This document shows positions 1 to 64,000 of a stretch of 64,000 nucleotides of DNA, in pieces. The stretch comes from Anaerolinea sp. (GTDB taxonomy: Bacteria > Chloroflexota > Anaerolineae > Promineifilales > Promineifilaceae). How positions within the stretch are numbered: the stretch's first letter is position 1; each line of letters opens with the position of its first letter. The stretch is from positions 1-64,000 of the forward strand of contig JACSRF010000180.1 of the NCBI GenBank assembly GCA_014879875.1, read 5' to 3'. A program made the position numbers and the translations under genes. The notes beneath the pieces were generated by a model. It did not search any database and was not told the origin of the DNA. It saw only the letters and a list, made by a program, of their open reading frames with translations.

Positions 1-8
1 TCATTTTA

Positions 9-1085
9 TCACATTATGTCGAGCTGAGCCACTTTTGGGGCCGCTTGACCTTTTTTCGGTAGAGTCAATGTTGTGTCGATATTTCCACTTGGAAAGCCAT
101 CAAGTCCATAATGAACCAGTATGTTGCGAAAATCCGATTGTCCCCCAAGCAATTTTAAATCTCCGTCTCGTAACAACTCTTTAAGGTATTTTTTTGAGCG
201 TTCAGTAAGCACATTTTTAGGATAAAAATAATTCTGTAATTTCTTCAAACTAGACGCTAAATGATACAGCGTTATGAATTTGATTTTGAAAAGTGTTGGC
301 GGCGACCCCGAAATAGTGTGTTTTAAGATATGCTGAAAGTAATTCACAGTAACAAGAAAATACACTAACGTAAAGTTCAGGTCTTCAGTACCTGTACCGT
401 TAAAAACTGATCGAAAAAACTTAAATGATTTTTCATCTCGATACCCAAGCAATTCATCATCTATTCTATAATCAAAGAATTTTATACTAGCATTCTCCAT
501 TTCCACCCCAAACAAATCGCTCAATTTTCCAATATAACTACCCATTTCCTTGCTGAGAAAAAACATTGATTTACCTAAAGTTTCTGAAATTTCCTTGCTA
601 TTTGTGGGTAAATCTCCTTCTTCATACCCAACATTGAGCAAACCTACATGGGTTGAACCAAATAAATGACCGTTATAACCGAATAGACCTAAATCTTTTT
701 GTAACATCCTTTTTAGTGGGGACAAAAATCCTTTGTGTTTATGAATGTGCCATTCAGTATTGAATTCACTAATCCAAGCTAAAAGTTCGAACATCCCATC
801 GATTCGTTTCTTTGAATCATCAAAAAACTTCACCCGCATACGCGAACTCTTTATCACATTTCCATATTTTGGTGACAGTGAGCCTGCAACACTTGGGAAT
901 GTTCTTTGAACATAATTGAATGTTTCTTCAACATACAAGGAAACGTAGGGAAACAACCCGAAAATCAAAACATTTGATGAACTGTAAGAACTTAATTGAA
1001 GGATAAGTTCACGATAGAATTCTGTATCCTCCTTAATTGATAACAATTCAATTTTTTGGGATTTAGTTAATGAAGGAGTATCCAT
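9..1085 (-). CDS. Hypothetical cassette protein, HEPN-like C-terminal motif
   Basis: I do not recognise the family of this 358-residue protein. It is rich in Lys, Phe and Ser, shows no signal peptide or clear membrane helix, and its DNA is visibly more AT-rich than the glycan genes to the right. Near the C-terminus (about residue 320) it has FRNILVHYGL, which fits the R-x4-H signature of HEPN ribonuclease domains; this is a short motif, so the link is tentative. The start is ATG at 1085, 27 bases beyond the attC-like site at 1112-1214, and it is read in the same direction as the gene before that site. That placement is what an integron gene cassette looks like. The ORF contains no ACGGCCGT, the palindrome abundant elsewhere in the window, which fits recent arrival. 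A role in defence or toxin biology is possible but only inferred. Confidence 0.6.
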   Translation of the reverse strand: MDTPSLTKSQKIELLSIKEDTEFYRELILQLSSYSSSNVLIFGLFPYVSLYVEETFNYVQRTFPSVAGSLSPKYGNVIKSSRMRVKFFDDSKKRIDGMFELLAWISEFNTEWHIHKHKGFLSPLKRMLQKDLGLFGYNGHLFGSTHVGLLNVGYEEGDLPTNSKEISETLGKSMFFLSKEMGSYIGKLSDLFGVEMENASIKFFDYRIDDELLGYRDEKSFKFFRSVFNGTGTEDLNFTLVYFLVTVNYFQHILKHTISGSPPTLFKIKFITLYHLASSLKKLQNYFYPKNVLTERSKKYLKELLRDGDLKLLGGQSDFRNILVHYGLDGFPSGNIDTTLTLPKKGQAAPKVAQLDIM

Positions 1086-1111
1086 AGATTACTCTAAAAT
1101 AGTTTTAAGCC

Positions 1112-1214
1112 GCCCAACGCCCGGCATCACCCGCCGTGCATTCAACCAAACAACCACGGCGTCTTGCGGATGAAGGCTGCGCTATTCGCGGTCGAGTGCA
1201 TGCCGTTGTTAAGT
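1112..1214 (-). other. attC-like integron recombination site 1
   Basis: Read on the minus strand this begins with ACTTAAC (fits RYYYAAC) and ends with GTTGGGC (fits GTTRRRY), 103 bases apart. The inner arms pair as CGGCATGCA against TGATGCCG, leaving one unpaired G in the left arm. An extra base in the left arm is the feature that sets attC polarity, and here it points the same way as the flanking genes. It lies between the stop of the 270-residue ORF and the start of the 358-residue ORF. No search was run; a covariance-model scan would settle it. Confidence 0.72.
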
Positions 1215-1243
1215 TGCGGCCAAGCCTAAAAGGAATTGCTGCG

Positions 1244-2056
1244 TTACCGCGATTCGTTCGAGGTGACACCAAGCATCCGATTAATGAGCCACTGTCCACC
1301 AGATGTCTGATCCAATGTAGAAAAAACCTTTTCGATAGAGTGATAAGTAATGCCCGCAGGACATTCCGCCGCAGACCTCGCGGGGCCAAAGAAATGAAGA
1401 ACTCGATTGTTCCGAGCAAATGACAGTAGCCTCGCAGCCTTTGTTCCAACGAGTCTCTCGGATACTGTCGTTTGGGCCAATAGCTCATGACCATCTGTGG
1501 TTAATCCTACGTGATCAATATCTTCAAAAGCCCTCCCACCGCTCCAAACGCATACGCATAAGCGGGTGGCAATCAGGTAATTTGTTACCAGCCACTCTAC
1601 ATCGAGATGATGAAGCGACCAAACATCGCGGGGCAAGGCGCTACCCTGCACCAACGCTGCAAGCCTACCCTTTGCCCGATTGCTACAACGTTGGACGGTA
1701 CACTGACGCGGAGCAAGATTGCCAAGAAAGCTTTCTGAAGAATCCACGATTTGAGCCTTGGCTAGCGGCAGGCACAGCAAACCTTTGACGCGCGTGAATT
1801 CCGCCCCAGCCTTAACATAACCAATAAGCCGATCAGATGGATTAAGTGTTGCTCCCTTGTAAGCGGCGATCACCGCAGCGCCATGCTGCCGCATCGTGTG
1901 AAACAAGGTTACGTCAGTGTAGCCGCGCCCGGTATATTCATTCGGATTTGGCCCTTTGCGCCCCCAGTCCAGCGCAATTAGCCGTCGGCGGAATAATTCA
2001 GCGACTTCTGCGGTATCGGCTAGGTTATGAGTAATCGTGACTTCGAGTAATTCCAT
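1244..2056 (-). CDS. Hypothetical cassette protein, weak nuclease-like core
   Basis: This 270-residue protein is not one I can name. It is flanked on both sides by attC-like sites in matching orientation, with the start 17 bases after one and the stop 30 bases before the other, so it is a good candidate for a complete integron gene cassette. Residues of note lie around 170-190, where EDIDHVG is followed by DGHELLAQTT; the spacing of acidic residues, hydrophobic strand and Q-x-T resembles the core of PD-(D/E)xK-fold nucleases, with Thr where Lys is usual. That reading is speculative. Several competing ORFs on the opposite strand (1136-1423, 1420-1788) look like shadows because the amino-acid composition of the minus-strand product is far more protein-like. 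No promoter was seen; cassette genes usually rely on upstream transcription. Confidence 0.6.
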   Translation of the reverse strand: MELLEVTITHNLADTAEVAELFRRRLIALDWGRKGPNPNEYTGRGYTDVTLFHTMRQHGAAVIAAYKGATLNPSDRLIGYVKAGAEFTRVKGLLCLPLAKAQIVDSSESFLGNLAPRQCTVQRCSNRAKGRLAALVQGSALPRDVWSLHHLDVEWLVTNYLIATRLCVCVWSGGRAFEDIDHVGLTTDGHELLAQTTVSERLVGTKAARLLSFARNNRVLHFFGPARSAAECPAGITYHSIEKVFSTLDQTSGGQWLINRMLGVTSNESR

Positions 2057-2072
2057 TTGCTTACGATATAGT

Positions 2073-2155
2073 GAGCAACGGCGCGGCGGATAAGCCGCGA
2101 GCCGCCCAGACCTGCGGTCTGGAAGCGGCTTGTCGGCTTCATCCGCTTGTTAGAC
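2073..2155 (-). other. attC-like integron recombination site 2
   Basis: On the minus strand the left box is GTCTAAC (fits RYYYAAC). The long arms GCGGATGAAGCCG and CGGCTTATCCGC pair except for one extrahelical G in the left arm, exactly the asymmetry expected of attC. A central hairpin CCAGACC/GGTCTGG lies between them. The right box reads GTTGCTC, matching the invariant GTT but not the RRRY part, which belongs to the next cassette after recombination. The gene that follows starts 17 bases later. Of the two sites this has the more convincing stem. Confidence 0.75.
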
Positions 2156-2516
2156 CGCCTCGATCACAGCGAGCAAGGCCTGACAAGTGGACGCAGTCCG
2201 CCGCTGCGGGGCTGGCAAGACACCAAACCCATGACTTCTCTGGCAAAGCCAGAAACCCTTATGCTACAAAGCAGCGGTCGGCGTGCAAGCTATTGTTGAG
2301 CGGGTCTTTCCTTGTCCTTTGATGTTATCAGAATGTACCTCAGCAGCGGCAGCCGTTTGACTAAGCAATCTTCCAACACCCCGTGACTTGGAAAAAACTA
2401 TAATGTTAGTGTGCTGCACGTGTCCCTACAAATCATCCTAGTAGTCCAACAATGTTGTTTTGACGGATGAATACGAGAGGAGATATGCGCCAAAACTTGT
2501 TTGATAGACTACTAGC
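2156..2516. other. Gene-free stretch in the cassette region
   Basis: About 360 bases with no ORF I would defend on either strand. Short ORFs listed here (2071-2322, 2438-2629) lack a ribosome-binding site and look random. I searched by eye for a third attC and found only isolated box matches (such as GTCCAAC near 2446) without a paired partner. It may be a degraded or non-coding cassette. Confidence 0.4.
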
Positions 2517-3608
2517 CTATGATCTAGTTTTGGGATCCACAATACGCCCACTGCCATGAGGAGGGGTGTCAATTTGTATAAAGGTCGATGGTAAATCGTA
2601 CAATGCAAGACCGGCCTGTAAAAATGCAATACTAGATTCAGATCCTTGGTTGTTATTCATACTATTACAGCCAAGCCCGTCATGACACCCGCCTGTCTCC
2701 GTGTCGTATAATGCAAGTTGCTCGCTGTTCTGTCCATGAAACCATTCCCATGCTAGATTTGCATAATTAAAGTATTCTTTTTTCTGAAAGATACGCCATG
2801 CTGTAGCACATACTTCAACTATTGTTGCCGCATCAATGGGTTGTTGATCATAACGTGCTTTTTGTGAGTTGCGATGAAACCACCCATTGCTTCCGATAGG
2901 AACAAGAACATTACCCTCAAAAACATGTGAAAGGAGAAAAGAAAGCGAACGTTCAGATGCTTCTAGTAACTGGCTATTACCAAGAAGTTGCCCAGCCAAC
3001 ATAAGTGACTGAGGCAAACGCCCATTATCATATGTAAGTTTATCCTCGAACCAATACCAATCAGTTTGTAATTCGCACTGAAGCTTTTCATATAAATTCT
3101 CAACAAGATATTTAAGAAGTCCGCGATTTCCTAGCGGATGATCTTGTTCTATAAGATTCACTAACCCTAATATTGTGTAAGCAAATCCACGCTGGTATTT
3201 CAAAGTCTCCGCTTGCGGAATTGCAAGACGTAGCATTTCTGTTGCTGCTCCAGCGGTAGCACGATGAATAGGATGAGTTGCAGCGTAGCCGAGTGCCCAA
3301 ACAGCACGTCCAAATGCGTCTTCACTTCCGCGTTCATCAAGCCAACGTCGATCGTAACTAAGTTCATTATGAAACCATCCGTCTGGTAGTTGTGACCACT
3401 GCAAAAAACTAAGGTATCTGTATGCAAGAATAGTAGCGTCCTCACGATCGACATTGTGATGGTAGTACTTAGATGCGACCAAGAGTGCCCGCGCATTATC
3501 ATCAAGGGTATAACCAAAGCACGGGTTGGGAACGCTATGGATTGCAAACTGTGAAATACCTGTATCATCAGTTAATCGGCGCAAATGCTTAAGAGAGGGT
3601 AATATCAA
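2517..3608 (-). CDS. Alpha/alpha-toroid glycan-associated protein (glycosyltransferase-linked domain)
   Basis: The 363-residue product starts almost directly with LKHLRRLTDDTGISQFA and, about 20 residues on, GYTLDDNARALLVA. This pair is typical of a helical (alpha/alpha)6 domain found fused to, or next to, glycosyltransferases in Bacteroidota and Cyanobacteria and often annotated simply as glycosyltransferase. Repeated aromatic-rich helical hairpins (DGWFHNELSYDRRW, DWYWFEDKLTYDNGRLP) fit a toroid that holds a glycan. No glycosyltransferase domain precedes it here: only 100 bases separate it from the CHAT gene upstream, so it is either a stand-alone form or the detached C-terminal half of a larger enzyme. 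The last 15 residues look unrelated to the domain. Like its neighbours in the first 5 kb it contains no ACGGCCGT. Catalytic activity cannot be judged. Confidence 0.65.
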   Translation of the reverse strand: MILPSLKHLRRLTDDTGISQFAIHSVPNPCFGYTLDDNARALLVASKYYHHNVDREDATILAYRYLSFLQWSQLPDGWFHNELSYDRRWLDERGSEDAFGRAVWALGYAATHPIHRATAGAATEMLRLAIPQAETLKYQRGFAYTILGLVNLIEQDHPLGNRGLLKYLVENLYEKLQCELQTDWYWFEDKLTYDNGRLPQSLMLAGQLLGNSQLLEASERSLSFLLSHVFEGNVLVPIGSNGWFHRNSQKARYDQQPIDAATIVEVCATAWRIFQKKEYFNYANLAWEWFHGQNSEQLALYDTETGGCHDGLGCNSMNNNQGSESSIAFLQAGLALYDLPSTFIQIDTPPHGSGRIVDPKTRS

Positions 3609-3708
3609 TTCAGAGTCCCCTTCAGGCTATAAGTACCCAAGCAATTGTTTTTTGGTGTTCCTACACGAGGACAATACCTGATTACTTTTGCTCAGGTACT
3701 TATATGTG

Positions 3709-5004
3709 CTATTTTCTAAAATTCGCGCTTATTCGGGGGAAATATTTATCGAATAAGCTAGTAAAAATATTAATCTGGTCAATCAGCACTTCTTTATCAC
3801 GAATTGCATCTTGTTCATCATAATCTGTGGATTGATTTCTAAGGTTATTGATATGAAAGTCGTTTATTACATACAATTTCTGGTAAATGGTATTTAACCG
3901 GTCCATTAAAGGATGTGGTATATCAACTTCATTTTGATTTTTTCGAAAGATGTCCCAAGCATCAGTCCGCAGATAATTTAAGGTGGTGTATATATCTTCT
4001 AACCAGATTTTGTTAGTCTCCGCCTCGAAACGAAGCGCATATAGCAAATAATTGCTTTCATTTTCTTCTTCATCGTAATCTAATGAATCAAGAATAACTT
4101 GAAGCTTTGTGTCAAAAATATCTATAAGTTCTTGGAGCATCTCAGCAAGCTCATACTTATGAGTCTGAGCTACATCAGACTTATATTCGGGATCATGATT
4201 GCGACATTTTAACACATGACTATTAAGTTGATGTAGCCGATTGTACGACCTGATTACCTTATCAAAAATAACAAAAGGGAGATAGGCAATATTGCCACTT
4301 TTAACAAACTCAACATATCGAATGTCGCTTAGAAACCCCATTTTTGCAATAGGTTCATCGAGGATGTGCAGATTAGTTGCAATTTCAATTCGTAATGATT
4401 TAGCATAAGCAAACAGCTTTTCTTGATTAACGATTGGTTGGGCTGATTTTTTAGACTTTAGCGTAGGGGTCAAGTACTCCAGCATATTTGACCATTGGAT
4501 AGCATTGCAAGCAAGTTTGTACGCAAATTCAATTGACTTCCCTGCACCCAAAGCGTCATAGAAAGCAACGGAAAACTCAATGGCTGCGGTATCTCCTATG
4601 GCTTTCTTCATTCCTATCACGTAGGGTATATGTTCTGCCACTGCTTCAGCCTGAACTTCCGAATAGCAGGCGTTTAGAATCACACATTCTAGTTTATCGG
4701 CAAACAACTCGAAGAACTCCGCCAGCGTATCAGCATTTACAAGTTTTGCCTGCCCTGTTTCATCTTCAAATGCTATGCCCTCTTCACCAGAACCATGCCC
4801 ACAAAAGTGAACAATATTCGGCTTGAAATCCAACATGGCTCTGCGGACATCTACAGGGCGGGCTGCCCACTTCTGTTTCAGTATGAAATCATCACGTCTT
4901 TGCGCTCTCTCTAAACCGTTATCAATTTCTCGAACTTCTTGATCGAGACGAAGTAAGGGCGTATTTTTGGGATTTGCAGCTAAAACCAAAATTGTTTTAG
5001 TCAT
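3709..5004 (-). CDS. CHAT-domain (caspase-like) protease with unknown helical C-terminal domain
   Basis: Residues 1-175 form a CHAT domain: an N-terminal ILVLAANPKNTPLLRLDQEV strand-helix typical of bacterial CHAT proteins, the catalytic His in IVHFCGHGS (about residue 88) and the catalytic Cys in VILNACYSE (about residue 131). CHAT proteases are caspase relatives that serve as effectors in several defence and cell-death systems, including type III-E CRISPR and various paired-gene systems. Residues ~200-431 are an acidic, helix-rich region (HKYELAEMLQELIDIF, LDSLDYDEEENE) that I do not recognise and which may sense or bind a partner. No obvious partner sits beside it. The start is ATG at 5004; a purine-rich GGAGAGAAATTGC precedes it. 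It belongs to the motif-free island at the left edge and is followed by 100 bases without a gene. Confidence 0.82.
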   Translation of the reverse strand: MTKTILVLAANPKNTPLLRLDQEVREIDNGLERAQRRDDFILKQKWAARPVDVRRAMLDFKPNIVHFCGHGSGEEGIAFEDETGQAKLVNADTLAEFFELFADKLECVILNACYSEVQAEAVAEHIPYVIGMKKAIGDTAAIEFSVAFYDALGAGKSIEFAYKLACNAIQWSNMLEYLTPTLKSKKSAQPIVNQEKLFAYAKSLRIEIATNLHILDEPIAKMGFLSDIRYVEFVKSGNIAYLPFVIFDKVIRSYNRLHQLNSHVLKCRNHDPEYKSDVAQTHKYELAEMLQELIDIFDTKLQVILDSLDYDEEENESNYLLYALRFEAETNKIWLEDIYTTLNYLRTDAWDIFRKNQNEVDIPHPLMDRLNTIYQKLYVINDFHINNLRNQSTDYDEQDAIRDKEVLIDQINIFTSLFDKYFPRISANFRK

Positions 5005-5429
5005 GCAATTTCTCTCCGTTTGTTGATCTAAACTATGAGGTGTTGGAAGCCGCCCAAAGGAAGGACGAGCTGCGAAGAAATATGGGTTTCACGCCCCACT
5101 TTAGCCATTTTTTCGACAGCTTCATCCGTAGCTGGGCCGCAAAATGGTCGGTTTTTAGGGTTTGCGCCCCACTTCGGCAACGTTTGCGGCCTAACTATTT
5201 AGTTAGGCTACCACCAACGGCCTAAACACCCATTTTAGGAATGATAGCTTGTACACTACTATAGCACCCCCCAACGGCCGTGTCACCTGTCAAATGTCAT
5301 ACGCAAGCGCCATCGCCTACACCACCCGGCCGAGCCGCTCCCCCGCCATAATCTGACTGTCAATGCCAGAGAACGGCCGTCTAGGAACCGCGTTCCTTCC
5401 GAGGAACGCGGTTCCTACTCTATCTCCAC
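5005..5429. other. Intergenic boundary region with repeats
   Basis: This 425-base gap separates the accessory island from the panB region. It contains a near-repeat, GGGTTTCACGCCCCACTT at 5084 and GGGTTTGCGCCCCACTT at 5158, a 9-bp perfect inverted repeat GCCTAACTA/TAGTTAGGC at 5189-5208 whose halves match attC outer boxes, the first two ACGGCCGT copies of the window (5274 and 5373) and a strong hairpin at 5382-5417. On the minus strand TTTGGGCGGCTT near 5050 resembles the right end of attC site 1 (GTTGGGCGGCTT). A decayed attC is therefore possible but I could not pair its inner arms. No gene is supported. Confidence 0.5.
5382..5417. terminator. 16-bp perfect hairpin after the gene at 5430
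   Basis: TAGGAACCGCGTTCCT and AGGAACGCGGTTCCTA are perfect complements around a 4-base loop. The hairpin begins 13 bases past the stop of the minus-strand gene at 5430, the right place for a transcription terminator or RNA-stabilising stem. There is no T-run on the minus-strand side, so it is not a textbook intrinsic terminator. A similar hairpin core (GAACGGCGT/ACGCCGTTC) occurs at 31971-31999. Confidence 0.5.
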
Positions 5430-6695
5430 TCAATGATGCAGCGCCCGCGCGGCCACAAAGGAAAGCCCCTTTTCTGTGAGCGCCCAGGCCGTGGCATTGG
5501 TCGCGTCTACTTTGTCCTGGAAGTTCTGCGCCAGGTGGTCCCAGTCACCGGCGGCAATCACCTCGCTCTTGTCGCGGAAATAGTCGAGGATGTCCGAGGG
5601 ATGCGGCCGTTGTTCATCAAGTTCTGGGTCGCCCCCTTCATGCTTGGCGGAGATATTCGCCACGTGATCGGCCAGCTGCACCAACTCGTCGCGCCGGTTA
5701 TACGGCTGGCGCACAATACTCTTAAACGTCTCCGTGATGTGATGCTCAAAGCGCACGACATCCTCAAAGCCCAACGCCTGGCGGAACTGCGCCGTGATCT
5801 CCATGCTCTCGTTGTTCACCGAATTGCTCCAGTTAAAGCCAATCAGCGGCGACGTGCCATCATCACGCGAAAACAGCTTGGCCCCCAGCAGCGTCCACAG
5901 CGCCGCATACGGGTTATCGTTGCCCATAAACACGGAGATCTTAAACTCAACGTCCACCCCCAGGCGGTGCAGCAAATACCCCAACAAGACCGTGCCTGGG
6001 TTGACATTGAGGACTTGCTGCACGCCGTAATGGGTGTAGTAATACAAAAATTCATCCAGCCATTTCAGCGCGTGCGTGTTCGGCTGGCCGACGCCGCCAA
6101 AATAGCCGGTAATCGTCGCCGGGCCGCCCAGGTGGATGTTAGAACCGTCCGTCCCTTTGGTGTCCAACGTCTCCACGTAGCTGGCGCCGATGATTTGCAT
6201 CGCCGCGGCCACGGCCACCAGGTCGCCATCCGCTTCCTGCTCTTTCATTTTGCGCACACGGATAAAACGGCCGGGCAGCAAAGTGCGGTTCTCAATGGCG
6301 CGGCGCACGGCCGTTATCAGCCAGGGGAAATATTGCAGCGAACTCACTTCCAGGGTCACGGCAAAATCATCGGCAAAGGTCATGGCGTCGGCGCGGTCGC
6401 CCAACACACGCCGCCGATAATCCGCCTCGCTGATGAACAGGCGGTCGTCCCTGGCTTGCATGAGCCATTGTAAATCGGGCAGATATTGGGGGCAGACGGT
6501 TTCAACTTGTTGTAACAATGTATCAAGCTGGCGCGCCGCCTGCGCCTTTTCGTTAATCTCTTCCGGCGTGCCATATTTAGCGACGACGGCCAAAAAATCA
6601 TCCACCACGCGCATGTCGGGGTGCAGCAGCAGCGCGTTGATGGCGTCTAAACGGTCGTTGGGGATCTTCAAGCGTTCACGCAGGTCAGTGGTCAT
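5430..6695 (-). CDS. Conserved protein of unknown function downstream of panB
   Basis: A soluble 421-residue protein with no signal peptide or membrane helix that I cannot assign. Long, highly ordered stretches such as TLDTKGTDGSNIHLGG (about 180), NVNPGTVLLGYLLHRLGVDV (about 245) and FMGNDNPYAALWTLLGAKLF (about 270) look like conserved enzyme segments, with many Asn, Asp and Gly residues in loops, and suggest an alpha/beta metabolic enzyme. It is 58 bases downstream of panB on the same strand and is probably co-transcribed with it, so a role in one-carbon or coenzyme metabolism is conceivable but unproven. The ATG at 6695 is preceded by GGAG at a good distance. An antisense ORF of 346 codons covers most of it and is a shadow. 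Several ACGGCCGT copies lie within the gene. Confidence 0.7.
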   Translation of the reverse strand: MTTDLRERLKIPNDRLDAINALLLHPDMRVVDDFLAVVAKYGTPEEINEKAQAARQLDTLLQQVETVCPQYLPDLQWLMQARDDRLFISEADYRRRVLGDRADAMTFADDFAVTLEVSSLQYFPWLITAVRRAIENRTLLPGRFIRVRKMKEQEADGDLVAVAAAMQIIGASYVETLDTKGTDGSNIHLGGPATITGYFGGVGQPNTHALKWLDEFLYYYTHYGVQQVLNVNPGTVLLGYLLHRLGVDVEFKISVFMGNDNPYAALWTLLGAKLFSRDDGTSPLIGFNWSNSVNNESMEITAQFRQALGFEDVVRFEHHITETFKSIVRQPYNRRDELVQLADHVANISAKHEGGDPELDEQRPHPSDILDYFRDKSEVIAAGDWDHLAQNFQDKVDATNATAWALTEKGLSFVAARALHH

Positions 6696-6753
6696 GGGAA
6701 ATGCTCCTTCGAAGATGTGGGCGAACTGGAAAGTTCGCCCTACAGATGTGGGT

Positions 6754-7608
6754 TTACCCTAACAACTTCAACAATTCAGCGTATTCTTCTTCTTTCATGC
6801 CAAAGTAGTTTTTCGGTTCGGGGAATTGCTTGCCCTGCACTTCGGCCACGTACTGCTGCAAACCGTTGAGAATGACTTCACCGGCGTTGCCATAGACCTT
6901 GGCCATGCGCGGGGTGAATTTGGGGTAGAGGCCAAACAGGTCATGGTAAATGAGCAGCTGCCCATGCGCATCCGGGCCGGAGCCGAGGCTCATGATGATG
7001 CAGTTTTCGGCGCGGTCGGTGATGATCTGGCACACGCGGTCGGGCACGAGTTCGAGCAGCACGCCAACGGCCCCCGCCTCCTCCAGGATTTTGGCGTCTT
7101 CGATGATCTTTTGCGCTTGCAAGGCAGACTTGCCTTGCAGCCGAAAGCCGCCGAGGGCGCTGGCGCTTTGCGGGGTCAATCCCAGGTGCCCAAAAGCAGG
7201 AATGCCGGCCGCGGAGATAGCGGCGATGCGTTCAGCCATTTCGCGCCCCCCTTCCAACTTGATGGCGTCACACCCCGCTTCGGCCATAAAGCGACCGGCA
7301 TTGAGCACGGCCGTTTCATTGCTCGGTTGGTAGCTCATGTACGGCATATCGCCAATCAAGAACACGTGCGGCGCGCCCCGACGCACGGCCTGGGTGTGGC
7401 GAATCATGTCATTCATCGTCACCGGCAGCGTGCTGTCATAGCCAAGCATCGTCATGCCCAGGCTGTCGCCTACCAGGATCATATCAATACCCGCCTGCTC
7501 CTGGAAGTAGGCGGTGGGATAGTCATAGCAGGTCAGCCAGGTGATGGGATCCCCTTTGGCTACTTTGTCAAAGAGAACGGGTAAGGTAACTTTCTTGCGC
7601 TCAGACAT
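6754..7608 (-). CDS. panB: 3-methyl-2-oxobutanoate hydroxymethyltransferase
   Basis: PanB transfers a hydroxymethyl group from 5,10-methylene-tetrahydrofolate to 2-oxoisovalerate, giving ketopantoate, the first committed step to pantothenate and CoA. Family marks are clear: TCYDYPTAYFQEQAGIDMILVGDS near the N-terminus (Mg-binding Asp in VGDSLG), the second metal and substrate region with IGDMPYMSYQ, IKLEGG, then GIPAFGHLGLTPQS and the C-terminal LLELVPD. Length (284 residues) is normal. The ORF track begins at 7659, but ATG at 7608 has AGGAG eight bases upstream and starts at MSERKK, so I choose it. Cytosolic. No panC or panD is next to it. The downstream partner is the unknown gene at 5430. 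It is divergent from the radical SAM gene at 7823, with a 214-base gap that must hold both promoters. Confidence 0.95.
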   Translation of the reverse strand: MSERKKVTLPVLFDKVAKGDPITWLTCYDYPTAYFQEQAGIDMILVGDSLGMTMLGYDSTLPVTMNDMIRHTQAVRRGAPHVFLIGDMPYMSYQPSNETAVLNAGRFMAEAGCDAIKLEGGREMAERIAAISAAGIPAFGHLGLTPQSASALGGFRLQGKSALQAQKIIEDAKILEEAGAVGVLLELVPDRVCQIITDRAENCIIMSLGSGPDAHGQLLIYHDLFGLYPKFTPRMAKVYGNAGEVILNGLQQYVAEVQGKQFPEPKNYFGMKEEEYAELLKLLG

Positions 7609-7822
7609 TGGTTCAGCTCCTTGAGTGTAGGATAAAAAAGTGGGAAAAAGCTTTGTCAAAGAAACGATCTTTAACGCTATTAATAGCTTACGCCATCACC
7701 GGATAGAATACAAGATCGGAGTCTGGCGAAAATGAGTAACCGCAGGCCGTTTGCCCTTGTCTGCTGCTGGACGGCTGCTGTTCCCTTGCCTTTTCATGCC
7801 GGGTATTATATAACTCGCGCCC

Positions 7823-9310
7823 ATGATTGTCCTTTTTAATCCTCAATCTTCCGCTAATCGCAAGCCCGTGTTGCCCATGTCGCTGCTGGCCGTTGGCGCC
7901 GTGTTAGAAGGCCATTACGCCTACAGCATTGTGGATGGCAACCTGGAAGAAGATGCGTTGGCAACCCTAGACGGCCGTTTTCAAACCGCTTCCACCCCCC
8001 CCATCCTGGCCGTCACCGTCATGCCCGGCCCCCAATTAGAACAGGCCGCGCCGCTCTGCCGCGAACTCAAGCGACGGCATCCCCGCCTGACCGTTATTTG
8101 GGGCGGTTATTTTCCCACGCAGCATTGGGACGCCTGCCTGCGGGCGGATTATGTGGATTATGTGGCGCGGGGACACAGCGAATACGCCTTTTTACAGTTG
8201 TTGGATTGGCTAAACGGCCGTTCCCTCCCCCTCAATGGTCTGGGCGATATTCCGGGCCTGGCCTACCGGGACGCGACCGGCGCGCCGGTGACGAATCCCC
8301 TGGCCCCCATTCCCAATCCGCAAAAGCTGCCTCCCTGGAACTTCGACCCGGTGCCAGTGGAAAGGTACGTTCGCCCGACCTTTTTAGGATCGCGCACGTT
8401 GGGGTATCACTCCTCCTATGGCTGCCCCTTTTTTTGCAATTTTTGCGCGGTGGTGAACATGGTTAACGGCCGTTGGCGGCCACAATCGGCAGCGGCAGTG
8501 GCTCACATCACCCATGAATATCGCCGCCGCTGGGGGGTCAACGCCATTGAGTTCTACGACAACAACTTCTTTACCCAGGAGGCGCGAGTGGCTGAGTTTT
8601 GTGAGCGCATCATGGAGCTGGAAATGGCCTGGTGGGGTGAGGGGCGCATTGACACCCTGATGCAGTACAGCGACCGCACCTGGGCTTTGCTGCGCGACGC
8701 AGGCCTGAAGATGGTCTTTTTGGGCGCGGAATCCGGTTCGATGGCGACGTTGCAGCGCATGGACAAAGGGGGCAAAATGAGTCCCGACAAGACGTTGGCT
8801 ATCGTCGCTAAAATGAAAAGCTATGGCATTGTCCCGGAACTCTCCTTTGTGATGGGCAACCCGCCAGAGCCAGAAAAAGACGCTCAGGAAACGATGGCCT
8901 TTATCCGCCAGGTGAAGCGGATCAATCCGGTAGCGGAGATCATCATGTATTTGTACACGCCGGTGCCGCTGGCCGGCGACCTGTACGACGAGGCGCAGGC
9001 TGAGGGTTTTGCTTTTCCGCAAACACTGGAGGAGTGGGTCAATCCAGAATGGCTCAATTTTTCGCAGCGCCGCAGCGTGACAATGCCCTGGGTAAAACGG
9101 CCGTTGCGCCAACAACTCTACGACTTCGAGCGGGTCTTAAACGCTTATTATCCCACCGCCACCGATACACGGCTGACCGGAACACGACGCAAGCTGCTGC
9201 GACTGGCGTCCTCCTGGCGCTACCACAGCCAACTCTACCGCGCCCCCCTCGAACTCCGCCTCTTAAACCGCCTCATTGCTTATCAACGCCCCGAAACCTC
9301 CGGCTTTTAA
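7823..9310 (+). CDS. B12-binding-domain radical SAM protein (1)
   Basis: A 495-residue class B-type radical SAM enzyme. The N-terminus (1-140) is a cobalamin-binding Rossmann domain (MIVLFNPQSS, VTVMPGPQLEQAA, IWGGYFPTQHWDA). Residues ~195-420 form the radical SAM barrel with the cluster motif CPFFCNFC (C-x3-C-x2-C), followed by the conserved EFYDNNFF and FLGAESGS. Enzymes of this type use adenosylmethionine and cobalamin, most often to methylate unactivated carbons, on substrates that sequence does not reveal. It opens the polysaccharide locus and is followed after 52 bases by a flippase, so modification of a lipid carrier, sugar or lipid is a reasonable guess. Two paralogues with the same layout occur at 14443 and 23951. 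The ATG at 7823 follows an AT-rich GTATTATATAAC, which could be a -10 box. Confidence 0.88.
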   Translation: MIVLFNPQSSANRKPVLPMSLLAVGAVLEGHYAYSIVDGNLEEDALATLDGRFQTASTPPILAVTVMPGPQLEQAAPLCRELKRRHPRLTVIWGGYFPTQHWDACLRADYVDYVARGHSEYAFLQLLDWLNGRSLPLNGLGDIPGLAYRDATGAPVTNPLAPIPNPQKLPPWNFDPVPVERYVRPTFLGSRTLGYHSSYGCPFFCNFCAVVNMVNGRWRPQSAAAVAHITHEYRRRWGVNAIEFYDNNFFTQEARVAEFCERIMELEMAWWGEGRIDTLMQYSDRTWALLRDAGLKMVFLGAESGSMATLQRMDKGGKMSPDKTLAIVAKMKSYGIVPELSFVMGNPPEPEKDAQETMAFIRQVKRINPVAEIIMYLYTPVPLAGDLYDEAQAEGFAFPQTLEEWVNPEWLNFSQRRSVTMPWVKRPLRQQLYDFERVLNAYYPTATDTRLTGTRRKLLRLASSWRYHSQLYRAPLELRLLNRLIAYQRPETSGF

Positions 9311-9362
9311 GAAGCTAAAACAACCTGCGCCCATCGGCGAAATCTGTGGATAAAACGATCCC

Positions 9363-10643
9363 ATGCCGCCAACGTCTCGTTTGCCCAGACAACTGACGCG
9401 CAATACGGCAATTAAATTAGCCTCCGAGTTCATAGGACGGGCGGCCTCTTTTGTCCTGGTTATTTTGGCGGCGCGGCAGTTAGGGGAAGCCGGGTTCGGC
9501 GTTTACAACTACGGGTTGGCGCTCGGCTTTGTGCTGGCGCAGTTGGCCGACATGGGCTTGCAGATCGTTGTCTCCCGCGAGGTTGCCGTTCATGGGCAGG
9601 GGGCGCAGCCATTGGCGCGAATGGCCTTCCATTTGAAAGTGGTTCTCAGCCTCGCGGTTCTCGGTTTGTTGGGCGTCATCGCCCTGACCCAGCCAACGCC
9701 GGCCCGCCCGGCGATACTCTTGTTGGGGTTGATGCAGTTGAGCCAAACCTACCTGGAGTTTATGGCCTATATCTATCGTGGACAGCAGCGGTTATGGTCG
9801 GAGGCGTGGTTATTAGGCGGGGCGCGGGTGACGACGGCCGTTATCGGCGCCATCATCCTCTGGCAAGGGGGCGATGTGTGGCAGTTGGCCGCGGGCAGCC
9901 TGTTAACGGTGGCCGCGGCGGCCGCAGTAGGGGCCGGTCGCTTGCGGCAGGAGGGCTGGCTGCGCGAGTTGGGCGCTGGTGCAGAGGGCGGCGTGGCGGC
10001 TTATTGGTTCTTACTGCGTCAGGCTGCGCCGTTAGGGGTGGCGATTTTTCTATCCATCGCTTATACGCGGTCGGCCGTTTTGCTGCTACAGTTCCGGTTG
10101 GGGGAAACGGCCGTTGCCCATTTCAGCGCCGCCGCCCGCCTGGTAGAACCGACCCAAATCTTACCGGCGTCGTTGCTGGCCGCCGTCTTCCCGGCCATCT
10201 CCCTGGCTGTTGCTCAAAATCCGCGTCAAGCTAAATTATTAGGTGCGCAGGTTTCACTCTTGCTAGGCGGCTGTGGTCTGGTTCTGGCCGGCTTCTTTTG
10301 GCTGACGGCCGGTTGGCTGGCGCCCTGGCTGTATGGCGCGGCATATGCGCCCGCCGTCCCTGTGTTACAACTGCTCGGCCTGACGATCATTCCCACCTTT
10401 ATCAATTACAGCCTGACCCATTATTTGATCGCCCGCCGGCAGCAGTTGTATTTGGGGTTGTTTACGGCCGTTATGTTAGGCTTGCATCTGCTAATCAGTT
10501 GGGTTTTAATTGCCCGCCTGGGCGTCATTGGCCCGGCTATCTCCATGCTAATCAGTGAATGCTTCTTATTGTGCGCCTGTCTATCATTGCTAGGACACAA
10601 AATGTTAGGACACAAAATGAACGCGAATACAACCAACAAATGA
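9363..10643 (+). CDS. Polysaccharide flippase (Wzx/MOP superfamily)
   Basis: A 426-residue integral membrane protein with about 12 hydrophobic segments, starting TRNTAIKLASEFIGRAASFVLVILAARQLGE, the classic opening of O-antigen/lipid-linked oligosaccharide flippases, followed by GFGVYNYGLALGFVLAQLADMGLQ. Such proteins move undecaprenyl-linked saccharides across the cytoplasmic membrane. The C-terminal tail (HKMLGHKMNANTTNK) contains a short direct duplication. Its stop overlaps the start of the O-antigen-ligase-like gene by four bases (ATGA), implying translational coupling and shared substrate. A second flippase is encoded at 22782. Confidence 0.88.
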   Translation: MPPTSRLPRQLTRNTAIKLASEFIGRAASFVLVILAARQLGEAGFGVYNYGLALGFVLAQLADMGLQIVVSREVAVHGQGAQPLARMAFHLKVVLSLAVLGLLGVIALTQPTPARPAILLLGLMQLSQTYLEFMAYIYRGQQRLWSEAWLLGGARVTTAVIGAIILWQGGDVWQLAAGSLLTVAAAAAVGAGRLRQEGWLRELGAGAEGGVAAYWFLLRQAAPLGVAIFLSIAYTRSAVLLLQFRLGETAVAHFSAAARLVEPTQILPASLLAAVFPAISLAVAQNPRQAKLLGAQVSLLLGGCGLVLAGFFWLTAGWLAPWLYGAAYAPAVPVLQLLGLTIIPTFINYSLTHYLIARRQQLYLGLFTAVMLGLHLLISWVLIARLGVIGPAISMLISECFLLCACLSLLGHKMLGHKMNANTTNK

Positions 10644-12418
10644 AATTGGACACAGGTTTTCGCAAATTCCAGCAAATTTTTAGCGGCCATTATCCGTATT
10701 CATCCATGCTCATCCGCGTCCCCTTCATACTCCTCATGGCGTTGGCAGTTAGCTTGCCTTTTGAGCTGATCGCGCCTTTGTGGACAATAGGGCCATTGTC
10801 TATTACCAACGTGGAACTGGCGTTGTTTCTGACGCTGGCATTCGCGGCGGCTTCCCTCCTGCAATCTCGCGGCAAATGGGCATGGCCCGACCGTTACTGG
10901 CTGTGGCTGCTGCCGTTTGGGGGTGGACTGCTGCTCTCTGCGCTGCTGGCTCCCCAGTTGCAAGCAAACGCCCTCAAAGCCTCCTTGCGCCTGATCTTTG
11001 GCATCCTGCTGGCCCTGGCTGCCTTGCAAATTATGCGCCGACCGGGCGACGGCCGTGCCGTCAGCGTCGCTTTATTAGCCGGCGGGCTGGCTGCCGCCTT
11101 GATCGGTTGGTGGGAAATCAGCCAATCAGAACTGGCCTGGATGAGCCTGTTTCGTACCCACATCACCCGCGTCGGCTCCATTTTGCGACTGACCGGCGCC
11201 TTTGATTACGCCAACCAGGCCGCGATATTTATGGAAGCGACATTGCCTTTTTTGGTAACCATCACCTGGTCCGTTAGCGCGCAAAGCATTCCTCCCCGTT
11301 TTAAGATTCCGCTGCTGGCCTTGTTGTTCTCGTTAACCTTGTTCTATTTGCAAGCCATCATCCTGACTTTAAGCCGGGCAGGCGCGGCCACAGTTATTGT
11401 CGTTTGCCTGGTGTTGACCATTTTGTTGGCGGTTCGGCAGACGGCTGCTAACCGGAAGATGGCTGCATGGTGGTTAGGGGTGGCGATGGTAACGGCCGTT
11501 CTCATCGTTGCCAATGCCTTACTAAGCGCCCAGATTCGTCTCCGGCTGCAAGGCGGCAACGTAGACGACTGGTATCGCGCCCAAATCATCGCGCCGCCAA
11601 CGCTGGAAATGGTGGCCGGGGCGACCGTTGACGCCGCGGTGGTTGTCACCAACGAAGGCGCGCTTGCCTGGCGTAGCCAGGGGGAAAATCCGATCTCATT
11701 GGGCGCGCGTTTGCTCAATGAAGAAGGAACACAGGCATACAGCGAACTGCGGTGGCCGTTTCCCGGCAGCGTCAACCCCCAAGAAACAGTACACATGATC
11801 GCGCCGCTCACCGCTCCCCTCACCCCTGGCATCTACGAACTACGGTGGGATGTGGTGCATGAAAACGTCACCTGGTTCGGCTCTAAAAGCGGTCTGTATG
11901 CGACCAGCCTGGTCACTGTACTTCCCGGCGCCGGGCCGATAGATCGTCCCCAACCAGAAACCTTCGGCATGAGCGAACAGGCCGCCTGGGATTACGTTGG
12001 CCCCGTACCTGGCCGGGCGACTTTATGGTCGTTAGCGTTACAAATGATCGGAGAACGGCCGTTACTCGGCATCGGCATGGATAACTTCCGTCTCACTTAT
12101 GGCGAACGGCTGGGAAACCCCAATTACGATAATACGGTGCATACCAATAATTTTTACTTAGAAATCATTGTTGCTATGGGCATCATTGGGGCATTTCCAT
12201 TTATAGTATGGGCGGGCGCTTTACTGCTCGATGTGCTGCGAACCTTGCGCCGACCTGATCAAACCATGTGGTCAGCGGCATTCGCTGCCGGACTGCTGAC
12301 CTTTTTCATTCACGGTTTTTTCGATTTTTTTCTTTTATTCAACGCCACCGGCTTATTATTTTGGCTGCTAACAGCCCTGTGGGTAAACGAGAAAAAAAAC
12401 CATGCGCATCGGATTTGA
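10640..12418 (+). CDS. O-antigen ligase/polymerase-like membrane protein with inserted beta-sandwich
   Basis: A 592-residue multi-pass protein of the Wzy_C/WaaL family, which polymerises or transfers lipid-linked glycans on the outer face of the membrane. Ten or so hydrophobic segments lie in residues 15-310; the typical C-terminal signature PLLGIGMDNFRLTYGERLGN is near residue 480, followed by HTNNFYLEIIVAMGI. Between the two membrane blocks (about residues 315-440) is a soluble insert, VVVTNEGALAWRSQG through LTPGIYELRWDVVHENVTWFG. Its Trp pattern resembles Nbr1-like four-tryptophan beta-sandwich domains. The track begins at 10559, but ATG at 10640 overlaps the previous stop (ATGA) and gives the natural N-terminus. 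It overlaps the next gene by 17 bases. Confidence 0.85.
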   Translation: MKLDTGFRKFQQIFSGHYPYSSMLIRVPFILLMALAVSLPFELIAPLWTIGPLSITNVELALFLTLAFAAASLLQSRGKWAWPDRYWLWLLPFGGGLLLSALLAPQLQANALKASLRLIFGILLALAALQIMRRPGDGRAVSVALLAGGLAAALIGWWEISQSELAWMSLFRTHITRVGSILRLTGAFDYANQAAIFMEATLPFLVTITWSVSAQSIPPRFKIPLLALLFSLTLFYLQAIILTLSRAGAATVIVVCLVLTILLAVRQTAANRKMAAWWLGVAMVTAVLIVANALLSAQIRLRLQGGNVDDWYRAQIIAPPTLEMVAGATVDAAVVVTNEGALAWRSQGENPISLGARLLNEEGTQAYSELRWPFPGSVNPQETVHMIAPLTAPLTPGIYELRWDVVHENVTWFGSKSGLYATSLVTVLPGAGPIDRPQPETFGMSEQAAWDYVGPVPGRATLWSLALQMIGERPLLGIGMDNFRLTYGERLGNPNYDNTVHTNNFYLEIIVAMGIIGAFPFIVWAGALLLDVLRTLRRPDQTMWSAAFAAGLLTFFIHGFFDFFLLFNATGLLFWLLTALWVNEKKNHAHRI

Positions 12419-13517
12419 CGGCACGCCGCTGCAATACACCCGCTCTGGCGTGGGGATTTACGTCGAGCAACTGCTGCGCTGCCTGCCGCTGGCGCGGCCG
12501 GAGTGGGAATACCTGCTGTACACCAATAAACCGTTTACCTCTAACGGCATCCCTGGTATACGGCCGTTTGCCGGTTATTTTCCGCGCAGTCGTTGGGTTT
12601 GGATGCAGTTCAAATTACCGCAAATTATCCCCCAGAGCGACGTTGATTTATGCCACTTCATGAACAACTCGGCGCCAACGCGCTGCGCCGCCCCCTACGC
12701 CATCACCATTCACGACGCATCTTTATTTCTCTTTAGCCAATATCATCCCTGGTCACGGCTGGCAGCCTTGCGCCTGCTGCTGCCCCAGGCAGCGCGACGG
12801 GCGCAAGCGGTCATTACTGTTTCCCAGGCTTCGCGTCAGGAGCTGATCAAAATACTCCGTTTGTCGCCGGAAAAGGTGCATGTCATTCACAGCGCCGCGT
12901 CGCAGGATTTCCAGCCGCTGCGCGATCAAGAGCAACGGGATCGCTTACAACAAAAGTATCATTTGCCGCCAAAATTTGTTTTGTATGTAGGCGCCATTGA
13001 ACCGCGCAAAAATTTACTCCGCCTGATAGCTGCTTTTGGCCGGACGCAGGCCGATCACCCTGATTGTCATCTGGTTCTGGTAGGGCCAGATGGCTGGATG
13101 ATGAATGGCGCGCTGACAAAGGAAACGATAGCGGCTAATTTAGCGGGTAAGGTTCATTACCTGGGTTTTGTGCCGCAAGCGGATTTGCCCGGCATTTATT
13201 CGTTGGCGACCTTGTTTGCCTTCCCTTCTTTGCACGAAGGATTTGGCCTGCCCTTGTTAGAAGCGATGGCCTGCGGCACGCCGGTTTTGACAAGCAACTG
13301 CTCGGCCATGCCAGAGGTAAGCGGCGCGGCGGCTCATCTGGTAGACCCGAACTCGGTGGAATCTATGGCCGATGGGTTAAACGGCTTGCTTAATTCGGCG
13401 GCGCAGCGTGAATGGTATATTGAGCAAGGGTTTGCCCGCGCGCGGCAATTTTCGTGGGAACAGACGGCGCGGGAAACGGCCGCCGTGTACGAGCAAGTTT
13501 TGGCGGCTAAACCATGA
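12402..13517 (+). CDS. Glycosyltransferase family 4 (1)
   Basis: A 371-residue GT-B enzyme that transfers a sugar from a nucleotide donor, on the cytoplasmic side. The N-terminal domain opens MRIGFDGTPLQYTRSGVGIY. The C-terminal donor domain has KFVLYVGAIEPRKNLLRLIAAF (about 190), LVLVGPDGW, then ATLFAFPSLHEGFGLPLLEAMACGTPV, where the EGFGLPLLE E-x7-E motif binds the nucleotide sugar. These are standard GT4 marks. The ORF overlaps the ligase-like gene by 17 bases and is overlapped by the next gene by four, so the block 9363-15987 is almost certainly one operon. Donor and acceptor sugars cannot be told from sequence. Confidence 0.92.
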   Translation: MRIGFDGTPLQYTRSGVGIYVEQLLRCLPLARPEWEYLLYTNKPFTSNGIPGIRPFAGYFPRSRWVWMQFKLPQIIPQSDVDLCHFMNNSAPTRCAAPYAITIHDASLFLFSQYHPWSRLAALRLLLPQAARRAQAVITVSQASRQELIKILRLSPEKVHVIHSAASQDFQPLRDQEQRDRLQQKYHLPPKFVLYVGAIEPRKNLLRLIAAFGRTQADHPDCHLVLVGPDGWMMNGALTKETIAANLAGKVHYLGFVPQADLPGIYSLATLFAFPSLHEGFGLPLLEAMACGTPVLTSNCSAMPEVSGAAAHLVDPNSVESMADGLNGLLNSAAQREWYIEQGFARARQFSWEQTARETAAVYEQVLAAKP

Positions 13518-14440
13518 CCTCTCCCAATGGTTCTTCCCCCACGCCGCCAGATTCCCTTTCGCCGCTGGAAACGGCCGTCTGGCGCACCATTGTCTACTCA
13601 GACGTTTTCGACTACCCGCTGACGCTGGCCGAAATTCATTTTTACCTGGAAGGCATGGCCGCCGCGCCCACCGCGGTGGAAAACGTGTTGCACAACGGCC
13701 GTTTACTATCGCAACACCTGGTATATCGCCCCCCTTACTACATGCTGCCCGGTCGGGAAGATATCAGGCAAATTCGCCAACGTCGGGAAACCATTTCCCA
13801 AACGTTGTGGCCGGCGGCCGTGCAGTACGGCCGTCTCATCGCCTCTCTTCCTTTTGTACGCATGGTCGCCGTCACCGGCTCACTGGCCGTTAATAATGTG
13901 GACGAGGGCTTTAGATCTGATATTGATTATCTTATCGTGACCCGCAACGGCCGTGTCTGGTTGAGCCGCGCCTTTATTATCGCCATCGTCCGTCTGGCCG
14001 CCCGTCGCGGTTACGCCCTTTGCCCCAACTACATCTTGTCAGAAACCGCCCTAACCTTTCCCGACCAAAACCTGTACACCGCCCACGAACTGCTGCAAAT
14101 GGCCCCACTGTACGGCCTGGATGTCTACCGTGAAATCCGGCGGCTGAATGCCTGGTCCGCACAATTTATGCCCAACGCCGCCAATGCGCTGTTGACCAGA
14201 CCCGATCTACCCGCGCCTTATCCAGCCGTGCAAAAGCTCATAGAGCTGCCCCTGGCCACAACGGCCGGAGGATGGCTGGACGACTGGGAAATGGCGCGCA
14301 AAATTCGCAAATTCAGCCGTCATCCCAACCACAACCATGAAGCCGATTTCCACAAAGATTGGTGCAAAGGCCACTTCGACGCCCACAAACGGCGCGTACT
14401 GGCCGCCTACCATGATCGTTCACACTCCCTAAAAGGTTGA
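13514..14440 (+). CDS. Nucleotidyltransferase-fold protein of unknown target
   Basis: A 308-residue cytosolic protein. An N-terminal winged-helix-like part (LSPLETAVWRTIVYSDVFDYPLTL, about 15-95) is followed by a polymerase-beta-type nucleotidyltransferase core: VTGSLAVNNVDEGFRSDIDYLIVT (about 120-143), with the GS helix and the D-x-D metal ligands DID. The C-terminal half is helical. Homologous proteins appear in exopolysaccharide loci of Chloroflexota and relatives, with unknown substrate; nucleotidyl transfer to a sugar phosphate or a regulatory role are both possible. Start ATG at 13514 overlaps the previous stop (ATGA). The gene contains four ACGGCCGT copies within its ~900 bases. Confidence 0.75.
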   Translation: MTSPNGSSPTPPDSLSPLETAVWRTIVYSDVFDYPLTLAEIHFYLEGMAAAPTAVENVLHNGRLLSQHLVYRPPYYMLPGREDIRQIRQRRETISQTLWPAAVQYGRLIASLPFVRMVAVTGSLAVNNVDEGFRSDIDYLIVTRNGRVWLSRAFIIAIVRLAARRGYALCPNYILSETALTFPDQNLYTAHELLQMAPLYGLDVYREIRRLNAWSAQFMPNAANALLTRPDLPAPYPAVQKLIELPLATTAGGWLDDWEMARKIRKFSRHPNHNHEADFHKDWCKGHFDAHKRRVLAAYHDRSHSLKG

Positions 14441-14442
14441 TT

Positions 14443-15987
14443 ATGACCGACATTCTCTTTGGTCAATCCTATTATTTACGCTTTGACGCCAAGCTGTGGG
14501 CGGCCATGCAGCCCTACCCGCCCATTGGCGCGATGTACGCCGCCGCCGTGATGCGCCAGCGGGGTTACAACGTCGCCCTGTTCGACGCCATGCTCGCCGA
14601 ATCGGAAGCGGAATGGGCGGCCATCTTAGCCCGAACCCGGCCGCGCTACGCCGTCATCTATGAGGACAATTTCAACTACCTCTCCAAAATGTGCCTGCTG
14701 AATATGCGCCAGGCCGCCTTCACCATGACACAGATGGCCAAAGATCAGGGCTGCATCGTCATTCTCTGCAGTTCCGACGCCACCGATCACGCCGAAGCCT
14801 ACCTGGCGGCCGGGGGCGACTACGCGCTGTTGGGCGAGGGCGAGGAGACGTTAAGCGCATTGATTGCCGCTTTGGAGGAAGGAAACGGCCGTTTATCCCC
14901 CACCCAATCCACCCAAATCATGGGGCTGGCTTACCATACCCCGGACGGGGCGCAGCGCAACCCGCGCCGCGCCCCCATAAAAGATGTTGACGCCCTGCCC
15001 TTTCCCGCCTGGGATCTGATTGACGTGGCGCGCTACCGGCAAATCTGGCTCGACCGCCATGGCTACTACTCCATGAACATGGTGACGACGCGCGGCTGCC
15101 CCTACCATTGCAACTGGTGCGCCAAACCGATTTGGGGACAGCGGTACAGTTCGCGCAGCCCGGAAAACGTCGTCCAGGAGCTTAAATGGCTCAAAGAAAC
15201 CTACCGCCCCGATCACATCTGGTTTGCCGACGACATCATGGGGCTAAAGCCAGGCTGGTGGCAGCGTTTCGCCGACCTGGTAGAAAAGCATGATGCCCGT
15301 ATCCCCTTCAAATGCCTCAGCCGGGCCGATCTCATTGTGCGCGACGCACAAGCGCTGCCCGCCCTGGCCCGCAGTGGCGGCGACATTGTCTGGTTAGGGG
15401 CCGAATCCGGCTCGCAAACCATTCTCAACGCCATGGAGAAAGGGACGACTGTGGCCCAAATTTACCAGGCGGCTCAATCACTACGCGAAGCAGGTGTGCG
15501 CGTCGGCTTCTTTTTGCAGTTCGGCTACCCCGGCGAAACCCGCGCCGACATTGAAAAGACGCTGCAAATGGTACGCGACTGTTTGCCTGACGACGTGGGT
15601 ATGTCGGTCTCGTACCCCTTGCCCGGCACCCGCTTCCACGAGGGCGTGAAAGCGCAGCTTGGCGACAAGCAGAATTGGACTGATTCGGCCGATCTGGCGA
15701 TGATGTACCAGGGGCCGTTTGTCACCGAGTTTTACCGGCAGTTGCACACAGTCTTGCACAAAGAGTTCCGCGCCCGTCGCAGTTGGCAGAAGTTAAAGGG
15801 CGTTATCTGGCAGCCGCGCTCCTGGCGGCCGCGCCATTTGCGCGAAGCGTTAGCGATTGGCTATCGCCTGGCGACGCTGCCGCTGGCCCGGCGCAAATTG
15901 GAGCAACTGGCGCTAATTCCCCACCAGGGATTAGCCGCTATGCCGCACATGTCGCTGACCGAAGCGTCACGGCCGTCGCCTCAATAA
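14443..15987 (+). CDS. B12-binding-domain radical SAM protein (2)
   Basis: 514 residues with the same plan as the gene at 7823 but closer to the one at 23951. Cobalamin-binding N-terminal domain: MQPYPPIGAMYAAAVMRQRGYNVALFDA, CSSDATDHAEAYLAAGGDYALLGEGE. Radical SAM core: VTTRGCPYHCNWCAKPIWG (C-x3-C-x2-C), then HIWFADDIMG and WLGAESGSQT. The ATG at 14443 is preferred over the TTG six bases earlier because AAAAGG lies seven bases before it. It follows the nucleotidyltransferase gene directly. Known relatives include methyltransferases and ring-forming enzymes, so a carbon-methylation or rearrangement on a glycan or lipid is likely, but the substrate is unknown. Its C-terminal ~90 residues are Arg- and Trp-rich and specific to this subgroup. 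Confidence 0.88.
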   Translation: MTDILFGQSYYLRFDAKLWAAMQPYPPIGAMYAAAVMRQRGYNVALFDAMLAESEAEWAAILARTRPRYAVIYEDNFNYLSKMCLLNMRQAAFTMTQMAKDQGCIVILCSSDATDHAEAYLAAGGDYALLGEGEETLSALIAALEEGNGRLSPTQSTQIMGLAYHTPDGAQRNPRRAPIKDVDALPFPAWDLIDVARYRQIWLDRHGYYSMNMVTTRGCPYHCNWCAKPIWGQRYSSRSPENVVQELKWLKETYRPDHIWFADDIMGLKPGWWQRFADLVEKHDARIPFKCLSRADLIVRDAQALPALARSGGDIVWLGAESGSQTILNAMEKGTTVAQIYQAAQSLREAGVRVGFFLQFGYPGETRADIEKTLQMVRDCLPDDVGMSVSYPLPGTRFHEGVKAQLGDKQNWTDSADLAMMYQGPFVTEFYRQLHTVLHKEFRARRSWQKLKGVIWQPRSWRPRHLREALAIGYRLATLPLARRKLEQLALIPHQGLAAMPHMSLTEASRPSPQ

Positions 15988-16044
15988 AACAAGATACCGA
16001 TGACGTTGATCAGCGTCATCTACGTCTCATTTCCAGGAAAAATT

Positions 16045-17793
16045 ATGCGTTCAGATTGGGCAACGCCTCTCAACCCATTCACCCTGCTATACCTTATTTT
16101 CACGCTAACCGCCTTTATCGTTAGCCCGCTGCCAGAACGCAGTTTGCCCTACCTGATCCAGGCCGGGAGCGGCGTGTTGGGATTTTTGGTCGTTTACGTC
16201 TGGTTAGACAGACCGTCCCGGCTGCGGTGGCTGCTCCAGGCAATGGTTCTGGGGGCTGGCGCGTTGTCGCTGGCCGGTTTCTTCCTGGTGGAATGGCCAT
16301 CCCAATATCTGTTCGATTTACGGCTGGCGCTCATCCATCTACCCCATTTACCGCTCCCTTTTTCTATCCATCCCAACGCCATAGCCGGGGCGCTGCTGCC
16401 GCCGATCTGCCTGGCCTGGGGCGTCTGGCGCTTCAGGCTGTCCCGTTGGCAGCGGGCGTGGCTGATCGTTGCTGTGGCGCTCATGAGCCTCATGCTGCTG
16501 CTCACCCAATCTCGCAACGCCTGGCTGGCCCTGTTGGCGGCCTGGGGCGCCTACCAGGTATGGGGGCGTTTTCGCTTCGTCTACTTTGCCATTGGACTGG
16601 GCGTGTTGATCGCCCTCCCTTTTGCCGTCAATCTGCTGCCCGCAGCGGGTTTGTCCCACCTGGAGCGGGGCGTGGCCTTTGTAGATAACGCCAGCAAATC
16701 CGGCGAGAGTGATGAGCCAAGTTGGTTGTCCCGGCTGGAAATATGGCGCGTGGCCGGGCAGACACTGGCCGATTATCCGGTGGTGGGGGCCGGTCTTTAT
16801 GCGTTTGAGCCGGTGAGCCGGGCCAACTATGTCTACGCCGTCGTCTCGCCCCAGCTTAATTTTACCCACGCCCATAATTTATTTTGGCAAACGGCCGTTA
16901 ACCTGGGCGTCATGGGGTTATTGACGGCGGTTGGCCTGTGGGGCGCGACGCTGTGGGGGCTGTGGCAAAGGCAGCCGCAGTTGGCGCTGGACGGGGTTGA
17001 CTGGACGGCCGTCGAATGGACGGCCGTTGACTGGACGGCCGTTGTCGGGGCAGCGTTCATAAGCTCTCTCTGGTTCAATCTGTTTGATTTGATCGCCTGG
17101 GAGATGAAAGCTGGCGTTATCATCTGGCTGTTACTGGCCGTCGCCATGCGCCTCAGTCCGGCGCAAAAGGCACATAAGGCATCTGGTTTAGCCGGCGTTG
17201 TCTTAGCTGCCTGGCTGATTTTGCTGCTCTCGCCCCCTGGTCAGGGGAACTGGCGGCGTCTCCAGTTAGACCAGGCCCGCTTTACCCAGACCGCCGCGCC
17301 GCCCGTGTCGCCAACGACGTTTGCTAACGACGCCCGGCGTCTGGGGCTGGCCTATTTTTTACGGCAAGAGGTGGATGCGGCCGTATCCGCCTGGCAAGCT
17401 GATGCGCAGAGCGTCACGTTTTTGCGGCAGCAAGGGGTAATGGCTTTTTATGAGGGGGAGTGGGAAACGGCCGTTACCTGGCACCATTTAGCCTTGCAGT
17501 TGGATAAGACAGACGGGCTGACCCATTACTGGTTGGGCATGGCCTACGAAGCCCAGGGAAATCCAACGCTGGCCCGCCACCATTACGATCTGGCTTTAGC
17601 CGACCTGCTAGGAAATGGGCCAACGGACGTTATAGCCGAGACATGGGAAGGGCGCGGGCGGGTCATGGCCCAGTCAGGTCAATGGGAAGCGGCCGCCGAC
17701 TCCTTTGCCCAAGCTGTCGCCCTTTTCCCCGACAACCCAGACTACGCCCAACAACTACGTGAGGTCAATCTCCTCCTGCAAGGAGAGGAATAG
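16045..17793 (+). CDS. O-antigen ligase family membrane protein with TPR tail
   Basis: A 582-residue protein with about ten membrane segments (residues 10-400), the Wzy_C-type loop PVVGAGLYAFEPVSRANYVY and HAHNLFWQTAVNLGVMG, and a soluble C-terminal part with tetratricopeptide repeats (GVMAFYEGEWETAVTWHHLALQ; MAQSGQWEAAADSFAQAVAL). Such TPR-bearing forms are common among PglL/WaaL-type glycan ligases. It would transfer or polymerise glycans on the outer face of the membrane. ATG at 16045, with CAGGAAAAATT upstream, is a better start than 16000. Residues around 330-345 contain a threefold WTAV repeat produced by three 15-base units, each centred on ACGGCCGT. It is the second ligase-like gene in the locus. 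Confidence 0.85.
   Translation: MRSDWATPLNPFTLLYLIFTLTAFIVSPLPERSLPYLIQAGSGVLGFLVVYVWLDRPSRLRWLLQAMVLGAGALSLAGFFLVEWPSQYLFDLRLALIHLPHLPLPFSIHPNAIAGALLPPICLAWGVWRFRLSRWQRAWLIVAVALMSLMLLLTQSRNAWLALLAAWGAYQVWGRFRFVYFAIGLGVLIALPFAVNLLPAAGLSHLERGVAFVDNASKSGESDEPSWLSRLEIWRVAGQTLADYPVVGAGLYAFEPVSRANYVYAVVSPQLNFTHAHNLFWQTAVNLGVMGLLTAVGLWGATLWGLWQRQPQLALDGVDWTAVEWTAVDWTAVVGAAFISSLWFNLFDLIAWEMKAGVIIWLLLAVAMRLSPAQKAHKASGLAGVVLAAWLILLLSPPGQGNWRRLQLDQARFTQTAAPPVSPTTFANDARRLGLAYFLRQEVDAAVSAWQADAQSVTFLRQQGVMAFYEGEWETAVTWHHLALQLDKTDGLTHYWLGMAYEAQGNPTLARHHYDLALADLLGNGPTDVIAETWEGRGRVMAQSGQWEAAADSFAQAVALFPDNPDYAQQLREVNLLLQGEE
16998..17042 (+). repeat. 15-bp tandem repeat x3 built on ACGGCCGT
   Basis: Three consecutive in-frame units of the form TGACTGGACGGCCGT, with ACGGCCGT at 17005, 17020 and 17035. 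They encode DWTAV-EWTAV-DWTAV in a loop of the ligase-like protein. Slippage or unequal exchange at the palindrome is a likely cause. Confidence 0.9.
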
Positions 17794-17848
17794 GGCACGG
17801 GTTTTTACAACTTAACCGCTGTGTTTATCCGCGCCAATCCCTGCCCCA

Positions 17849-18958
17849 TCAATCCGCAAGCGTTTGTTCATAGAGCTGCACGAAGCGAGCGGTCATATAA
17901 GGGAGGCTGAAGTTGTCTTCGGCCTGCTGGCGCGCCCACTGCCGCTGTTCAGCGTAAACTTCCGGCTGGAGCAGAGCGGCGATTTGTGCGGCCAGGGCAG
18001 CGGCGCTTTGCCGGGGCGGGGCAGCCGCGACCTGGGGCAAGACGCCCACCGGCGTGCCCAGGGCCGGCAGGCCACAAGCTAGCGCTTCGATGACGGCCAT
18101 ACCCTGCGATTCATGACGGGAGGTTTGCAGATAGAGATGACCTTGTGGGTAGAAGGCGGGCATCTGCGGATACGGCCGTTTCCCCACCCATTCCACCCGA
18201 TCCACCAGGCCATACCGGGCCGCCAGATCGTGCAACAACTGCGCCAGCGGCCCGTCCCCCGCCAACAGCAGGCACGCGCTGGGCAGTTCAGGCCGAATTT
18301 GCCGCAAAACATCCAACAGTAACGGCTGATTTTTGACGCCGGCTAAAGAAGCAGCCTGGACGATAGTCGGCCGTTGCCAAGCGGCGCTGGTCTGGGGACG
18401 GAACAATGTCGTGTCTACGCCGAGGGGGGCCAGGCGAGATTTGGCTGCCGGGACGCCTTGCTCATGGCAAAGAGCAAGTTGATAAGCGGATCCGGCCGTG
18501 ACCCAGGCGGCCTGGCGCAGGGCAAAGCGAATCATCTGGCGACGCGCGACCGATCCCTGCATACCATACTGAATATCGGGCAAATAAATCAGTTCGCCGC
18601 CGCCGACGCTGGCGATAACCGGCCGTTTGATCTGACGGGCGGCGAGGACGGCCGTAAAAGCGGGTTCATCCACCCAAAAAGCGTGCAGAATGTCAAACGG
18701 CCGTTGCCCGTGCGCCGTCACGATAGCCCGTACTGCCTCTCGCCACAGCGGGAACGACGCCAACCCGCTCCGCGTTCCCCCGCCCAGGGCGATATGGGTG
18801 AGGCCGCCAAAGCGATAGACGCCCGCCGCCGGGTAGCGTAGGCTAAAGACCGTCACTTCATGCGTTTGCGCCAATTGACAGGCCAGGTTTTGCAGCGCCG
18901 GAATGGCCCAATGGTCAGCATCCCGGCTAAAACCAGGGACAATCAGCGCGATTCTCAC
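17849..18958 (-). CDS. Glycosyltransferase family 4 (2)
   Basis: A 369-residue GT-B glycosyltransferase. N-terminus [22 protein letters not shown]; acceptor-side [14 protein letters not shown]; conserved [12 protein letters not shown] with [14 protein letters not shown]; donor domain [18 protein letters not shown], then [19 protein letters not shown], where the E-x7-E motif (ESQGMAVIE) lies near residue 295. The reading is straightforward; the sugar is not known. It is on the strand opposite to the main glycan operon, converging with the ligase at 17793, and its start overlaps the stop of the GT-C gene by four bases, so these two are co-translated as a small operon of their own. Confidence 0.9.
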
Positions 18959-20442
18959 GGCGCAACCTGGTACAAGACAAAGTCGTCGTACTGGGCGATG
19001 GGCGTCAGGCGGGTATGCGTTTGCAGCCAGGCCAGGTTTTGCGCCGGGCTTTTACCGGCCCACTGCGTTTGTACGTTGTCGGGGTTGATGAGGAGGTAAA
19101 CGGCCGTTTCACGGGTCATTATCTCCTGTAAATCCTGTTCGGTAAGCGAGAAAAGCTCGCGCGTATCAATGGCGGTGTAATGCTGCATGGTAGCCGTCAG
19201 GCCAAAGGCTAAAAGTGTTGCCGTCGCGGGAATTTGCCGACCGACGTCCAATGTCATTTGCTTTGACTGGTTGGCCCAGGCGGTAAAGGCGCCGACATCG
19301 CGCGCGGCCCAGAAAACGCTGCCCAGTAACGCCACCAGGCAATAAGCGAGCAACAACGGCCGCCAGCGGATTGCCAACCACGCCCAAACCCAATCAACCC
19401 CCAAACCGACCAACACCAGCAGCGGTGGGAAAAAGGTGAGGGGGAAGCGCCAGTTTTGCCAGGGAACGCCCGCCAAAAAGAGATAAACGGTCAGCGGCCA
19501 ACCAATCAAGAGGACGGCAAGGGCCGGTTTCTGTCGCCGCATGGTCCACAACCCTATCAACCAAAAGGGGGCAAATAAGGGAAAGATGTAGGCGGGGTGA
19601 AAAGTAGGCCGGGCATAAAAGTGGCCGGTAGCGTACTCGTAGTGGAAACGGCCGTCGGCGTTAAGCATCTCTTTTTGCAGCGCATTGGCCGGATTCCAGC
19701 TATATACGGTAAGGTCGCCCACATAGGATAGTTCGCTGCGGGAAAGATCGGCGACAAAGTGCAGGCCGAAAATGCTTCCAACAATGGCGACCGCGATAGC
19801 AGAGGCGACCACCATCTGGCGCAGGGGGATGCGGGTGGCGCGCCAGGCCAGGAGGGCGCTGCAGCCCCAGGGAAGGATCAGCAGCGCATAGATCCAGCGG
19901 GTGAGGATAGCGAAAGCCAGCAGGACGGCTGTCAAGGCCAGCCATTGCCAAGAGAGACGGCGCAGATAGCGGATCATGCTCAAGGCTGACAATGTGGCCC
20001 ATAAAAGCGCCGGCGCATCGGCCATGACCGACAAGCTGGAAAGTAATAGTTGCGCGGCAACGGCGGCCAACAGTCCGGCAGTCAACGCGCCGCGCGGGGC
20101 GGAGAGCCGTTCGCGGCCGTATTCAAGGACAAGTAAGTAGACGAGCGGGGCAATGGCCGCGCCGGTTAGCAGGCTGGCTAACTGCCCGGCAACTGGATGC
20201 GGACCAATGAAAACGGCCGTAAACAGGATGAGCATGGGGTAGCCGATGGGCCAGAAGAAGGGAGGCGGAGGTTGACCTGCCACCAGCGCCGCCCGCAAGG
20301 AAAGGGCATAGTTGAAATAAGCAAACGGGTCTTGTCCGTATAATCCGTCGAATTGGCTGAAAGCGACAAAAACGAGACGCACCAGCAGGGCAAATAAAAA
20401 AAGAAAAAGCGGGAGCCAGGGGTAGAGTCGCTGCATGGGCAT
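18955..20442 (-). CDS. GT-C (PMT/ArnT-type) membrane glycosyltransferase
   Basis: A 495-residue protein with roughly 11-12 hydrophobic helices, beginning with a membrane segment ([19 protein letters not shown]) followed by [20 protein letters not shown], the acidic first extracellular loop of GT39-like enzymes. These use polyprenyl-phosphate sugars as donors on the outer side of the membrane to modify lipids, glycans or proteins. The C-terminal ~100 residues form a soluble tail. It heads a two-gene unit with the GT4 at 17849 and is transcribed away from the methyltransferase gene at 20482; only about 40 bases lie between the two starts, so the divergent promoters must overlap or extend into the genes. 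Confidence 0.8.
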
Positions 20443-20481
20443 ATCGTACTATACTGTTGGGGTTTGTGGTACATTTGGTTT

Positions 20482-21159
20482 ATGCTGAAACAGACGATAC
20501 GTTTTTGGGGACGGCTCTGGTACCGGACGCGCTTTTTGCTATTCCAGCGCCATCGTTTTGACCGGTTGACGCTGGAGTGGGTGGTGGGACGGCCGTTTCT
20601 CATTTTGCCCCAGGTGTTTAACCCTGCCCTCTTTTGGACGAGCGAATGGATGGCCCACGCCCTCAACGAGCGGCTGATTCCGCCCGGCGCGCGGGTCCTG
20701 GACATGGGAACGGGGTCGGGCGTGGGGGCGGTGTGTGCGGCGCAGTGGACAAACCGGGTAACGGCCGTAGATATTAACCCGGCGGCCGTGCGCTGCGCCC
20801 GCATCAACGTTTTGCTGAATGAAGTGGAAGATTGCGTCACTGTCAGAGAGGGGGATTTATTTACGGCCGTATCCGGCGAAACGTTCGACGTCATCCTCTT
20901 CAACCCGCCCTACTTTTCCGGTCAGCCGCAAAACGCCCTGGATCGCGCCTTTCGCGCCGAAGATGTAATTGAGCGTTTCGTTGATCAACTACATGGGCAT
21001 CTCAACCCAAACGGCTGCGCCCTGATCCTGCTCTCGTCAGAGGGCGACGAGAGCCGCTTTCTCGCCCTGTTCCGGCAGCATGGCTGTGAGGTTGAGGTCG
21101 CCGCGCAACGGCCGTTGCCCACCGAAACCCTCACCCTCTACGCCCTGCGCTGGAAATGA
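20482..21159 (+). CDS. N5-glutamine/small-molecule methyltransferase-like protein (HemK/PrmC fold)
   Basis: A class I methyltransferase of about 225 residues. The SAM-binding glycine loop is VLDMGTGSGVGAVCAAQW, the acidic second-strand residue is VTAVDINPAAVRCARINV, and the catalytic-type motif is VILFNPPYFSG: the NPPY tetrapeptide marks enzymes methylating amide or amine nitrogens, such as PrmC and N6-adenine methyltransferases. It is shorter than PrmC and lacks the N-terminal helical domain, so it is probably not the release-factor enzyme itself. The start is uncertain: the track uses TTG at 20464, while ATG at 20482 is more usual; neither has a strong ribosome-binding site. The next gene begins 30 bases downstream. 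Confidence 0.8.
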   Translation: MLKQTIRFWGRLWYRTRFLLFQRHRFDRLTLEWVVGRPFLILPQVFNPALFWTSEWMAHALNERLIPPGARVLDMGTGSGVGAVCAAQWTNRVTAVDINPAAVRCARINVLLNEVEDCVTVREGDLFTAVSGETFDVILFNPPYFSGQPQNALDRAFRAEDVIERFVDQLHGHLNPNGCALILLSSEGDESRFLALFRQHGCEVEVAAQRPLPTETLTLYALRWK

Positions 21160-21189
21160 ATAGGGCGTAGAGGTAGAGGGGACATCATT

Positions 21190-22782
21190 GTGTTGTTGAT
21201 TGTTGGTTTGGATGGAGCGACATTTGATTTACTCTTGCCGTGGTTGGCAGAAGGCCATTTGCCGACGATGGCCCGCTGGCGACAAGAGGGCGTCTCCGCA
21301 CCGTTAACTTCCACCATGCCACCGGTGACGCCGGCGGCATGGGCCACCTTCATGAGTGGCAAAAATCCGGGCAAGCATGGCATTTTTGACTTTTTTCACC
21401 CCCGTTCCCCCGACCTGGATAAGCCGCAGCTCGTCAACATGACCGATATGAAGGCACGGCCGTTCTGGGATTATCTTGCAGACGCAGGGCGGCGGGTGGG
21501 CGTGTTAAACGTGCCCTTAACCTACCCACCACGGCCGGTCAACGGCTTCCTCGTCCCCGGCTTGCTCAGCCCGGACGAGGGGGCGACCACATTTCCGCCC
21601 GACTTGCTGACCCCTTACCGGGCCGAACTGGGGCCGTACCGTCTCGTCCCCCACCAGCATTATCATCCGCGCCGGATAGACGACTATGTGGCTGACCTGC
21701 GCCGCGTCACCGAGACGCAAATTCAGTACGCCCTGCGCATTGTCCAGGATCATCCAGTGGATTTTTTGATCATTCACTTTCTGGCGCCCGATCTGGCCCA
21801 GCATAAACTGTGGCATACGCAAGATAAAACCCATCCCTGGTACCGGCCGGAACTGTGGGCGCGTTATGGGACAGTAATTCGAGAAATTTTCGCCCAAATT
21901 GATCGAGGATTGGCGGCGCTGCTGGCTTTGTTACCGGCGGATACGGCCGTTATCCTCATGAGCGATCACGGCTTTGGCTCCCAACATGAGGTGGTCAACC
22001 TGAACAACTATTTGCTGCAAACCGGCCTGATGTCCCTGAAACCGGAGGCTGACGTTCGCCTGCGCGCCTGGAGCGCCCGGCAAAAAGGGTTGTCCGGCGC
22101 GGCTGCTCGTTTGGCCCGCTGGCGCGGTCGGGAGCGGCTGTTGGGTTTTGCCGATGTGGATTGGGGCCGCACCCGCGCTTACGCCCGCGGCCACATGGGG
22201 CAGGTTTATCTGAATCTACAGGGGCGCGAACCGCAGGGCATCGTCCCGGCGGACGATTACCACACTGTCCGCGACGAAATCAGCGGCTTGCTCCGATCAT
22301 TGCGCCACCCCGACGGGGAACGGCCATTAGTCCAGACCATCATCCCCAGAGAAGCCGCCGCGCACGGACCTTACCTGGCCAATGGTCCAGACCTGCACCT
22401 GATCATGGACGACTACCACACCCTGGCCTATCCTCTTTTTGCCGCTGACGGCCGTCTGGTGACCCAGCAGCGATTGGTAGATTCCGGCAACCACCGGCTG
22501 GAGGGGATTTTTGTGGCCGCCGGCCCAGACATTCAGCGCGGCGGCGCGATACAAGGGGCGCGCTTGCTGGACATCGCCCCCACCGCGCTCCATTGGTTGG
22601 GTGTACCTCTCCCGGATGATCTGGACGGGCGCGTCTTGACCGAGATATTTACGGTTGAGTTTAACGGCCGTCATCCCCTTACTTACCAACCGGCGCAGGC
22701 GGCCGGGTCTGCGCCCGCGTCGCTGCCCGACGCGGCGCAGGCAGAGTTGATCGAACGACTGCGTAACCTGGGCTATTTGTGA
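21190..22782 (+). CDS. Alkaline-phosphatase-superfamily phosphodiesterase/transferase
   Basis: A 530-residue member of the type I phosphodiesterase/nucleotide pyrophosphatase group. The metal and nucleophile region is IVGLDGATFDLLLPWL followed by TSTMPPVTPAAWATFMSGKNPGKHGIFDF (catalytic Thr/Ser in the MPPVTPAAW segment), and the later metal ligands are in AVILMSDHGFGS and the GNHRLEGIFVAAGPD segment. No signal peptide or membrane helix is evident. Members hydrolyse or transfer phosphate esters; in glycan loci they may add or remove phospho-substituents. The start is GTG with AGGGG eight bases before it. Its stop overlaps the flippase start (TGATG), so it is coupled to export of a lipid-linked product. 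Confidence 0.85.
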   Translation: MLLIVGLDGATFDLLLPWLAEGHLPTMARWRQEGVSAPLTSTMPPVTPAAWATFMSGKNPGKHGIFDFFHPRSPDLDKPQLVNMTDMKARPFWDYLADAGRRVGVLNVPLTYPPRPVNGFLVPGLLSPDEGATTFPPDLLTPYRAELGPYRLVPHQHYHPRRIDDYVADLRRVTETQIQYALRIVQDHPVDFLIIHFLAPDLAQHKLWHTQDKTHPWYRPELWARYGTVIREIFAQIDRGLAALLALLPADTAVILMSDHGFGSQHEVVNLNNYLLQTGLMSLKPEADVRLRAWSARQKGLSGAAARLARWRGRERLLGFADVDWGRTRAYARGHMGQVYLNLQGREPQGIVPADDYHTVRDEISGLLRSLRHPDGERPLVQTIIPREAAAHGPYLANGPDLHLIMDDYHTLAYPLFAADGRLVTQQRLVDSGNHRLEGIFVAAGPDIQRGGAIQGARLLDIAPTALHWLGVPLPDDLDGRVLTEIFTVEFNGRHPLTYQPAQAAGSAPASLPDAAQAELIERLRNLGYL

Positions 22783-23945
22783 TGCGCCGGAGTAAATTAC
22801 AGCGCCGCGCCGGGCTGGTGGTCGCCAACTCCTTGCACAACGTACTGCCGATGCTGCTGACGCCATTCGTCTCTTTGCTGGTCATCCGGCAAACGTCGGC
22901 GGCTTTGTGGGGTACGTTTGTGTCCGTGTTGATCACGGTACAGTTAGGGGCGCATCTGGCTGCCTGGGGCAACGACGCCTATTTGCTGCGGGAGTTCAGC
23001 CGCAATCCGGCGGGCATTGCCCACGCCTGGCAAAGTTGTTTGCGCACCAGGCTGGCGCTGTTTGCCGGTTTGGCGCTGCTGGCCGCGCTGCTTTACCCGC
23101 AGACGGCCGGTTGGATTATCTTATGGGGGGTGGCGCTGGCCTTGCACCAATCTTGCGCCGTCATGGTGACATACAAACGGGATTTTCTCCTGGCGGCCGG
23201 CGTGGAGTTGGTTGGGCTGGCAGGGATGGTGACGGCCGTTTTCTGTGCGGGCGAGGCGATTACGCCGAATTGGTTGCTGCGGTTGTTTGCGCTAACGACG
23301 CTGGCGAAGGCGATAGGGCTGCTGCTGCGTTATCGGGCGATTGTGTGGGGGGGAGACGGCCGTTTCCAACCCCGCTATTTTCTCCTGGCCCTACCTTTCT
23401 TTCTACTCGGCTTTGGCGGGATGCTCAACTCGCGCATTGACCTCTATATCGTCGCTCTCTATTTCCCGGCCGAAGCGGTCGGAACTTACCAGGTTTTCTC
23501 CAGCTTCTTGCTCTATGTCCAGGCATTAGCCGGGTTTGTTGTGCTGCCGTTTGTCAAAACCATCTATCGCTTACCCTACACCGCCATTCGCCCAATGGCC
23601 CGCTCCCTGTTTGGCCTGGGCTGCCTCATTGTTCCGGCGGCCATGATCGCCCTTTCTTTCTTGCTGAGCCGATTATATGGTATTCTTTTACCGTCCACCT
23701 TTTTCTGGCTTGGTGGGTTGGCCGTTTTGCCCATTTTTTACTACCTGCCCATCATCTACGCCTTGTACAAGGCCGAAAAGCAGACGACCGTTTTACTGGT
23801 TAATTTGTTGGGCATTGTCAGCGCCCTGCTTCTAAACCTTACCTTGCTCCCCCGCCTGGGGCTGATTGGGGCGATTGGGGCGATGGCTCTGATTAAATGG
23901 TTGGCGCTGCTCATTTACGACTGGCAAGGTAGACGACTATATTGA
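22782..23945 (+). CDS. Polysaccharide flippase (2)
   Basis: A 387-residue membrane protein with about 12 hydrophobic segments, starting MRRSKLQRRAGLVVANSLHNVLPMLLTPFVSLLVIRQTS, similar in plan to MOP-superfamily lipid-linked oligosaccharide flippases. It is less typical than the flippase at 9363 and somewhat shorter. The start used is ATG at 22782, one base overlapping the stop of the phosphodiesterase gene; a GTG three bases earlier is also possible. The downstream radical SAM gene follows within a few bases, placing flippase, phosphodiesterase, radical SAM enzyme and two methyltransferases in one unit (21190-27123). Confidence 0.82.
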   Translation: MRRSKLQRRAGLVVANSLHNVLPMLLTPFVSLLVIRQTSAALWGTFVSVLITVQLGAHLAAWGNDAYLLREFSRNPAGIAHAWQSCLRTRLALFAGLALLAALLYPQTAGWIILWGVALALHQSCAVMVTYKRDFLLAAGVELVGLAGMVTAVFCAGEAITPNWLLRLFALTTLAKAIGLLLRYRAIVWGGDGRFQPRYFLLALPFFLLGFGGMLNSRIDLYIVALYFPAEAVGTYQVFSSFLLYVQALAGFVVLPFVKTIYRLPYTAIRPMARSLFGLGCLIVPAAMIALSFLLSRLYGILLPSTFFWLGGLAVLPIFYYLPIIYALYKAEKQTTVLLVNLLGIVSALLLNLTLLPRLGLIGAIGAMALIKWLALLIYDWQGRRLY

Positions 23946-23950
23946 CGCCT

Positions 23951-25408
23951 ATGGACATTCTCCTCGCGCACGGTTATTTTATTGCTGAAGACGAACATGA
24001 GCGGGCGATCATGAAGCCTTACCCTACCCTGGGTTTGCTTTATATCTCGTCCCACCTGAAAGCCAAGGGCTTTACGGTGGATTTATTCGACGGCACGTTC
24101 CAGACAATGGCTGATTTTGTGGCGCATGTGCGCCGGAAACGGCCGTCCCTCGTCGGCCTCTACTGCAATCTAATGACCAAACAAAATATTCTGCGCATGA
24201 TCCCGGTGTGCAAGGAAGTGGGGGCGACGGTTATTCTGGGCGGGCCAGAACCGGCCAACTACGCCGCCGAATACCTGACCTTTCACGCGGATATTGTGGT
24301 CGTTGGTGAAGGGGAATTGACGCTGGAGGAGCTAATTCCTCATCTGGCGCGGCACGGCCGCAGCCAACTCAACGCCATCCAGGGTCTCATTTTCCAGGAC
24401 GACGATGGGCGCCTGGTACAGACGGCGGCGCGGCCCTATATCAAAGACCTCTCCGCCCAGCCCTGGCCTGACCGGGAAGCCATAGACATGCCTCGCTACC
24501 TCGATACCTGGAAAACCCATCACGGCCGTAGTTCCGTTTCCCTCATCACAGCGCGGGGTTGCCCTTACACCTGTACCTGGTGCAGCCATTCTGTTTTCGG
24601 CCACACCCACCGCCGCCGCGCGGTCGAAGACGTGGCCGACGAAGTGGCCTGGATTCAAGAAACCTACCAGCCCGACCAGCTATGGTACGCCGACGACGTG
24701 CTGACCATTGCCCCCCGCTGGTTTCTCAGCTACGCCGCCGAACTGAAACGGCGCGGTCTGGGCGTCCCCTTTGAATGTATCAGCCGCCCCGACCGGCTGG
24801 ACGAAAAGATTGTCGCCGCCCTGGCCGACATGGGCTGCGAACGGCTTTGGCTCGGTTCGGAGAGCGGTTCGCAGCCTGTCCTGGAGAGGATGAAGCGCAA
24901 AACCGAGGTGGCCGATTTGCTGGCGAAAAACCGGCTGCTGCAAGCGGCGGGCATTGAAGTGGGCATGTTTATCATGCTCGGCTACGACGGCGAGGAAATG
25001 GCCGACATTGAAGCGACGGCAGCTTATTTGAAGGAGGCGAACCCAGACCTGTTTCTAACAACGGTGGCTTATCCCATCAAAGGCACGGCCTATTACAACG
25101 CTGTTGCCGACCGGGTCACGACGCCGCTGGCCTGGGACGCACGAACAGACCGGGATTTACAGGTAAACGGCCGTTACTCGCGCCAATTTTACGATCATGC
25201 CACCCGCTGGCTGGTCAACACCGTCAACCTGAGCAAGGCGTGGCGCGCCGGGCAGCGCCATCCTCTGCGCCTGGGGAAACTGTGGCTTAACACCCAACGC
25301 GGCCGTTTGGGGATGCGCCTGACCCAACATCAGCGCGAAAGCGGCCAAACGGCAGACAGCGGTGGCCGGGGCTGGTCGGCCAAAGAGCGAGCCGCCGATG
25401 GCTGGTAA
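23951..25408 (+). CDS. B12-binding-domain radical SAM protein (3)
   Basis: 485 residues, close in plan to the enzyme at 14443. Cobalamin-binding part: MKPYPTLGLLYISSHLKAKGFTVDLFDGTF and TVILGGPEPANYAAEYLTFHADIVVVGEGE. Radical SAM part: ITARGCPYTCTWCSHSVFG (C-x3-C-x2-C), QLWYADDVLT, RLWLGSESGSQPVLERM. The last ~100 residues (ATRWLVNTVNLSKAWRAGQRHPL) match the tail style of the 14443 protein, so the two are paralogues probably acting on related substrates. ATG at 23951 is preferred over TTG at 23942. The next gene starts inside its 3' end. Confidence 0.88.
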   Translation: MDILLAHGYFIAEDEHERAIMKPYPTLGLLYISSHLKAKGFTVDLFDGTFQTMADFVAHVRRKRPSLVGLYCNLMTKQNILRMIPVCKEVGATVILGGPEPANYAAEYLTFHADIVVVGEGELTLEELIPHLARHGRSQLNAIQGLIFQDDDGRLVQTAARPYIKDLSAQPWPDREAIDMPRYLDTWKTHHGRSSVSLITARGCPYTCTWCSHSVFGHTHRRRAVEDVADEVAWIQETYQPDQLWYADDVLTIAPRWFLSYAAELKRRGLGVPFECISRPDRLDEKIVAALADMGCERLWLGSESGSQPVLERMKRKTEVADLLAKNRLLQAAGIEVGMFIMLGYDGEEMADIEATAAYLKEANPDLFLTTVAYPIKGTAYYNAVADRVTTPLAWDARTDRDLQVNGRYSRQFYDHATRWLVNTVNLSKAWRAGQRHPLRLGKLWLNTQRGRLGMRLTQHQRESGQTADSGGRGWSAKERAADGW

Positions 25409-26222
25409 TACGGATCCTTCGCCGCCGCTCCGGATTAACCCTGCGGCCTTCGACGCCTTTACCGCCGATTATGACGTTGCCTTTACCCATTCCAACCTCG
25501 GCCAAATGCTGCGCCAACGGGTCTGGCGCGTTCTGGCTGCCTGTTTTCAGGCCGGGCAAACGGTGTTAGAACTGGCCTGCGGCACCGGCGAAGACGCCGT
25601 CTGGTTGGCGCAGCGGGGCATTGCGGTCGTGGCTACGGATGGATCGGCAGAGATGGTGCAGGCAACGGCCGTCAAAGCGCAACAAGCCGACGTCGCATCC
25701 CTTATTACGCCCTTACAGCTCTCGCTGCAAGACGTGGGGCAATTTGGCAAATTGCGCCACAGTTATGATGGCGCATTCAGCAATTTTGGCGGTCTCAACA
25801 CTTTGGACGATTGGCGGCCGTTAGCCGCCGCGTTGGCGCAACAGATACGCCCTGGCGGGTATCTGATTCTTGTCCCGATGGGGCCGGTTTGCCCCTGGGA
25901 AATTGGCTGGCATTTCGTGCATGGTGAATGGGGAACGGCCGTGCGCCGCTTGCGCCAACCGGCAGCAGCCCGCATCGGCGCCGATCTGATTCCCGTCTGG
26001 TATCCCTCAGCGCGGCGGCTAAGGCGTGATTTTGCGCCCTGGTTTGACTGCCTGCGCGTGGAAAGTTTGGGCTTGTGGCTGCCGCCCAGCTACCTGGCCC
26101 ATTGGGTAGACCGCCGGCCGCGCTTGTTTGCCACCCTGAACCGGCTGGAAAGTAAAACAGCCCGTTGGAGCGGCGGCTGGGGCGATCATGTTGTCATGGT
26201 ATTCAAACATGCCACCCGCTGA
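25398..26222 (+). CDS. SAM-dependent methyltransferase (class I)
   Basis: A 274-residue methyltransferase. Motif I is VLELACGTGEDAVWLAQRG, followed by VVATDGSAEMVQAT (acidic residue binding the ribose), and motif IV-like SYDGAFSNFGGLNTL. The remainder, including IRPGGYLILVPMGPVCPWE, is typical of small-molecule class I enzymes. The track starts at 25362, but ATG at 25398 is more plausible; it overlaps the radical SAM gene by 11 bases. It probably methylates a sugar or lipid made by this locus. It overlaps the next methyltransferase by 14 bases. Confidence 0.85.
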   Translation: MAGNTDPSPPLRINPAAFDAFTADYDVAFTHSNLGQMLRQRVWRVLAACFQAGQTVLELACGTGEDAVWLAQRGIAVVATDGSAEMVQATAVKAQQADVASLITPLQLSLQDVGQFGKLRHSYDGAFSNFGGLNTLDDWRPLAAALAQQIRPGGYLILVPMGPVCPWEIGWHFVHGEWGTAVRRLRQPAAARIGADLIPVWYPSARRLRRDFAPWFDCLRVESLGLWLPPSYLAHWVDRRPRLFATLNRLESKTARWSGGWGDHVVMVFKHATR

Positions 26223-27123
26223 CGCTTTTATCCTGGCCTGCCCTCGCTGCCACACGCCCTTTCCGGCGACGGCCGGCCGCTTCCTTACCTGCGCCCATGA
26301 CGGCCTCGCCTTTAGCCAGGTAGACGGTATCTGGCGCTTTTTGCTGCCAGGGCGGGCAGCCCATCTGAGCCAGTTTATGCGCGAGTATGAGCAGGTGCGC
26401 CAGGCAGAAGGGTGGGGCAAGCCGGACGCTGCTTATTACCGCGCTTTGCCGTTTGCAGATCGCAGCGGCCGTTACCCGGCCATCTGGCATATCCGGGCGC
26501 AAAGTTACCGGGTTTTGCGAAAACGGTTGTTACCGCCAGAGACGCGGCCGCAGCGCATCCTCGATTTAGGGGCGGGTAATGGATGGTTGGCTAACCGGCT
26601 GTCTCAGGACGGTCACGCTGTCGCGGCAGTTGATTTAATGGTTAATGAGGCGGACGGCCTGGGCGCGTACCGCTATTATGACGCCTCTTTTCTCGCTCTC
26701 CAGGCCGAGTTTGATTATTTACCTCTGGCTGCGACCCAGGCCGACGTCGCCATTTTTAATGGGTCGTTTCATTACGCCACTGAGTATGAGCGGACGTTAC
26801 GAGAGGTGCTGCGGGCGCTGCGGCCACAAGGTCGTATCGTCATTATGGATTCACCCCTGTACCGAGATGGGCGCAGCGGACGGCAAATGGCGCTGGAGCG
26901 GCAGGAAATGTTTGCCACTCGCTATGGGTTTCGCGGCAATGCTTTGCCCCACGAGAATTATTTGACCTATGAACGATTGGCGCAGGTCGCGGACGCGCTG
27001 TCTTTACAATGGCAGGTCATCAAACCCTTTTATGGCTGGCGCTGGGCCATCCGCCCCTGGCTGGCTCGTCTGCGCGGTCACCGGGAACCGGCCAGCTTTT
27101 ATCTTATTGTGGGCCAGCGGTAA
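26209..27123 (+). CDS. Methyltransferase with N-terminal zinc ribbon (1)
   Basis: A 304-residue protein with an N-terminal zinc-ribbon-like head (ILACPRCHTPF, then FLTCAHDGLAF; about residues 5-35) and a class I methyltransferase domain with ILDLGAGNGWLANRLSQDG and VAAVDLMVNE. The same two-part plan, and the same GNGWL/WNGWL and DGLGA motifs, occur in the gene at 27099 on the opposite strand, so they are paralogues arranged tail to tail; their 3' ends overlap by 25 bases. The start taken is ATG at 26209; 26188 is an alternative. The substrate is unknown, with a glycan component likely from context. Confidence 0.83.
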   Translation: MPPADAFILACPRCHTPFPATAGRFLTCAHDGLAFSQVDGIWRFLLPGRAAHLSQFMREYEQVRQAEGWGKPDAAYYRALPFADRSGRYPAIWHIRAQSYRVLRKRLLPPETRPQRILDLGAGNGWLANRLSQDGHAVAAVDLMVNEADGLGAYRYYDASFLALQAEFDYLPLAATQADVAIFNGSFHYATEYERTLREVLRALRPQGRIVIMDSPLYRDGRSGRQMALERQEMFATRYGFRGNALPHENYLTYERLAQVADALSLQWQVIKPFYGWRWAIRPWLARLRGHREPASFYLIVGQR

Positions 27124-27968
27124 AGCCCGTAAAAGTAGCGGGGCGCGGCCTTGTTGAACCGGGATTTGAGGTTGGCCGGCCACAGTTGAGGATACGGCCG
27201 TAACTGCACCCCCGCTCTTTCTAACTGCCGCTTATCGTCAAAATCCAGATACCCCTTCATCGGCTTAAAGGGGGGGACGTCGTTTTGCTGCAAATATTGG
27301 TTGAATTCGGCAACCGCTTTGGCTTTGGCGGTAAAATCCTGGAAAAAGCTTAAACCGGTGAGGATGGTCAGGCCGCCAACGGCCGTTTTCTCGCCAGCGG
27401 CCAGGGCATAGGCGACCGGGTCGGCAAAGAACTGGAGGCAGCGGTTGAGGATAACGATGTCGAAGCGGTCATCCAATACCGATAAATCGGCCAGATCCAT
27501 CTGAATGGCCTGCCACCGGGCGCGATAATGCTTTTGGGCGCCCAGACCATCATATTCGTCAATGAAGTAGTCAACGGCCGTTACCTGATGACCTTGCCGC
27601 GTTAACCAGTTGCTCAACCAGCCATTCCAGGCCCCGATTTCTAATATCCGCTGGCTTTTACGCCTGGCGAGAAGCTGCTGCATGACGGCTATATCGTAGG
27701 TTCGTAGGCGCCATTCATGGTTGGTTTGCAATTCGGGAGTGAAAGGGAGCGTTTCATAAACGGCCGGCGCCAGTAATCGCTTCCCTTCCTTTTGTCTGAA
27801 CGGTTCAAACCCGGCCAAAAATGCTGCCAGCTTCCGCTGCAAGGCGGGGTCTAGTAAAACCAGCACATCCGCTTCATGACCAAACTCGTGGTGGTTGGCG
27901 CAGGTAAAGCCAGCGCCGACGGGGTACAGGGTGTGGGCGCAGGTAGGACAGCGTAAAGATAAATGCAT
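27099..27968 (-). CDS. Methyltransferase with N-terminal zinc ribbon (2)
   Basis: A 289-residue paralogue of the protein encoded at 26209. The head carries LRCPTCAHTLYPVGAGFTCANHHEF, then a class I SAM domain with ILEIGAWNGWLSNWLTRQG and VTAVDYFIDEYDGLGA, and VILNRCLQFF in place of an NPP-type motif. The track extends it to 28040, but ATG at 27968 gives a protein beginning MHLSLRCPTC that matches its paralogue. It is divergent from the sensor kinase, with a 214-base gap containing a 17-base element also seen at 31677. It ends inside the 3' end of the gene at 26209. Confidence 0.82.
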   Translation of the reverse strand: MHLSLRCPTCAHTLYPVGAGFTCANHHEFGHEADVLVLLDPALQRKLAAFLAGFEPFRQKEGKRLLAPAVYETLPFTPELQTNHEWRLRTYDIAVMQQLLARRKSQRILEIGAWNGWLSNWLTRQGHQVTAVDYFIDEYDGLGAQKHYRARWQAIQMDLADLSVLDDRFDIVILNRCLQFFADPVAYALAAGEKTAVGGLTILTGLSFFQDFTAKAKAVAEFNQYLQQNDVPPFKPMKGYLDFDDKRQLERAGVQLRPYPQLWPANLKSRFNKAAPRYFYGLYRWPTIR

Positions 27969-28040
27969 GGCAAATTTCACATTGCACCCAATAATAGAAT
28001 GGCGTTCTATTTTGTCAACCAGGGTAAACGTCAATCCCAT

Positions 28041-28057
28041 CCTACAACCAGGATAGA
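28041..28057 (+). promoter_or_regulatory. Element shared with 31677, possible regulator binding site
   Basis: CCTACAACCAGGATAGA lies in the divergent gap between a methyltransferase gene and the sensor kinase. The same sequence with one change (CCTACAACCAGGATATA) occurs at 31677, just before the two-gene membrane-protein unit. A 16-of-17 match placed upstream of two transcription units tied to one two-component system suggests a common operator, most simply for the response regulator at 30999. No promoter boxes were assigned. Confidence 0.45.
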
Positions 28058-28182
28058 GACGATCTTCCCACAGAAATAGGCCACCGTCCGATTTACAGCG
28101 CCGCGACTTCCATCTATACTAAGACAAATATGCAAGGTTTGCCGCGGGTACAAGCCATGTGCGCAAGCCAGGAAGGAATACC

Positions 28183-31002
28183 GTGAAAAAAAGGTTTGTT
28201 GGACTAGGTGAACTAATCAACCAACCCGCTTATGTGCGCAAGCATAGTTACAGCCAACGGTATGCGGCACGTTTCTATCGCCCTGTCATCGTCGTTATTA
28301 CATCGCTCATTATTTTGCTCACCGCTGCCCAATACCGGCAGCAAAACCCCATTATTCCCGCCACGCTCCTGCTCTTCCTCCTCCTCTACCTCGTCGTCTT
28401 TGGTTTGCGGATGCGCTTCCTCAAACCAGGGTACAATCTGGAGAAAAATTTTTATCGTCCTCGTCTACAATTTTTGCGCGGCCAGATTTCCTTGCTCGCC
28501 GTCGCGGCCCTGATGCTGCTCCCTGCCATCTATAACCTCACCGATCACAGCCTTTGGATTTTATTCGTGCTGGCAACACTGATCATCAGTGAACACAATT
28601 CGACCCGCGCCGTTCTCCTCACGCTCATCGAAGTCGCCCTGGTTATGCTGGGCATCGCCTATTTTGGCTGGGTGATCAATGGCGGCCGCGGCGCGCCTTT
28701 CCATACATTTCTGGCGGCGCGCTACGTCGTTCTTTACCCCATTCTCGGCATTTGGTTGGTTAATTTTGTCTTTCACTACCTGGTACGCAACATTCAAGGA
28801 CGGGACATTGCCTATGCCCAGCGTCAGGAGTGGCTAAACCTGATCAGCGAACAGTGGACCAATAAAGGCAACCCGCAGGAAAAACGGGCTGCGGTGCTGA
28901 AATGCGCCAATGAGTTAACCAACGCGCGCGCCCAGTTGTGGATTCCTCGCCTCAGCGATCAGGCATTGGTAGACGTGACGGGCAGTCCGGCGACGGCCGT
29001 TATCGAACAAATTGCCGCCGCCGCCAAGCCACACATCATCTGGCATCATGCCACAGATAACTTGCATATCCGGCCGCGCACTGAAGCCGTTTTACAGCAG
29101 GCAGCGCCCACAGAACCGGCGCAAATCGTGCTGCCGATCTATGGGCTGGACGATCCGGGGCGGCTGGTAGGCATTTTAGGACTGGTGTATCAAGTGGCGC
29201 AGCCGACGGATTATGAACTGTTCGGTGATTTTGAGCGGCTGCGCGACCTGGCAAATCATGCGCGACTGGTGCTCATTGTCAGTATGCAGCACGAGCAAGC
29301 GGAGCGGGAAAAACGACTGGCGGCGCGTTTGAACACAACGTTGAACCTGGAAGAAGTGGAACGGCGTATTGTTGATGACGTGATAGATGAATATGGGTTT
29401 GACTTTGCCACCGTGTCGCTGGTTGATCTAAATGAGAACCTGATACGCGTGGTAGCCGACCGGCAGGCTGGCTGGATGGATGATTCGGTGCATACGTTAA
29501 AATGCAACGACATCCAAAGCCTGACTGTCCGCCAGTGTAAAACGCAGCAGAATGACGGCCGTTTGACCGAAAACCTGGACCGGCGCATCTGGCGTAAATA
29601 CAAGCATCGCTTCGTCACCCGCATTTGGGTTCCCATTCCGAACCCGGCCGATCCGCTGCATACAGGGCAGGCAATCGGTACCATCGAAGCCGGTTTTCGT
29701 CACAGCCACCGGCAAGACGTGCCACTGCATTTACAACAGCAGTTAGAAAGTTACGCCATTTTAGCGGGTATTGCCCTGACCAATGCCCGCAACCAACGGG
29801 CGCAGGAAAAGTTGACCAAATCTTTGATTGCCCTGCACCAAATCAGCCGGGAAATTCGCATGTCCACGGCTTTTTACGAACCTTACCAGATGATTCAACT
29901 GGTGGGCGACCACGCACAAAAACTGCTGCGCGCCGACCTGGTGATGATCTACACCAGTGACGACCACGCGCAGCGGTTGAATCTGGCGTACACCGCTAAT
30001 CGGGAAGAGGCGATTCACGGTAACGCGGACCGGTTGAAGGTTTCGTTAGGTGAAGACAATTTCTTGACCCGGCTCTGCCACCACCAACAACCGTATTATG
30101 CGCCAACTGTGCGTGATGATCTGAATTTGATTTACATCAGCGAAAACGGCCGTTCCCCTAAAACGCGCACCTTTACCCAACGGCAAAACATCAAGTCCTT
30201 TGCCGGCGTCCCCCTGATCGGCAAAGGCAAGCGGTGTATCGGCCTGCTCTGTATCAACTATCGCCGCCGCAACCGCTTCGAGAAAGGGGAACGGCAAATC
30301 ATCGAACTGTTTGCCGAGCAGGCCACACTGGCTATCGAGGAAACGTACCAACACCGGCACGCGCGCACCATTGCCATTGCCCAGGAACGCAACAACCTGG
30401 GCACAGAACTGCATCATAATTTGTCACAACACTTACACGGTCTTTTTCTCAGCGTCAAAACAGCCAGAGTCTACGCCGAACGGCAAAACCTGGACAAAGC
30501 GCAAATGGCTCTGCAAAAAAGCGAACACATTGCTGAGTCCAGCCTCAACGCGATGGAGAACATGCTCACCCATTTACATGAACGCATTCAACCGGGGCTG
30601 GACTTTGAAGCGGAACTGCGCGGGCAAATTACGCAGGTTGAGAGCGTTTACACCACGAATATTCTCTTTTATGCGGACGTGCAGCAGCGCGTACCGGAAC
30701 AGATTCAATTTTATCTACTGCGTATTGCCTGGGAAGCATTGAACAACGCTGTGCGCCACGCGCGCTGTGAAAACATCCACATTCGTTACTACGCCGACCA
30801 TTCCCTGGCCGAATTGGTGATTCAAGATGATGGACTGGGCTTCGACGTGCAGAAAGCGCGGGAAACAGGGCGTTATGGCCTCAGCGCCATGAATTATTTT
30901 GCCCACCAACTCAACAGCCAATTAATCATCCAATCACAAATTGGGCGCGGAACCCACATCATGTTACAGGTGGAACTCCCGCCACAGGAGCAATACGAAT
31001 GA
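28183..31002 (+). CDS. Membrane sensor histidine kinase with GAF domains (NarX/LiaS type)
   Basis: A 939-residue kinase. Residues ~30-210 hold about six membrane helices. Two GAF-like sensory domains follow (about 305-475 and 505-700; second one ending SFAGVPLIGKGKRCIGLLCINYRRRNRF). The dimerisation/phosphoacceptor part is HisKA_3 type with ERNNLGTELHHNLSQHLHGL (about 750); the usual ELHD is ELHH here, an Asp-to-His change beside the phosphorylated His. The HATPase domain has AWEALNNAVRHA (N box) and IQDDGLGFD (G1). GTG at 28183 is preferred because GGAAGG lies seven bases before it. It is coupled by a four-base overlap to its response regulator. The signal sensed is unknown. Confidence 0.9.
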   Translation: MKKRFVGLGELINQPAYVRKHSYSQRYAARFYRPVIVVITSLIILLTAAQYRQQNPIIPATLLLFLLLYLVVFGLRMRFLKPGYNLEKNFYRPRLQFLRGQISLLAVAALMLLPAIYNLTDHSLWILFVLATLIISEHNSTRAVLLTLIEVALVMLGIAYFGWVINGGRGAPFHTFLAARYVVLYPILGIWLVNFVFHYLVRNIQGRDIAYAQRQEWLNLISEQWTNKGNPQEKRAAVLKCANELTNARAQLWIPRLSDQALVDVTGSPATAVIEQIAAAAKPHIIWHHATDNLHIRPRTEAVLQQAAPTEPAQIVLPIYGLDDPGRLVGILGLVYQVAQPTDYELFGDFERLRDLANHARLVLIVSMQHEQAEREKRLAARLNTTLNLEEVERRIVDDVIDEYGFDFATVSLVDLNENLIRVVADRQAGWMDDSVHTLKCNDIQSLTVRQCKTQQNDGRLTENLDRRIWRKYKHRFVTRIWVPIPNPADPLHTGQAIGTIEAGFRHSHRQDVPLHLQQQLESYAILAGIALTNARNQRAQEKLTKSLIALHQISREIRMSTAFYEPYQMIQLVGDHAQKLLRADLVMIYTSDDHAQRLNLAYTANREEAIHGNADRLKVSLGEDNFLTRLCHHQQPYYAPTVRDDLNLIYISENGRSPKTRTFTQRQNIKSFAGVPLIGKGKRCIGLLCINYRRRNRFEKGERQIIELFAEQATLAIEETYQHRHARTIAIAQERNNLGTELHHNLSQHLHGLFLSVKTARVYAERQNLDKAQMALQKSEHIAESSLNAMENMLTHLHERIQPGLDFEAELRGQITQVESVYTTNILFYADVQQRVPEQIQFYLLRIAWEALNNAVRHARCENIHIRYYADHSLAELVIQDDGLGFDVQKARETGRYGLSAMNYFAHQLNSQLIIQSQIGRGTHIMLQVELPPQEQYE

Positions 31003-31667
31003 CCTCACCCATCACCGTTCTTATTGTTGATGACCACCCGATTGCCGCCGATGGCTTGATCAGTTATCTAGAAACGGCCGATGACATCCTTGTGCGCTGC
31101 ACCTGCACTCGTGGCGAAGAGGTGAACGCCGCCATCATGGAGCACCATCCTGACGTGGTGCTGTTGGACCTGGAATTGGACGGCTCGCAGATCAGCGGGT
31201 TGGAAGTTGCCGCAATGATCCAACAATTATCCCCGCAAACCAAAATCCTGGTCATATCCGCTTTTGCCGATCAGCGGCATGTCCTGGATGCGCTTAACAT
31301 TGGCGTGGATGGCTACGTGCTGAAAACGTCGGCGCGCCTGGATTTGATTGAAGCGGTGCGGCGAGTGGCGGCCGGGCACAACATTTTCGATCCGCGCGTC
31401 ACTAAAATTTTGCAAATGTTCCTCAATAAGCCGGAAAGTTCCACGGCCGCCGATGATAATGGCGACGTGGAACTAACCGGCCGCGAATGGGACGTTCTCA
31501 CCTTGATCGCCGATAATTTGCCCAATGAGGAAATCGCCAACGAGTTGACCATTGCGGTGGGCACGGTCAAAACGCACGTCAGCAACATTTTGCGCAAATT
31601 GGGCCTGAAGAACCGCCAGGAAGCACAGGTCTGGTTTCACCTGAATCATCCCACACCCCCGATGTAA
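30999..31667 (+). CDS. NarL/LuxR-type response regulator
   Basis: A 222-residue two-component regulator. The receiver domain (1-125) has the acidic pair DD at 11-12, the phosphoacceptor Asp57 in VVLLDLELD and the conserved Lys in GYVLKTS. The C-terminal LuxR/GerE DNA-binding domain includes LTGREWDVLTLIADNLPNEEIA and VGTVKTHVSNILRKLGLKNR. Start and kinase stop overlap (ATGA), so kinase and regulator are made together. A perfect 10-bp inverted repeat lies nine bases after its stop and half of it recurs upstream of the kinase, which makes autoregulation plausible. Confidence 0.95.
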   Translation: MTSPITVLIVDDHPIAADGLISYLETADDILVRCTCTRGEEVNAAIMEHHPDVVLLDLELDGSQISGLEVAAMIQQLSPQTKILVISAFADQRHVLDALNIGVDGYVLKTSARLDLIEAVRRVAAGHNIFDPRVTKILQMFLNKPESSTAADDNGDVELTGREWDVLTLIADNLPNEEIANELTIAVGTVKTHVSNILRKLGLKNRQEAQVWFHLNHPTPPM

Positions 31668-31675
31668 CTACCCCC

Positions 31676-31708
31676 GCCTACAACCAGGATATAGTCAAGG
31701 TTGTAGGC
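31676..31708. promoter_or_regulatory. 10-bp inverted repeat GCCTACAACC/GGTTGTAGGC
   Basis: Perfect 10-base arms separated by 13 bases, nine bases after the response-regulator stop and 110 bases before the 38-residue gene. Its left half, with seven spacer bases, repeats the element at 28041. It could be an operator for a dimeric regulator, or a hairpin terminator for the kinase-regulator operon; no T-run follows, which weakens the terminator reading. Confidence 0.5.
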
Positions 31709-31817
31709 AAAATATATCCCCACAATCCATCCTCGACATCTGGCAACCATCCCCCTGATCCAGCATACTGTTGGCATACGTTAAGGTACGTGAACAATCT
31801 AAAAAGGAGGTTCAACA

Positions 31818-31934
31818 ATGGTCACGCTTCCGCTAACGACGCTCTTAACTGTTTTACTGGTCGCATTTGTTTTAGGGGTCGTCGCCTTGCCACTGCTGCT
31901 GGTTTACCTGGTCTGGAATGCAGACATCAAATAA
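31818..31934 (+). CDS. 38-residue single-span membrane peptide
   Basis: This ORF is too short for the track. ATG at 31818 is preceded by AAAAAGGAGG with seven bases of spacing, among the strongest ribosome-binding sites in the window. The product MVTLPLTTLLTVLLVAFVL...VYLVWNADIK is one hydrophobic helix of about 27 residues with a short polar tail, so it should insert in the cytoplasmic membrane. It follows the two-component genes and precedes the two-TM gene at 32050, which has an equally strong AAGGAGG. Small proteins next to two-component systems often modulate the sensor, but here that is only inferred. Confidence 0.72.
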   Translation: MVTLPLTTLLTVLLVAFVLGVVALPLLLVYLVWNADIK

Positions 31935-31970
31935 CGATTAGCAGTACGGGGGAGACGAGACACGTTATCA

Positions 31971-31999
31971 GAACGGCGTTCCTGTTGGGGACGCCGTTC
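31971..31999. repeat. Hairpin GAACGGCGT/ACGCCGTTC
   Basis: Nine-base perfect arms, 11 bases apart, in the 115-base gap between the 38-residue gene and the gene at 32050. It resembles the core of the 16-bp hairpin at 5382. It could cause partial termination or RNA processing between the two genes. No T-tract follows directly. Confidence 0.45.
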
Positions 32000-32049
32000 C
32001 ATAAGGAAGAAGGTTGGTTTTTGGTTTCATGAGCTGGAAGGAGGTTGCC

Positions 32050-32742
32050 ATGCTTATTCAACAAAATAACGGACCACTCGTCATGCTGGCGCTGCTCATC
32101 CTGGCGCTGGCCGTTGCCCTGGGAATGCTTTGGGCAGGGACAGAAGCAGTAAACCCGACGGAAACAGCACAGCTTGCTAACATCAGAGGTACACAGGCGG
32201 CGATGGAGAATGACCAAAGGGTCGCCATGTGGGCGGCAACACAAACGCCCCTGGTGGCGATAGCCCAGGCAACGGCCGTTCCCATGCAGCTAACCGTCGC
32301 CCACGCCACCCACGAGGCCGTTATCGCACAAGCGACGCAAATGGCTGTCGCCAACGCAGCGCAGGCGACACGGCAGCGGCTAGAGAGTGAAGCAACCCGC
32401 ACCCAAATGATCCTGGACGCGCAAAGGCAGGAACAAGACAAAGGTACGCAACAGGCACAAACGGAAAACAGGCTGGCGCTGATCCTGGCGGCGGTCATTG
32501 GGGGAACGGTTCTGATCTGTGTCGGAGTCGGCGCATACGTCCTGACGCAGTGGCAAAAAGCGCAAACCGCTGCCCACGCTGCCCGCGCTTACGCCGAACA
32601 GCGCCGTCTCCTCATTGTGCAGGCCGCGTTGAAGGAACAGGAAGGGAGATGGAACGCAGCGGTCAAAGCGACAAACGGCCGTTCCCAACCCGCTCTCCAC
32701 CAACCTGATGAGGTCACACATCCCCAACGGCCGTCGGCATAA
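32050..32742 (+). CDS. Two-TM Ala/Thr/Gln-rich protein of unknown function
   Basis: A 230-residue protein with an N-terminal membrane helix (GPLVMLALLILALAVALGMLWAG), a long low-complexity helical middle rich in Ala, Thr and Gln (AQATAVPMQ, AVANAAQATRQRLE; about 35-140), a second helix (LALILAAVIGGTVLICVGVGAYVL; about 142-165) and a charged helical tail. The middle looks like an extracytoplasmic coiled coil or helical rod held by two membrane anchors. ATG at 32050 has AAGGAGG five bases before it; the track start at 32014 lacks such a site. It is the second gene after the two-component system and may belong to its regulon. No family is recognised. Confidence 0.72.
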   Translation: MLIQQNNGPLVMLALLILALAVALGMLWAGTEAVNPTETAQLANIRGTQAAMENDQRVAMWAATQTPLVAIAQATAVPMQLTVAHATHEAVIAQATQMAVANAAQATRQRLESEATRTQMILDAQRQEQDKGTQQAQTENRLALILAAVIGGTVLICVGVGAYVLTQWQKAQTAAHAARAYAEQRRLLIVQAALKEQEGRWNAAVKATNGRSQPALHQPDEVTHPQRPSA

Positions 32743-32773
32743 CCGGACCGTGCTGTATATTGGTACGATTCGA

Positions 32774-32920
32774 CTAAAGCGGCCTGTCGCCGTACCTGAA
32801 AAACTCCACGTCACGAATGCGGCTGAGTAAGCCATGCAGGGCCGCCTGGTCTGCCACTGGCCCGGCCAGCCGGGTCGGGCCAGATGGCTTGTCGTTTCGT
32901 ACTATTGCGTGCTTCGGCAT
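32774..32920 (-). pseudogene. Possible 48-residue remnant ORF
   Basis: A 48-codon minus-strand ORF, too short for the track, encoding MPKHAIVRNDKPSGP...ADQAALHGLLSRIRDVEFF... . The segment DQAALHGLLSRIRDV resembles a C-terminal segment I associate with small Chloroflexota proteins, which makes this look like a fragment rather than noise. There is no ribosome-binding site. The rest of the 260-base gap between 32742 and 33003 holds nothing I can identify. Confidence 0.3.
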
Positions 32921-33002
32921 CGTAAGGCGATTGAATCAGAAGTCGCTTTGATGGAATCCGCTCAAAGTAAGATTTCTATTTGAGGCAAGACGATGGGTAA
33001 TT

Positions 33003-34376
33003 CTAATAATTGTCGTTGGCCGCTAGGTTTTCATTCATCGTGGTGCGCTGCAGGCGCGTGTTGTCTCCTTCCAGTATAGCATCTGGCAACTCAGTCTCAA
33101 TGAGCCGCACATTTGGATTCCAATATGTGACGCCAACTAAAACGAGCGTCAGAACACCGATATTAATAAACAGCAAACCAATCCCCCTACCTGTTCCAGT
33201 GCCTAAAATGTTTCCGATCAACGTCACCCCCAACACCCCATCAGAGCGCATCAATGGCTCATAGACGTTGTCCGCGAGTGGGCCGGCCACCAGGTTCGCT
33301 ATCGGACGAGCGGCAGTTGCAATCATCCCACTTAAGGCGAAAAAGCGCCCCTGCACATCAGCAGCCACTTTCGTTTGAAAAAGCGCCTGTGTTGACCCAT
33401 CCATAATGGGCAGACAGAAGAAGAAGATAAATCCGGCCACAGTATATAGAAGGATGGAAGGTGGCAACCCGATAGCAATGATACAAAGACCAATGACAAA
33501 CATCCCGCCAAAGATACCGACAACGCGCTTCTGGGGACCTCCCCAAATGCCCATGGTCAATGCACCTGCCAACATACCAAACCCGCCAACCGTCATAATC
33601 GTCCCTAACACAGTTGGCGAAGCGGTGGATAATATGAGAGGGGTTACCAAAATGGTGATCAATCCTGAAACAAAATTGGTACAGGCAAAAAATAGCATCA
33701 GCCTCAATAAGCCGGGACGTGTGGTGATATATGCCCAACCATATGCTGCCTCGCGCCAGATAGAACCTTTGTTGTGCTCGTTTCCATCGCTTTTTTCTGG
33801 TTTAGGAAACCGAACCAGGGCCAGTGCAATCAAAGAAGCCAAATAGGTCACAAAGTCAATCAGCATGACCCCGCGTAATTCAATCGTGATCAAAAGAAAG
33901 CCGGCTACAACCGGAGCAATGATTTGCGCCAGTGCATTTGCGCCAGTGATTACGCCGTTGGCGCGACCTAAATGTTCTTTGGGCACCAAGAGGGGAATCG
34001 AAGCTGTAAAAGCTGGTTGTTGGAAGGCAGTTGAGAGAGAGGTGATAACGGCGGCCAGGTAAATGTGCCAGGTCAACAGTTGTTCGTTCGTCAACAGCCA
34101 AAATAAAGTAAAGGTTGTAATTGCAGCGGCCGTGTCACTCACAATGATTACAACACGCCGATCCCATCGATCCACGAGGCTGCCCGCAATCGGTGCAAGC
34201 AAAATACCCGGCAGTGTCAAGCAGACAGCATTGATTGCCAGAGGGGTTACAGACCCTGTCTTTTGATAAAGCCAGACCGTGAGCGCAAACCCTGTCAGGC
34301 TTGAGCCAATGAGCGAGATAAGCTGCCCAACCGCATAAACCGTAAAAGCCTGTATACCATAAAAAGTACGTTTCAT
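33003..34376 (-). CDS. MFS efflux transporter (macrolide-efflux-like)
   Basis: A 457-residue major facilitator with 12 predicted membrane helices. It opens with FYGIQAFTVYAVGQLISLIGSSLTGFALTVWLY and carries the family's loop motif as GSLVDRWDRRVVIIVSDT between helices 2 and 3. This subgroup includes macrolide exporters and the exporters common at the ends of PKS/NRPS loci. It is the last gene of the minus-strand biosynthetic series, separated from the hydrolase by 200 bases, so it may have its own promoter. It most likely exports the cluster product or provides self-protection. ATG at 34376 follows a GAGG. The gene contains no ACGGCCGT, unlike most of its neighbours. Confidence 0.85.
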   Translation of the reverse strand: MKRTFYGIQAFTVYAVGQLISLIGSSLTGFALTVWLYQKTGSVTPLAINAVCLTLPGILLAPIAGSLVDRWDRRVVIIVSDTAAAITTFTLFWLLTNEQLLTWHIYLAAVITSLSTAFQQPAFTASIPLLVPKEHLGRANGVITGANALAQIIAPVVAGFLLITIELRGVMLIDFVTYLASLIALALVRFPKPEKSDGNEHNKGSIWREAAYGWAYITTRPGLLRLMLFFACTNFVSGLITILVTPLILSTASPTVLGTIMTVGGFGMLAGALTMGIWGGPQKRVVGIFGGMFVIGLCIIAIGLPPSILLYTVAGFIFFFCLPIMDGSTQALFQTKVAADVQGRFFALSGMIATAARPIANLVAGPLADNVYEPLMRSDGVLGVTLIGNILGTGTGRGIGLLFINIGVLTLVLVGVTYWNPNVRLIETELPDAILEGDNTRLQRTTMNENLAANDNY

Positions 34377-34576
34377 AGGATTACCTCGTCAACAGAGTTG
34401 TTTCTTAAATAATTGAGAATGAAATTCCAAAAACCTATGACCATACCAATCACGTCATCACCAATGAGTACATTCAGTAAAGGTTTGTGCCAGTAGAAGA
34501 AACATTTTATCCAACATTGTATGAGCGGTTCTCTTGTCACTTCAGTTTTAAGAAAGAACAACCCTGCTTTACAAAA

Positions 34577-35485
34577 TTAATCTTTTAACAATGCCTGATC
34601 AAAGAATTCAAGCACCCGTTCTTCGTATTCTTGTTGGCGCGTTGTGGGGCCGCTGCAATGTGTCGCCTCAGGTATATTCCATACTGTTTTAGGTTCCTGG
34701 GCAAAAGAGAAAATATAATCACCTTGTCGCTGCTCAAATCCTGTTCCAGCCGAAATAATGAGAAGTGGACGTGGGGCAATCTGCGTAACAGCTTCTGTCA
34801 GGGGCATGGGTGCAGAACTACCCGTAAACCATTCCATGAATTTAAAAAAGGAAGGAAACATCAAGATGTTCATCACATCTTCAAGATTTGCTGGTGGCGA
34901 AACATCTCGAAAAGTTGTATGAAATGGAGCATCAGCAATGACAGCCTGGATGCTGTCGTTTTGTGCGGCAGAGGCAATGGCAATTTCAGCTCCCATTGAG
35001 CAACCCATAACCCCGATTTTCTGTGGGTTTACATCTGGGCGATTTTGTACATATCGAACTGCGTGATTCACATCCGCAATATCAAGCCAGCCATAGGTGA
35101 GTTGTTTCCCTTCACTTTCACCAGTGGCGCGTTGATCGTACATGAGTACTCCGTAGCCCTGTGCGGCTAACATACGGGCATAGGCAGATGATCCAAAACG
35201 GTCGCCACCATACCCATGCAGTAGAATAACGGCCGTGTCATTTTGCGAAGGAATATACCAGCCATACAGCCTGACACCGTCATCTGCCGTTAAAACAACA
35301 TCTTCATACAAAAACCCCCAATCAGAAGGTGTCTGACAGCAGACGGCATGATGCGAGGAACGGGTCAATCCGTAAGCAGAAACAAGAGGAAGCCCTACTA
35401 AAATGCCCAGTACAAACACAAGGATGCTAAAAATCAGTAATTTCATCCAATATCTCCAAAACGATTTCTTTTTTTCTGTTTTCAT
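34577..35485 (-). CDS. Membrane-anchored alpha/beta hydrolase
   Basis: A 302-residue alpha/beta hydrolase with an N-terminal membrane anchor (LLIFSILVFVLGILVGLPLVSAYG). The oxyanion segment is ILLHGYGGDRFGSSAYA, the nucleophile elbow is VMGCSMGAE (G-x-S-x-G), and the catalytic His lies in PEATHCSGP near the end. The catalytic part should sit outside the membrane. Its start is 14 bases after the stop of the PKS-NRPS gene, on the same strand, so it is probably in that operon. It might trim or hydrolyse the product, cleave a prodrug part, or act in resistance. The track uses a TTG at 35497; ATG at 35485 is preferred. Confidence 0.82.
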   Translation of the reverse strand: MKTEKKKSFWRYWMKLLIFSILVFVLGILVGLPLVSAYGLTRSSHHAVCCQTPSDWGFLYEDVVLTADDGVRLYGWYIPSQNDTAVILLHGYGGDRFGSSAYARMLAAQGYGVLMYDQRATGESEGKQLTYGWLDIADVNHAVRYVQNRPDVNPQKIGVMGCSMGAEIAIASAAQNDSIQAVIADAPFHTTFRDVSPPANLEDVMNILMFPSFFKFMEWFTGSSAPMPLTEAVTQIAPRPLLIISAGTGFEQRQGDYIFSFAQEPKTVWNIPEATHCSGPTTRQQEYEERVLEFFDQALLKD

Positions 35486-35498
35486 GCTTCGTAACAAC

Positions 35499-38400
35499 TC
35501 ACACTTTCATCAAATCTAAATATCTCTGTAACTGATGGGCCAACACACGGGCATTATCTGCATCTGTTATCATGCTGACATGATCACCTGGCACAGGCAT
35601 AATTTCAAACTTGCCAGAGAGTAAAGGTGACCATCCTAAGTCATATACTTGATCAGAGGGATGCTCAACTGCACGAAACAGGACTGTCTGCCCAGGATAT
35701 GGTGTTTGTAAGTAGGGTTCTAATGTATAGCGAAGCTCGGCGTTTTCCACAGCCTGACGGACCCGTAAAATGTTGTGCATATAATCGATTTCAATGTCTA
35801 CGGGCACAGTCTGACGCGATTTTGCCAGTGCCAGTCCCTGTTTCATGATATGATCGATCAATGCCGGAAATGGGAGCTGCAAACACTGCTCTACAGTCAA
35901 CTGTACTAGTTGATGTGCTTTTGCCTGTTGCAATAGTTTTTCAAGCAACACATCCCGCGAGAAATTGCTGCTTGTGAACAGGTGGGTGTATTGAATTGAG
36001 GCGAAGTGAAAGGGAACCCCCGCCAGTTCTGCTGCAACGTGGAGAGCGAGATAAATCGTTAATAAATCCCCTGTGGGGTCCAGGGCAGTCAGATCGATGC
36101 GGACGAATGGGTTTTCCAACTGCGCTGTTGTGTCTAATAGAGCCAGAAGTTCAACGGTTTCCCCTTGTTGATGTAGCTGCTGTGCCATTTCATAAGCGAC
36201 CAGCCCACCAAAACAGTACCCGACCAACCAATAAGGCCCCTCCGGTTGTTGTTGGCGAATGTGCGTTATATAGTGAGATGCCATTTCTTCGACTGTTGTG
36301 AATGGTTTTTGACGGCCGTTTAACCCCACCGCCTCAATCCCGTAAAAAGGGCGCCTCAAAACCAGGTGACGGGACAAATTATGATAAAAAAGGGCGTTAC
36401 CCTCCACCGCATGAATGCCATAGATAGGCGGATTTATTTCACCTGGTTTAATGAGCAGTAGAGGTGATGAAGATGTTGGTGGTTCTGCATCTTGCCGTAG
36501 AACTGCCGCTAGCGCTTCAATGGTTGGCTCTTGCATCAATGCCGAAAGAGGCACATACTGGTTAGATGCCTGTTGTATCCGTGACATCAGGCGCAGGGCT
36601 AACAGCGAATGCCCACCCAAGTCAAAGAAACTGTCCTTGACGCCAACAGGATTGACCGACAGCAAGTCTTCCCAAATTTGCACCAAGTGCAGTTCAACTG
36701 CATCTCGTGGTGCGACATAATTCGTGGAGCCAGCCTGTGTGTGGTCTGGTATGGGGAGGGCTGCTTTGTCTATCTTGCCATTCGGCGTCAACGGGAAAGC
36801 GTCAAGTTGCATAAACATGGTCGGTATCATGTATTTTGGTAGTTTATCTGCTAAAAACAGGGTTAGCGTTTCCTTTAAGTTTATCTGCTCTTTTGTAATT
36901 GTTGGGCTTGCAACGATGTATGCAGCCAGGCAAGGCGCTTCCTGGTCTGTTTGTGTGGTTACAAATGATTTATCCACCAGAGGGTGAGTGTCTAAAACAG
37001 CTTTTATTTCACCAGGTTCGATCCGAAAACCGCGAATCTTTACCTGATCATCACTCCGACCCAAAAACACGACTTTCCCATCAGGCAAGTACCGTGTGCG
37101 GTCTCCCGTTTGATAAAGACGCGCGCCAGGCGTGCCGCTAAATGGATTGGGAAGGAAGCGTTCGGCTGTGAGCGCGGGACGGTTTAAGTATCCTCTGCCG
37201 ACACCGCTTCCACCGATGTATAACTCACCAACGACTCCGACAGGAACAGGTTGCAGATTGCTATCCAGGATATACAGTTTTGTGTTGGCAAGCGGATACC
37301 CAATCGGGATATGATGCCAGGGTTGATCGTCCTGGCAAGAGGATTGGAATAATGCCGCGGTGACTGTTGTTTCTGTCGGACCATAAGTGTTAAACCATTT
37401 GATTCGCCCTTCGCCCAGGTGGACTGCTTCTGCAAACAGTTTTGGTGAAGGCGACTCGGCGTTCAACCACACCATACGCAAGGAAGCAGGCATCGAAAGG
37501 GATGTATGCTTGGCGGCGATGATCCACTCCTGCCAAAAAGCGACAGGCAGGCTTAACACTGTGATGCGGAACTGTTCGATCAGGTCATGAAACGGCCGTC
37601 CCGGAACAATCATCTCTTCTGGTTTCAAAACGACAGTGGCTCCACACAAAAGGGCAGGATAAATCTCCTCGACAGTCGCATCAAAACTAAGCGGGGCAAA
37701 TTGTAACACGCGATCCAATGGAGCGAGTTCAAAAGCGGCCATAATTGCCGCCAGATAATGCAGCATCGTTTTGTGGGTCGCCATCACCCCTTTGGGGTGG
37801 CCAGTCGAGCCAGACGTGTAGGTAAGATAAGCCAGATTATCAGGATGGAGCGGTACTTGGGGCGGCTCTGCGGCGTGAGGGATAGCTGCAATATCAGGCC
37901 AGGCTTCGTCTAGATAAACGTGTGTGGCCTGATGCAGTGGCAGTTTGTCCGTCAACGAGCGGTGGGTCAACAAAAGCAACAGTTGGGTGTCTGCCAACAT
38001 CCAGGCGATGCGTTCTTGTGGATAAGCCGGATCGAGCGGCACATAGGCCCCGCCTGCTTTAAGCACGGCAAGCATACTAATGACGGCATCTAGTGAGCGA
38101 GGTAGATAAAGCCCGACAAAAACATCAGGACCAACACCACGTTGTCTCAGATAGTGGGCTAGTTGGTTAGCACGCTGTTCTAATTCACCATAGGTTATGC
38201 TTTGAGCGCCATAGATAACGGCCGTTTTATCTGGCGTCTTCATCGTCTGTGCCGTAAACCAGGTGTGTACAAACGAGTGGGATGGCAAGACAAGCTGTGT
38301 GCGCTCATTCCACGTTGTTAGCTGCTGCTGTTCGGCCTTTGTGACCAAAGGCAAATCGGAGACAAAGGTCGCCGGTTTAGTCAACGCCGCTTCGAGCAGT

Positions 38401-41400
38401 GTCAGATAGTTTACGACCAGCCGGTGAATTGTATCAGCCGCAAACAGGTCGGTGTTGTACTCCATTTTGCCCTGCCAGCTTTCACCCTCTGGCTCGATCC
38501 ACAGCGTTAAATCGTAATTGGCATGATGCTGTGCCAGTGGAATCGGTTCAAACTGCAATCCTTCTATGTCAAAAACAGGGGTGGGTGTGTTTTGTAGGAC
38601 GAGGGCCGTTTGGAAGAACGGCGTATGACTGAGTGCACGCTCCGGTTGCAGTTCTTCAAGCAGTTTTTCAAAAGGAATGTCCTGGTGAGCGTACGCATCC
38701 AGTGTTGTGCTGCGCACGCGCTGTAGTAACTGCTGAAAGGTGGGATTGCCAGCGAGAGCAGTGCGCAAAACCAACGTGTTGACAAAGTAGCCGATCATAT
38801 GGCGCATCTCTTCCCGGTTGCGATTGGCAATGTATGTGCCTACGCTAATGTCTGTTTGCCCGCTGTACCGACTCAGTAACAGTTGAAACGCAGCCAGCAA
38901 TAGCATGAAGGGAGATGCTTTTTCTCGCTTACCAAACGATTGAATCTGTGCTAACAATGTGTCTGAAAAAGAAAAGCGGTAGACATCGCCATTGAATGTT
39001 TGCACAGCAGGACGGGGATAATCGGTTGGTAGTGGTAAAAGCCTGGGTGCGCCCTCAAGCTGCTTTTGCCAATATGAAAGCTGCTGCTGGAGAACCTTCC
39101 CTAGCAGCCATTGCCGCTGCCAATGAGCAAAATCAGCATACTGTAATGCCAGTTCGGGCAGTGGTGAGCGTTTTCCCTGCACAAACGCGGCATACAACGT
39201 TTCCATTTCGCCGATAAAAACGGCCGTTGACCACCCATCCGAAACAATGTGATGAACCGTCACCGAGATAATCGTCTCGTCGTCTTCCAGGCGAATGAGT
39301 GAAAACCGCCACAGTGGGCCACCTCCCAGATCGAATGGCTGTACGCGACTGTTCTGAATGGCTTCTTGTACGGCCGTTTCCTGTGCAGCGGTTGGCAAAG
39401 TGCGTAAATCAATAACCGTGACAATATCCGGAGGTGTGGCAGCGATAATTTGAACCGGTTGGTTGTCTATTGTGGCAAATGTCGTGCGAAACGCTTCGTG
39501 CCGACGAGCGACTTCGGTAATACAACGTTGGAATACAGTAATGTCTAATTTCCCCTGACAGCGAACGGCAAATGACAAATGATATGCCGGATTTTCTGGC
39601 TCCAGGTGATGCAGGAACCAAAGGCGCTCCTGTGCAAACGAAAGTGGGATAGATTCACCCCGTGAAGTTAGCTGGATACCTGCTTCGCTGCTTCGCGCCC
39701 TCTCCTGCATAGTGATCATTTGCATTGGTTGTGCAGGTTGTTCAATCGTTTCTTCTGATGGTGGTTGATCGATCACCTGTGCCAGAGCAGCAATGGTTGG
39801 CGCTTCAAATAGTTGACGCACGGAAATCTCACAGTTGAATGCCTGACGAATTTTGGCTGTAAGCTGGGTTGCCAGCAAGGAGTGCCCACCTAATTCAAAA
39901 TAATCATCATGGATACCAATCTGTTTGACCCCTAGATTTGTCTGCCAGATGTCGACCAGTCTTGCTTCGGTGCCGTTGCGAGGGGCGACATAGCTGGTTG
40001 GTAACTGGGGCCGTTCATGTATCGTTGTGGGAGTCGTGGCATTGTGTTCAGAAACGGTCGTTACCGCCCCCATCACCCACGCTTCATATCGATCCTGCCA
40101 ATCTCCAGGCGAGACAATCACCTGTGGTAGACGACGCAGACATAACGCATTGACGAAAGCCTCTACCCCTTCGTCAGGGGTCATCGCAACAGAATCAACA
40201 GTTTGTCCTAACTGCTGTTGCTTTGTTTTACCTGGTGCATTTCCGGTAAATTGCCAGCCATCCCAATTGATGCTTAACCAGGGCGTTCTGGATGTAATCT
40301 GTTGTGCCTGGGCCATGCCATCCATAAACCGGTTGGCAGCAGCATAAACAGTGAATCCCAGCCCACCAAGCTGCGCTGCTGTTGAGGAGAAAAGAACACA
40401 GAAATCCATCTGGCGTTGGGTTAATAAATTTGCCAGCAGTTGCGTTCCCTCAACTTTGGGACGTAGCAATCGCTGTACCTGTGCCATATCTATCTCTGGT
40501 ATGGGGATGACGATCTCATCATTTGTCACAGCCGCCAGATGAAGCACACCATGCAGCGCCCCAAAAGATTGCTCAACTTCTCTGAACAAAGCCTCCATCT
40601 GGATTGGATCAGCCGCATCAACGGCAAATAGATGCAATTTTGCTCCCCGGTCTTCCATCTCCTGCACAAAGCGGATGCGCTCGCTTGTTTCATTTGCTGC
40701 GGTCAGCCACTGCGTCCATTCGGGGCGAGGAGGCAAACCAGTGCGGCTGGTGAGAATGAGCTTTGCTTGATATTGCTCAACCAAATAACGAGCTAATGTA
40801 CGCCCGATACGTCCCAAGCCGCCGGTGATCAAGTAAACGCCTTCTGTACGCAGCGGCAGCCCCCTCTTGTTTGGTGGGGCAACGGGAGCAAATGCTTGTA
40901 TCCAACGACGTTGACCACGAAAAGCAACAAACGGGTACTCAGGTGTGGTTAGCAGTTCGGTCACAAACAATTTGTCATTTTCGATGGTAACTGAAAAAGG
41001 GGCAGCAGCGATGTCAATGCAGCGCAGTGTGATATGTGGGTATTCCTGAGCAAAAACGGGTGCTGCTCCCAACAGCAGGCATTGTTCTGCATCAGGTAAT
41101 TCATGATAACTGACCTGCTGCGCCTGATGAGTCAGGATATCGACATGGGTGATAGATGTGGTTTTGCTCAAAGCTTGGGCCAGCTTCAGCCATTCTGTAA
41201 AGTCAAATTGGCCCGTTGCACAATAAATGATACGTTGCGGCTTTTCGTTTTCTAAGACAGCAAGGTAGCCTTCGACATCATGGCTGTCACGCATGAACGT
41301 CCATGTATGCCCAATTTCGCCTAGCCAACTGGCTAAAGCTTGTTCGATTTGGGTATGATCGATCAATATGAGCCAATTTGTTGGCGGTAGATCAGGCGTT

Positions 41401-44117
41401 GGCAAACTGATTGGCTGCCAGGTCGGCAGATAGAGCCATTCATGAATGTTGGCGCGCTTCCCACTCTGTTTTTGTGGTGTGGTTGATGCGTGTGGCGATA
41501 TCCAGTGGCGTTTACGATCAAAAGCATAGCCAGGCAGAGAAACACGGCGACGTCTGCCTGCATCATGCATTCTTTCCCAGTCCAATGTTTGTCCCGCCAG
41601 CCAAAGGCGGGCAACGGCCGTTTGCAGAAATGTGGTATCTGCTGTTTTTTCCTGGGGATGGGGCAGCGATGCAATAGATAGATGTTGTTGTGTGAATGAC
41701 TGCAACGTGTGTCCTGGTCCTACTTCTAGAAAGAGAGGATTTGTGTCTGCTGCGGCGGTTTGTACACTGGCTGCAAATTGAACCGGCTGGCGTAGATGGT
41801 TGGACCAATAGGCGGGATTGATGGCTTCGGTTGTGGTGAGCCATCTACCTGTGACGTTGGATATAATGGGGATTTGCGGCGCATGGCGTTCAAACTGGGC
41901 AACGCAAGTAGCAAATTCCTCTTGTATCGGTTCCATCATCTGTGAATGAAAGGCATGAGAGGTATGCAAGCGGCGGTATTGTATATTTTGCTGCGCCAAT
42001 TGTGCTTGCAAGGTGGTAATGGCCGTTTCTGTCCCCGACACTACAGATAAATCAAGGCGATTGACAGCCGCCAGCGATAGTTCTTCATGCAAGAAGGGAT
42101 GAACGGCCGTTGCTGGCAAAAAAACTGCCAGCATTGCCCCTGCCGGTAATTGCTGCATCAACTGCCCGCGTTTGGCTACAATTGCCAGCGCATCTTCCAA
42201 CGTAAAGACACCGGCCAAACACGCAGCCACATACTCTCCCAAACTGTGCCCAATCATTGCCTGTGGCGTTACACCCCATGTCCGCCACACTGTCGCCAGC
42301 GCATATTCAACGGCAAATAAGGCTGGCTGCGCCAGAGCGGTTTGTTTCAATTGTTCGGCTGCTGCCGCTTCCATTTCAACCGGTGGATACAGGACATCCA
42401 GCAAATTGATGCCCAGGGTGGGTTTTAACAAATCTGCACATTGGTCAAGTACATCCTGAAACAAGGCGATATGCTCATACAGGCCGCGCCCCATGTTGAC
42501 GTACTGCGCCCCTTGTCCGGGGAACATAAAAACGAGTCCCGGTGGCGCATCTGGAGCCGTTGCCGACAAAAGTCGCCCTGTGTCTGGCGCTTCTAACGCT
42601 GAGATCGCATCGGAGACAGTACGGCAGAGCAAAGCACGTCGCTGCTCAAAATGCTGCCGCCCAACTTGGAGCGTATAGGCGGCATCGGCCAGGTTCAAAC
42701 CGGGATGTTGGCGCAAATGATCAGCCAGCGCTGCTGTTAGCGTATCAAGGCTTTGTGTTGTTTTTGCAGATAGGAGTACAAGCTGCTCATGGGGTGTTGG
42801 CGAACTCTGTGCCTGTGCTGGCGCTTCTTCTAAAATGATGTGAGCATTTGTGCCGCCAATACCAAAGGAACTGACACCGGCGCGGCGCGGATGATCTTTG
42901 GCCGGCCAGGCTTGTAATTCAGATGAGAGCAAAAAGGGGCTGTTGGCAAAATCCATATACGGATTGAGCCGATGAGCATAACGATGAGGTGGTATTTGTC
43001 GGTGGTGTAGGGACAGCACCGTTTTAATCAAACCCGCAATACCAGCCGCCGCATCCAGATGACCGATGTTGCTTTTCACCGATCCGAGGTAGCAAAACTG
43101 TTGGGCATCTGTTTGCAAACGAAAGGCGCGATTCAGGGCTGCAACTTCTATCGGATCGCCCAATAATGTACCTGTGCCGTGTGCTTCGATGTAGCCAATC
43201 GAGTCAGCAGGGACATTTGCGATGGCCAATGCCTCAGCGATGACTTCGACCTGTCCATCTTCGCCAGGAGCAGTATAGCCGATCTTGCGTGAACCATCGT
43301 TGTTGATCGCCGATCCCTTGATGACCGCCAGGATAGAATCGCCATCAGCCAAAGCGTCAGAGAGCCGTTTCAAGACAACGATTCCCACGCCATTGCCGCC
43401 AACCGTCCCTTGGGCGTCGGCCGAAAAGGCCCGACAATGCCCATCCGGCGAAGTCACGCCCCCTTCTTCGTACAGGTAGCCTGAGGCAAGTGGCACTGTC
43501 ACCGCAGATCCACCGGCCAATGCCATATCACATTCCCAATTGAGTAAGCTCTGGCAAGCTAAATGCACGGCAACCAGCGAAGTGGAACAGGCGGTCTGTA
43601 CGGTTACGGCCGGCCCCCTGAGATTCAAGCGATATGCGACCTGGGTCGTGATAAAATCCTTATCGTTGCTAATAACTGCCTGGTAGCTGTTGCTGTAATC
43701 GGGGTGTGCCAGGATATTGCGTAGCAAATAGGTGTTTAGATTGCTCCCGGCGTAGATTCCAACACGGCCGTTAAAGCGATCTGGGGTGTGACCTGCATCT
43801 TCCAGAGCGTGCCAGGCGCATTCCAGAAAAAGACGCTGTTGGGGATCCATCAAAGCCGCTTCGTGTGGGTTGATCTTAAAAAATCGGGCATCAAAACAAT
43901 CTGCATCAGCTAAAACACCCTTTGCTTTGACATAGTGGGAGTCTTGCAGCAACTGTGGTGGCACACCAGCAGCCAGCAATGTTTCATTATCTAACGTAGC
44001 GATGCTTTCGGTGCCCTGGCTCAGGTTTTGCCAGAATTCGTTGACATTAGCTGCCCCCGGAAAGCGGCCAGCCATCCCAATAATGGCGATGTTGTAGAGG
44101 GAGTCTGTATTTTCCAT
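35499..44117 (-). CDS. Hybrid PKS-NRPS, KS-AT-KR-ACP-C-A-PCP-TE
   Basis: A 2872-residue megasynthase, last of three. KS: VQTACSTSLVAVH (active Cys ~175), EAHGTGT, NIGHLDAAAG. AT (~530-830): IGHSLGE, and TSHAFHS, the HAFH form that predicts malonyl-CoA. KR (~1090-1300): LITGGLGRIG, catalytic Tyr and Asn in YAAANR; VTND replaces the LDD motif, hinting at the A-type hydroxyl configuration. Carrier: FELGGHSLLATQL (~1408). C: TVHHIVSDGWST (~1625). A: TYTSGSTGHPKG (~2105) with residues D-A-E-S-W-N-T-V-T in the specificity positions, which I cannot assign; the usual GGE is NAE. Carrier: FDLGGHSLLALRL (~2500). TE: VGYCFGGLVAY (~2634) with Cys at the nucleophile position and GDHVSMI carrying the His. 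It extends the upstream peptidyl chain by a beta-hydroxy ketide, adds one amino acid and releases the product. Confidence 0.95.
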   Translation of the reverse strand: MENTDSLYNIAIIGMAGRFPGAANVNEFWQNLSQGTESIATLDNETLLAAGVPPQLLQDSHYVKAKGVLADADCFDARFFKINPHEAALMDPQQRLFLECAWHALEDAGHTPDRFNGRVGIYAGSNLNTYLLRNILAHPDYSNSYQAVISNDKDFITTQVAYRLNLRGPAVTVQTACSTSLVAVHLACQSLLNWECDMALAGGSAVTVPLASGYLYEEGGVTSPDGHCRAFSADAQGTVGGNGVGIVVLKRLSDALADGDSILAVIKGSAINNDGSRKIGYTAPGEDGQVEVIAEALAIANVPADSIGYIEAHGTGTLLGDPIEVAALNRAFRLQTDAQQFCYLGSVKSNIGHLDAAAGIAGLIKTVLSLHHRQIPPHRYAHRLNPYMDFANSPFLLSSELQAWPAKDHPRRAGVSSFGIGGTNAHIILEEAPAQAQSSPTPHEQLVLLSAKTTQSLDTLTAALADHLRQHPGLNLADAAYTLQVGRQHFEQRRALLCRTVSDAISALEAPDTGRLLSATAPDAPPGLVFMFPGQGAQYVNMGRGLYEHIALFQDVLDQCADLLKPTLGINLLDVLYPPVEMEAAAAEQLKQTALAQPALFAVEYALATVWRTWGVTPQAMIGHSLGEYVAACLAGVFTLEDALAIVAKRGQLMQQLPAGAMLAVFLPATAVHPFLHEELSLAAVNRLDLSVVSGTETAITTLQAQLAQQNIQYRRLHTSHAFHSQMMEPIQEEFATCVAQFERHAPQIPIISNVTGRWLTTTEAINPAYWSNHLRQPVQFAASVQTAAADTNPLFLEVGPGHTLQSFTQQHLSIASLPHPQEKTADTTFLQTAVARLWLAGQTLDWERMHDAGRRRRVSLPGYAFDRKRHWISPHASTTPQKQSGKRANIHEWLYLPTWQPISLPTPDLPPTNWLILIDHTQIEQALASWLGEIGHTWTFMRDSHDVEGYLAVLENEKPQRIIYCATGQFDFTEWLKLAQALSKTTSITHVDILTHQAQQVSYHELPDAEQCLLLGAAPVFAQEYPHITLRCIDIAAAPFSVTIENDKLFVTELLTTPEYPFVAFRGQRRWIQAFAPVAPPNKRGLPLRTEGVYLITGGLGRIGRTLARYLVEQYQAKLILTSRTGLPPRPEWTQWLTAANETSERIRFVQEMEDRGAKLHLFAVDAADPIQMEALFREVEQSFGALHGVLHLAAVTNDEIVIPIPEIDMAQVQRLLRPKVEGTQLLANLLTQRQMDFCVLFSSTAAQLGGLGFTVYAAANRFMDGMAQAQQITSRTPWLSINWDGWQFTGNAPGKTKQQQLGQTVDSVAMTPDEGVEAFVNALCLRRLPQVIVSPGDWQDRYEAWVMGAVTTVSEHNATTPTTIHERPQLPTSYVAPRNGTEARLVDIWQTNLGVKQIGIHDDYFELGGHSLLATQLTAKIRQAFNCEISVRQLFEAPTIAALAQVIDQPPSEETIEQPAQPMQMITMQERARSSEAGIQLTSRGESIPLSFAQERLWFLHHLEPENPAYHLSFAVRCQGKLDITVFQRCITEVARRHEAFRTTFATIDNQPVQIIAATPPDIVTVIDLRTLPTAAQETAVQEAIQNSRVQPFDLGGGPLWRFSLIRLEDDETIISVTVHHIVSDGWSTAVFIGEMETLYAAFVQGKRSPLPELALQYADFAHWQRQWLLGKVLQQQLSYWQKQLEGAPRLLPLPTDYPRPAVQTFNGDVYRFSFSDTLLAQIQSFGKREKASPFMLLLAAFQLLLSRYSGQTDISVGTYIANRNREEMRHMIGYFVNTLVLRTALAGNPTFQQLLQRVRSTTLDAYAHQDIPFEKLLEELQPERALSHTPFFQTALVLQNTPTPVFDIEGLQFEPIPLAQHHANYDLTLWIEPEGESWQGKMEYNTDLFAADTIHRLVVNYLTLLEAALTKPATFVSDLPLVTKAEQQQLTTWNERTQLVLPSHSFVHTWFTAQTMKTPDKTAVIYGAQSITYGELEQRANQLAHYLRQRGVGPDVFVGLYLPRSLDAVISMLAVLKAGGAYVPLDPAYPQERIAWMLADTQLLLLLTHRSLTDKLPLHQATHVYLDEAWPDIAAIPHAAEPPQVPLHPDNLAYLTYTSGSTGHPKGVMATHKTMLHYLAAIMAAFELAPLDRVLQFAPLSFDATVEEIYPALLCGATVVLKPEEMIVPGRPFHDLIEQFRITVLSLPVAFWQEWIIAAKHTSLSMPASLRMVWLNAESPSPKLFAEAVHLGEGRIKWFNTYGPTETTVTAALFQSSCQDDQPWHHIPIGYPLANTKLYILDSNLQPVPVGVVGELYIGGSGVGRGYLNRPALTAERFLPNPFSGTPGARLYQTGDRTRYLPDGKVVFLGRSDDQVKIRGFRIEPGEIKAVLDTHPLVDKSFVTTQTDQEAPCLAAYIVASPTITKEQINLKETLTLFLADKLPKYMIPTMFMQLDAFPLTPNGKIDKAALPIPDHTQAGSTNYVAPRDAVELHLVQIWEDLLSVNPVGVKDSFFDLGGHSLLALRLMSRIQQASNQYVPLSALMQEPTIEALAAVLRQDAEPPTSSSPLLLIKPGEINPPIYGIHAVEGNALFYHNLSRHLVLRRPFYGIEAVGLNGRQKPFTTVEEMASHYITHIRQQQPEGPYWLVGYCFGGLVAYEMAQQLHQQGETVELLALLDTTAQLENPFVRIDLTALDPTGDLLTIYLALHVAAELAGVPFHFASIQYTHLFTSSNFSRDVLLEKLLQQAKAHQLVQLTVEQCLQLPFPALIDHIMKQGLALAKSRQTVPVDIEIDYMHNILRVRQAVENAELRYTLEPYLQTPYPGQTVLFRAVEHPSDQVYDLGWSPLLSGKFEIMPVPGDHVSMITDADNARVLAHQLQRYLDLMKV

Positions 44118-44123
44118 TCTGTA

Positions 44124-47100
44124 TCAACCCTTTCTTACGCGTGCTCTGTGTCGTTCTATATGATGTTGCTGAACAGCAGTGCGTCGGGCTGTAGCCCGTG
44201 CCATAACTTCATGCTGAATGGGTTGCTTTTGACCTTGCTCCTCTTGTTGCTGCCCTAAATAACTTGCCAGGGCAACAACAGTCGTGTATTTGAACAAGAG
44301 TTGCAGCGAAACAGGTTGATCAAGCTGTTGTGCAAGCCGCTCTTGCACCTGAACCAGCAAAAGCGAGTGACCACCCAGATCGAAGAAGTTGTCGTGCCGA
44401 CCAACACGCTCGATTTTTAGGGATTCTTGCCATATGGCGGCAATTTTTTTCTCCAACTGGTTATTGGGCGGTGTATAAGTAGTGTGGCGCGAGGTCGTCA
44501 ATTTGTCTTTTATTGAAGCTATCAACACCTGCCGGTCTACTTTTCCGTTAGGCGTTAGCGGCAATTCGTCTTGCAGGATAAGTGTGGTTGGTATCATGTA
44601 AGCGGGTAACTGCGTGGTCAGGTATGTGTGGATCTTCTGAATAAAGGCTGATTCGTCTGATTCAACTGTTTTTCGATAAGCGCCATTGGGCACAACACAG
44701 GCAACCAGGTTTGTGTCCATGTGCTGTTCATTGGGCATGGTCAAGATGATGCTGTCATGAACATCGGGGTGGGCTATAAGGGTGGCTTCGATTTCACCGG
44801 GTTCGATACGAAAACCCCTGATCTGTACCTGATGATCCAGACGACCGGCGAACTCTAAACGGCCGTCTGGCAAATACCTTACTTTGTCACCGGTGCGATA
44901 CAGACGACTACCAGGTTCATGACTGAAAGGATTAGGCAGGAAACGTTCAGCCGTAAGCGCAGGACGCCGCAAGTATCCCCGCGCTATCCCTGCTCCTGAT
45001 ATATACAACTCGCCATAAACGCCGACTGCAACGGGCATCATCTGTTGATCCAATATGTATAATTCTGTATTAGCAATCGGACGACCAATGGTGGGCGCTG
45101 CATATTCGGGTGATGGTTCATCAACAGCAGGCACAATCGTCGAGGTTGTGACAACAGTGTATTCAGTTGGCCCGTAATTGTTAATTACCTGAAAAGGGAG
45201 TGTTGTTGGGGGATAGATTCGCAGTCGATCCCCACCAGTTAACAGCATCTCCAAAGATGCGTCTTCGGGCCAGGGCAAGGTCATCAGATTCGCCGCCAGG
45301 GGAGTTGGCACAAACGATTTAGTAATTTGCTGAGTTACCATCCAATCACGCAACTGCGAAGGGGATAGGCGCAAATGTTCAGGAGGTAGGTAAAGGGATG
45401 CCCCACTGACCAACGCTGCCCATATTTCCCAAACAGCTGCATCAAAACCTAATCCAGACAAATGTGTCATCCGATCCGTGGGCGAAACCAAAAAGTTGTG
45501 TTGATGCCAGGTAACTAAATTCAACAGCCCCGCATGTGTGAGCTGTGTCCCTTTTGGCTTTCCTGTCGAGCCAGACGTGTAAATGATGTAAGCGATCTGC
45601 TCAGGCAAAAGGCGGCTGTCTGGATCATTTGCTTTTTCTGTGCCGAGGGTCTCCCATTGCTGGTCCAGCAAAAGGGTATTGTATATGTTTTGAGGTAGAT
45701 GGCTTTCGATGAGAGCGGTTTCTGTGATCAGGATTAAATCAGGATATGATTGACAGAGATCATCGAGAACGTAAGCTAACCGTTCTGTGGGATGTTGTGG
45801 GTCTAGTGGCACATAAGCCCCACCTGCTTTAAGGATACCGAGCAACGTGATGATCATCTCTGGTGACCGGTTCAGGCAAACGGCAACGGGCTTTTCTGGC
45901 CCAATACCCTGCCGTTGCAAATAGTGGGCGATTTGGTTGGCGCGCCGGTTGAGTTCTTCATAGGTCAGTGGTGATCTGTTCTCGGCTGGCACAACGGCCG
46001 TTGCATCGGGCCTCGCGACAGCCTGCTTAGCCACCAGTTCAGGCACAGATCGAGAGGAAGCAGGTACTCTTGTCTGGTTCCATCTCTCAAACAGGGCTTG
46101 TTCCGTTGTGGTTAAGAAGGTGAAGTTGCTAACAGGCGTATGAGGCGCAGCGACGATTTTAGTCAGCAAATTTTGGAAATGAGCAGCCGTCCTGTTGATG
46201 GTTTCCGCTGTAAACAAATCTGTGCTGTAAATGAACGCGCCTTGCAAACGGCCGTTCTCTGTCCACATATGACACTCCAGATCAAAACGGACTGTGCCCG
46301 TGTCCAGTAAAAAGGGAGATACCGTTAACTCTGGCACGAAGACATCCGGAACAGGGGCGTTTTGCAGTGCAAAAACAACCTGGCTTAATGGGTTTTTGCC
46401 CAAATCACGTTCCGGCTGTAATTTTTCGACCAACAATTCAAAAGGCAAATCTTGATTTGCATAAGCCTCTAAAGCTGTTTGCTTAACGCGATGCAGCAGT
46501 TCGCTAAACGTTGGCTGCTGCCTCAAATCGGTGCGAATGACCAACGTATTAACAAAAGCGCCAATCAAATGCTCGATTTCCATATGGTTACGATTGGCAA
46601 CAGGCGTACTAACAGCAATATCTGTTTGTTGGGTGTAGCGATACAGCAGTGTCTGAAACGCAGCCAGCAAGACCATAAACAGAGATGCCTGCTCTTGCTG
46701 GCTCAATTCGTTTAGTTGTTGTGTCAATGTTGAGGACAAATGGAAAATATGTTGGCTTCCTTTACCGGAAGGAACGGCCGGTCTTGGATAATCTCTAGGT
46801 AAATCTAGTTCGGGTAATCCCACCAGCTTATCATGCCAATAAGCAAGCTGTGTTTCCAGCCGCTCAGCTTGAAGATAACGGCGCTGCCAGACTGCGAAAT
46901 CAGCATATTGAACAACCAGAGGTGGCAAGGAGGCAGGATATCTGTCAATCGTTAAACTTTGATAAATTGTAAACAACTCGTCCAATAAAATACCAACCGA
47001 CCAACCATCGGCGATAATATGATGTAATGTGAGCAGCAAAATATGTTCTTCCGGTGCAAGGCGCAGGAGACACCCCCGCAGCAGCGGCCCGACTGACAAA

Positions 47101-50100
47101 TCAAAGAGCCGTCGTGCTTCTGTCGCTAACTGCTTTTGTGCTGCTGCCTCCCGTTCATGGTCAGGCAGTGCAGATAAATCGGCAACGTCTAAACTGATTG
47201 GCAGCACAGGGGCAACTTTTTGCACAGCCTGATTATCCGATGACAAGATAAATGTGGTTCGCAATATCTCGTGGCGATTGATGATTTCATTAAGACTTTG
47301 CTCTAATAACGGTATGTTTAACTGGCCGCACAGGCGCAGAGTGGTCGGCAGATTATAAACCGGATGATGACCTACAAGCCGATCCAGAAACCACAATCGC
47401 TGCTGAGCAAAGGATAACGGGTATTCATTTGCACGCGGAACGGGTTGAATAGAATCGGTAATTCCCTGTCTTTGTTCAACACGGTTTGACTTGAAAGCCT
47501 GCTTCTGGTCAATAATCTGTGCCAGCGCGGCGATAGTTGGCGCTTCAAAGAATATTTTGAGCGGCAGGTCAATCTGGCATATGCGGCGAATGCGCGAAGC
47601 TAACTGTGTGGCTAACAGAGAATGACCCCCTAGTTCAAAGAAATTATCATGGATAGATATCTGTTCTAAGGTGAGCAGGTCGCGCCAGATGTCGGCGATT
47701 ATTTGTTCAGTTGGGGTTTCTGGTAAAGTGACGCCGTCTGTTGTGAGCAGATTTGCAGTTGGTGCGGGCAGCGCATTGCGGTCTACTTTCCCATTTGGCA
47801 GCAGGGGTATCTTATCTAAGGAGGTGAAACTGGTGGGGATCATGTAAGCAGGAAGTTGGTTTTGCAGAAAAGCGCGCAGGGTTTGGGCTTCCACATGTTT
47901 GCCCGGCACAAAAACCAGATAAGCGGCCAATCGTTGTGCATTCTGTTCATACGCATAAGCGGCGACCACCGCACGCTGCACTTCAGGGAGTTGTTCTAGT
48001 CTGATTTCAATTTCATCTAGTTCAATGCGAAAACCACGTATTTTCACTTGATGATCTACACGACCCAAAAACTGAATCTGCCCATCTGGTAAATATCGGG
48101 CCAGATCACCCGTTTTATACAAGCGACTGCCCGCTGCTAATTGAGCGTCAGGGTCATTGGGGCGTGCAAATGAATTGGGGATAAATTTCTCGGCAGTCAT
48201 GCGTGGCCGATGTTGGTAGCCGCGTGTGATTCCAACGCCTCCAATATATAACTCACCGGGCGCTCCCGTTGGCGCCGGTTGTAGGCGATCATCCAGAATA
48301 TATAGTTGGGCATGGGGGGCAGCACGACCAATCAGAACTGTATGTAAATGTTCGACTTCATTCAGTGAGCAGGCGTATACACTGCTCCAGACTGCTGCTT
48401 CTGTTGGGCCATACTCATTATAGAGAGGTGTTGAGTTGAAGTTTTCGTAATGATGACGCACAATGGCCGGTGAGCAGGCTTCACCAGCGACAACGGCCGT
48501 TTGCAACGAAGCAAGCTGCTCTGGTGTACTTTCAGTTAGAATCAAATCATACAACGTGGGCAGACACAGCAAGTGCGTTATCTGGTGTTGGGCAATTAAG
48601 CGCCCTAAATGCCGGGGATCACGCTGCTGATCTTCTGTTGCCAGGAAAAGCGTCCCCCCATAGCATAAACTCCAAAAGATGCCAGCCACAGAACTGTCAA
48701 AAGCAAAGGAAGAGAGCGACAAAAACCTTTGCACCGGATGCTCGTAAACAGACACCCGAGCCTGAGTAGAATAGAATAAATTTTCATGGGTAACTTGCAC
48801 CCCCTTCGGCTGTCCTGTAGAACCAGATGTGTAAATAACGTAAGCAAGATTGCCTGGTGTGATATTTTCATCTGGTGCGGTATCAGGATATGGGGCGATC
48901 TGTTCCCAGGCTGTATCCAGGCAAACGATTTGCGCACTGTTTTTTGGCAGCAGGGTTTGCAATGATTGGTGTGTTAGAATAACGGGCATTTGGCTGTCTG
49001 CGATCATGTAAGCCAGACGTTCTTGGGGATAAGTCGGATCCAGTGGTACATAGGCCCCGCCTGCTTTTAGAATCCCGAAAATGCTGAGCAGCATATCAGG
49101 TGAGCGTGAGAGGCAAAGCCCGACCCGTGTTTCCGCACCGACGCCCAATGTTCGCAGATAGTGTGCTAATTGATTGGCACGGCCGTTTAACTCGGCATAA
49201 GTCAAACATTGAGTGGGTACATTGCCGCTTCCATTTTCAAGCCCCACAACGGCCGTTTCCCCCCCCACGCGAGCAGCTTCACGTTCAAGAAGGTGGTGAA
49301 CAAATGTAGGTGTAAACGGCCGTTCGCGAGAAGGCTTGTTCCAATCATAAACAATTTGTTGATACTGTTTGTCAGACAACAAAGGCAAGAACGCGATTTG
49401 CTGCTCAGGGTGAGAGACAATGCTTTCCAGCAATGTCTGCCATTGCGCCACCAGTGAAGCGATTGTATCTGCCTGAAATAGCCCTATGTTATATTCAACG
49501 TAACCACTGATATCTGAACCGTTATCAAACAGGGATAAGGTGAGATCGAATTTCGTGGTTTGTGTAGTGACAGGAATCGGTTTGATCGTTAAATCGGGCA
49601 GTGACAATTGACTAAACTGGGCATCTTGCAAAGAAAAAGTCACTTGAAAAAGTGGGTGTTGATTGGGCAAGCGTTCTAATTGCAATGTTTCCAGTAAGCG
49701 AGCGAGGGGCAGCTCTTCATGCTCATAAACTTGTAAGCAGTTCGCCCGGACCTGTTTTAACAAAGCGAGAAAGGGCAGTTGGCCGTCTAAACTGGCTCGG
49801 AAAACTAAGGTGTTGGCAAAAAAGCCCACCAGATCAGCCACTTCTGTCCGATTGCGATTCGCCACCGGTGAACCAACCAGAAATGCTTGCTGACCCGTGT
49901 AACGGTACAGTAAAACTTGATAAGCAGCCAGCAAAGTCATGAACAGCGTGGTTCCCTGTTCTTGGCTAAGCTGTTTCAAAGAGGCGCTCAGGTCCGGCGA
50001 CAAAGCAAATGCCTGTTGCGCACCCTGATTTATCGGTTCAGATGAACGTGGGTAATCAGTTGGCAGTTCCAAAAGATGTGGTATGTCTGTCAGATTTTCC

Positions 50101-50816
50101 TGCCAAAAGGTCAACAACTGCTCCAGGCGTTTTCCAGTCAACCATTGACGCTGCCAGATAGCATAATCAGCGTACTGCACAGGCAGCGCAGGCAGATCAG
50201 GCGCATTGCCACTGCGGCAAGCGTGATAAAAAGCATGAATATCGCGGGCGGCAATACGACCAGACCATGTATCGGAGGCGATGTGATGGATATTGACCAG
50301 CAAAATATGGCAATGCTCGTGCAGTCGCAAGATTCTGGCTCGGAGGGGCATCTCTTTGTCAAGTGCAAAGCGATATTCGGTTTCTGTATGGATTTCCTGC
50401 GTGACCTGTTCCATTTGTGCTGTTTCTGGATGATGGCTTAAATCAATGAGCGGGATTTCTAATTGTGTAGCAGGTAAAATTTTCTGCTGTGGTTGGTCTT
50501 CCTCGACAATGAAGCAAGTACGCAGCACTTCATGGCGTTGTACCAATGCGTTGAGGCTGTGAGAGAGTGCATTAATGTCTAGCGGCCCTTCCAACCGGTA
50601 AGCGGCAGGGACATTATAGGTAGAGCTTTGTTGTTCGTCGAACTGGTGAATGAACCATAGACGTTCCTGGGCAAAAGAAAGAGGAAACGGCCGTTCCTCG
50701 CGTGGTTGGGGCATCATCACAGCCGATGTGTCCACTTTTTTCTGCTGCAATAACTGCTGCAACAAGGCCAATTTTTCAGAGGATAAAGATGATAGGCGAT
50801 GGCTTATATCAGTCAT
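44124..50816 (-). CDS. Nonribosomal peptide synthetase, C-A-PCP-C-A-PCP
   Basis: A 2230-residue, two-module NRPS. A short helical N-terminus (LSSLSSEKLALLQQLLQQKK) fits a docking tail to the PKS encoded upstream. C1: NIHHIASDTWSG (~179). A1: YTSGSTGQPKG (~665), specificity residues D-S-A-C-V-A-E-V-W, not assigned. Carrier 1: FELGGHSLLATQL (~1065). C2: LHHIIADGWSV (~1268). A2: YTSGSTGKPKG (~1750), specificity residues D-A-W-F-L-G-N-V-V, the classical leucine code. Carrier 2: FDLGGHSLLLVQV (~2148). There are no epimerase or methyltransferase domains, so both residues should be L-configured and unmethylated. ATG at 50816 has GAGGAGG six bases upstream, the best ribosome-binding site in the cluster; gaps to its neighbours are 17 and 6 bases. 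Confidence 0.96.
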   Translation of the reverse strand: MTDISHRLSSLSSEKLALLQQLLQQKKVDTSAVMMPQPREERPFPLSFAQERLWFIHQFDEQQSSTYNVPAAYRLEGPLDINALSHSLNALVQRHEVLRTCFIVEEDQPQQKILPATQLEIPLIDLSHHPETAQMEQVTQEIHTETEYRFALDKEMPLRARILRLHEHCHILLVNIHHIASDTWSGRIAARDIHAFYHACRSGNAPDLPALPVQYADYAIWQRQWLTGKRLEQLLTFWQENLTDIPHLLELPTDYPRSSEPINQGAQQAFALSPDLSASLKQLSQEQGTTLFMTLLAAYQVLLYRYTGQQAFLVGSPVANRNRTEVADLVGFFANTLVFRASLDGQLPFLALLKQVRANCLQVYEHEELPLARLLETLQLERLPNQHPLFQVTFSLQDAQFSQLSLPDLTIKPIPVTTQTTKFDLTLSLFDNGSDISGYVEYNIGLFQADTIASLVAQWQTLLESIVSHPEQQIAFLPLLSDKQYQQIVYDWNKPSRERPFTPTFVHHLLEREAARVGGETAVVGLENGSGNVPTQCLTYAELNGRANQLAHYLRTLGVGAETRVGLCLSRSPDMLLSIFGILKAGGAYVPLDPTYPQERLAYMIADSQMPVILTHQSLQTLLPKNSAQIVCLDTAWEQIAPYPDTAPDENITPGNLAYVIYTSGSTGQPKGVQVTHENLFYSTQARVSVYEHPVQRFLSLSSFAFDSSVAGIFWSLCYGGTLFLATEDQQRDPRHLGRLIAQHQITHLLCLPTLYDLILTESTPEQLASLQTAVVAGEACSPAIVRHHYENFNSTPLYNEYGPTEAAVWSSVYACSLNEVEHLHTVLIGRAAPHAQLYILDDRLQPAPTGAPGELYIGGVGITRGYQHRPRMTAEKFIPNSFARPNDPDAQLAAGSRLYKTGDLARYLPDGQIQFLGRVDHQVKIRGFRIELDEIEIRLEQLPEVQRAVVAAYAYEQNAQRLAAYLVFVPGKHVEAQTLRAFLQNQLPAYMIPTSFTSLDKIPLLPNGKVDRNALPAPTANLLTTDGVTLPETPTEQIIADIWRDLLTLEQISIHDNFFELGGHSLLATQLASRIRRICQIDLPLKIFFEAPTIAALAQIIDQKQAFKSNRVEQRQGITDSIQPVPRANEYPLSFAQQRLWFLDRLVGHHPVYNLPTTLRLCGQLNIPLLEQSLNEIINRHEILRTTFILSSDNQAVQKVAPVLPISLDVADLSALPDHEREAAAQKQLATEARRLFDLSVGPLLRGCLLRLAPEEHILLLTLHHIIADGWSVGILLDELFTIYQSLTIDRYPASLPPLVVQYADFAVWQRRYLQAERLETQLAYWHDKLVGLPELDLPRDYPRPAVPSGKGSQHIFHLSSTLTQQLNELSQQEQASLFMVLLAAFQTLLYRYTQQTDIAVSTPVANRNHMEIEHLIGAFVNTLVIRTDLRQQPTFSELLHRVKQTALEAYANQDLPFELLVEKLQPERDLGKNPLSQVVFALQNAPVPDVFVPELTVSPFLLDTGTVRFDLECHMWTENGRLQGAFIYSTDLFTAETINRTAAHFQNLLTKIVAAPHTPVSNFTFLTTTEQALFERWNQTRVPASSRSVPELVAKQAVARPDATAVVPAENRSPLTYEELNRRANQIAHYLQRQGIGPEKPVAVCLNRSPEMIITLLGILKAGGAYVPLDPQHPTERLAYVLDDLCQSYPDLILITETALIESHLPQNIYNTLLLDQQWETLGTEKANDPDSRLLPEQIAYIIYTSGSTGKPKGTQLTHAGLLNLVTWHQHNFLVSPTDRMTHLSGLGFDAAVWEIWAALVSGASLYLPPEHLRLSPSQLRDWMVTQQITKSFVPTPLAANLMTLPWPEDASLEMLLTGGDRLRIYPPTTLPFQVINNYGPTEYTVVTTSTIVPAVDEPSPEYAAPTIGRPIANTELYILDQQMMPVAVGVYGELYISGAGIARGYLRRPALTAERFLPNPFSHEPGSRLYRTGDKVRYLPDGRLEFAGRLDHQVQIRGFRIEPGEIEATLIAHPDVHDSIILTMPNEQHMDTNLVACVVPNGAYRKTVESDESAFIQKIHTYLTTQLPAYMIPTTLILQDELPLTPNGKVDRQVLIASIKDKLTTSRHTTYTPPNNQLEKKIAAIWQESLKIERVGRHDNFFDLGGHSLLLVQVQERLAQQLDQPVSLQLLFKYTTVVALASYLGQQQEEQGQKQPIQHEVMARATARRTAVQQHHIERHRARVRKG

Positions 50817-50833
50817 AAAATGCCTCCTCTGGC

Positions 50834-53800
50834 TTAGTTGACAGAACTGCTGCCAAGCAAAGCCTGCACTTCTGCATCTGATAACTGTTCTACTTGAGCC
50901 AGTAAAGCGGTGAGTTGACTAGCATTATCTGCCTGTCCATGCCCATGACTTTTATGTTCACGATTATCAGATCCGTTTTCACTTTGTATTGTGGGAAAGT
51001 AGGAGGCAATCAATTGATGCGTCACATCGGTAATACTTGACCCTTTTAGCAAATCAGCAAGAGGCAAAGAAACACCTAAACTGGTATGAAGGCGATTCTT
51101 AAACTCAACGGCCATCAGGGAATCCATACCGAGGTTGATCAACGGCTTGTAAACATCAATATGTGTACTTGTTAAGCCCAAAACCTGGGCGAATTGTTCG
51201 CTTAACAGTCCAGATAACGCGCCCTGGCGTGATGCTGCATCCATGTGTGCCAGATCATCGAAAGAGATAGTATTATGGCCCGCATCCGTTTGATCCTTGC
51301 CACCGTCAACAAATTGTGCGAACAAGGGAAGTTGCCCGGCATCCGCGTAAAATTGCTGCCAGCGTGCCCAATCCATTGGCATCACCCCGACCTGAGCCGT
51401 TGATTGAGACAGCAGTTGGGCAAAGGCCGTTATCCCCTGTTCTGGAGTCATGCTTTTCATCCCACGAAAAGCGAGCCGTTCGCCCCGATCTGGTCGGGCG
51501 GCCAGCCCAGTCTCGGACCAGGGTCCCCAGTTGATACTTAATGCGGGCAGCCCCTGCGACTGGCGATAATGCGCAAACGCATCCAAAAAAGCGTTGGCGG
51601 CTGAGTAGTTACCCTGTCCAGGTGAACCAATCAGCGCAGCCGCTGAGGAAAAGAGGATGAAAAAGTCAAGCGGATCGCCCAATGTCAGTTGGTGCAAGTT
51701 CCAGGTTCCATGAATCTTAGGGGCCATGACTCGCTCGAACCGATCCCAGTTCAACTGCGGGAGAATGCCATCGTCTAACACACCGGCTGCATGAATGACA
51801 CCTCGCAGAGGGGGCATTGTAGCACGAGCTTGTGACACAATATCAGCCAGTTGCTCGGCACAGGCAACATTTGCCTGCCCACGCAGGATGCGAATTCCCT
51901 GATTTTCCATTTGTTGCAGAATGGGTTCAACGGCCGTTTCTGCACCACTGCGCCCCACCAATATCAGATTTCTTGCCCCCTGATTTGCCAGCCATTGCGC
52001 GACTGCCAGGCCCAACCCGCCAAAACCACCGGTGATCAAATAGCTGCCATCTGCTTGAATCACGGCGCGTTTTGACGGGGGAATAACGACCTTTACTTCT
52101 AGTTCGGCTCTTGGCAAAAGAACAATTTTGCCGATGTGCCGGGACTGTGCCATATAGCGGAAAGCATCTTGTGCTTGCGAGAGGGGAAATGTGGATGCGG
52201 GCAGCGGCGACCACTCGCCAGCATTCAGGCGCGTCATCATTGTTTGAAATACAGGCGAAATCAAAGGGCGCAGTTCAGCAAACAGACGGTCTGGATCTAA
52301 ATCAACGGCAAAGAAGGCCACATTTTTCTTGAACAGAGCCATCCCCAGGCGGCGATCTTCATAGATGTCTCGTTTGCCCAGCTCCAGAAAACGGCCGCCA
52401 GAGCGCATGAGCGCCAGCCCTTTCTCGATGGCCGCACCCGACAGCGAATTCAGCACGACATCAACGCCTTCGCCATTTGTTTGTTGCCTGATTTCGCGAG
52501 CAAACGCGAGAGAACGGGAATCCATGACGTGCTGGATGCCAATTGAGCGCAAATAGGATCGTTTTTCGGGTGTGCCGGCTGTAGCGAAAACTTCAGCGCC
52601 TGCTTGTTGGGCAATTTGCACGGCTGCTAATCCAACCCCGCCAGAAGCAGCGTGAATCAGCACCCGTTCACCAGCCCGCAGCCGTCCCAACTCATGTAAG
52701 GCATAGTAAGCGGTCAGGTAAGAGACGGGCAAGGTCGCCGCTTCCACAAAATCCATCTGTTGTGGTTTGGCAGCGACGTAATCTGCCGGGGCGACAGCAA
52801 AGGCGCCAAAGGTTTGGCTGGCAATGGCGACCACTTCATCACCAACTGATACATTTTGTACATGCTCACCAACGGCCGTTACCACACCGGCGCACTCAAT
52901 GCCTAATCTAGTTGTCTCAGGTGTAATGCCGGGATAAATGCCCAACGCTTTCATGACATCAGCAAAGTTGAGTCCCGTCGCCTGAACTTCAATCTCAACT
53001 TCATTCGGGCCAGGCTGGAGCCGTTCTACCAGGTGGGGAGACAGGTTTTCTAAAATGCCTGGCGTTCTGGTGCGAAGAGAAACGGCCGTTTCCCGAATAT
53101 CAACTATCTTACTGGTCTCAGAACCTCGTCCTGCATCGGCAACATGTTGTTGTAACCGCCCCACATACCGTTTCTCCCCGCGCAGGGCCAGATGAGTTTC
53201 CGCTGGCGAGGTCAGCAGTTCACGAGAAAGCGCTTCGATCTCCGCCTCACACACCTGTAGGCTCAGATCAATATTTGTGCAATGAAGGGCAGGTTGTTCA
53301 TGCATGATGACACGACCCAGCCCCCAAAGTGATGCGCTGGCAGGGGAAACGACTTCATCGGATGTGACAGATTGTGTACCTGCCGTGATCAGCCATAGCC
53401 GGGGGTGAAAGGCCACTATCCCCTGTTTTGCCGTATACTGTGCTAACACCTGGACAAGATACAGTACAGTGCCACAGGTTATTTCTTGTGCCTGTTGCAA
53501 CTGGGTCAATGTCGTTTGTTTTGGCTCGGCCACGGCGCCCCACAAATGAACTACGCCATGCAAAGCGTGTGTGTTCGTAATCTCCGACAGCAGTTGGTCA
53601 TAATCCGGTGCGTGCCCTGGGTTAATCTGGTAATGATCGGCACTGAGCTTGTTATATTCTTTGCCAACCGAAATCAATATGACCTGCTCTCCTTTTTCGC
53701 TAAGCAGCCGTTGTAGATGTCCACCAACCCCATCCATGTTCCCAAACAACACCCAGCAGCTTGGTGCAGTGTGCGTAGCGTCTTCTATATCCAATTTCTG

Positions 53801-56800
53801 CTCTTGCCAGCCAAGATGATAAAGCCAGTCGGCAAACATTTCCTGCTCAGGTTTAGCCTGAATATTCCGGATGGACAAACCCGAAAGCTGTGCCAGCACC
53901 GCACCGGCTTCATCCCGCAGGTGTAAATCGCCAATCAGCAACTTATGATCATCACCTTGTGGACGGAGTGCGATATGGCTCCAAACGGTCTGTGGCAGCG
54001 GGGCATACAATTGGAACTGCTCAATGCCCACTGGCAGGAACAGCGAACCTTCAGGTACGACCGACAGTGTGACTTGTAAACAGGCATCCAGCAGAGCAGG
54101 GTGAATATGATAGGCATGAGATTGCCCGGCAGCCATCGGCAGCGTGATATGGGCCAACGCCTCTCCTTCTCGCTTCCAGATGCGTTGAATGCCTTGGAAA
54201 GCAGGGCCATATTGAATCCCCACAGCATCCATGGCATCATAATGAGACTGGGCTGAGATAATTTGGGGGCACCTGTCCTGTATCGTCGGCAGCGGTTCAC
54301 CAACGGGTATAGAATCACCTGTCGGCCGGCTGACATAGCCCTTGACGTGCTGCTGCCATGTACTATCTCCACCCTGGCTAAATATCGCAAACGTTGCCTG
54401 TGTGCTGCTTTCTCTCTCTACCATAACCTGAACAACATTTCCGCCGTCGTCGGGCAGGTGCAACACTTCTTGCAGTGTCATATCGTTTACAACAAGAGGT
54501 TCGTCTGTGTCCAGACACTCGCCAGCAGCAGCCAGCGCCATTTCGATGAAGGCTGTTGTAGGCATGGTCACTTTTTGGCGCACACGATGATCTTGTAAAT
54601 AAGGCTGCTTTTTGGCCCCTATTTCCATTTCCCAGTGATGTGTATTGGATTGGGCAGCAGATTGCAGATGACCCGACAGCAGTGGATGCTGGGCCGTATC
54701 CTGGTAGTAAGATCGGGGAGCCACGGTCATTTCCCACGTCGTCCAGAAAGATTCACGCTGCCAGGGATAGGCTGGCAGCTTTACATAGTGGCAATCAGTT
54801 GGCGGATAAAGCTGTTCCCAGTTAATGTTGTGACCTTTTACATAGAGATGCCCCAATGATTCCAACATCGCTCCTTTCTCGTCCATTTCACGGTGCAAGG
54901 AGGGTAGCAACACAGTTTCCTTACCTGCCTGTTGGGCGCACTGTTGAAGGGCACTCAGCACAACGGGATGCGGGCTGATCTCGATAAATGTATCATATCC
55001 ATCAGCTAGAAGAGATCGCACCGTCTCGGCAAACAGAACGGGTTTTCTCAAATTATCACACCAATAACGGGCATCCATTTCATTGCCTGTCACCAACACT
55101 CCTGTCACAGTCGAAATCATGGGAACGGCCGTTTGTTGGGGAGCAACATCGGCCAATATCTGCGCCAGTTTTGGTAGCAGAGGGTCCACGTGAGAACTGT
55201 GTGAGGCGTAATCAACATTGATGCGGCGGCAGAAAATGTTCTGCCCTTCAATTTGCGCCAAGACAGCATCCAGCGCCGTTATATCACCAGAGAGCACCGT
55301 TGATCGTGGGCTGCTGCTGACGGCGACAGCTACCTGCTGTTCATAGCCAGACAAAAAGACTTCTGCCTCAATACGCGACAATCCGACAACAGCCATCGCG
55401 CCCTGGCCACTGTGGCTTGTTTTCACAAGCTGGCTGCGGTGGCAGATGATTTTTGTCGCATCTGCTAATGTTAACGCGCCGCTGACACAAGCTGCCGCGA
55501 CTTCACCCATACTTTGCCCGATCACGACATCCGGTTCGATGTTCCAGGAGCGCCACAACGCCGCCAGCGCAACCTGGATGGCAAAAATAGCGGGTTGGAT
55601 GACATCAACAGCGGTCAGCGCCTTTTCGTTTTGCAGCAGATCGAGCAAACACCAGTCAACGTGCGCTTGCAAAGCTTTGTCACAGGCGGTCAAAGCCTGG
55701 GCAAAGACGGGTTCTGCTGCCAGGAGCGTTCGCCCCATACCAATCCACTGCGACCCTTGTCCAGGAAACACAAATGCGATTTTACCGGGACGGGCTGGCT
55801 TGACAGCAACTCCTGTCGCTGACTGTTTGGCTAACTGTGTGAGTAGTTCCTCTTTTGTACGCGCAACCAATGCCAACCGATAGTCATAATGATCTGCCCT
55901 GACAGCCGAGCTAAAGCAGAGATCAGGCCAGGAAGCGGCCGTTTCCTCTGCCGACAAAAAACGTTGGTAGCGATGGATACTCTCTTGCAACGCGGCTGGC
56001 GTATGGGCTGAGGTGACAAACAGATGTGGCTGCTCAGCATATCTGCTTTGTTTTGGGCTGGCGATTGGTTTATCTGGCGCTGTCAGCACAACATGGGCAT
56101 TTGTCCCTGAAATGCCAAACGCACTGACTCCGGCCAAAAACGGCCGTTCCTCATCCACTGTCCAGGGCAACGCTTCTGTTGGTATTTGCAACGGTATACT
56201 ACCCCACGGCACTTTCGGATTCGGTGTCTCCAAATGGAGAGTTGAGGGAATCAATCCATGCTGTAAGCTCAGTGCCACCTTGATAAGCCCGGCCAGTCCT
56301 GCGGCTGCTTCGGTATGCCCAATATTTGTCTTGACAGACCCAACCAGGCAGACGTCGCCTTCTGCTCGCCCCTCCTGCAGGACATTACCCAAAGCTTGCA
56401 ATTCAATCGGATCGCCCACACTGGTACCTGTGCCATGCGCTTCAACATATTGTACATTGCCAGGGGACACACCCGCGTCTTGATATGCCTGTCGCAGAAG
56501 TTGTTCCTGCCCTTGCTGGCTGGGTACGGTGAGAAGGCCACTGCTGCGTCCATCATTGTTAACGGCCGTTCCCTTGATGACAGCATATACAAAGTCCCCA
56601 TCTGCCTGTGCCTGAGTGAATGGCTTGAGAATAACAACGCCAACCCCATCGCTGCGCACAAACCCGTTGGCGCGGGCATCGCCAAACTTACAACGACCGT
56701 CTGGCGAGAGTGCCTTAGCTTGCGAAAACCCTATCGTCGTTTCGGGGATCAGAACAAGATTGACTGCTCCCACAATCGCCTGACTACATTCCCCGGATTG

Positions 56801-57400
56801 CAAGCTCTGGCAGGCCAGATGAACAGCGACCAGCGAAGAAGAACAGGCAGTGTCTAATGCAAAACTGGGGCCTGTCACATTAAGCATATAAGAGAGGCGT
56901 CCAGCCAGCGTGTGCCGGCCACCACCGGTTAAGGCATAAATGTCAATATTGTCCGGACTGTCAAAAAACAGCTGGATGTTTTCATAATCAACTGTAGAGA
57001 CGCCGACAAAAACACCTGTTGACGATCCTGCCAATGCCTGTGGTGATTGCCCGGCATCTTTCAAGGCATCCCACGCGACTTCTAACATGAGTCGCTGCTG
57101 CGGGTCCATACGTGCAGCTTCTCTGGGTGAAATACCAAAAAAGGCGGCATCAAACTGATCGATATCGTTGATAAAGCCACCCCACCGGCTGCACGTTTTA
57201 CCCGGTGTACCCGGTTTGGGATCATAAATGGGGTCCACAGCAAAACGATTGGCTGGGACATCTTGAATAGCATCTACTTGATTAATCAATAAGTTCCAAA
57301 AAGCGTCAGGCGAGTTGGCTCCGCCAGGAAAACGACAGCCGATGCCAACGATGGCAATTGGTTCTCTTTGGCTGCCAGACGTCTTGTCTGTTTTGGGCAT
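50834..57400 (-). CDS. Fully reducing type I PKS, KS-AT-DH-ER-KR-ACP
   Basis: A 2188-residue polyketide synthase, first in the assembly line. KS: DTACSSSLVAVH (active Cys ~186), EAHGTGT, NIGHTEAAAG. AT: VIGQSMGEVAAA (~628) and VDYASHSSHVD (~730); the YASH form predicts methylmalonyl-CoA. DH: LQDHRVRQKVTMP (~937; Gln where the HxxxGxxxxP motif has Gly) and HPALLDACLQ (~1103). ER: LIHAASGGVGLAAVQIAQ (~1583). KR: LITGGFGGLG (~1790), with LDD present (B-type) and YSAANA. ACP: LGMDSLMAVEF (~2090), then a helical tail LLAQVEQLSDAEVQALL suited to docking. The set and order match mycocerosic-acid-synthase-like enzymes, so iterative action is possible. No loading domain is present; an acyl-CoA or acyl-ACP starter must be supplied in trans. 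A 13-bp dyad lies 34-71 bases upstream. Confidence 0.95.
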   Translation of the reverse strand: MPKTDKTSGSQREPIAIVGIGCRFPGGANSPDAFWNLLINQVDAIQDVPANRFAVDPIYDPKPGTPGKTCSRWGGFINDIDQFDAAFFGISPREAARMDPQQRLMLEVAWDALKDAGQSPQALAGSSTGVFVGVSTVDYENIQLFFDSPDNIDIYALTGGGRHTLAGRLSYMLNVTGPSFALDTACSSSLVAVHLACQSLQSGECSQAIVGAVNLVLIPETTIGFSQAKALSPDGRCKFGDARANGFVRSDGVGVVILKPFTQAQADGDFVYAVIKGTAVNNDGRSSGLLTVPSQQGQEQLLRQAYQDAGVSPGNVQYVEAHGTGTSVGDPIELQALGNVLQEGRAEGDVCLVGSVKTNIGHTEAAAGLAGLIKVALSLQHGLIPSTLHLETPNPKVPWGSIPLQIPTEALPWTVDEERPFLAGVSAFGISGTNAHVVLTAPDKPIASPKQSRYAEQPHLFVTSAHTPAALQESIHRYQRFLSAEETAASWPDLCFSSAVRADHYDYRLALVARTKEELLTQLAKQSATGVAVKPARPGKIAFVFPGQGSQWIGMGRTLLAAEPVFAQALTACDKALQAHVDWCLLDLLQNEKALTAVDVIQPAIFAIQVALAALWRSWNIEPDVVIGQSMGEVAAACVSGALTLADATKIICHRSQLVKTSHSGQGAMAVVGLSRIEAEVFLSGYEQQVAVAVSSSPRSTVLSGDITALDAVLAQIEGQNIFCRRINVDYASHSSHVDPLLPKLAQILADVAPQQTAVPMISTVTGVLVTGNEMDARYWCDNLRKPVLFAETVRSLLADGYDTFIEISPHPVVLSALQQCAQQAGKETVLLPSLHREMDEKGAMLESLGHLYVKGHNINWEQLYPPTDCHYVKLPAYPWQRESFWTTWEMTVAPRSYYQDTAQHPLLSGHLQSAAQSNTHHWEMEIGAKKQPYLQDHRVRQKVTMPTTAFIEMALAAAGECLDTDEPLVVNDMTLQEVLHLPDDGGNVVQVMVERESSTQATFAIFSQGGDSTWQQHVKGYVSRPTGDSIPVGEPLPTIQDRCPQIISAQSHYDAMDAVGIQYGPAFQGIQRIWKREGEALAHITLPMAAGQSHAYHIHPALLDACLQVTLSVVPEGSLFLPVGIEQFQLYAPLPQTVWSHIALRPQGDDHKLLIGDLHLRDEAGAVLAQLSGLSIRNIQAKPEQEMFADWLYHLGWQEQKLDIEDATHTAPSCWVLFGNMDGVGGHLQRLLSEKGEQVILISVGKEYNKLSADHYQINPGHAPDYDQLLSEITNTHALHGVVHLWGAVAEPKQTTLTQLQQAQEITCGTVLYLVQVLAQYTAKQGIVAFHPRLWLITAGTQSVTSDEVVSPASASLWGLGRVIMHEQPALHCTNIDLSLQVCEAEIEALSRELLTSPAETHLALRGEKRYVGRLQQHVADAGRGSETSKIVDIRETAVSLRTRTPGILENLSPHLVERLQPGPNEVEIEVQATGLNFADVMKALGIYPGITPETTRLGIECAGVVTAVGEHVQNVSVGDEVVAIASQTFGAFAVAPADYVAAKPQQMDFVEAATLPVSYLTAYYALHELGRLRAGERVLIHAASGGVGLAAVQIAQQAGAEVFATAGTPEKRSYLRSIGIQHVMDSRSLAFAREIRQQTNGEGVDVVLNSLSGAAIEKGLALMRSGGRFLELGKRDIYEDRRLGMALFKKNVAFFAVDLDPDRLFAELRPLISPVFQTMMTRLNAGEWSPLPASTFPLSQAQDAFRYMAQSRHIGKIVLLPRAELEVKVVIPPSKRAVIQADGSYLITGGFGGLGLAVAQWLANQGARNLILVGRSGAETAVEPILQQMENQGIRILRGQANVACAEQLADIVSQARATMPPLRGVIHAAGVLDDGILPQLNWDRFERVMAPKIHGTWNLHQLTLGDPLDFFILFSSAAALIGSPGQGNYSAANAFLDAFAHYRQSQGLPALSINWGPWSETGLAARPDRGERLAFRGMKSMTPEQGITAFAQLLSQSTAQVGVMPMDWARWQQFYADAGQLPLFAQFVDGGKDQTDAGHNTISFDDLAHMDAASRQGALSGLLSEQFAQVLGLTSTHIDVYKPLINLGMDSLMAVEFKNRLHTSLGVSLPLADLLKGSSITDVTHQLIASYFPTIQSENGSDNREHKSHGHGQADNASQLTALLAQVEQLSDAEVQALLGSSSVN

Positions 57401-57433
57401 AATTATTCAACCCCACAATGTTATAAATCAGCG

Positions 57434-57471
57434 TGGTCTGGAGATAGTCTATGCAGATTATCTCCAGACCA
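57434..57471. promoter_or_regulatory. 13-bp perfect dyad upstream of the PKS gene
   Basis: TGGTCTGGAGATA and TATCTCCAGACCA are perfect complements around 12 bases, ending 34 bases before the PKS start codon. The position suits an operator controlling the biosynthetic operon. It also follows the giant surface-protein gene by about 90 bases and could terminate that transcript, although no T-run follows on the minus strand. Confidence 0.55.
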
Positions 57472-57559
57472 TATGAATCCTATCATCTAATCAAGCCCAA
57501 CTGGGCGATTTTGGTTGACTGCACTGTCGGCTAAAGCGCGGCTGTAAACAGCAGTCAGG

Positions 57560-60500
57560 TTATACCATCAGCGCTATCGTAAACCGTGTAGGAGAAGGTA
57601 TCGGCGACCCAAAGTTTGGGGCCGGGATGTGCGCATACATGCCATTCTGGCTGATGACCGCACCCCCCAGGGCTGGTGTTGTGACGCTTGTCGGCGCCAC
57701 AACACCGCCGAATGGGGCGCTGCTTTGGGATGGAACGTTGACGGCAACGGCCGTATCATCCTCCATTACAACAGCGCCCTGCCCGGCAGCCAGATTGTTC
57801 CCACTGTCCTGGCAGACCGTGTACCCCAAGAACTGTATGGAGATACGGTCATTGTTGGGTAACTGATAAGCCATCAGCCGCACGTTAGCAAACGCGGACA
57901 CCTGATAACGCAAGTCTGCTCCGGACCCGCTGGTCGCATCCCAGATAGGAACCGTGATCGTGCCCAATGATTGCAACGCATTGAGCGCATCGCGCAGCTG
58001 CTTGTCATTAGAAACCCCTGGTTTCCCCCCAACCCAATCTGTCACCGAAACCACATGATCATCGGGCAGGAAGGGGTTTACGTAAGTATGGCTGTCTCCG
58101 GGGGGCGTCAGGCTGGTTGCCAGAGCAGACACACTGGTGCTGCCCGTCCAACTCAACCAGCCAAACTCGCCAGGCGCAGTGCCGTTCTCGATGTGCTTCA
58201 CGAAACCATTCACCGGGACGCCATCCAGGATGCTGCTGTGCAAGGCAATGGGATACAGTTCACACGCGGCGGCAACGGGGGTTACAGAAACGGTGACCGT
58301 CGCATTGGCTGAACCCCCGTGCCCATCGGCAATGACATAGATGAAGCTGTCCGTGCCGACAAAGCCGACGTTCGATTCATAGGTAATGGTGTTGTCGGGA
58401 TTGATGACGGCCGTGCCATGCCCTGGGGTACTCACCGCCGCCACTACCAGCGCATCGCCATCAGCATCCGTGTCATTTGCCAATACGTCAATGACCATAG
58501 GAGCGCCTTGTTCGGCAGCCACAGCATCATTGCCGGCGGCCGGATTGGCATTGCTGCTGGCGCAGGTGGTGTAGCCCAAGAACTGTACCGTAATGCGATC
58601 CTGCTGCGGCAGTTGGTAATCGAGCAGACGCACAACGGCAAAATCAGATACCTGATAGGCCATCATGCCGCCCGCCCCACTCGCCGCGTCCCACACCGGT
58701 ACAATAATGTCCAGCGTCAGCAGCAGGTCCAGCGCGTCGCGCACTTCGCGGGCATTGGAGACGCCGGGCTTGCCTCGCACCCAGTCGCCAGGGGAAACCT
58801 CATGATCATCCAGATTGTATGGATTGATATAGGTATGGCTGTTGCCGGGCGGCGTCAGGCTGGCGACCAACGTCGGCACGTCCTTTTGCCCTGTCCAGGA
58901 GAGCCAGCCGAAGTTCCCCGGCCCGCTGCCATTAAAGATGTCGGGCAGCACATCGCCAACGACGACGCCCACCAACGTGCCGGTGTGCAGGGCAATGGGA
59001 TACAAGTTACACGCGCCGGCAACCGGCGTCACAGTGATGCTGACGGTGGCGCTGTCGCTGCCGCCGTGCCCATCGCTCATGGTGTAGCTGAAGTTGTCGC
59101 TGCCGCTGTAACCGGCTGCCGGTGTATAGGTCACGTCGCTGCCAGTGTGGGTGACAACGCCATGCGTCGGCTGTGTCACGCTGACAATGGTCAGCGTATC
59201 GCCGTCCACGTCGCTGTCATTGACCAACACGGGGATGATCACGGCCGTTTCCTGCGGTGTTGTCGCGCTGTCATCCTGAGCCACCGGCGCATCATTCACC
59301 GGCGTCACGGTGACGCTGACGGTGGCGCTGTCGCTGCCGCCGCGCCCATCGCTGATGGTGTAGTTAAAGCTGTCCGCGCCATAGTAGTTGGCATGGGGTG
59401 TGTACATGACGGTGCTGTCTGGGTTCACCACCACAGCGCCATGCGTGGGCTGAGTCACGCTGACGACGGTCAAGACATCGCCATCGCCATCGCTGTCATT
59501 GTCCAGCACGGGGATGGTGACGGCCGTATCTTCCGCTGTCGTCGCGTTGTCATCATTAGCCACGGGATTCTCGTTTCCAGCCGTGATGGTGACGGTGACG
59601 GTGGCTGTGTCGCTGCCGCCATTACTATCGTCAACCGTATAGCTGAAACTGTCCAGGCCGCTAAAGCCGGCTGCCGGTGTATAGGTCACGCTGTTATCCG
59701 CATTGATCACAACCGCGCCATTTACCGGTTGCGTCACACCGCTGACGGTGAGGGCATCGCCATCTACATCGGTGTCATTCGCCAACACATCTATCGTGAC
59801 GCCCACGTTTTCAGCGGTGGTCACGCTGTCATCGTTGGCGACAGGTGCGTCGTTCACCGGCGTCACCGTGATGGTCACCGTCGCCGTATCCACGCCACCG
59901 GCGCCATCGCTGACGGTGTAATTGAAACTGTCCGTGCCGTTGTAGTCCGCATTGGGTGTGTAGGTGATGCTGTTGTCCGCGTTGATCGTCGCCGTGCCCT
60001 GCGCCGGCGGCGTCACGGCCGTCACGCTGAGCGTATCACCATCTACGTCACTGTCATTGGCCAGCACATAGACCGTCACGGCCGTATCTTCGACCGTCGT
60101 GGCCGCATCGTCCGCCGCTGTCGGCGCGTCATTGACCGGATTCACGGCAACCGTCACCGTCGCCGCCGCCACGCCGCCCTGTCCATCGCTGATGGTATAA
60201 GCGAAGCTGTCCATCCCGTTGAAGTTGGCGTCAGGCGTGTAAGTGATGGTGTTGTCAGGATTAATGACCACGCTGCCATAAAGCGGTGCGGTCACCGCCG
60301 TCACCGTCAGCACATCACCATCCACGTCCCAATCATTGTCCAGCGCCGGGATGATGACAGATGTATCCTCATCCGTGACGGCGCTGTCAGCCAGGGCCAC
60401 CGGGTCATCATTCACCGGCGTCACCGTAATGGTCACGGTCGCCAGCGCCAGGCCGCCATTACCATCGCTGACCGTGTAGGTGAAGACGTCGGCGCCGGTG

Positions 60501-63500
60501 AAGCTGTCACTGCTGTTAAAGTCCGGGTCGGGCGTATAGGTGACGCTGCTGTCTGGGTTGATCACGGCCGTGCCATTTCCCGGCTGCGTGACATGGATGA
60601 CGGTCAGCGTGTCGCCATCCACGTCGCTGTCATTAGCCAACACGTTCAGGGTAACGGCCGTATCCTCCGGCGTGGTGGCGCTGTCGGCCACGGCTGCGGG
60701 GGCGTCATTCACCGGGGTAATGGTGATGGTGACGACGGCCGTCGCGCTGCTGCCGGCGCCATCGCTGATGGTGTAGCTAAAGCTGTCGCTGCCATAGTAG
60801 TTGGCGTTGGGCGTGTACGTGACGCTGCCATCGGGGTTGATGACGACGCTGCCGTGGCCGGGCGACGTCACCGCCGTTACGGTGAGCGTATCGCCGTCTA
60901 CGTCGCTATCATTGGCCAGCACATCTATGGTGACGGCCGTATCTTCGGCCGTCGTCGCGTCATCGGCTGCGGCTACAGGCGCGTCGTTCACCGGCATCAC
61001 GATTACGTCTACCCGCGCCATATCAAACCCGCCATTGCCGTCGCTGACCATGTAGGTAAACATGTCGCTGCCATAGAAGTTGGCGGCCGGGGTGTAGGTG
61101 ATGGTGTTGTCCGGGTTGATGACGGCGCTGCCGTGGCTGGGTGGCGTCACGCTGATGACCGTCAGGCTGTCGCCGTCAATGTCGCTGTCATTGACCAGCA
61201 CGTCTATGATGACGGCCGTATCTTCCGCCGTCGTGGCGCTGTCATCATTGGCAACGGGCGCGTCATTAACCGGCGTGATGGTGACGGTGACGATGGCTGT
61301 GTCGCTGCCGCCTTGCCCATCACTGATGGTATAGGTGAAGCTGTCGCCGCCATAGTAGTTCGCCTGTGGCGTATAGGTCACGGTATTGTCTGGGTTGATG
61401 ACGACCGACCCATGCGTCGGCTGCGTCACGCCAACCACCGTTAACGAATCGCCGTCAATATCGGTGTCGTTTGCCAGCACATCTATCATTACCGGCGTGT
61501 CTTCGGCAGTGAGCGCCGCATCGTCGTTAGCCACCGGGTTGTCATTTTCCGCGCTAACGGTGATGAAGACAGTCGCCGTCGCCGTACCACCGTTTCCATC
61601 GCTGATGGTGTAGCTGAAGTTGTCCAACCCGTTGAAACTGGTCGCCGGGGTATAGGTGACGCTGCTGTCGGGGTTGATCACCACGCTGCCAAAGGTGGGG
61701 GTGGTGACGCTGATCACGGTCAGGGCATCGCCATCCACGTCGCTGTCGTTGGCTAACACGTTGATGGTCACGGCCGTATTTTCCGGCGTCAGCACGGCAT
61801 CATCAGCCGCTGCAGGATCATCATTAACGGGCGTGATGGTGATGCTTACGACGGCCGTGTCGCTGCCGCCCTGTCCATCACTGACGGTATAGCTGAAGCT
61901 GTCCAGGCCATGGTAATCGGCGGCCGGGGTGTAGGTGATCGTGTTATCTGGGTTAATGACCGCGCTGCCGTTGGCCGGTTGGGTGATGCTGTCAATGACC
62001 AGCGGGTCGCCGTCCACGTCGCTGTCGTTGGCCAACACGGCTATCGTCACGGCCGTATCTTCCGGCGTCGTCACCACATCGTCAACCGCTGCCGGAGCGT
62101 CATTGACCGGACTGACCGTGATCGTCACGGCAGCCACCGCGTTGGCCGCGCCATCGCTGATGGTATAGCTGAAACTATCCACGCCGTTGAAGTCAGCCGC
62201 TGGCGTGTACGTAAGGGTGTTATCGAGGTTAATGACTACGCTGCCATTTACCGGCTGCGTGACGCTGACAACGGTCAGCACGTCGCCATCCACGTCACTG
62301 TCATTGCTTAACACGTCTATGGTGACGGCCGTATCCTCTGCCGTCGTCACGCTGTCATCCAGGGCAAGCGGGGCATCATTCACCGGGGTAATGGTGATGG
62401 TGACGAGGGCGACGGCAGAGCCACCCTGACCATCGCTGACAGTATAGCTAAAGCTGTCCAGGCCGTTGTAGTTGAGCAGCGGCGTATACGTCACCGTACT
62501 GTCAGGGTTGATGACGACAGCGCCATAGGTGGGCGTGGTCACGTTGGTCACGGTGAGCGTATCGCCATCCACATCGCTGTCATTGGCTAAGACGTTGAGG
62601 GTCACGGCCGTGTCCTCGGCGGTCGTCACGTTGTCGGCCACGGCGACCGGGGCATCATTTTGGGCGGTGACATTGATCGTCACGGTGGCCGTGTCGGCGC
62701 CGCCATTTCCATCGCTGATGGTATAGGCAAAGCTGTCGGAGCCGTTGAAGTTTGTCGTCGGCGTATAGGTGATGCTGTTGTCCACGTTGATGGCGGCCAC
62801 GCCGTTACCCGGCGCGGTGACGCTGACGACGGTCAGGGGGTCGTTCTCGACGTCGCTGTCATTGGCGAGGACGTTCACCGTCACGGCCGTATCTTCTGGC
62901 GTACTGGCAACATCATCATTGGCCACCGGGGCGTCATTGACCGGGATCACCGTCACCGTGACCAACGCCGCCGCCAGGCCGCCTTGCCCATCACTGACCG
63001 TGTAGGTGAAGGTGTCGGTCCCGCTGAAGCTGTCGGTGCTGTTAAAGTCGGGGTCTGGCGTATAGGTGACGGTGTTGTCAGGATTGATAACCACCGTCCC
63101 GTTGCCTGGTTGGGTGACGCTGTTAACGGCCAGTGTATCGCCGTCTACGTCACTGTCGTTGGCCAACACGGCGATGATCACCGGTGTGTCTTCCAGTGTG
63201 CTGGCCTCATCAGCCACGGCCACCGGCGGGTCGTTCACCGGCGTCACGGTGATGGTGACGGTGGCCGCAGCGCTGCCGCCGTTGCCGTCGCTAACCGTGT
63301 AGGTGAAGCTGTCTGCCCCATAGTAATTGGCGTTTGGCGTATAGGTCACGCTGCTGCCATTGTTGACGACGAGGCCATGCGTCGCCTGCGTGACGCTCGC
63401 TACGATGAGCGCGTCGCCATCCAGGTCCGTGTCGTTGGTCAGGACGGGAATGGTCACGGCCGTATCTTCCGGCGTCGTCGCGGCATCATCATTGGCGACC

Positions 63501-64000
63501 GGGGCGTCGTTGACCGGGTTGACGGTGATGACGACGGTCGCCGTATCACTGCCACCCTGTCCATCACTGACAGTATAGGTGAAGCTGTCTGCGCTGTAGT
63601 AGTTCGCGTCTGGCGTGTAGGTCACGCTGCCACCATTGTTAACGACGACGCCATGCGCGGGCTGCGTGACGCTGGCAACCGTGAGCGTGTCGCCGTCTAC
63701 GTCACTGTCATTGGCCAACACGTCTATGGTAACGGCCGTATCTTCATCCGTTGTAGCTGCGTCATCCACCGCGACCGGAGCATCGTTCACCGGATTGACG
63801 GTAACGGTGACGGTCGCCATGTCGCTGCCACCGTTGCCGTCGCTAACCGTGTAGCTGAAGCTGTCCACACCGTAATAGTTGGCGTTGGGCGTGTAGGTTA
63901 CGGTCACGCCGTTGGTGGTGACAACCCCATGCGCAGCCAACGTCACGCTGGCTACGGTCAGCGTATCGCCATCGCCATCTGTATCGTTATCCAGGACAGG
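57560..64000 (-). CDS. Giant surface protein with cadherin-like repeats (3' part, cut by the window edge)
   Basis: The reading frame is open through the right edge, so the M at 63946 is internal and the real start lies outside. About 2145 residues are visible. By reading I count 17 full tandem repeats of ~99 residues, each with EDTAVTIDVLANDSDVDGD and YTVSDGNGGSDTATVTITV-like segments; the D-x-D-x-D-G motif marks calcium-binding cadherin-like/Big_9 domains. Next come two copies of a ~150-residue domain (CNLYPIALHTG, FGWLSWTG, GDWVRGKPGVSN, VPVWDAASGAG, FLGYTTC) resembling the C-terminal region of TadG-like pilus proteins, with one repeat between them and a degenerate repeat at the end. The last repeat appears frameshifted. 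No sorting signal or anchor is visible at the C-terminus. Most repeats carry ACGGCCGT in the codons for TAV. Probably secreted and adhesive. Confidence 0.88.
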   Translation of the reverse strand, partial: PVLDNDTDGDGDTLTVASVTLAAHGVVTTNGVTVTYTPNANYYGVDSFSYTVSDGNGGSDMATVTVTVNPVNDAPVAVDDAATTDEDTAVTIDVLANDSDVDGDTLTVASVTQPAHGVVVNNGGSVTYTPDANYYSADSFTYTVSDGQGGSDTATVVITVNPVNDAPVANDDAATTPEDTAVTIPVLTNDTDLDGDALIVASVTQATHGLVVNNGSSVTYTPNANYYGADSFTYTVSDGNGGSAAATVTITVTPVNDPPVAVADEASTLEDTPVIIAVLANDSDVDGDTLAVNSVTQPGNGTVVINPDNTVTYTPDPDFNSTDSFSGTDTFTYTVSDGQGGLAAALVTVTVIPVNDAPVANDDVASTPEDTAVTVNVLANDSDVENDPLTVVSVTAPGNGVAAINVDNSITYTPTTNFNGSDSFAYTISDGNGGADTATVTINVTAQNDAPVAVADNVTTAEDTAVTLNVLANDSDVDGDTLTVTNVTTPTYGAVVINPDSTVTYTPLLNYNGLDSFSYTVSDGQGGSAVALVTITITPVNDAPLALDDSVTTAEDTAVTIDVLSNDSDVDGDVLTVVSVTQPVNGSVVINLDNTLTYTPAADFNGVDSFSYTISDGAANAVAAVTITVSPVNDAPAAVDDVVTTPEDTAVTIAVLANDSDVDGDPLVIDSITQPANGSAVINPDNTITYTPAADYHGLDSFSYTVSDGQGGSDTAVVSITITPVNDDPAAADDAVLTPENTAVTINVLANDSDVDGDALTVISVTTPTFGSVVINPDSSVTYTPATSFNGLDNFSYTISDGNGGTATATVFITVSAENDNPVANDDAALTAEDTPVMIDVLANDTDIDGDSLTVVGVTQPTHGSVVINPDNTVTYTPQANYYGGDSFTYTISDGQGGSDTAIVTVTITPVNDAPVANDDSATTAEDTAVIIDVLVNDSDIDGDSLTVISVTPPSHGSAVINPDNTITYTPAANFYGSDMFTYMVSDGNGGFDMARVDVIVMPVNDAPVAAADDATTAEDTAVTIDVLANDSDVDGDTLTVTAVTSPGHGSVVINPDGSVTYTPNANYYGSDSFSYTISDGAGSSATAVVTITITPVNDAPAAVADSATTPEDTAVTLNVLANDSDVDGDTLTVIHVTQPGNGTAVINPDSSVTYTPDPDFNSSDSFTGADVFTYTVSDGNGGLALATVTITVTPVNDDPVALADSAVTDEDTSVIIPALDNDWDVDGDVLTVTAVTAPLYGSVVINPDNTITYTPDANFNGMDSFAYTISDGQGGVAAATVTVAVNPVNDAPTAADDAATTVEDTAVTVYVLANDSDVDGDTLSVTAVTPPAQGTATINADNSITYTPNADYNGTDSFNYTVSDGAGGVDTATVTITVTPVNDAPVANDDSVTTAENVGVTIDVLANDTDVDGDALTVSGVTQPVNGAVVINADNSVTYTPAAGFSGLDSFSYTVDDSNGGSDTATVTVTITAGNENPVANDDNATTAEDTAVTIPVLDNDSDGDGDVLTVVSVTQPTHGAVVVNPDSTVMYTPHANYYGADSFNYTISDGRGGSDSATVSVTVTPVNDAPVAQDDSATTPQETAVIIPVLVNDSDVDGDTLTIVSVTQPTHGVVTHTGSDVTYTPAAGYSGSDNFSYTMSDGHGGSDSATVSITVTPVAGACNLYPIALHTGTLVGVVVGDVLPDIFNGSGPGNFGWLSWTGQKDVPTLVASLTPPGNSHTYINPYNLDDHEVSPGDWVRGKPGVSNAREVRDALDLLLTLDIIVPVWDAASGAGGMMAYQVSDFAVVRLLDYQLPQQDRITVQFLGYTTCASSNANPAAGNDAVAAEQGAPMVIDVLANDTDADGDALVVAAVSTPGHGTAVINPDNTITYESNVGFVGTDSFIYVIADGHGGSANATVTVSVTPVAAACELYPIALHSSILDGVPVNGFVKHIENGTAPGEFGWLSWTGSTSVSALATSLTPPGDSHTYVNPFLPDDHVVSVTDWVGGKPGVSNDKQLRDALNALQSLGTITVPIWDATSGSGADLRYQVSAFANVRLMAYQLPNNDRISIQFLGYTVCQDSGNNLAAGQGAVVMEDDTAVAVNVPSQSSAPFGGVVAPTSVTTPALGGAVISQNGMYAHIPAPNFGSPIPSPTRFTIALMV

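Follow-up and report, generated by a model that had tools for sequence, protein, structure and literature searches.

Expression of a two-component system operon in the window, the whole 64-kb stretch of Chloroflexota DNA considered here, is probably governed by a palindrome, AAAT-N13-ATTTAC, located at 28074-28096 in the promoter of the sensor kinase gene and conserved in both sequence and position before orthologous operons. From the sequence comparisons described below, we consider it likely that this palindrome mediates autoregulation of the kinase-regulator pair, that an inverted repeat following the regulator gene forms a 3' hairpin, and that a 15-mer shared by the two intergenic regions flanking the operon is a separate matter. 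An initial guess about a repeated word gives way to a predicted operator that is specified in its bases and in its distance to the promoter; the regulator family concerned comes from a phylum with few cultured members. The same family is connected with a small membrane peptide and, in relatives, with vWA-tubulin genes that lie next to CRISPR genes.

Gene organization in the window

The sensor histidine kinase (28183-31002, + strand) comprises an N-terminal membrane part followed by GAF, HisKA_3-like and HATPase_c domains. As expected of the partner kinase of a NarL-type regulator, HATPase_c scores above its cut-off; the HisKA_3 match (E=1.5e-4) falls just under the curated cut-off (22.7 vs 24 bits), and H744 is conserved. 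The adjoining gene (30999-31667, + strand) encodes a NarL-type response regulator, with a receiver domain (Response_reg, E=2.7e-23) and a C-terminal GerE domain (E=6.1e-18). On the same strand follow a 38-amino acid hydrophobic membrane peptide (31818-31934) and a protein with two hydrophobic, transmembrane (TM)-like segments and a polar middle (32050-32742), where no vWA gene is present, in contrast to relatives.

Upstream, a divergent methyltransferase gene (27099-27971, - strand, start near 27968) shares an intergenic region with the kinase gene and has its own promoter there (TTGACA-16-TATTAT, minus strand, 28018-27991). A near-perfect palindrome, AATAGAATGGCGTTCTATT (27993-28011), which occurs once in the window, lies between the -35 and -10 hexamers of this promoter, where a repressor operator would be placed.

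The window is also rich in the palindrome ACGGCCGT, found in 98 places (e.g. 32271-32280) versus 1.4 expected from shuffles. Across the assembly, AACGGCCGTT occurs in 2,492 copies, as compared with 25 for a reversed control; within the family, some genera have thousands of copies and others almost none. We take it to resemble HIP1, the iterated palindrome of cyanobacteria; a literature search on AACGGCCGTT in Chloroflexota found nothing relevant.

Orthologous loci

Proteins related to the kinase over almost its full length were found in six genomes of other families in the same class (G400, G053, G133, G180, G231 and G225), and partial loci in two genomes of the same family (G030 and G009). 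A contig scan with the kinase returned one relative, cut inside the kinase by the contig end, and a genome of the same genus (G001) holds no ortholog of the kinase locus (best kinase match 1.7e-27). The orthologous loci bear out the initial annotation in its grouping of the kinase with the regulator and the membrane peptide, which together make up a conserved unit: as in the window, the regulator gene is followed by one for a small TM peptide in six other loci (G400, G053, G133, G180, G225 and G009).

Next in G009, G030, G400 and G225 comes a gene for a vWA membrane protein; a tubulin-like protein is encoded in G009, G225 and G180, and a Cas6 gene lies just before the kinase gene in G400, G180 and G231. 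The proteins that follow the kinase-regulator pair in G225 include membrane vWA and Tubulin_2 proteins, both with homologs in G009. Genes of the vWA, tubulin and Cas kinds are all missing beside the window locus, and a vWA profile search of the genome from which it derives, run with no positive control, found nothing. Kinase-regulator orthologs accompanied by a small TM peptide, a vWA protein and a tubulin-like protein were seen in loci L066, L069, L091, L092 and L093, several of which additionally carry Cas6, or a Cas1-like gene together with a reverse-transcriptase-like gene (both called by eye), forming a CRISPR-adjacent module.

A conserved palindrome at the kinase promoter

The candidate operator AAATAGGCCACCGTCCGATTTAC (28074-28096, + strand) begins 41 bp before the -10 hexamer (28115-28120) of the kinase promoter (TTTACA-17-TATACT, 28092-28120, + strand), and its right half overlaps the -35 hexamer. 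The palindrome was spotted by eye before testing. An unbiased scan of kinase upstream regions for all 4-mer dyads with gaps of 0-20 identified AAAT-N13-ATTT as the only dyad common to three independent genus groups (the window; G053 with G133; G180), while 60 shuffled sets never yielded a dyad common to more than two. Related, more degenerate sites precede the kinases of G400 and G225, the kinase promoter of G231 contains a weak site, and no strong site was found in G009 or G030, whose kinase promoters lie outside the contigs examined. All nine sites, that of G231 included, have a -10-like hexamer at a distance of 41 or 42 bp, counted from where the site begins.

A weight matrix built without the window ranked 28072-28096 first among about 128,000 window positions, with the other-strand reading of the site second. 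Leave-one-genus-out tests, which include the -10 hexamer and reuse the alignment derived from the palindrome as spotted by eye, ranked every withheld site first or second within its 10-14-kb locus. The control set comprised 66 other kinase/regulator loci (254 kb), in which three scores exceeded 15 and a single one exceeded 16. The latter, in L086 (genus g53), marks the promoter of a kinase more distantly related to that of the window, with a -10 hexamer at 42 bp, and the same arrangement is recognizable by reading in its sister locus L082. The unplanned recovery of the L086 site is the strongest single check on the model; like the sequence conservation and the fixed spacing, the presence of the site in one more genus, outside the model, is a direct observation. 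The exact operator consensus occurs at one place in its own genome, the kinase promoter, and since this consensus was drawn partly from the window site, only its uniqueness counts. No relevant description of a match to the AAAT-N13-ATTTAC operator in Chloroflexota was found in the literature searched.

Sites of the same type also precede the peptide genes of G400 and G225. The initial annotation had linked kinase and peptide through a shared element, and this link proves right in kind, because in these two relatives one element, the palindrome, stands before both genes, but the element is not the 15-mer that had been proposed. Control of kinase and peptide is probably common to one element in this family, and the 15-mer is probably not that element. 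At the peptide promoter of the window itself, a weak, degenerate operator candidate (31723-31745, + strand) lies 41 bp before the hexamer CATACT (31764); at rank 71 in the window by the operator model, it is no more than suggestive.

A 15-mer shared by two intergenic regions

The word CCTACAACCAGGATA occurs exactly at 28041-28055 and 31677-31691, in both cases on the + strand and in an intergenic region. Described originally as a 17-bp element at 28041 and 31677, it is exact and correctly placed, but is only 15 bp long, because the letters flanking the two copies differ (T versus G on the left side, G versus T on the right side). Copy 1 lies between the divergent methyltransferase promoter and the kinase promoter, 23 bp upstream of the -35 hexamer of the former and 74 bp upstream of the -10 hexamer of the latter. 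Copy 2 is located directly 3' of the response-regulator gene (stop codon 31665-31667) and also 5' of the peptide gene (31818); as the initial annotation held, it overlaps a perfect 10-bp inverted repeat (31676-31708), with its first nine bases in the left arm and the remainder in the loop. The genome-wide search that had been suggested found these two exact copies and no copy with one mismatch in the 6.9-Mb assembly, rather than the many promoter-unrelated copies that would have spoken against an element of this kind.

None of 5000 dinucleotide shuffles produced a word of at least 15 bp common to the two intergenic regions that flank the operon, and an alignment-type shuffle test of the same regions likewise gave 0 of 6000. 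The window contains about twenty other exact 15-mer repeats unrelated to CCTACAACCAGGATA (a count that leaves out the ACGGCCGT palindrome and a repeat protein after 59 kb), which weakens the shuffle evidence through selection; as exact repeats of this length are frequent in a stretch of 64 kb, the case rests on both copies flanking one operon. The sharing probably, but not certainly, exceeds chance.

Conservation of the kind expected for an operator was not observed: CCTACAACCAGGATA is absent upstream of the kinase and after the regulator in all orthologous loci examined, which come from more distant genomes, with best matches at five or more mismatches, and is not retained before orthologous kinase and peptide genes. 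Both copies score near background under the operator weight matrix. Overlapping copy 2, CTACCCCCGCCTACAA (31668-31683) is identical at 15 of 16 bases to CTACCCCCGCGTACAA, which precedes the vWA gene of G030 (L070, about 2604-2619, after the regulator gene) in surroundings otherwise unalike; this likeness was reached by 9 of 6000 shuffles, and nine comparisons were made. On account of this match, 31668-31683 may have a minor regulatory role.

A hairpin following the regulator gene

The inverted repeat GCCTACAACC-AGGATATAGTCAA-GGTTGTAGGC (31676-31708, + strand), with a 13-nucleotide loop (AGGATATAGTCAA), lies 9 nucleotides past the last base of the regulator stop codon. Inverted repeats of at least 10 bp were reached in 3 of 2000 dinucleotide shuffles. 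The predicted hairpin (-18.5 kcal/mol) places a stable stem directly after the stop codon of the operon, and the best local fold after the window regulator reaches -20.0, versus -12.2 in shuffles (sd 2.9). Within the first 130 nucleotides past this gene, the best local folds clearly surpass shuffles in stability in seven of nine loci, the window included and G009 and G133 being the exceptions; in G231, G225 and G053 the stem is followed by a T-run, as in a classical terminator.

Because a hairpin follows the regulator in seven of nine loci, an operon 3' end is a likelier role for the inverted repeat than an operator, and an operon-end hairpin is probably the most economical reading of the sequence. 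Transcript 3' ends at 31700 are what the hairpin position predicts. The window hairpin is followed by AAAATATATCC rather than a T-run, and it was not listed by a terminator scan, which permits loops of up to 8 nucleotides. The reading as an operon-end hairpin leaves unexplained the six bases of the shared word that fall inside the loop. A strong hairpin after the peptide gene (GAACGGCGTTCCTGTTGGGGACGCCGTTC, 31971-31999) likewise lacks a T-run, and hairpin ends of this kind may be usual in this genome.

The stable fold of the inverted repeat would also suit a structured RNA of a known kind or a repeat dispersed in the genome, but the sequence is unique in the genome at up to three mismatches and has no match in Rfam, which makes either identity highly improbable. 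A dispersed repeat family is refuted as far as exact or near-exact copies in the assembly are concerned.

Discussion

What the 15-mer represents is best weighed against the conserved palindrome. Were it the binding site of the regulator, present as one half at the kinase promoter and as a complete inverted site ahead of the peptide gene, one could understand why the genome contains just two exact copies, each flanking the kinase-regulator operon, why their sharing is improbable by shuffling, and why they lie at distances that fit upstream sites (74 bp from the kinase -10 hexamer, 87 bp from CATACT). The word is missing from every orthologous locus, however, it is near background under the operator model, the palindrome conserved at the kinase promoter is another sequence, and the inverted repeat is positioned like a 3' hairpin; we therefore regard this explanation as unlikely. 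Scarcely less doubtful, though slightly better placed, is binding by a different transcription factor, one that in this species alone would link expression of the kinase to that of the peptide. The intergenic location and identical orientation of both copies would be consistent with such a factor, as would a likeness that runs beyond the hairpin arm into the loop (AGGATA), where a terminator has no need of it; yet the lack of further copies with zero or one mismatch would imply a regulon of two sites, and no conservation was seen.

The remaining alternative, to which we give an even chance, is that the repeat is functionless, a chance match or small local duplication of which one copy became, or lay in, a terminator stem. 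Such an origin accords with the roughly twenty further exact 15-mer repeats in the window and with the lack of conservation in orthologous loci, but has to contend with the 5000 and 6000 shuffles in which these two intergenic regions never came to share 15 bp. Overall, the 15-mer is probably a separate sequence, private to this genome, and the lack of a regulatory role, or a role as the site of some other factor, is likelier than a role as the main operator.

Autoregulation through the palindrome remains our preferred explanation: the kinase-regulator pair would control its own promoter through 28074-28096, to which the phosphorylated NarL-type regulator would most likely bind as a dimer. Since the right half of the palindrome (ATTTAC) overlaps the -35 hexamer, a dimer on the site would be in direct contact with RNA polymerase, resulting in class II activation or possibly in repression. 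NarL-family behavior is established, and on this basis we favor positive autoregulation by the phosphorylated regulator. The same palindrome in G400 and G225 would co-regulate the small membrane peptide downstream. The hairpin at 31676-31708 most likely ends or protects the kinase-regulator transcript, termination being presumed from its position.

More tentatively, and with somewhat less than even confidence, we suggest that a two-component system found throughout this class of Chloroflexota, and equipped with a palindromic operator of its own, controls a tiny membrane peptide as well as, in relatives, a vWA-tubulin module beside CRISPR genes. The window would then represent a reduced version that has kept the peptide as its main partner.

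Several features of this system have counterparts elsewhere. The combination of a HisKA_3-like kinase and a REC-GerE regulator with a palindromic site beside the promoter of their operon is shared with autoregulated NarL/LuxR-type (GerE) systems with operators overlapping the -35 hexamer, from which the present operator differs in its sequence, AAAT-N13-ATTTAC, and in its fixed distance of 41-42 bp to the -10 hexamer. The window hairpin resembles intrinsic terminators in its stability and its location 9 nucleotides past the stop codon at the operon end, a resemblance shared by orthologous loci, but without a T-run it falls outside the classical definition. Compared as classes rather than system by system, the vWA and Tubulin_2 proteins of G225 and G009 and the Cas6 genes of G400, G180 and G231 recall the vWA/tubulin conflict systems (PMC7159879) and the CRISPR-linked vWA/tubulin systems (PMC10910872), from which the window locus is distinguished by its lack of vWA, tubulin and Cas genes.
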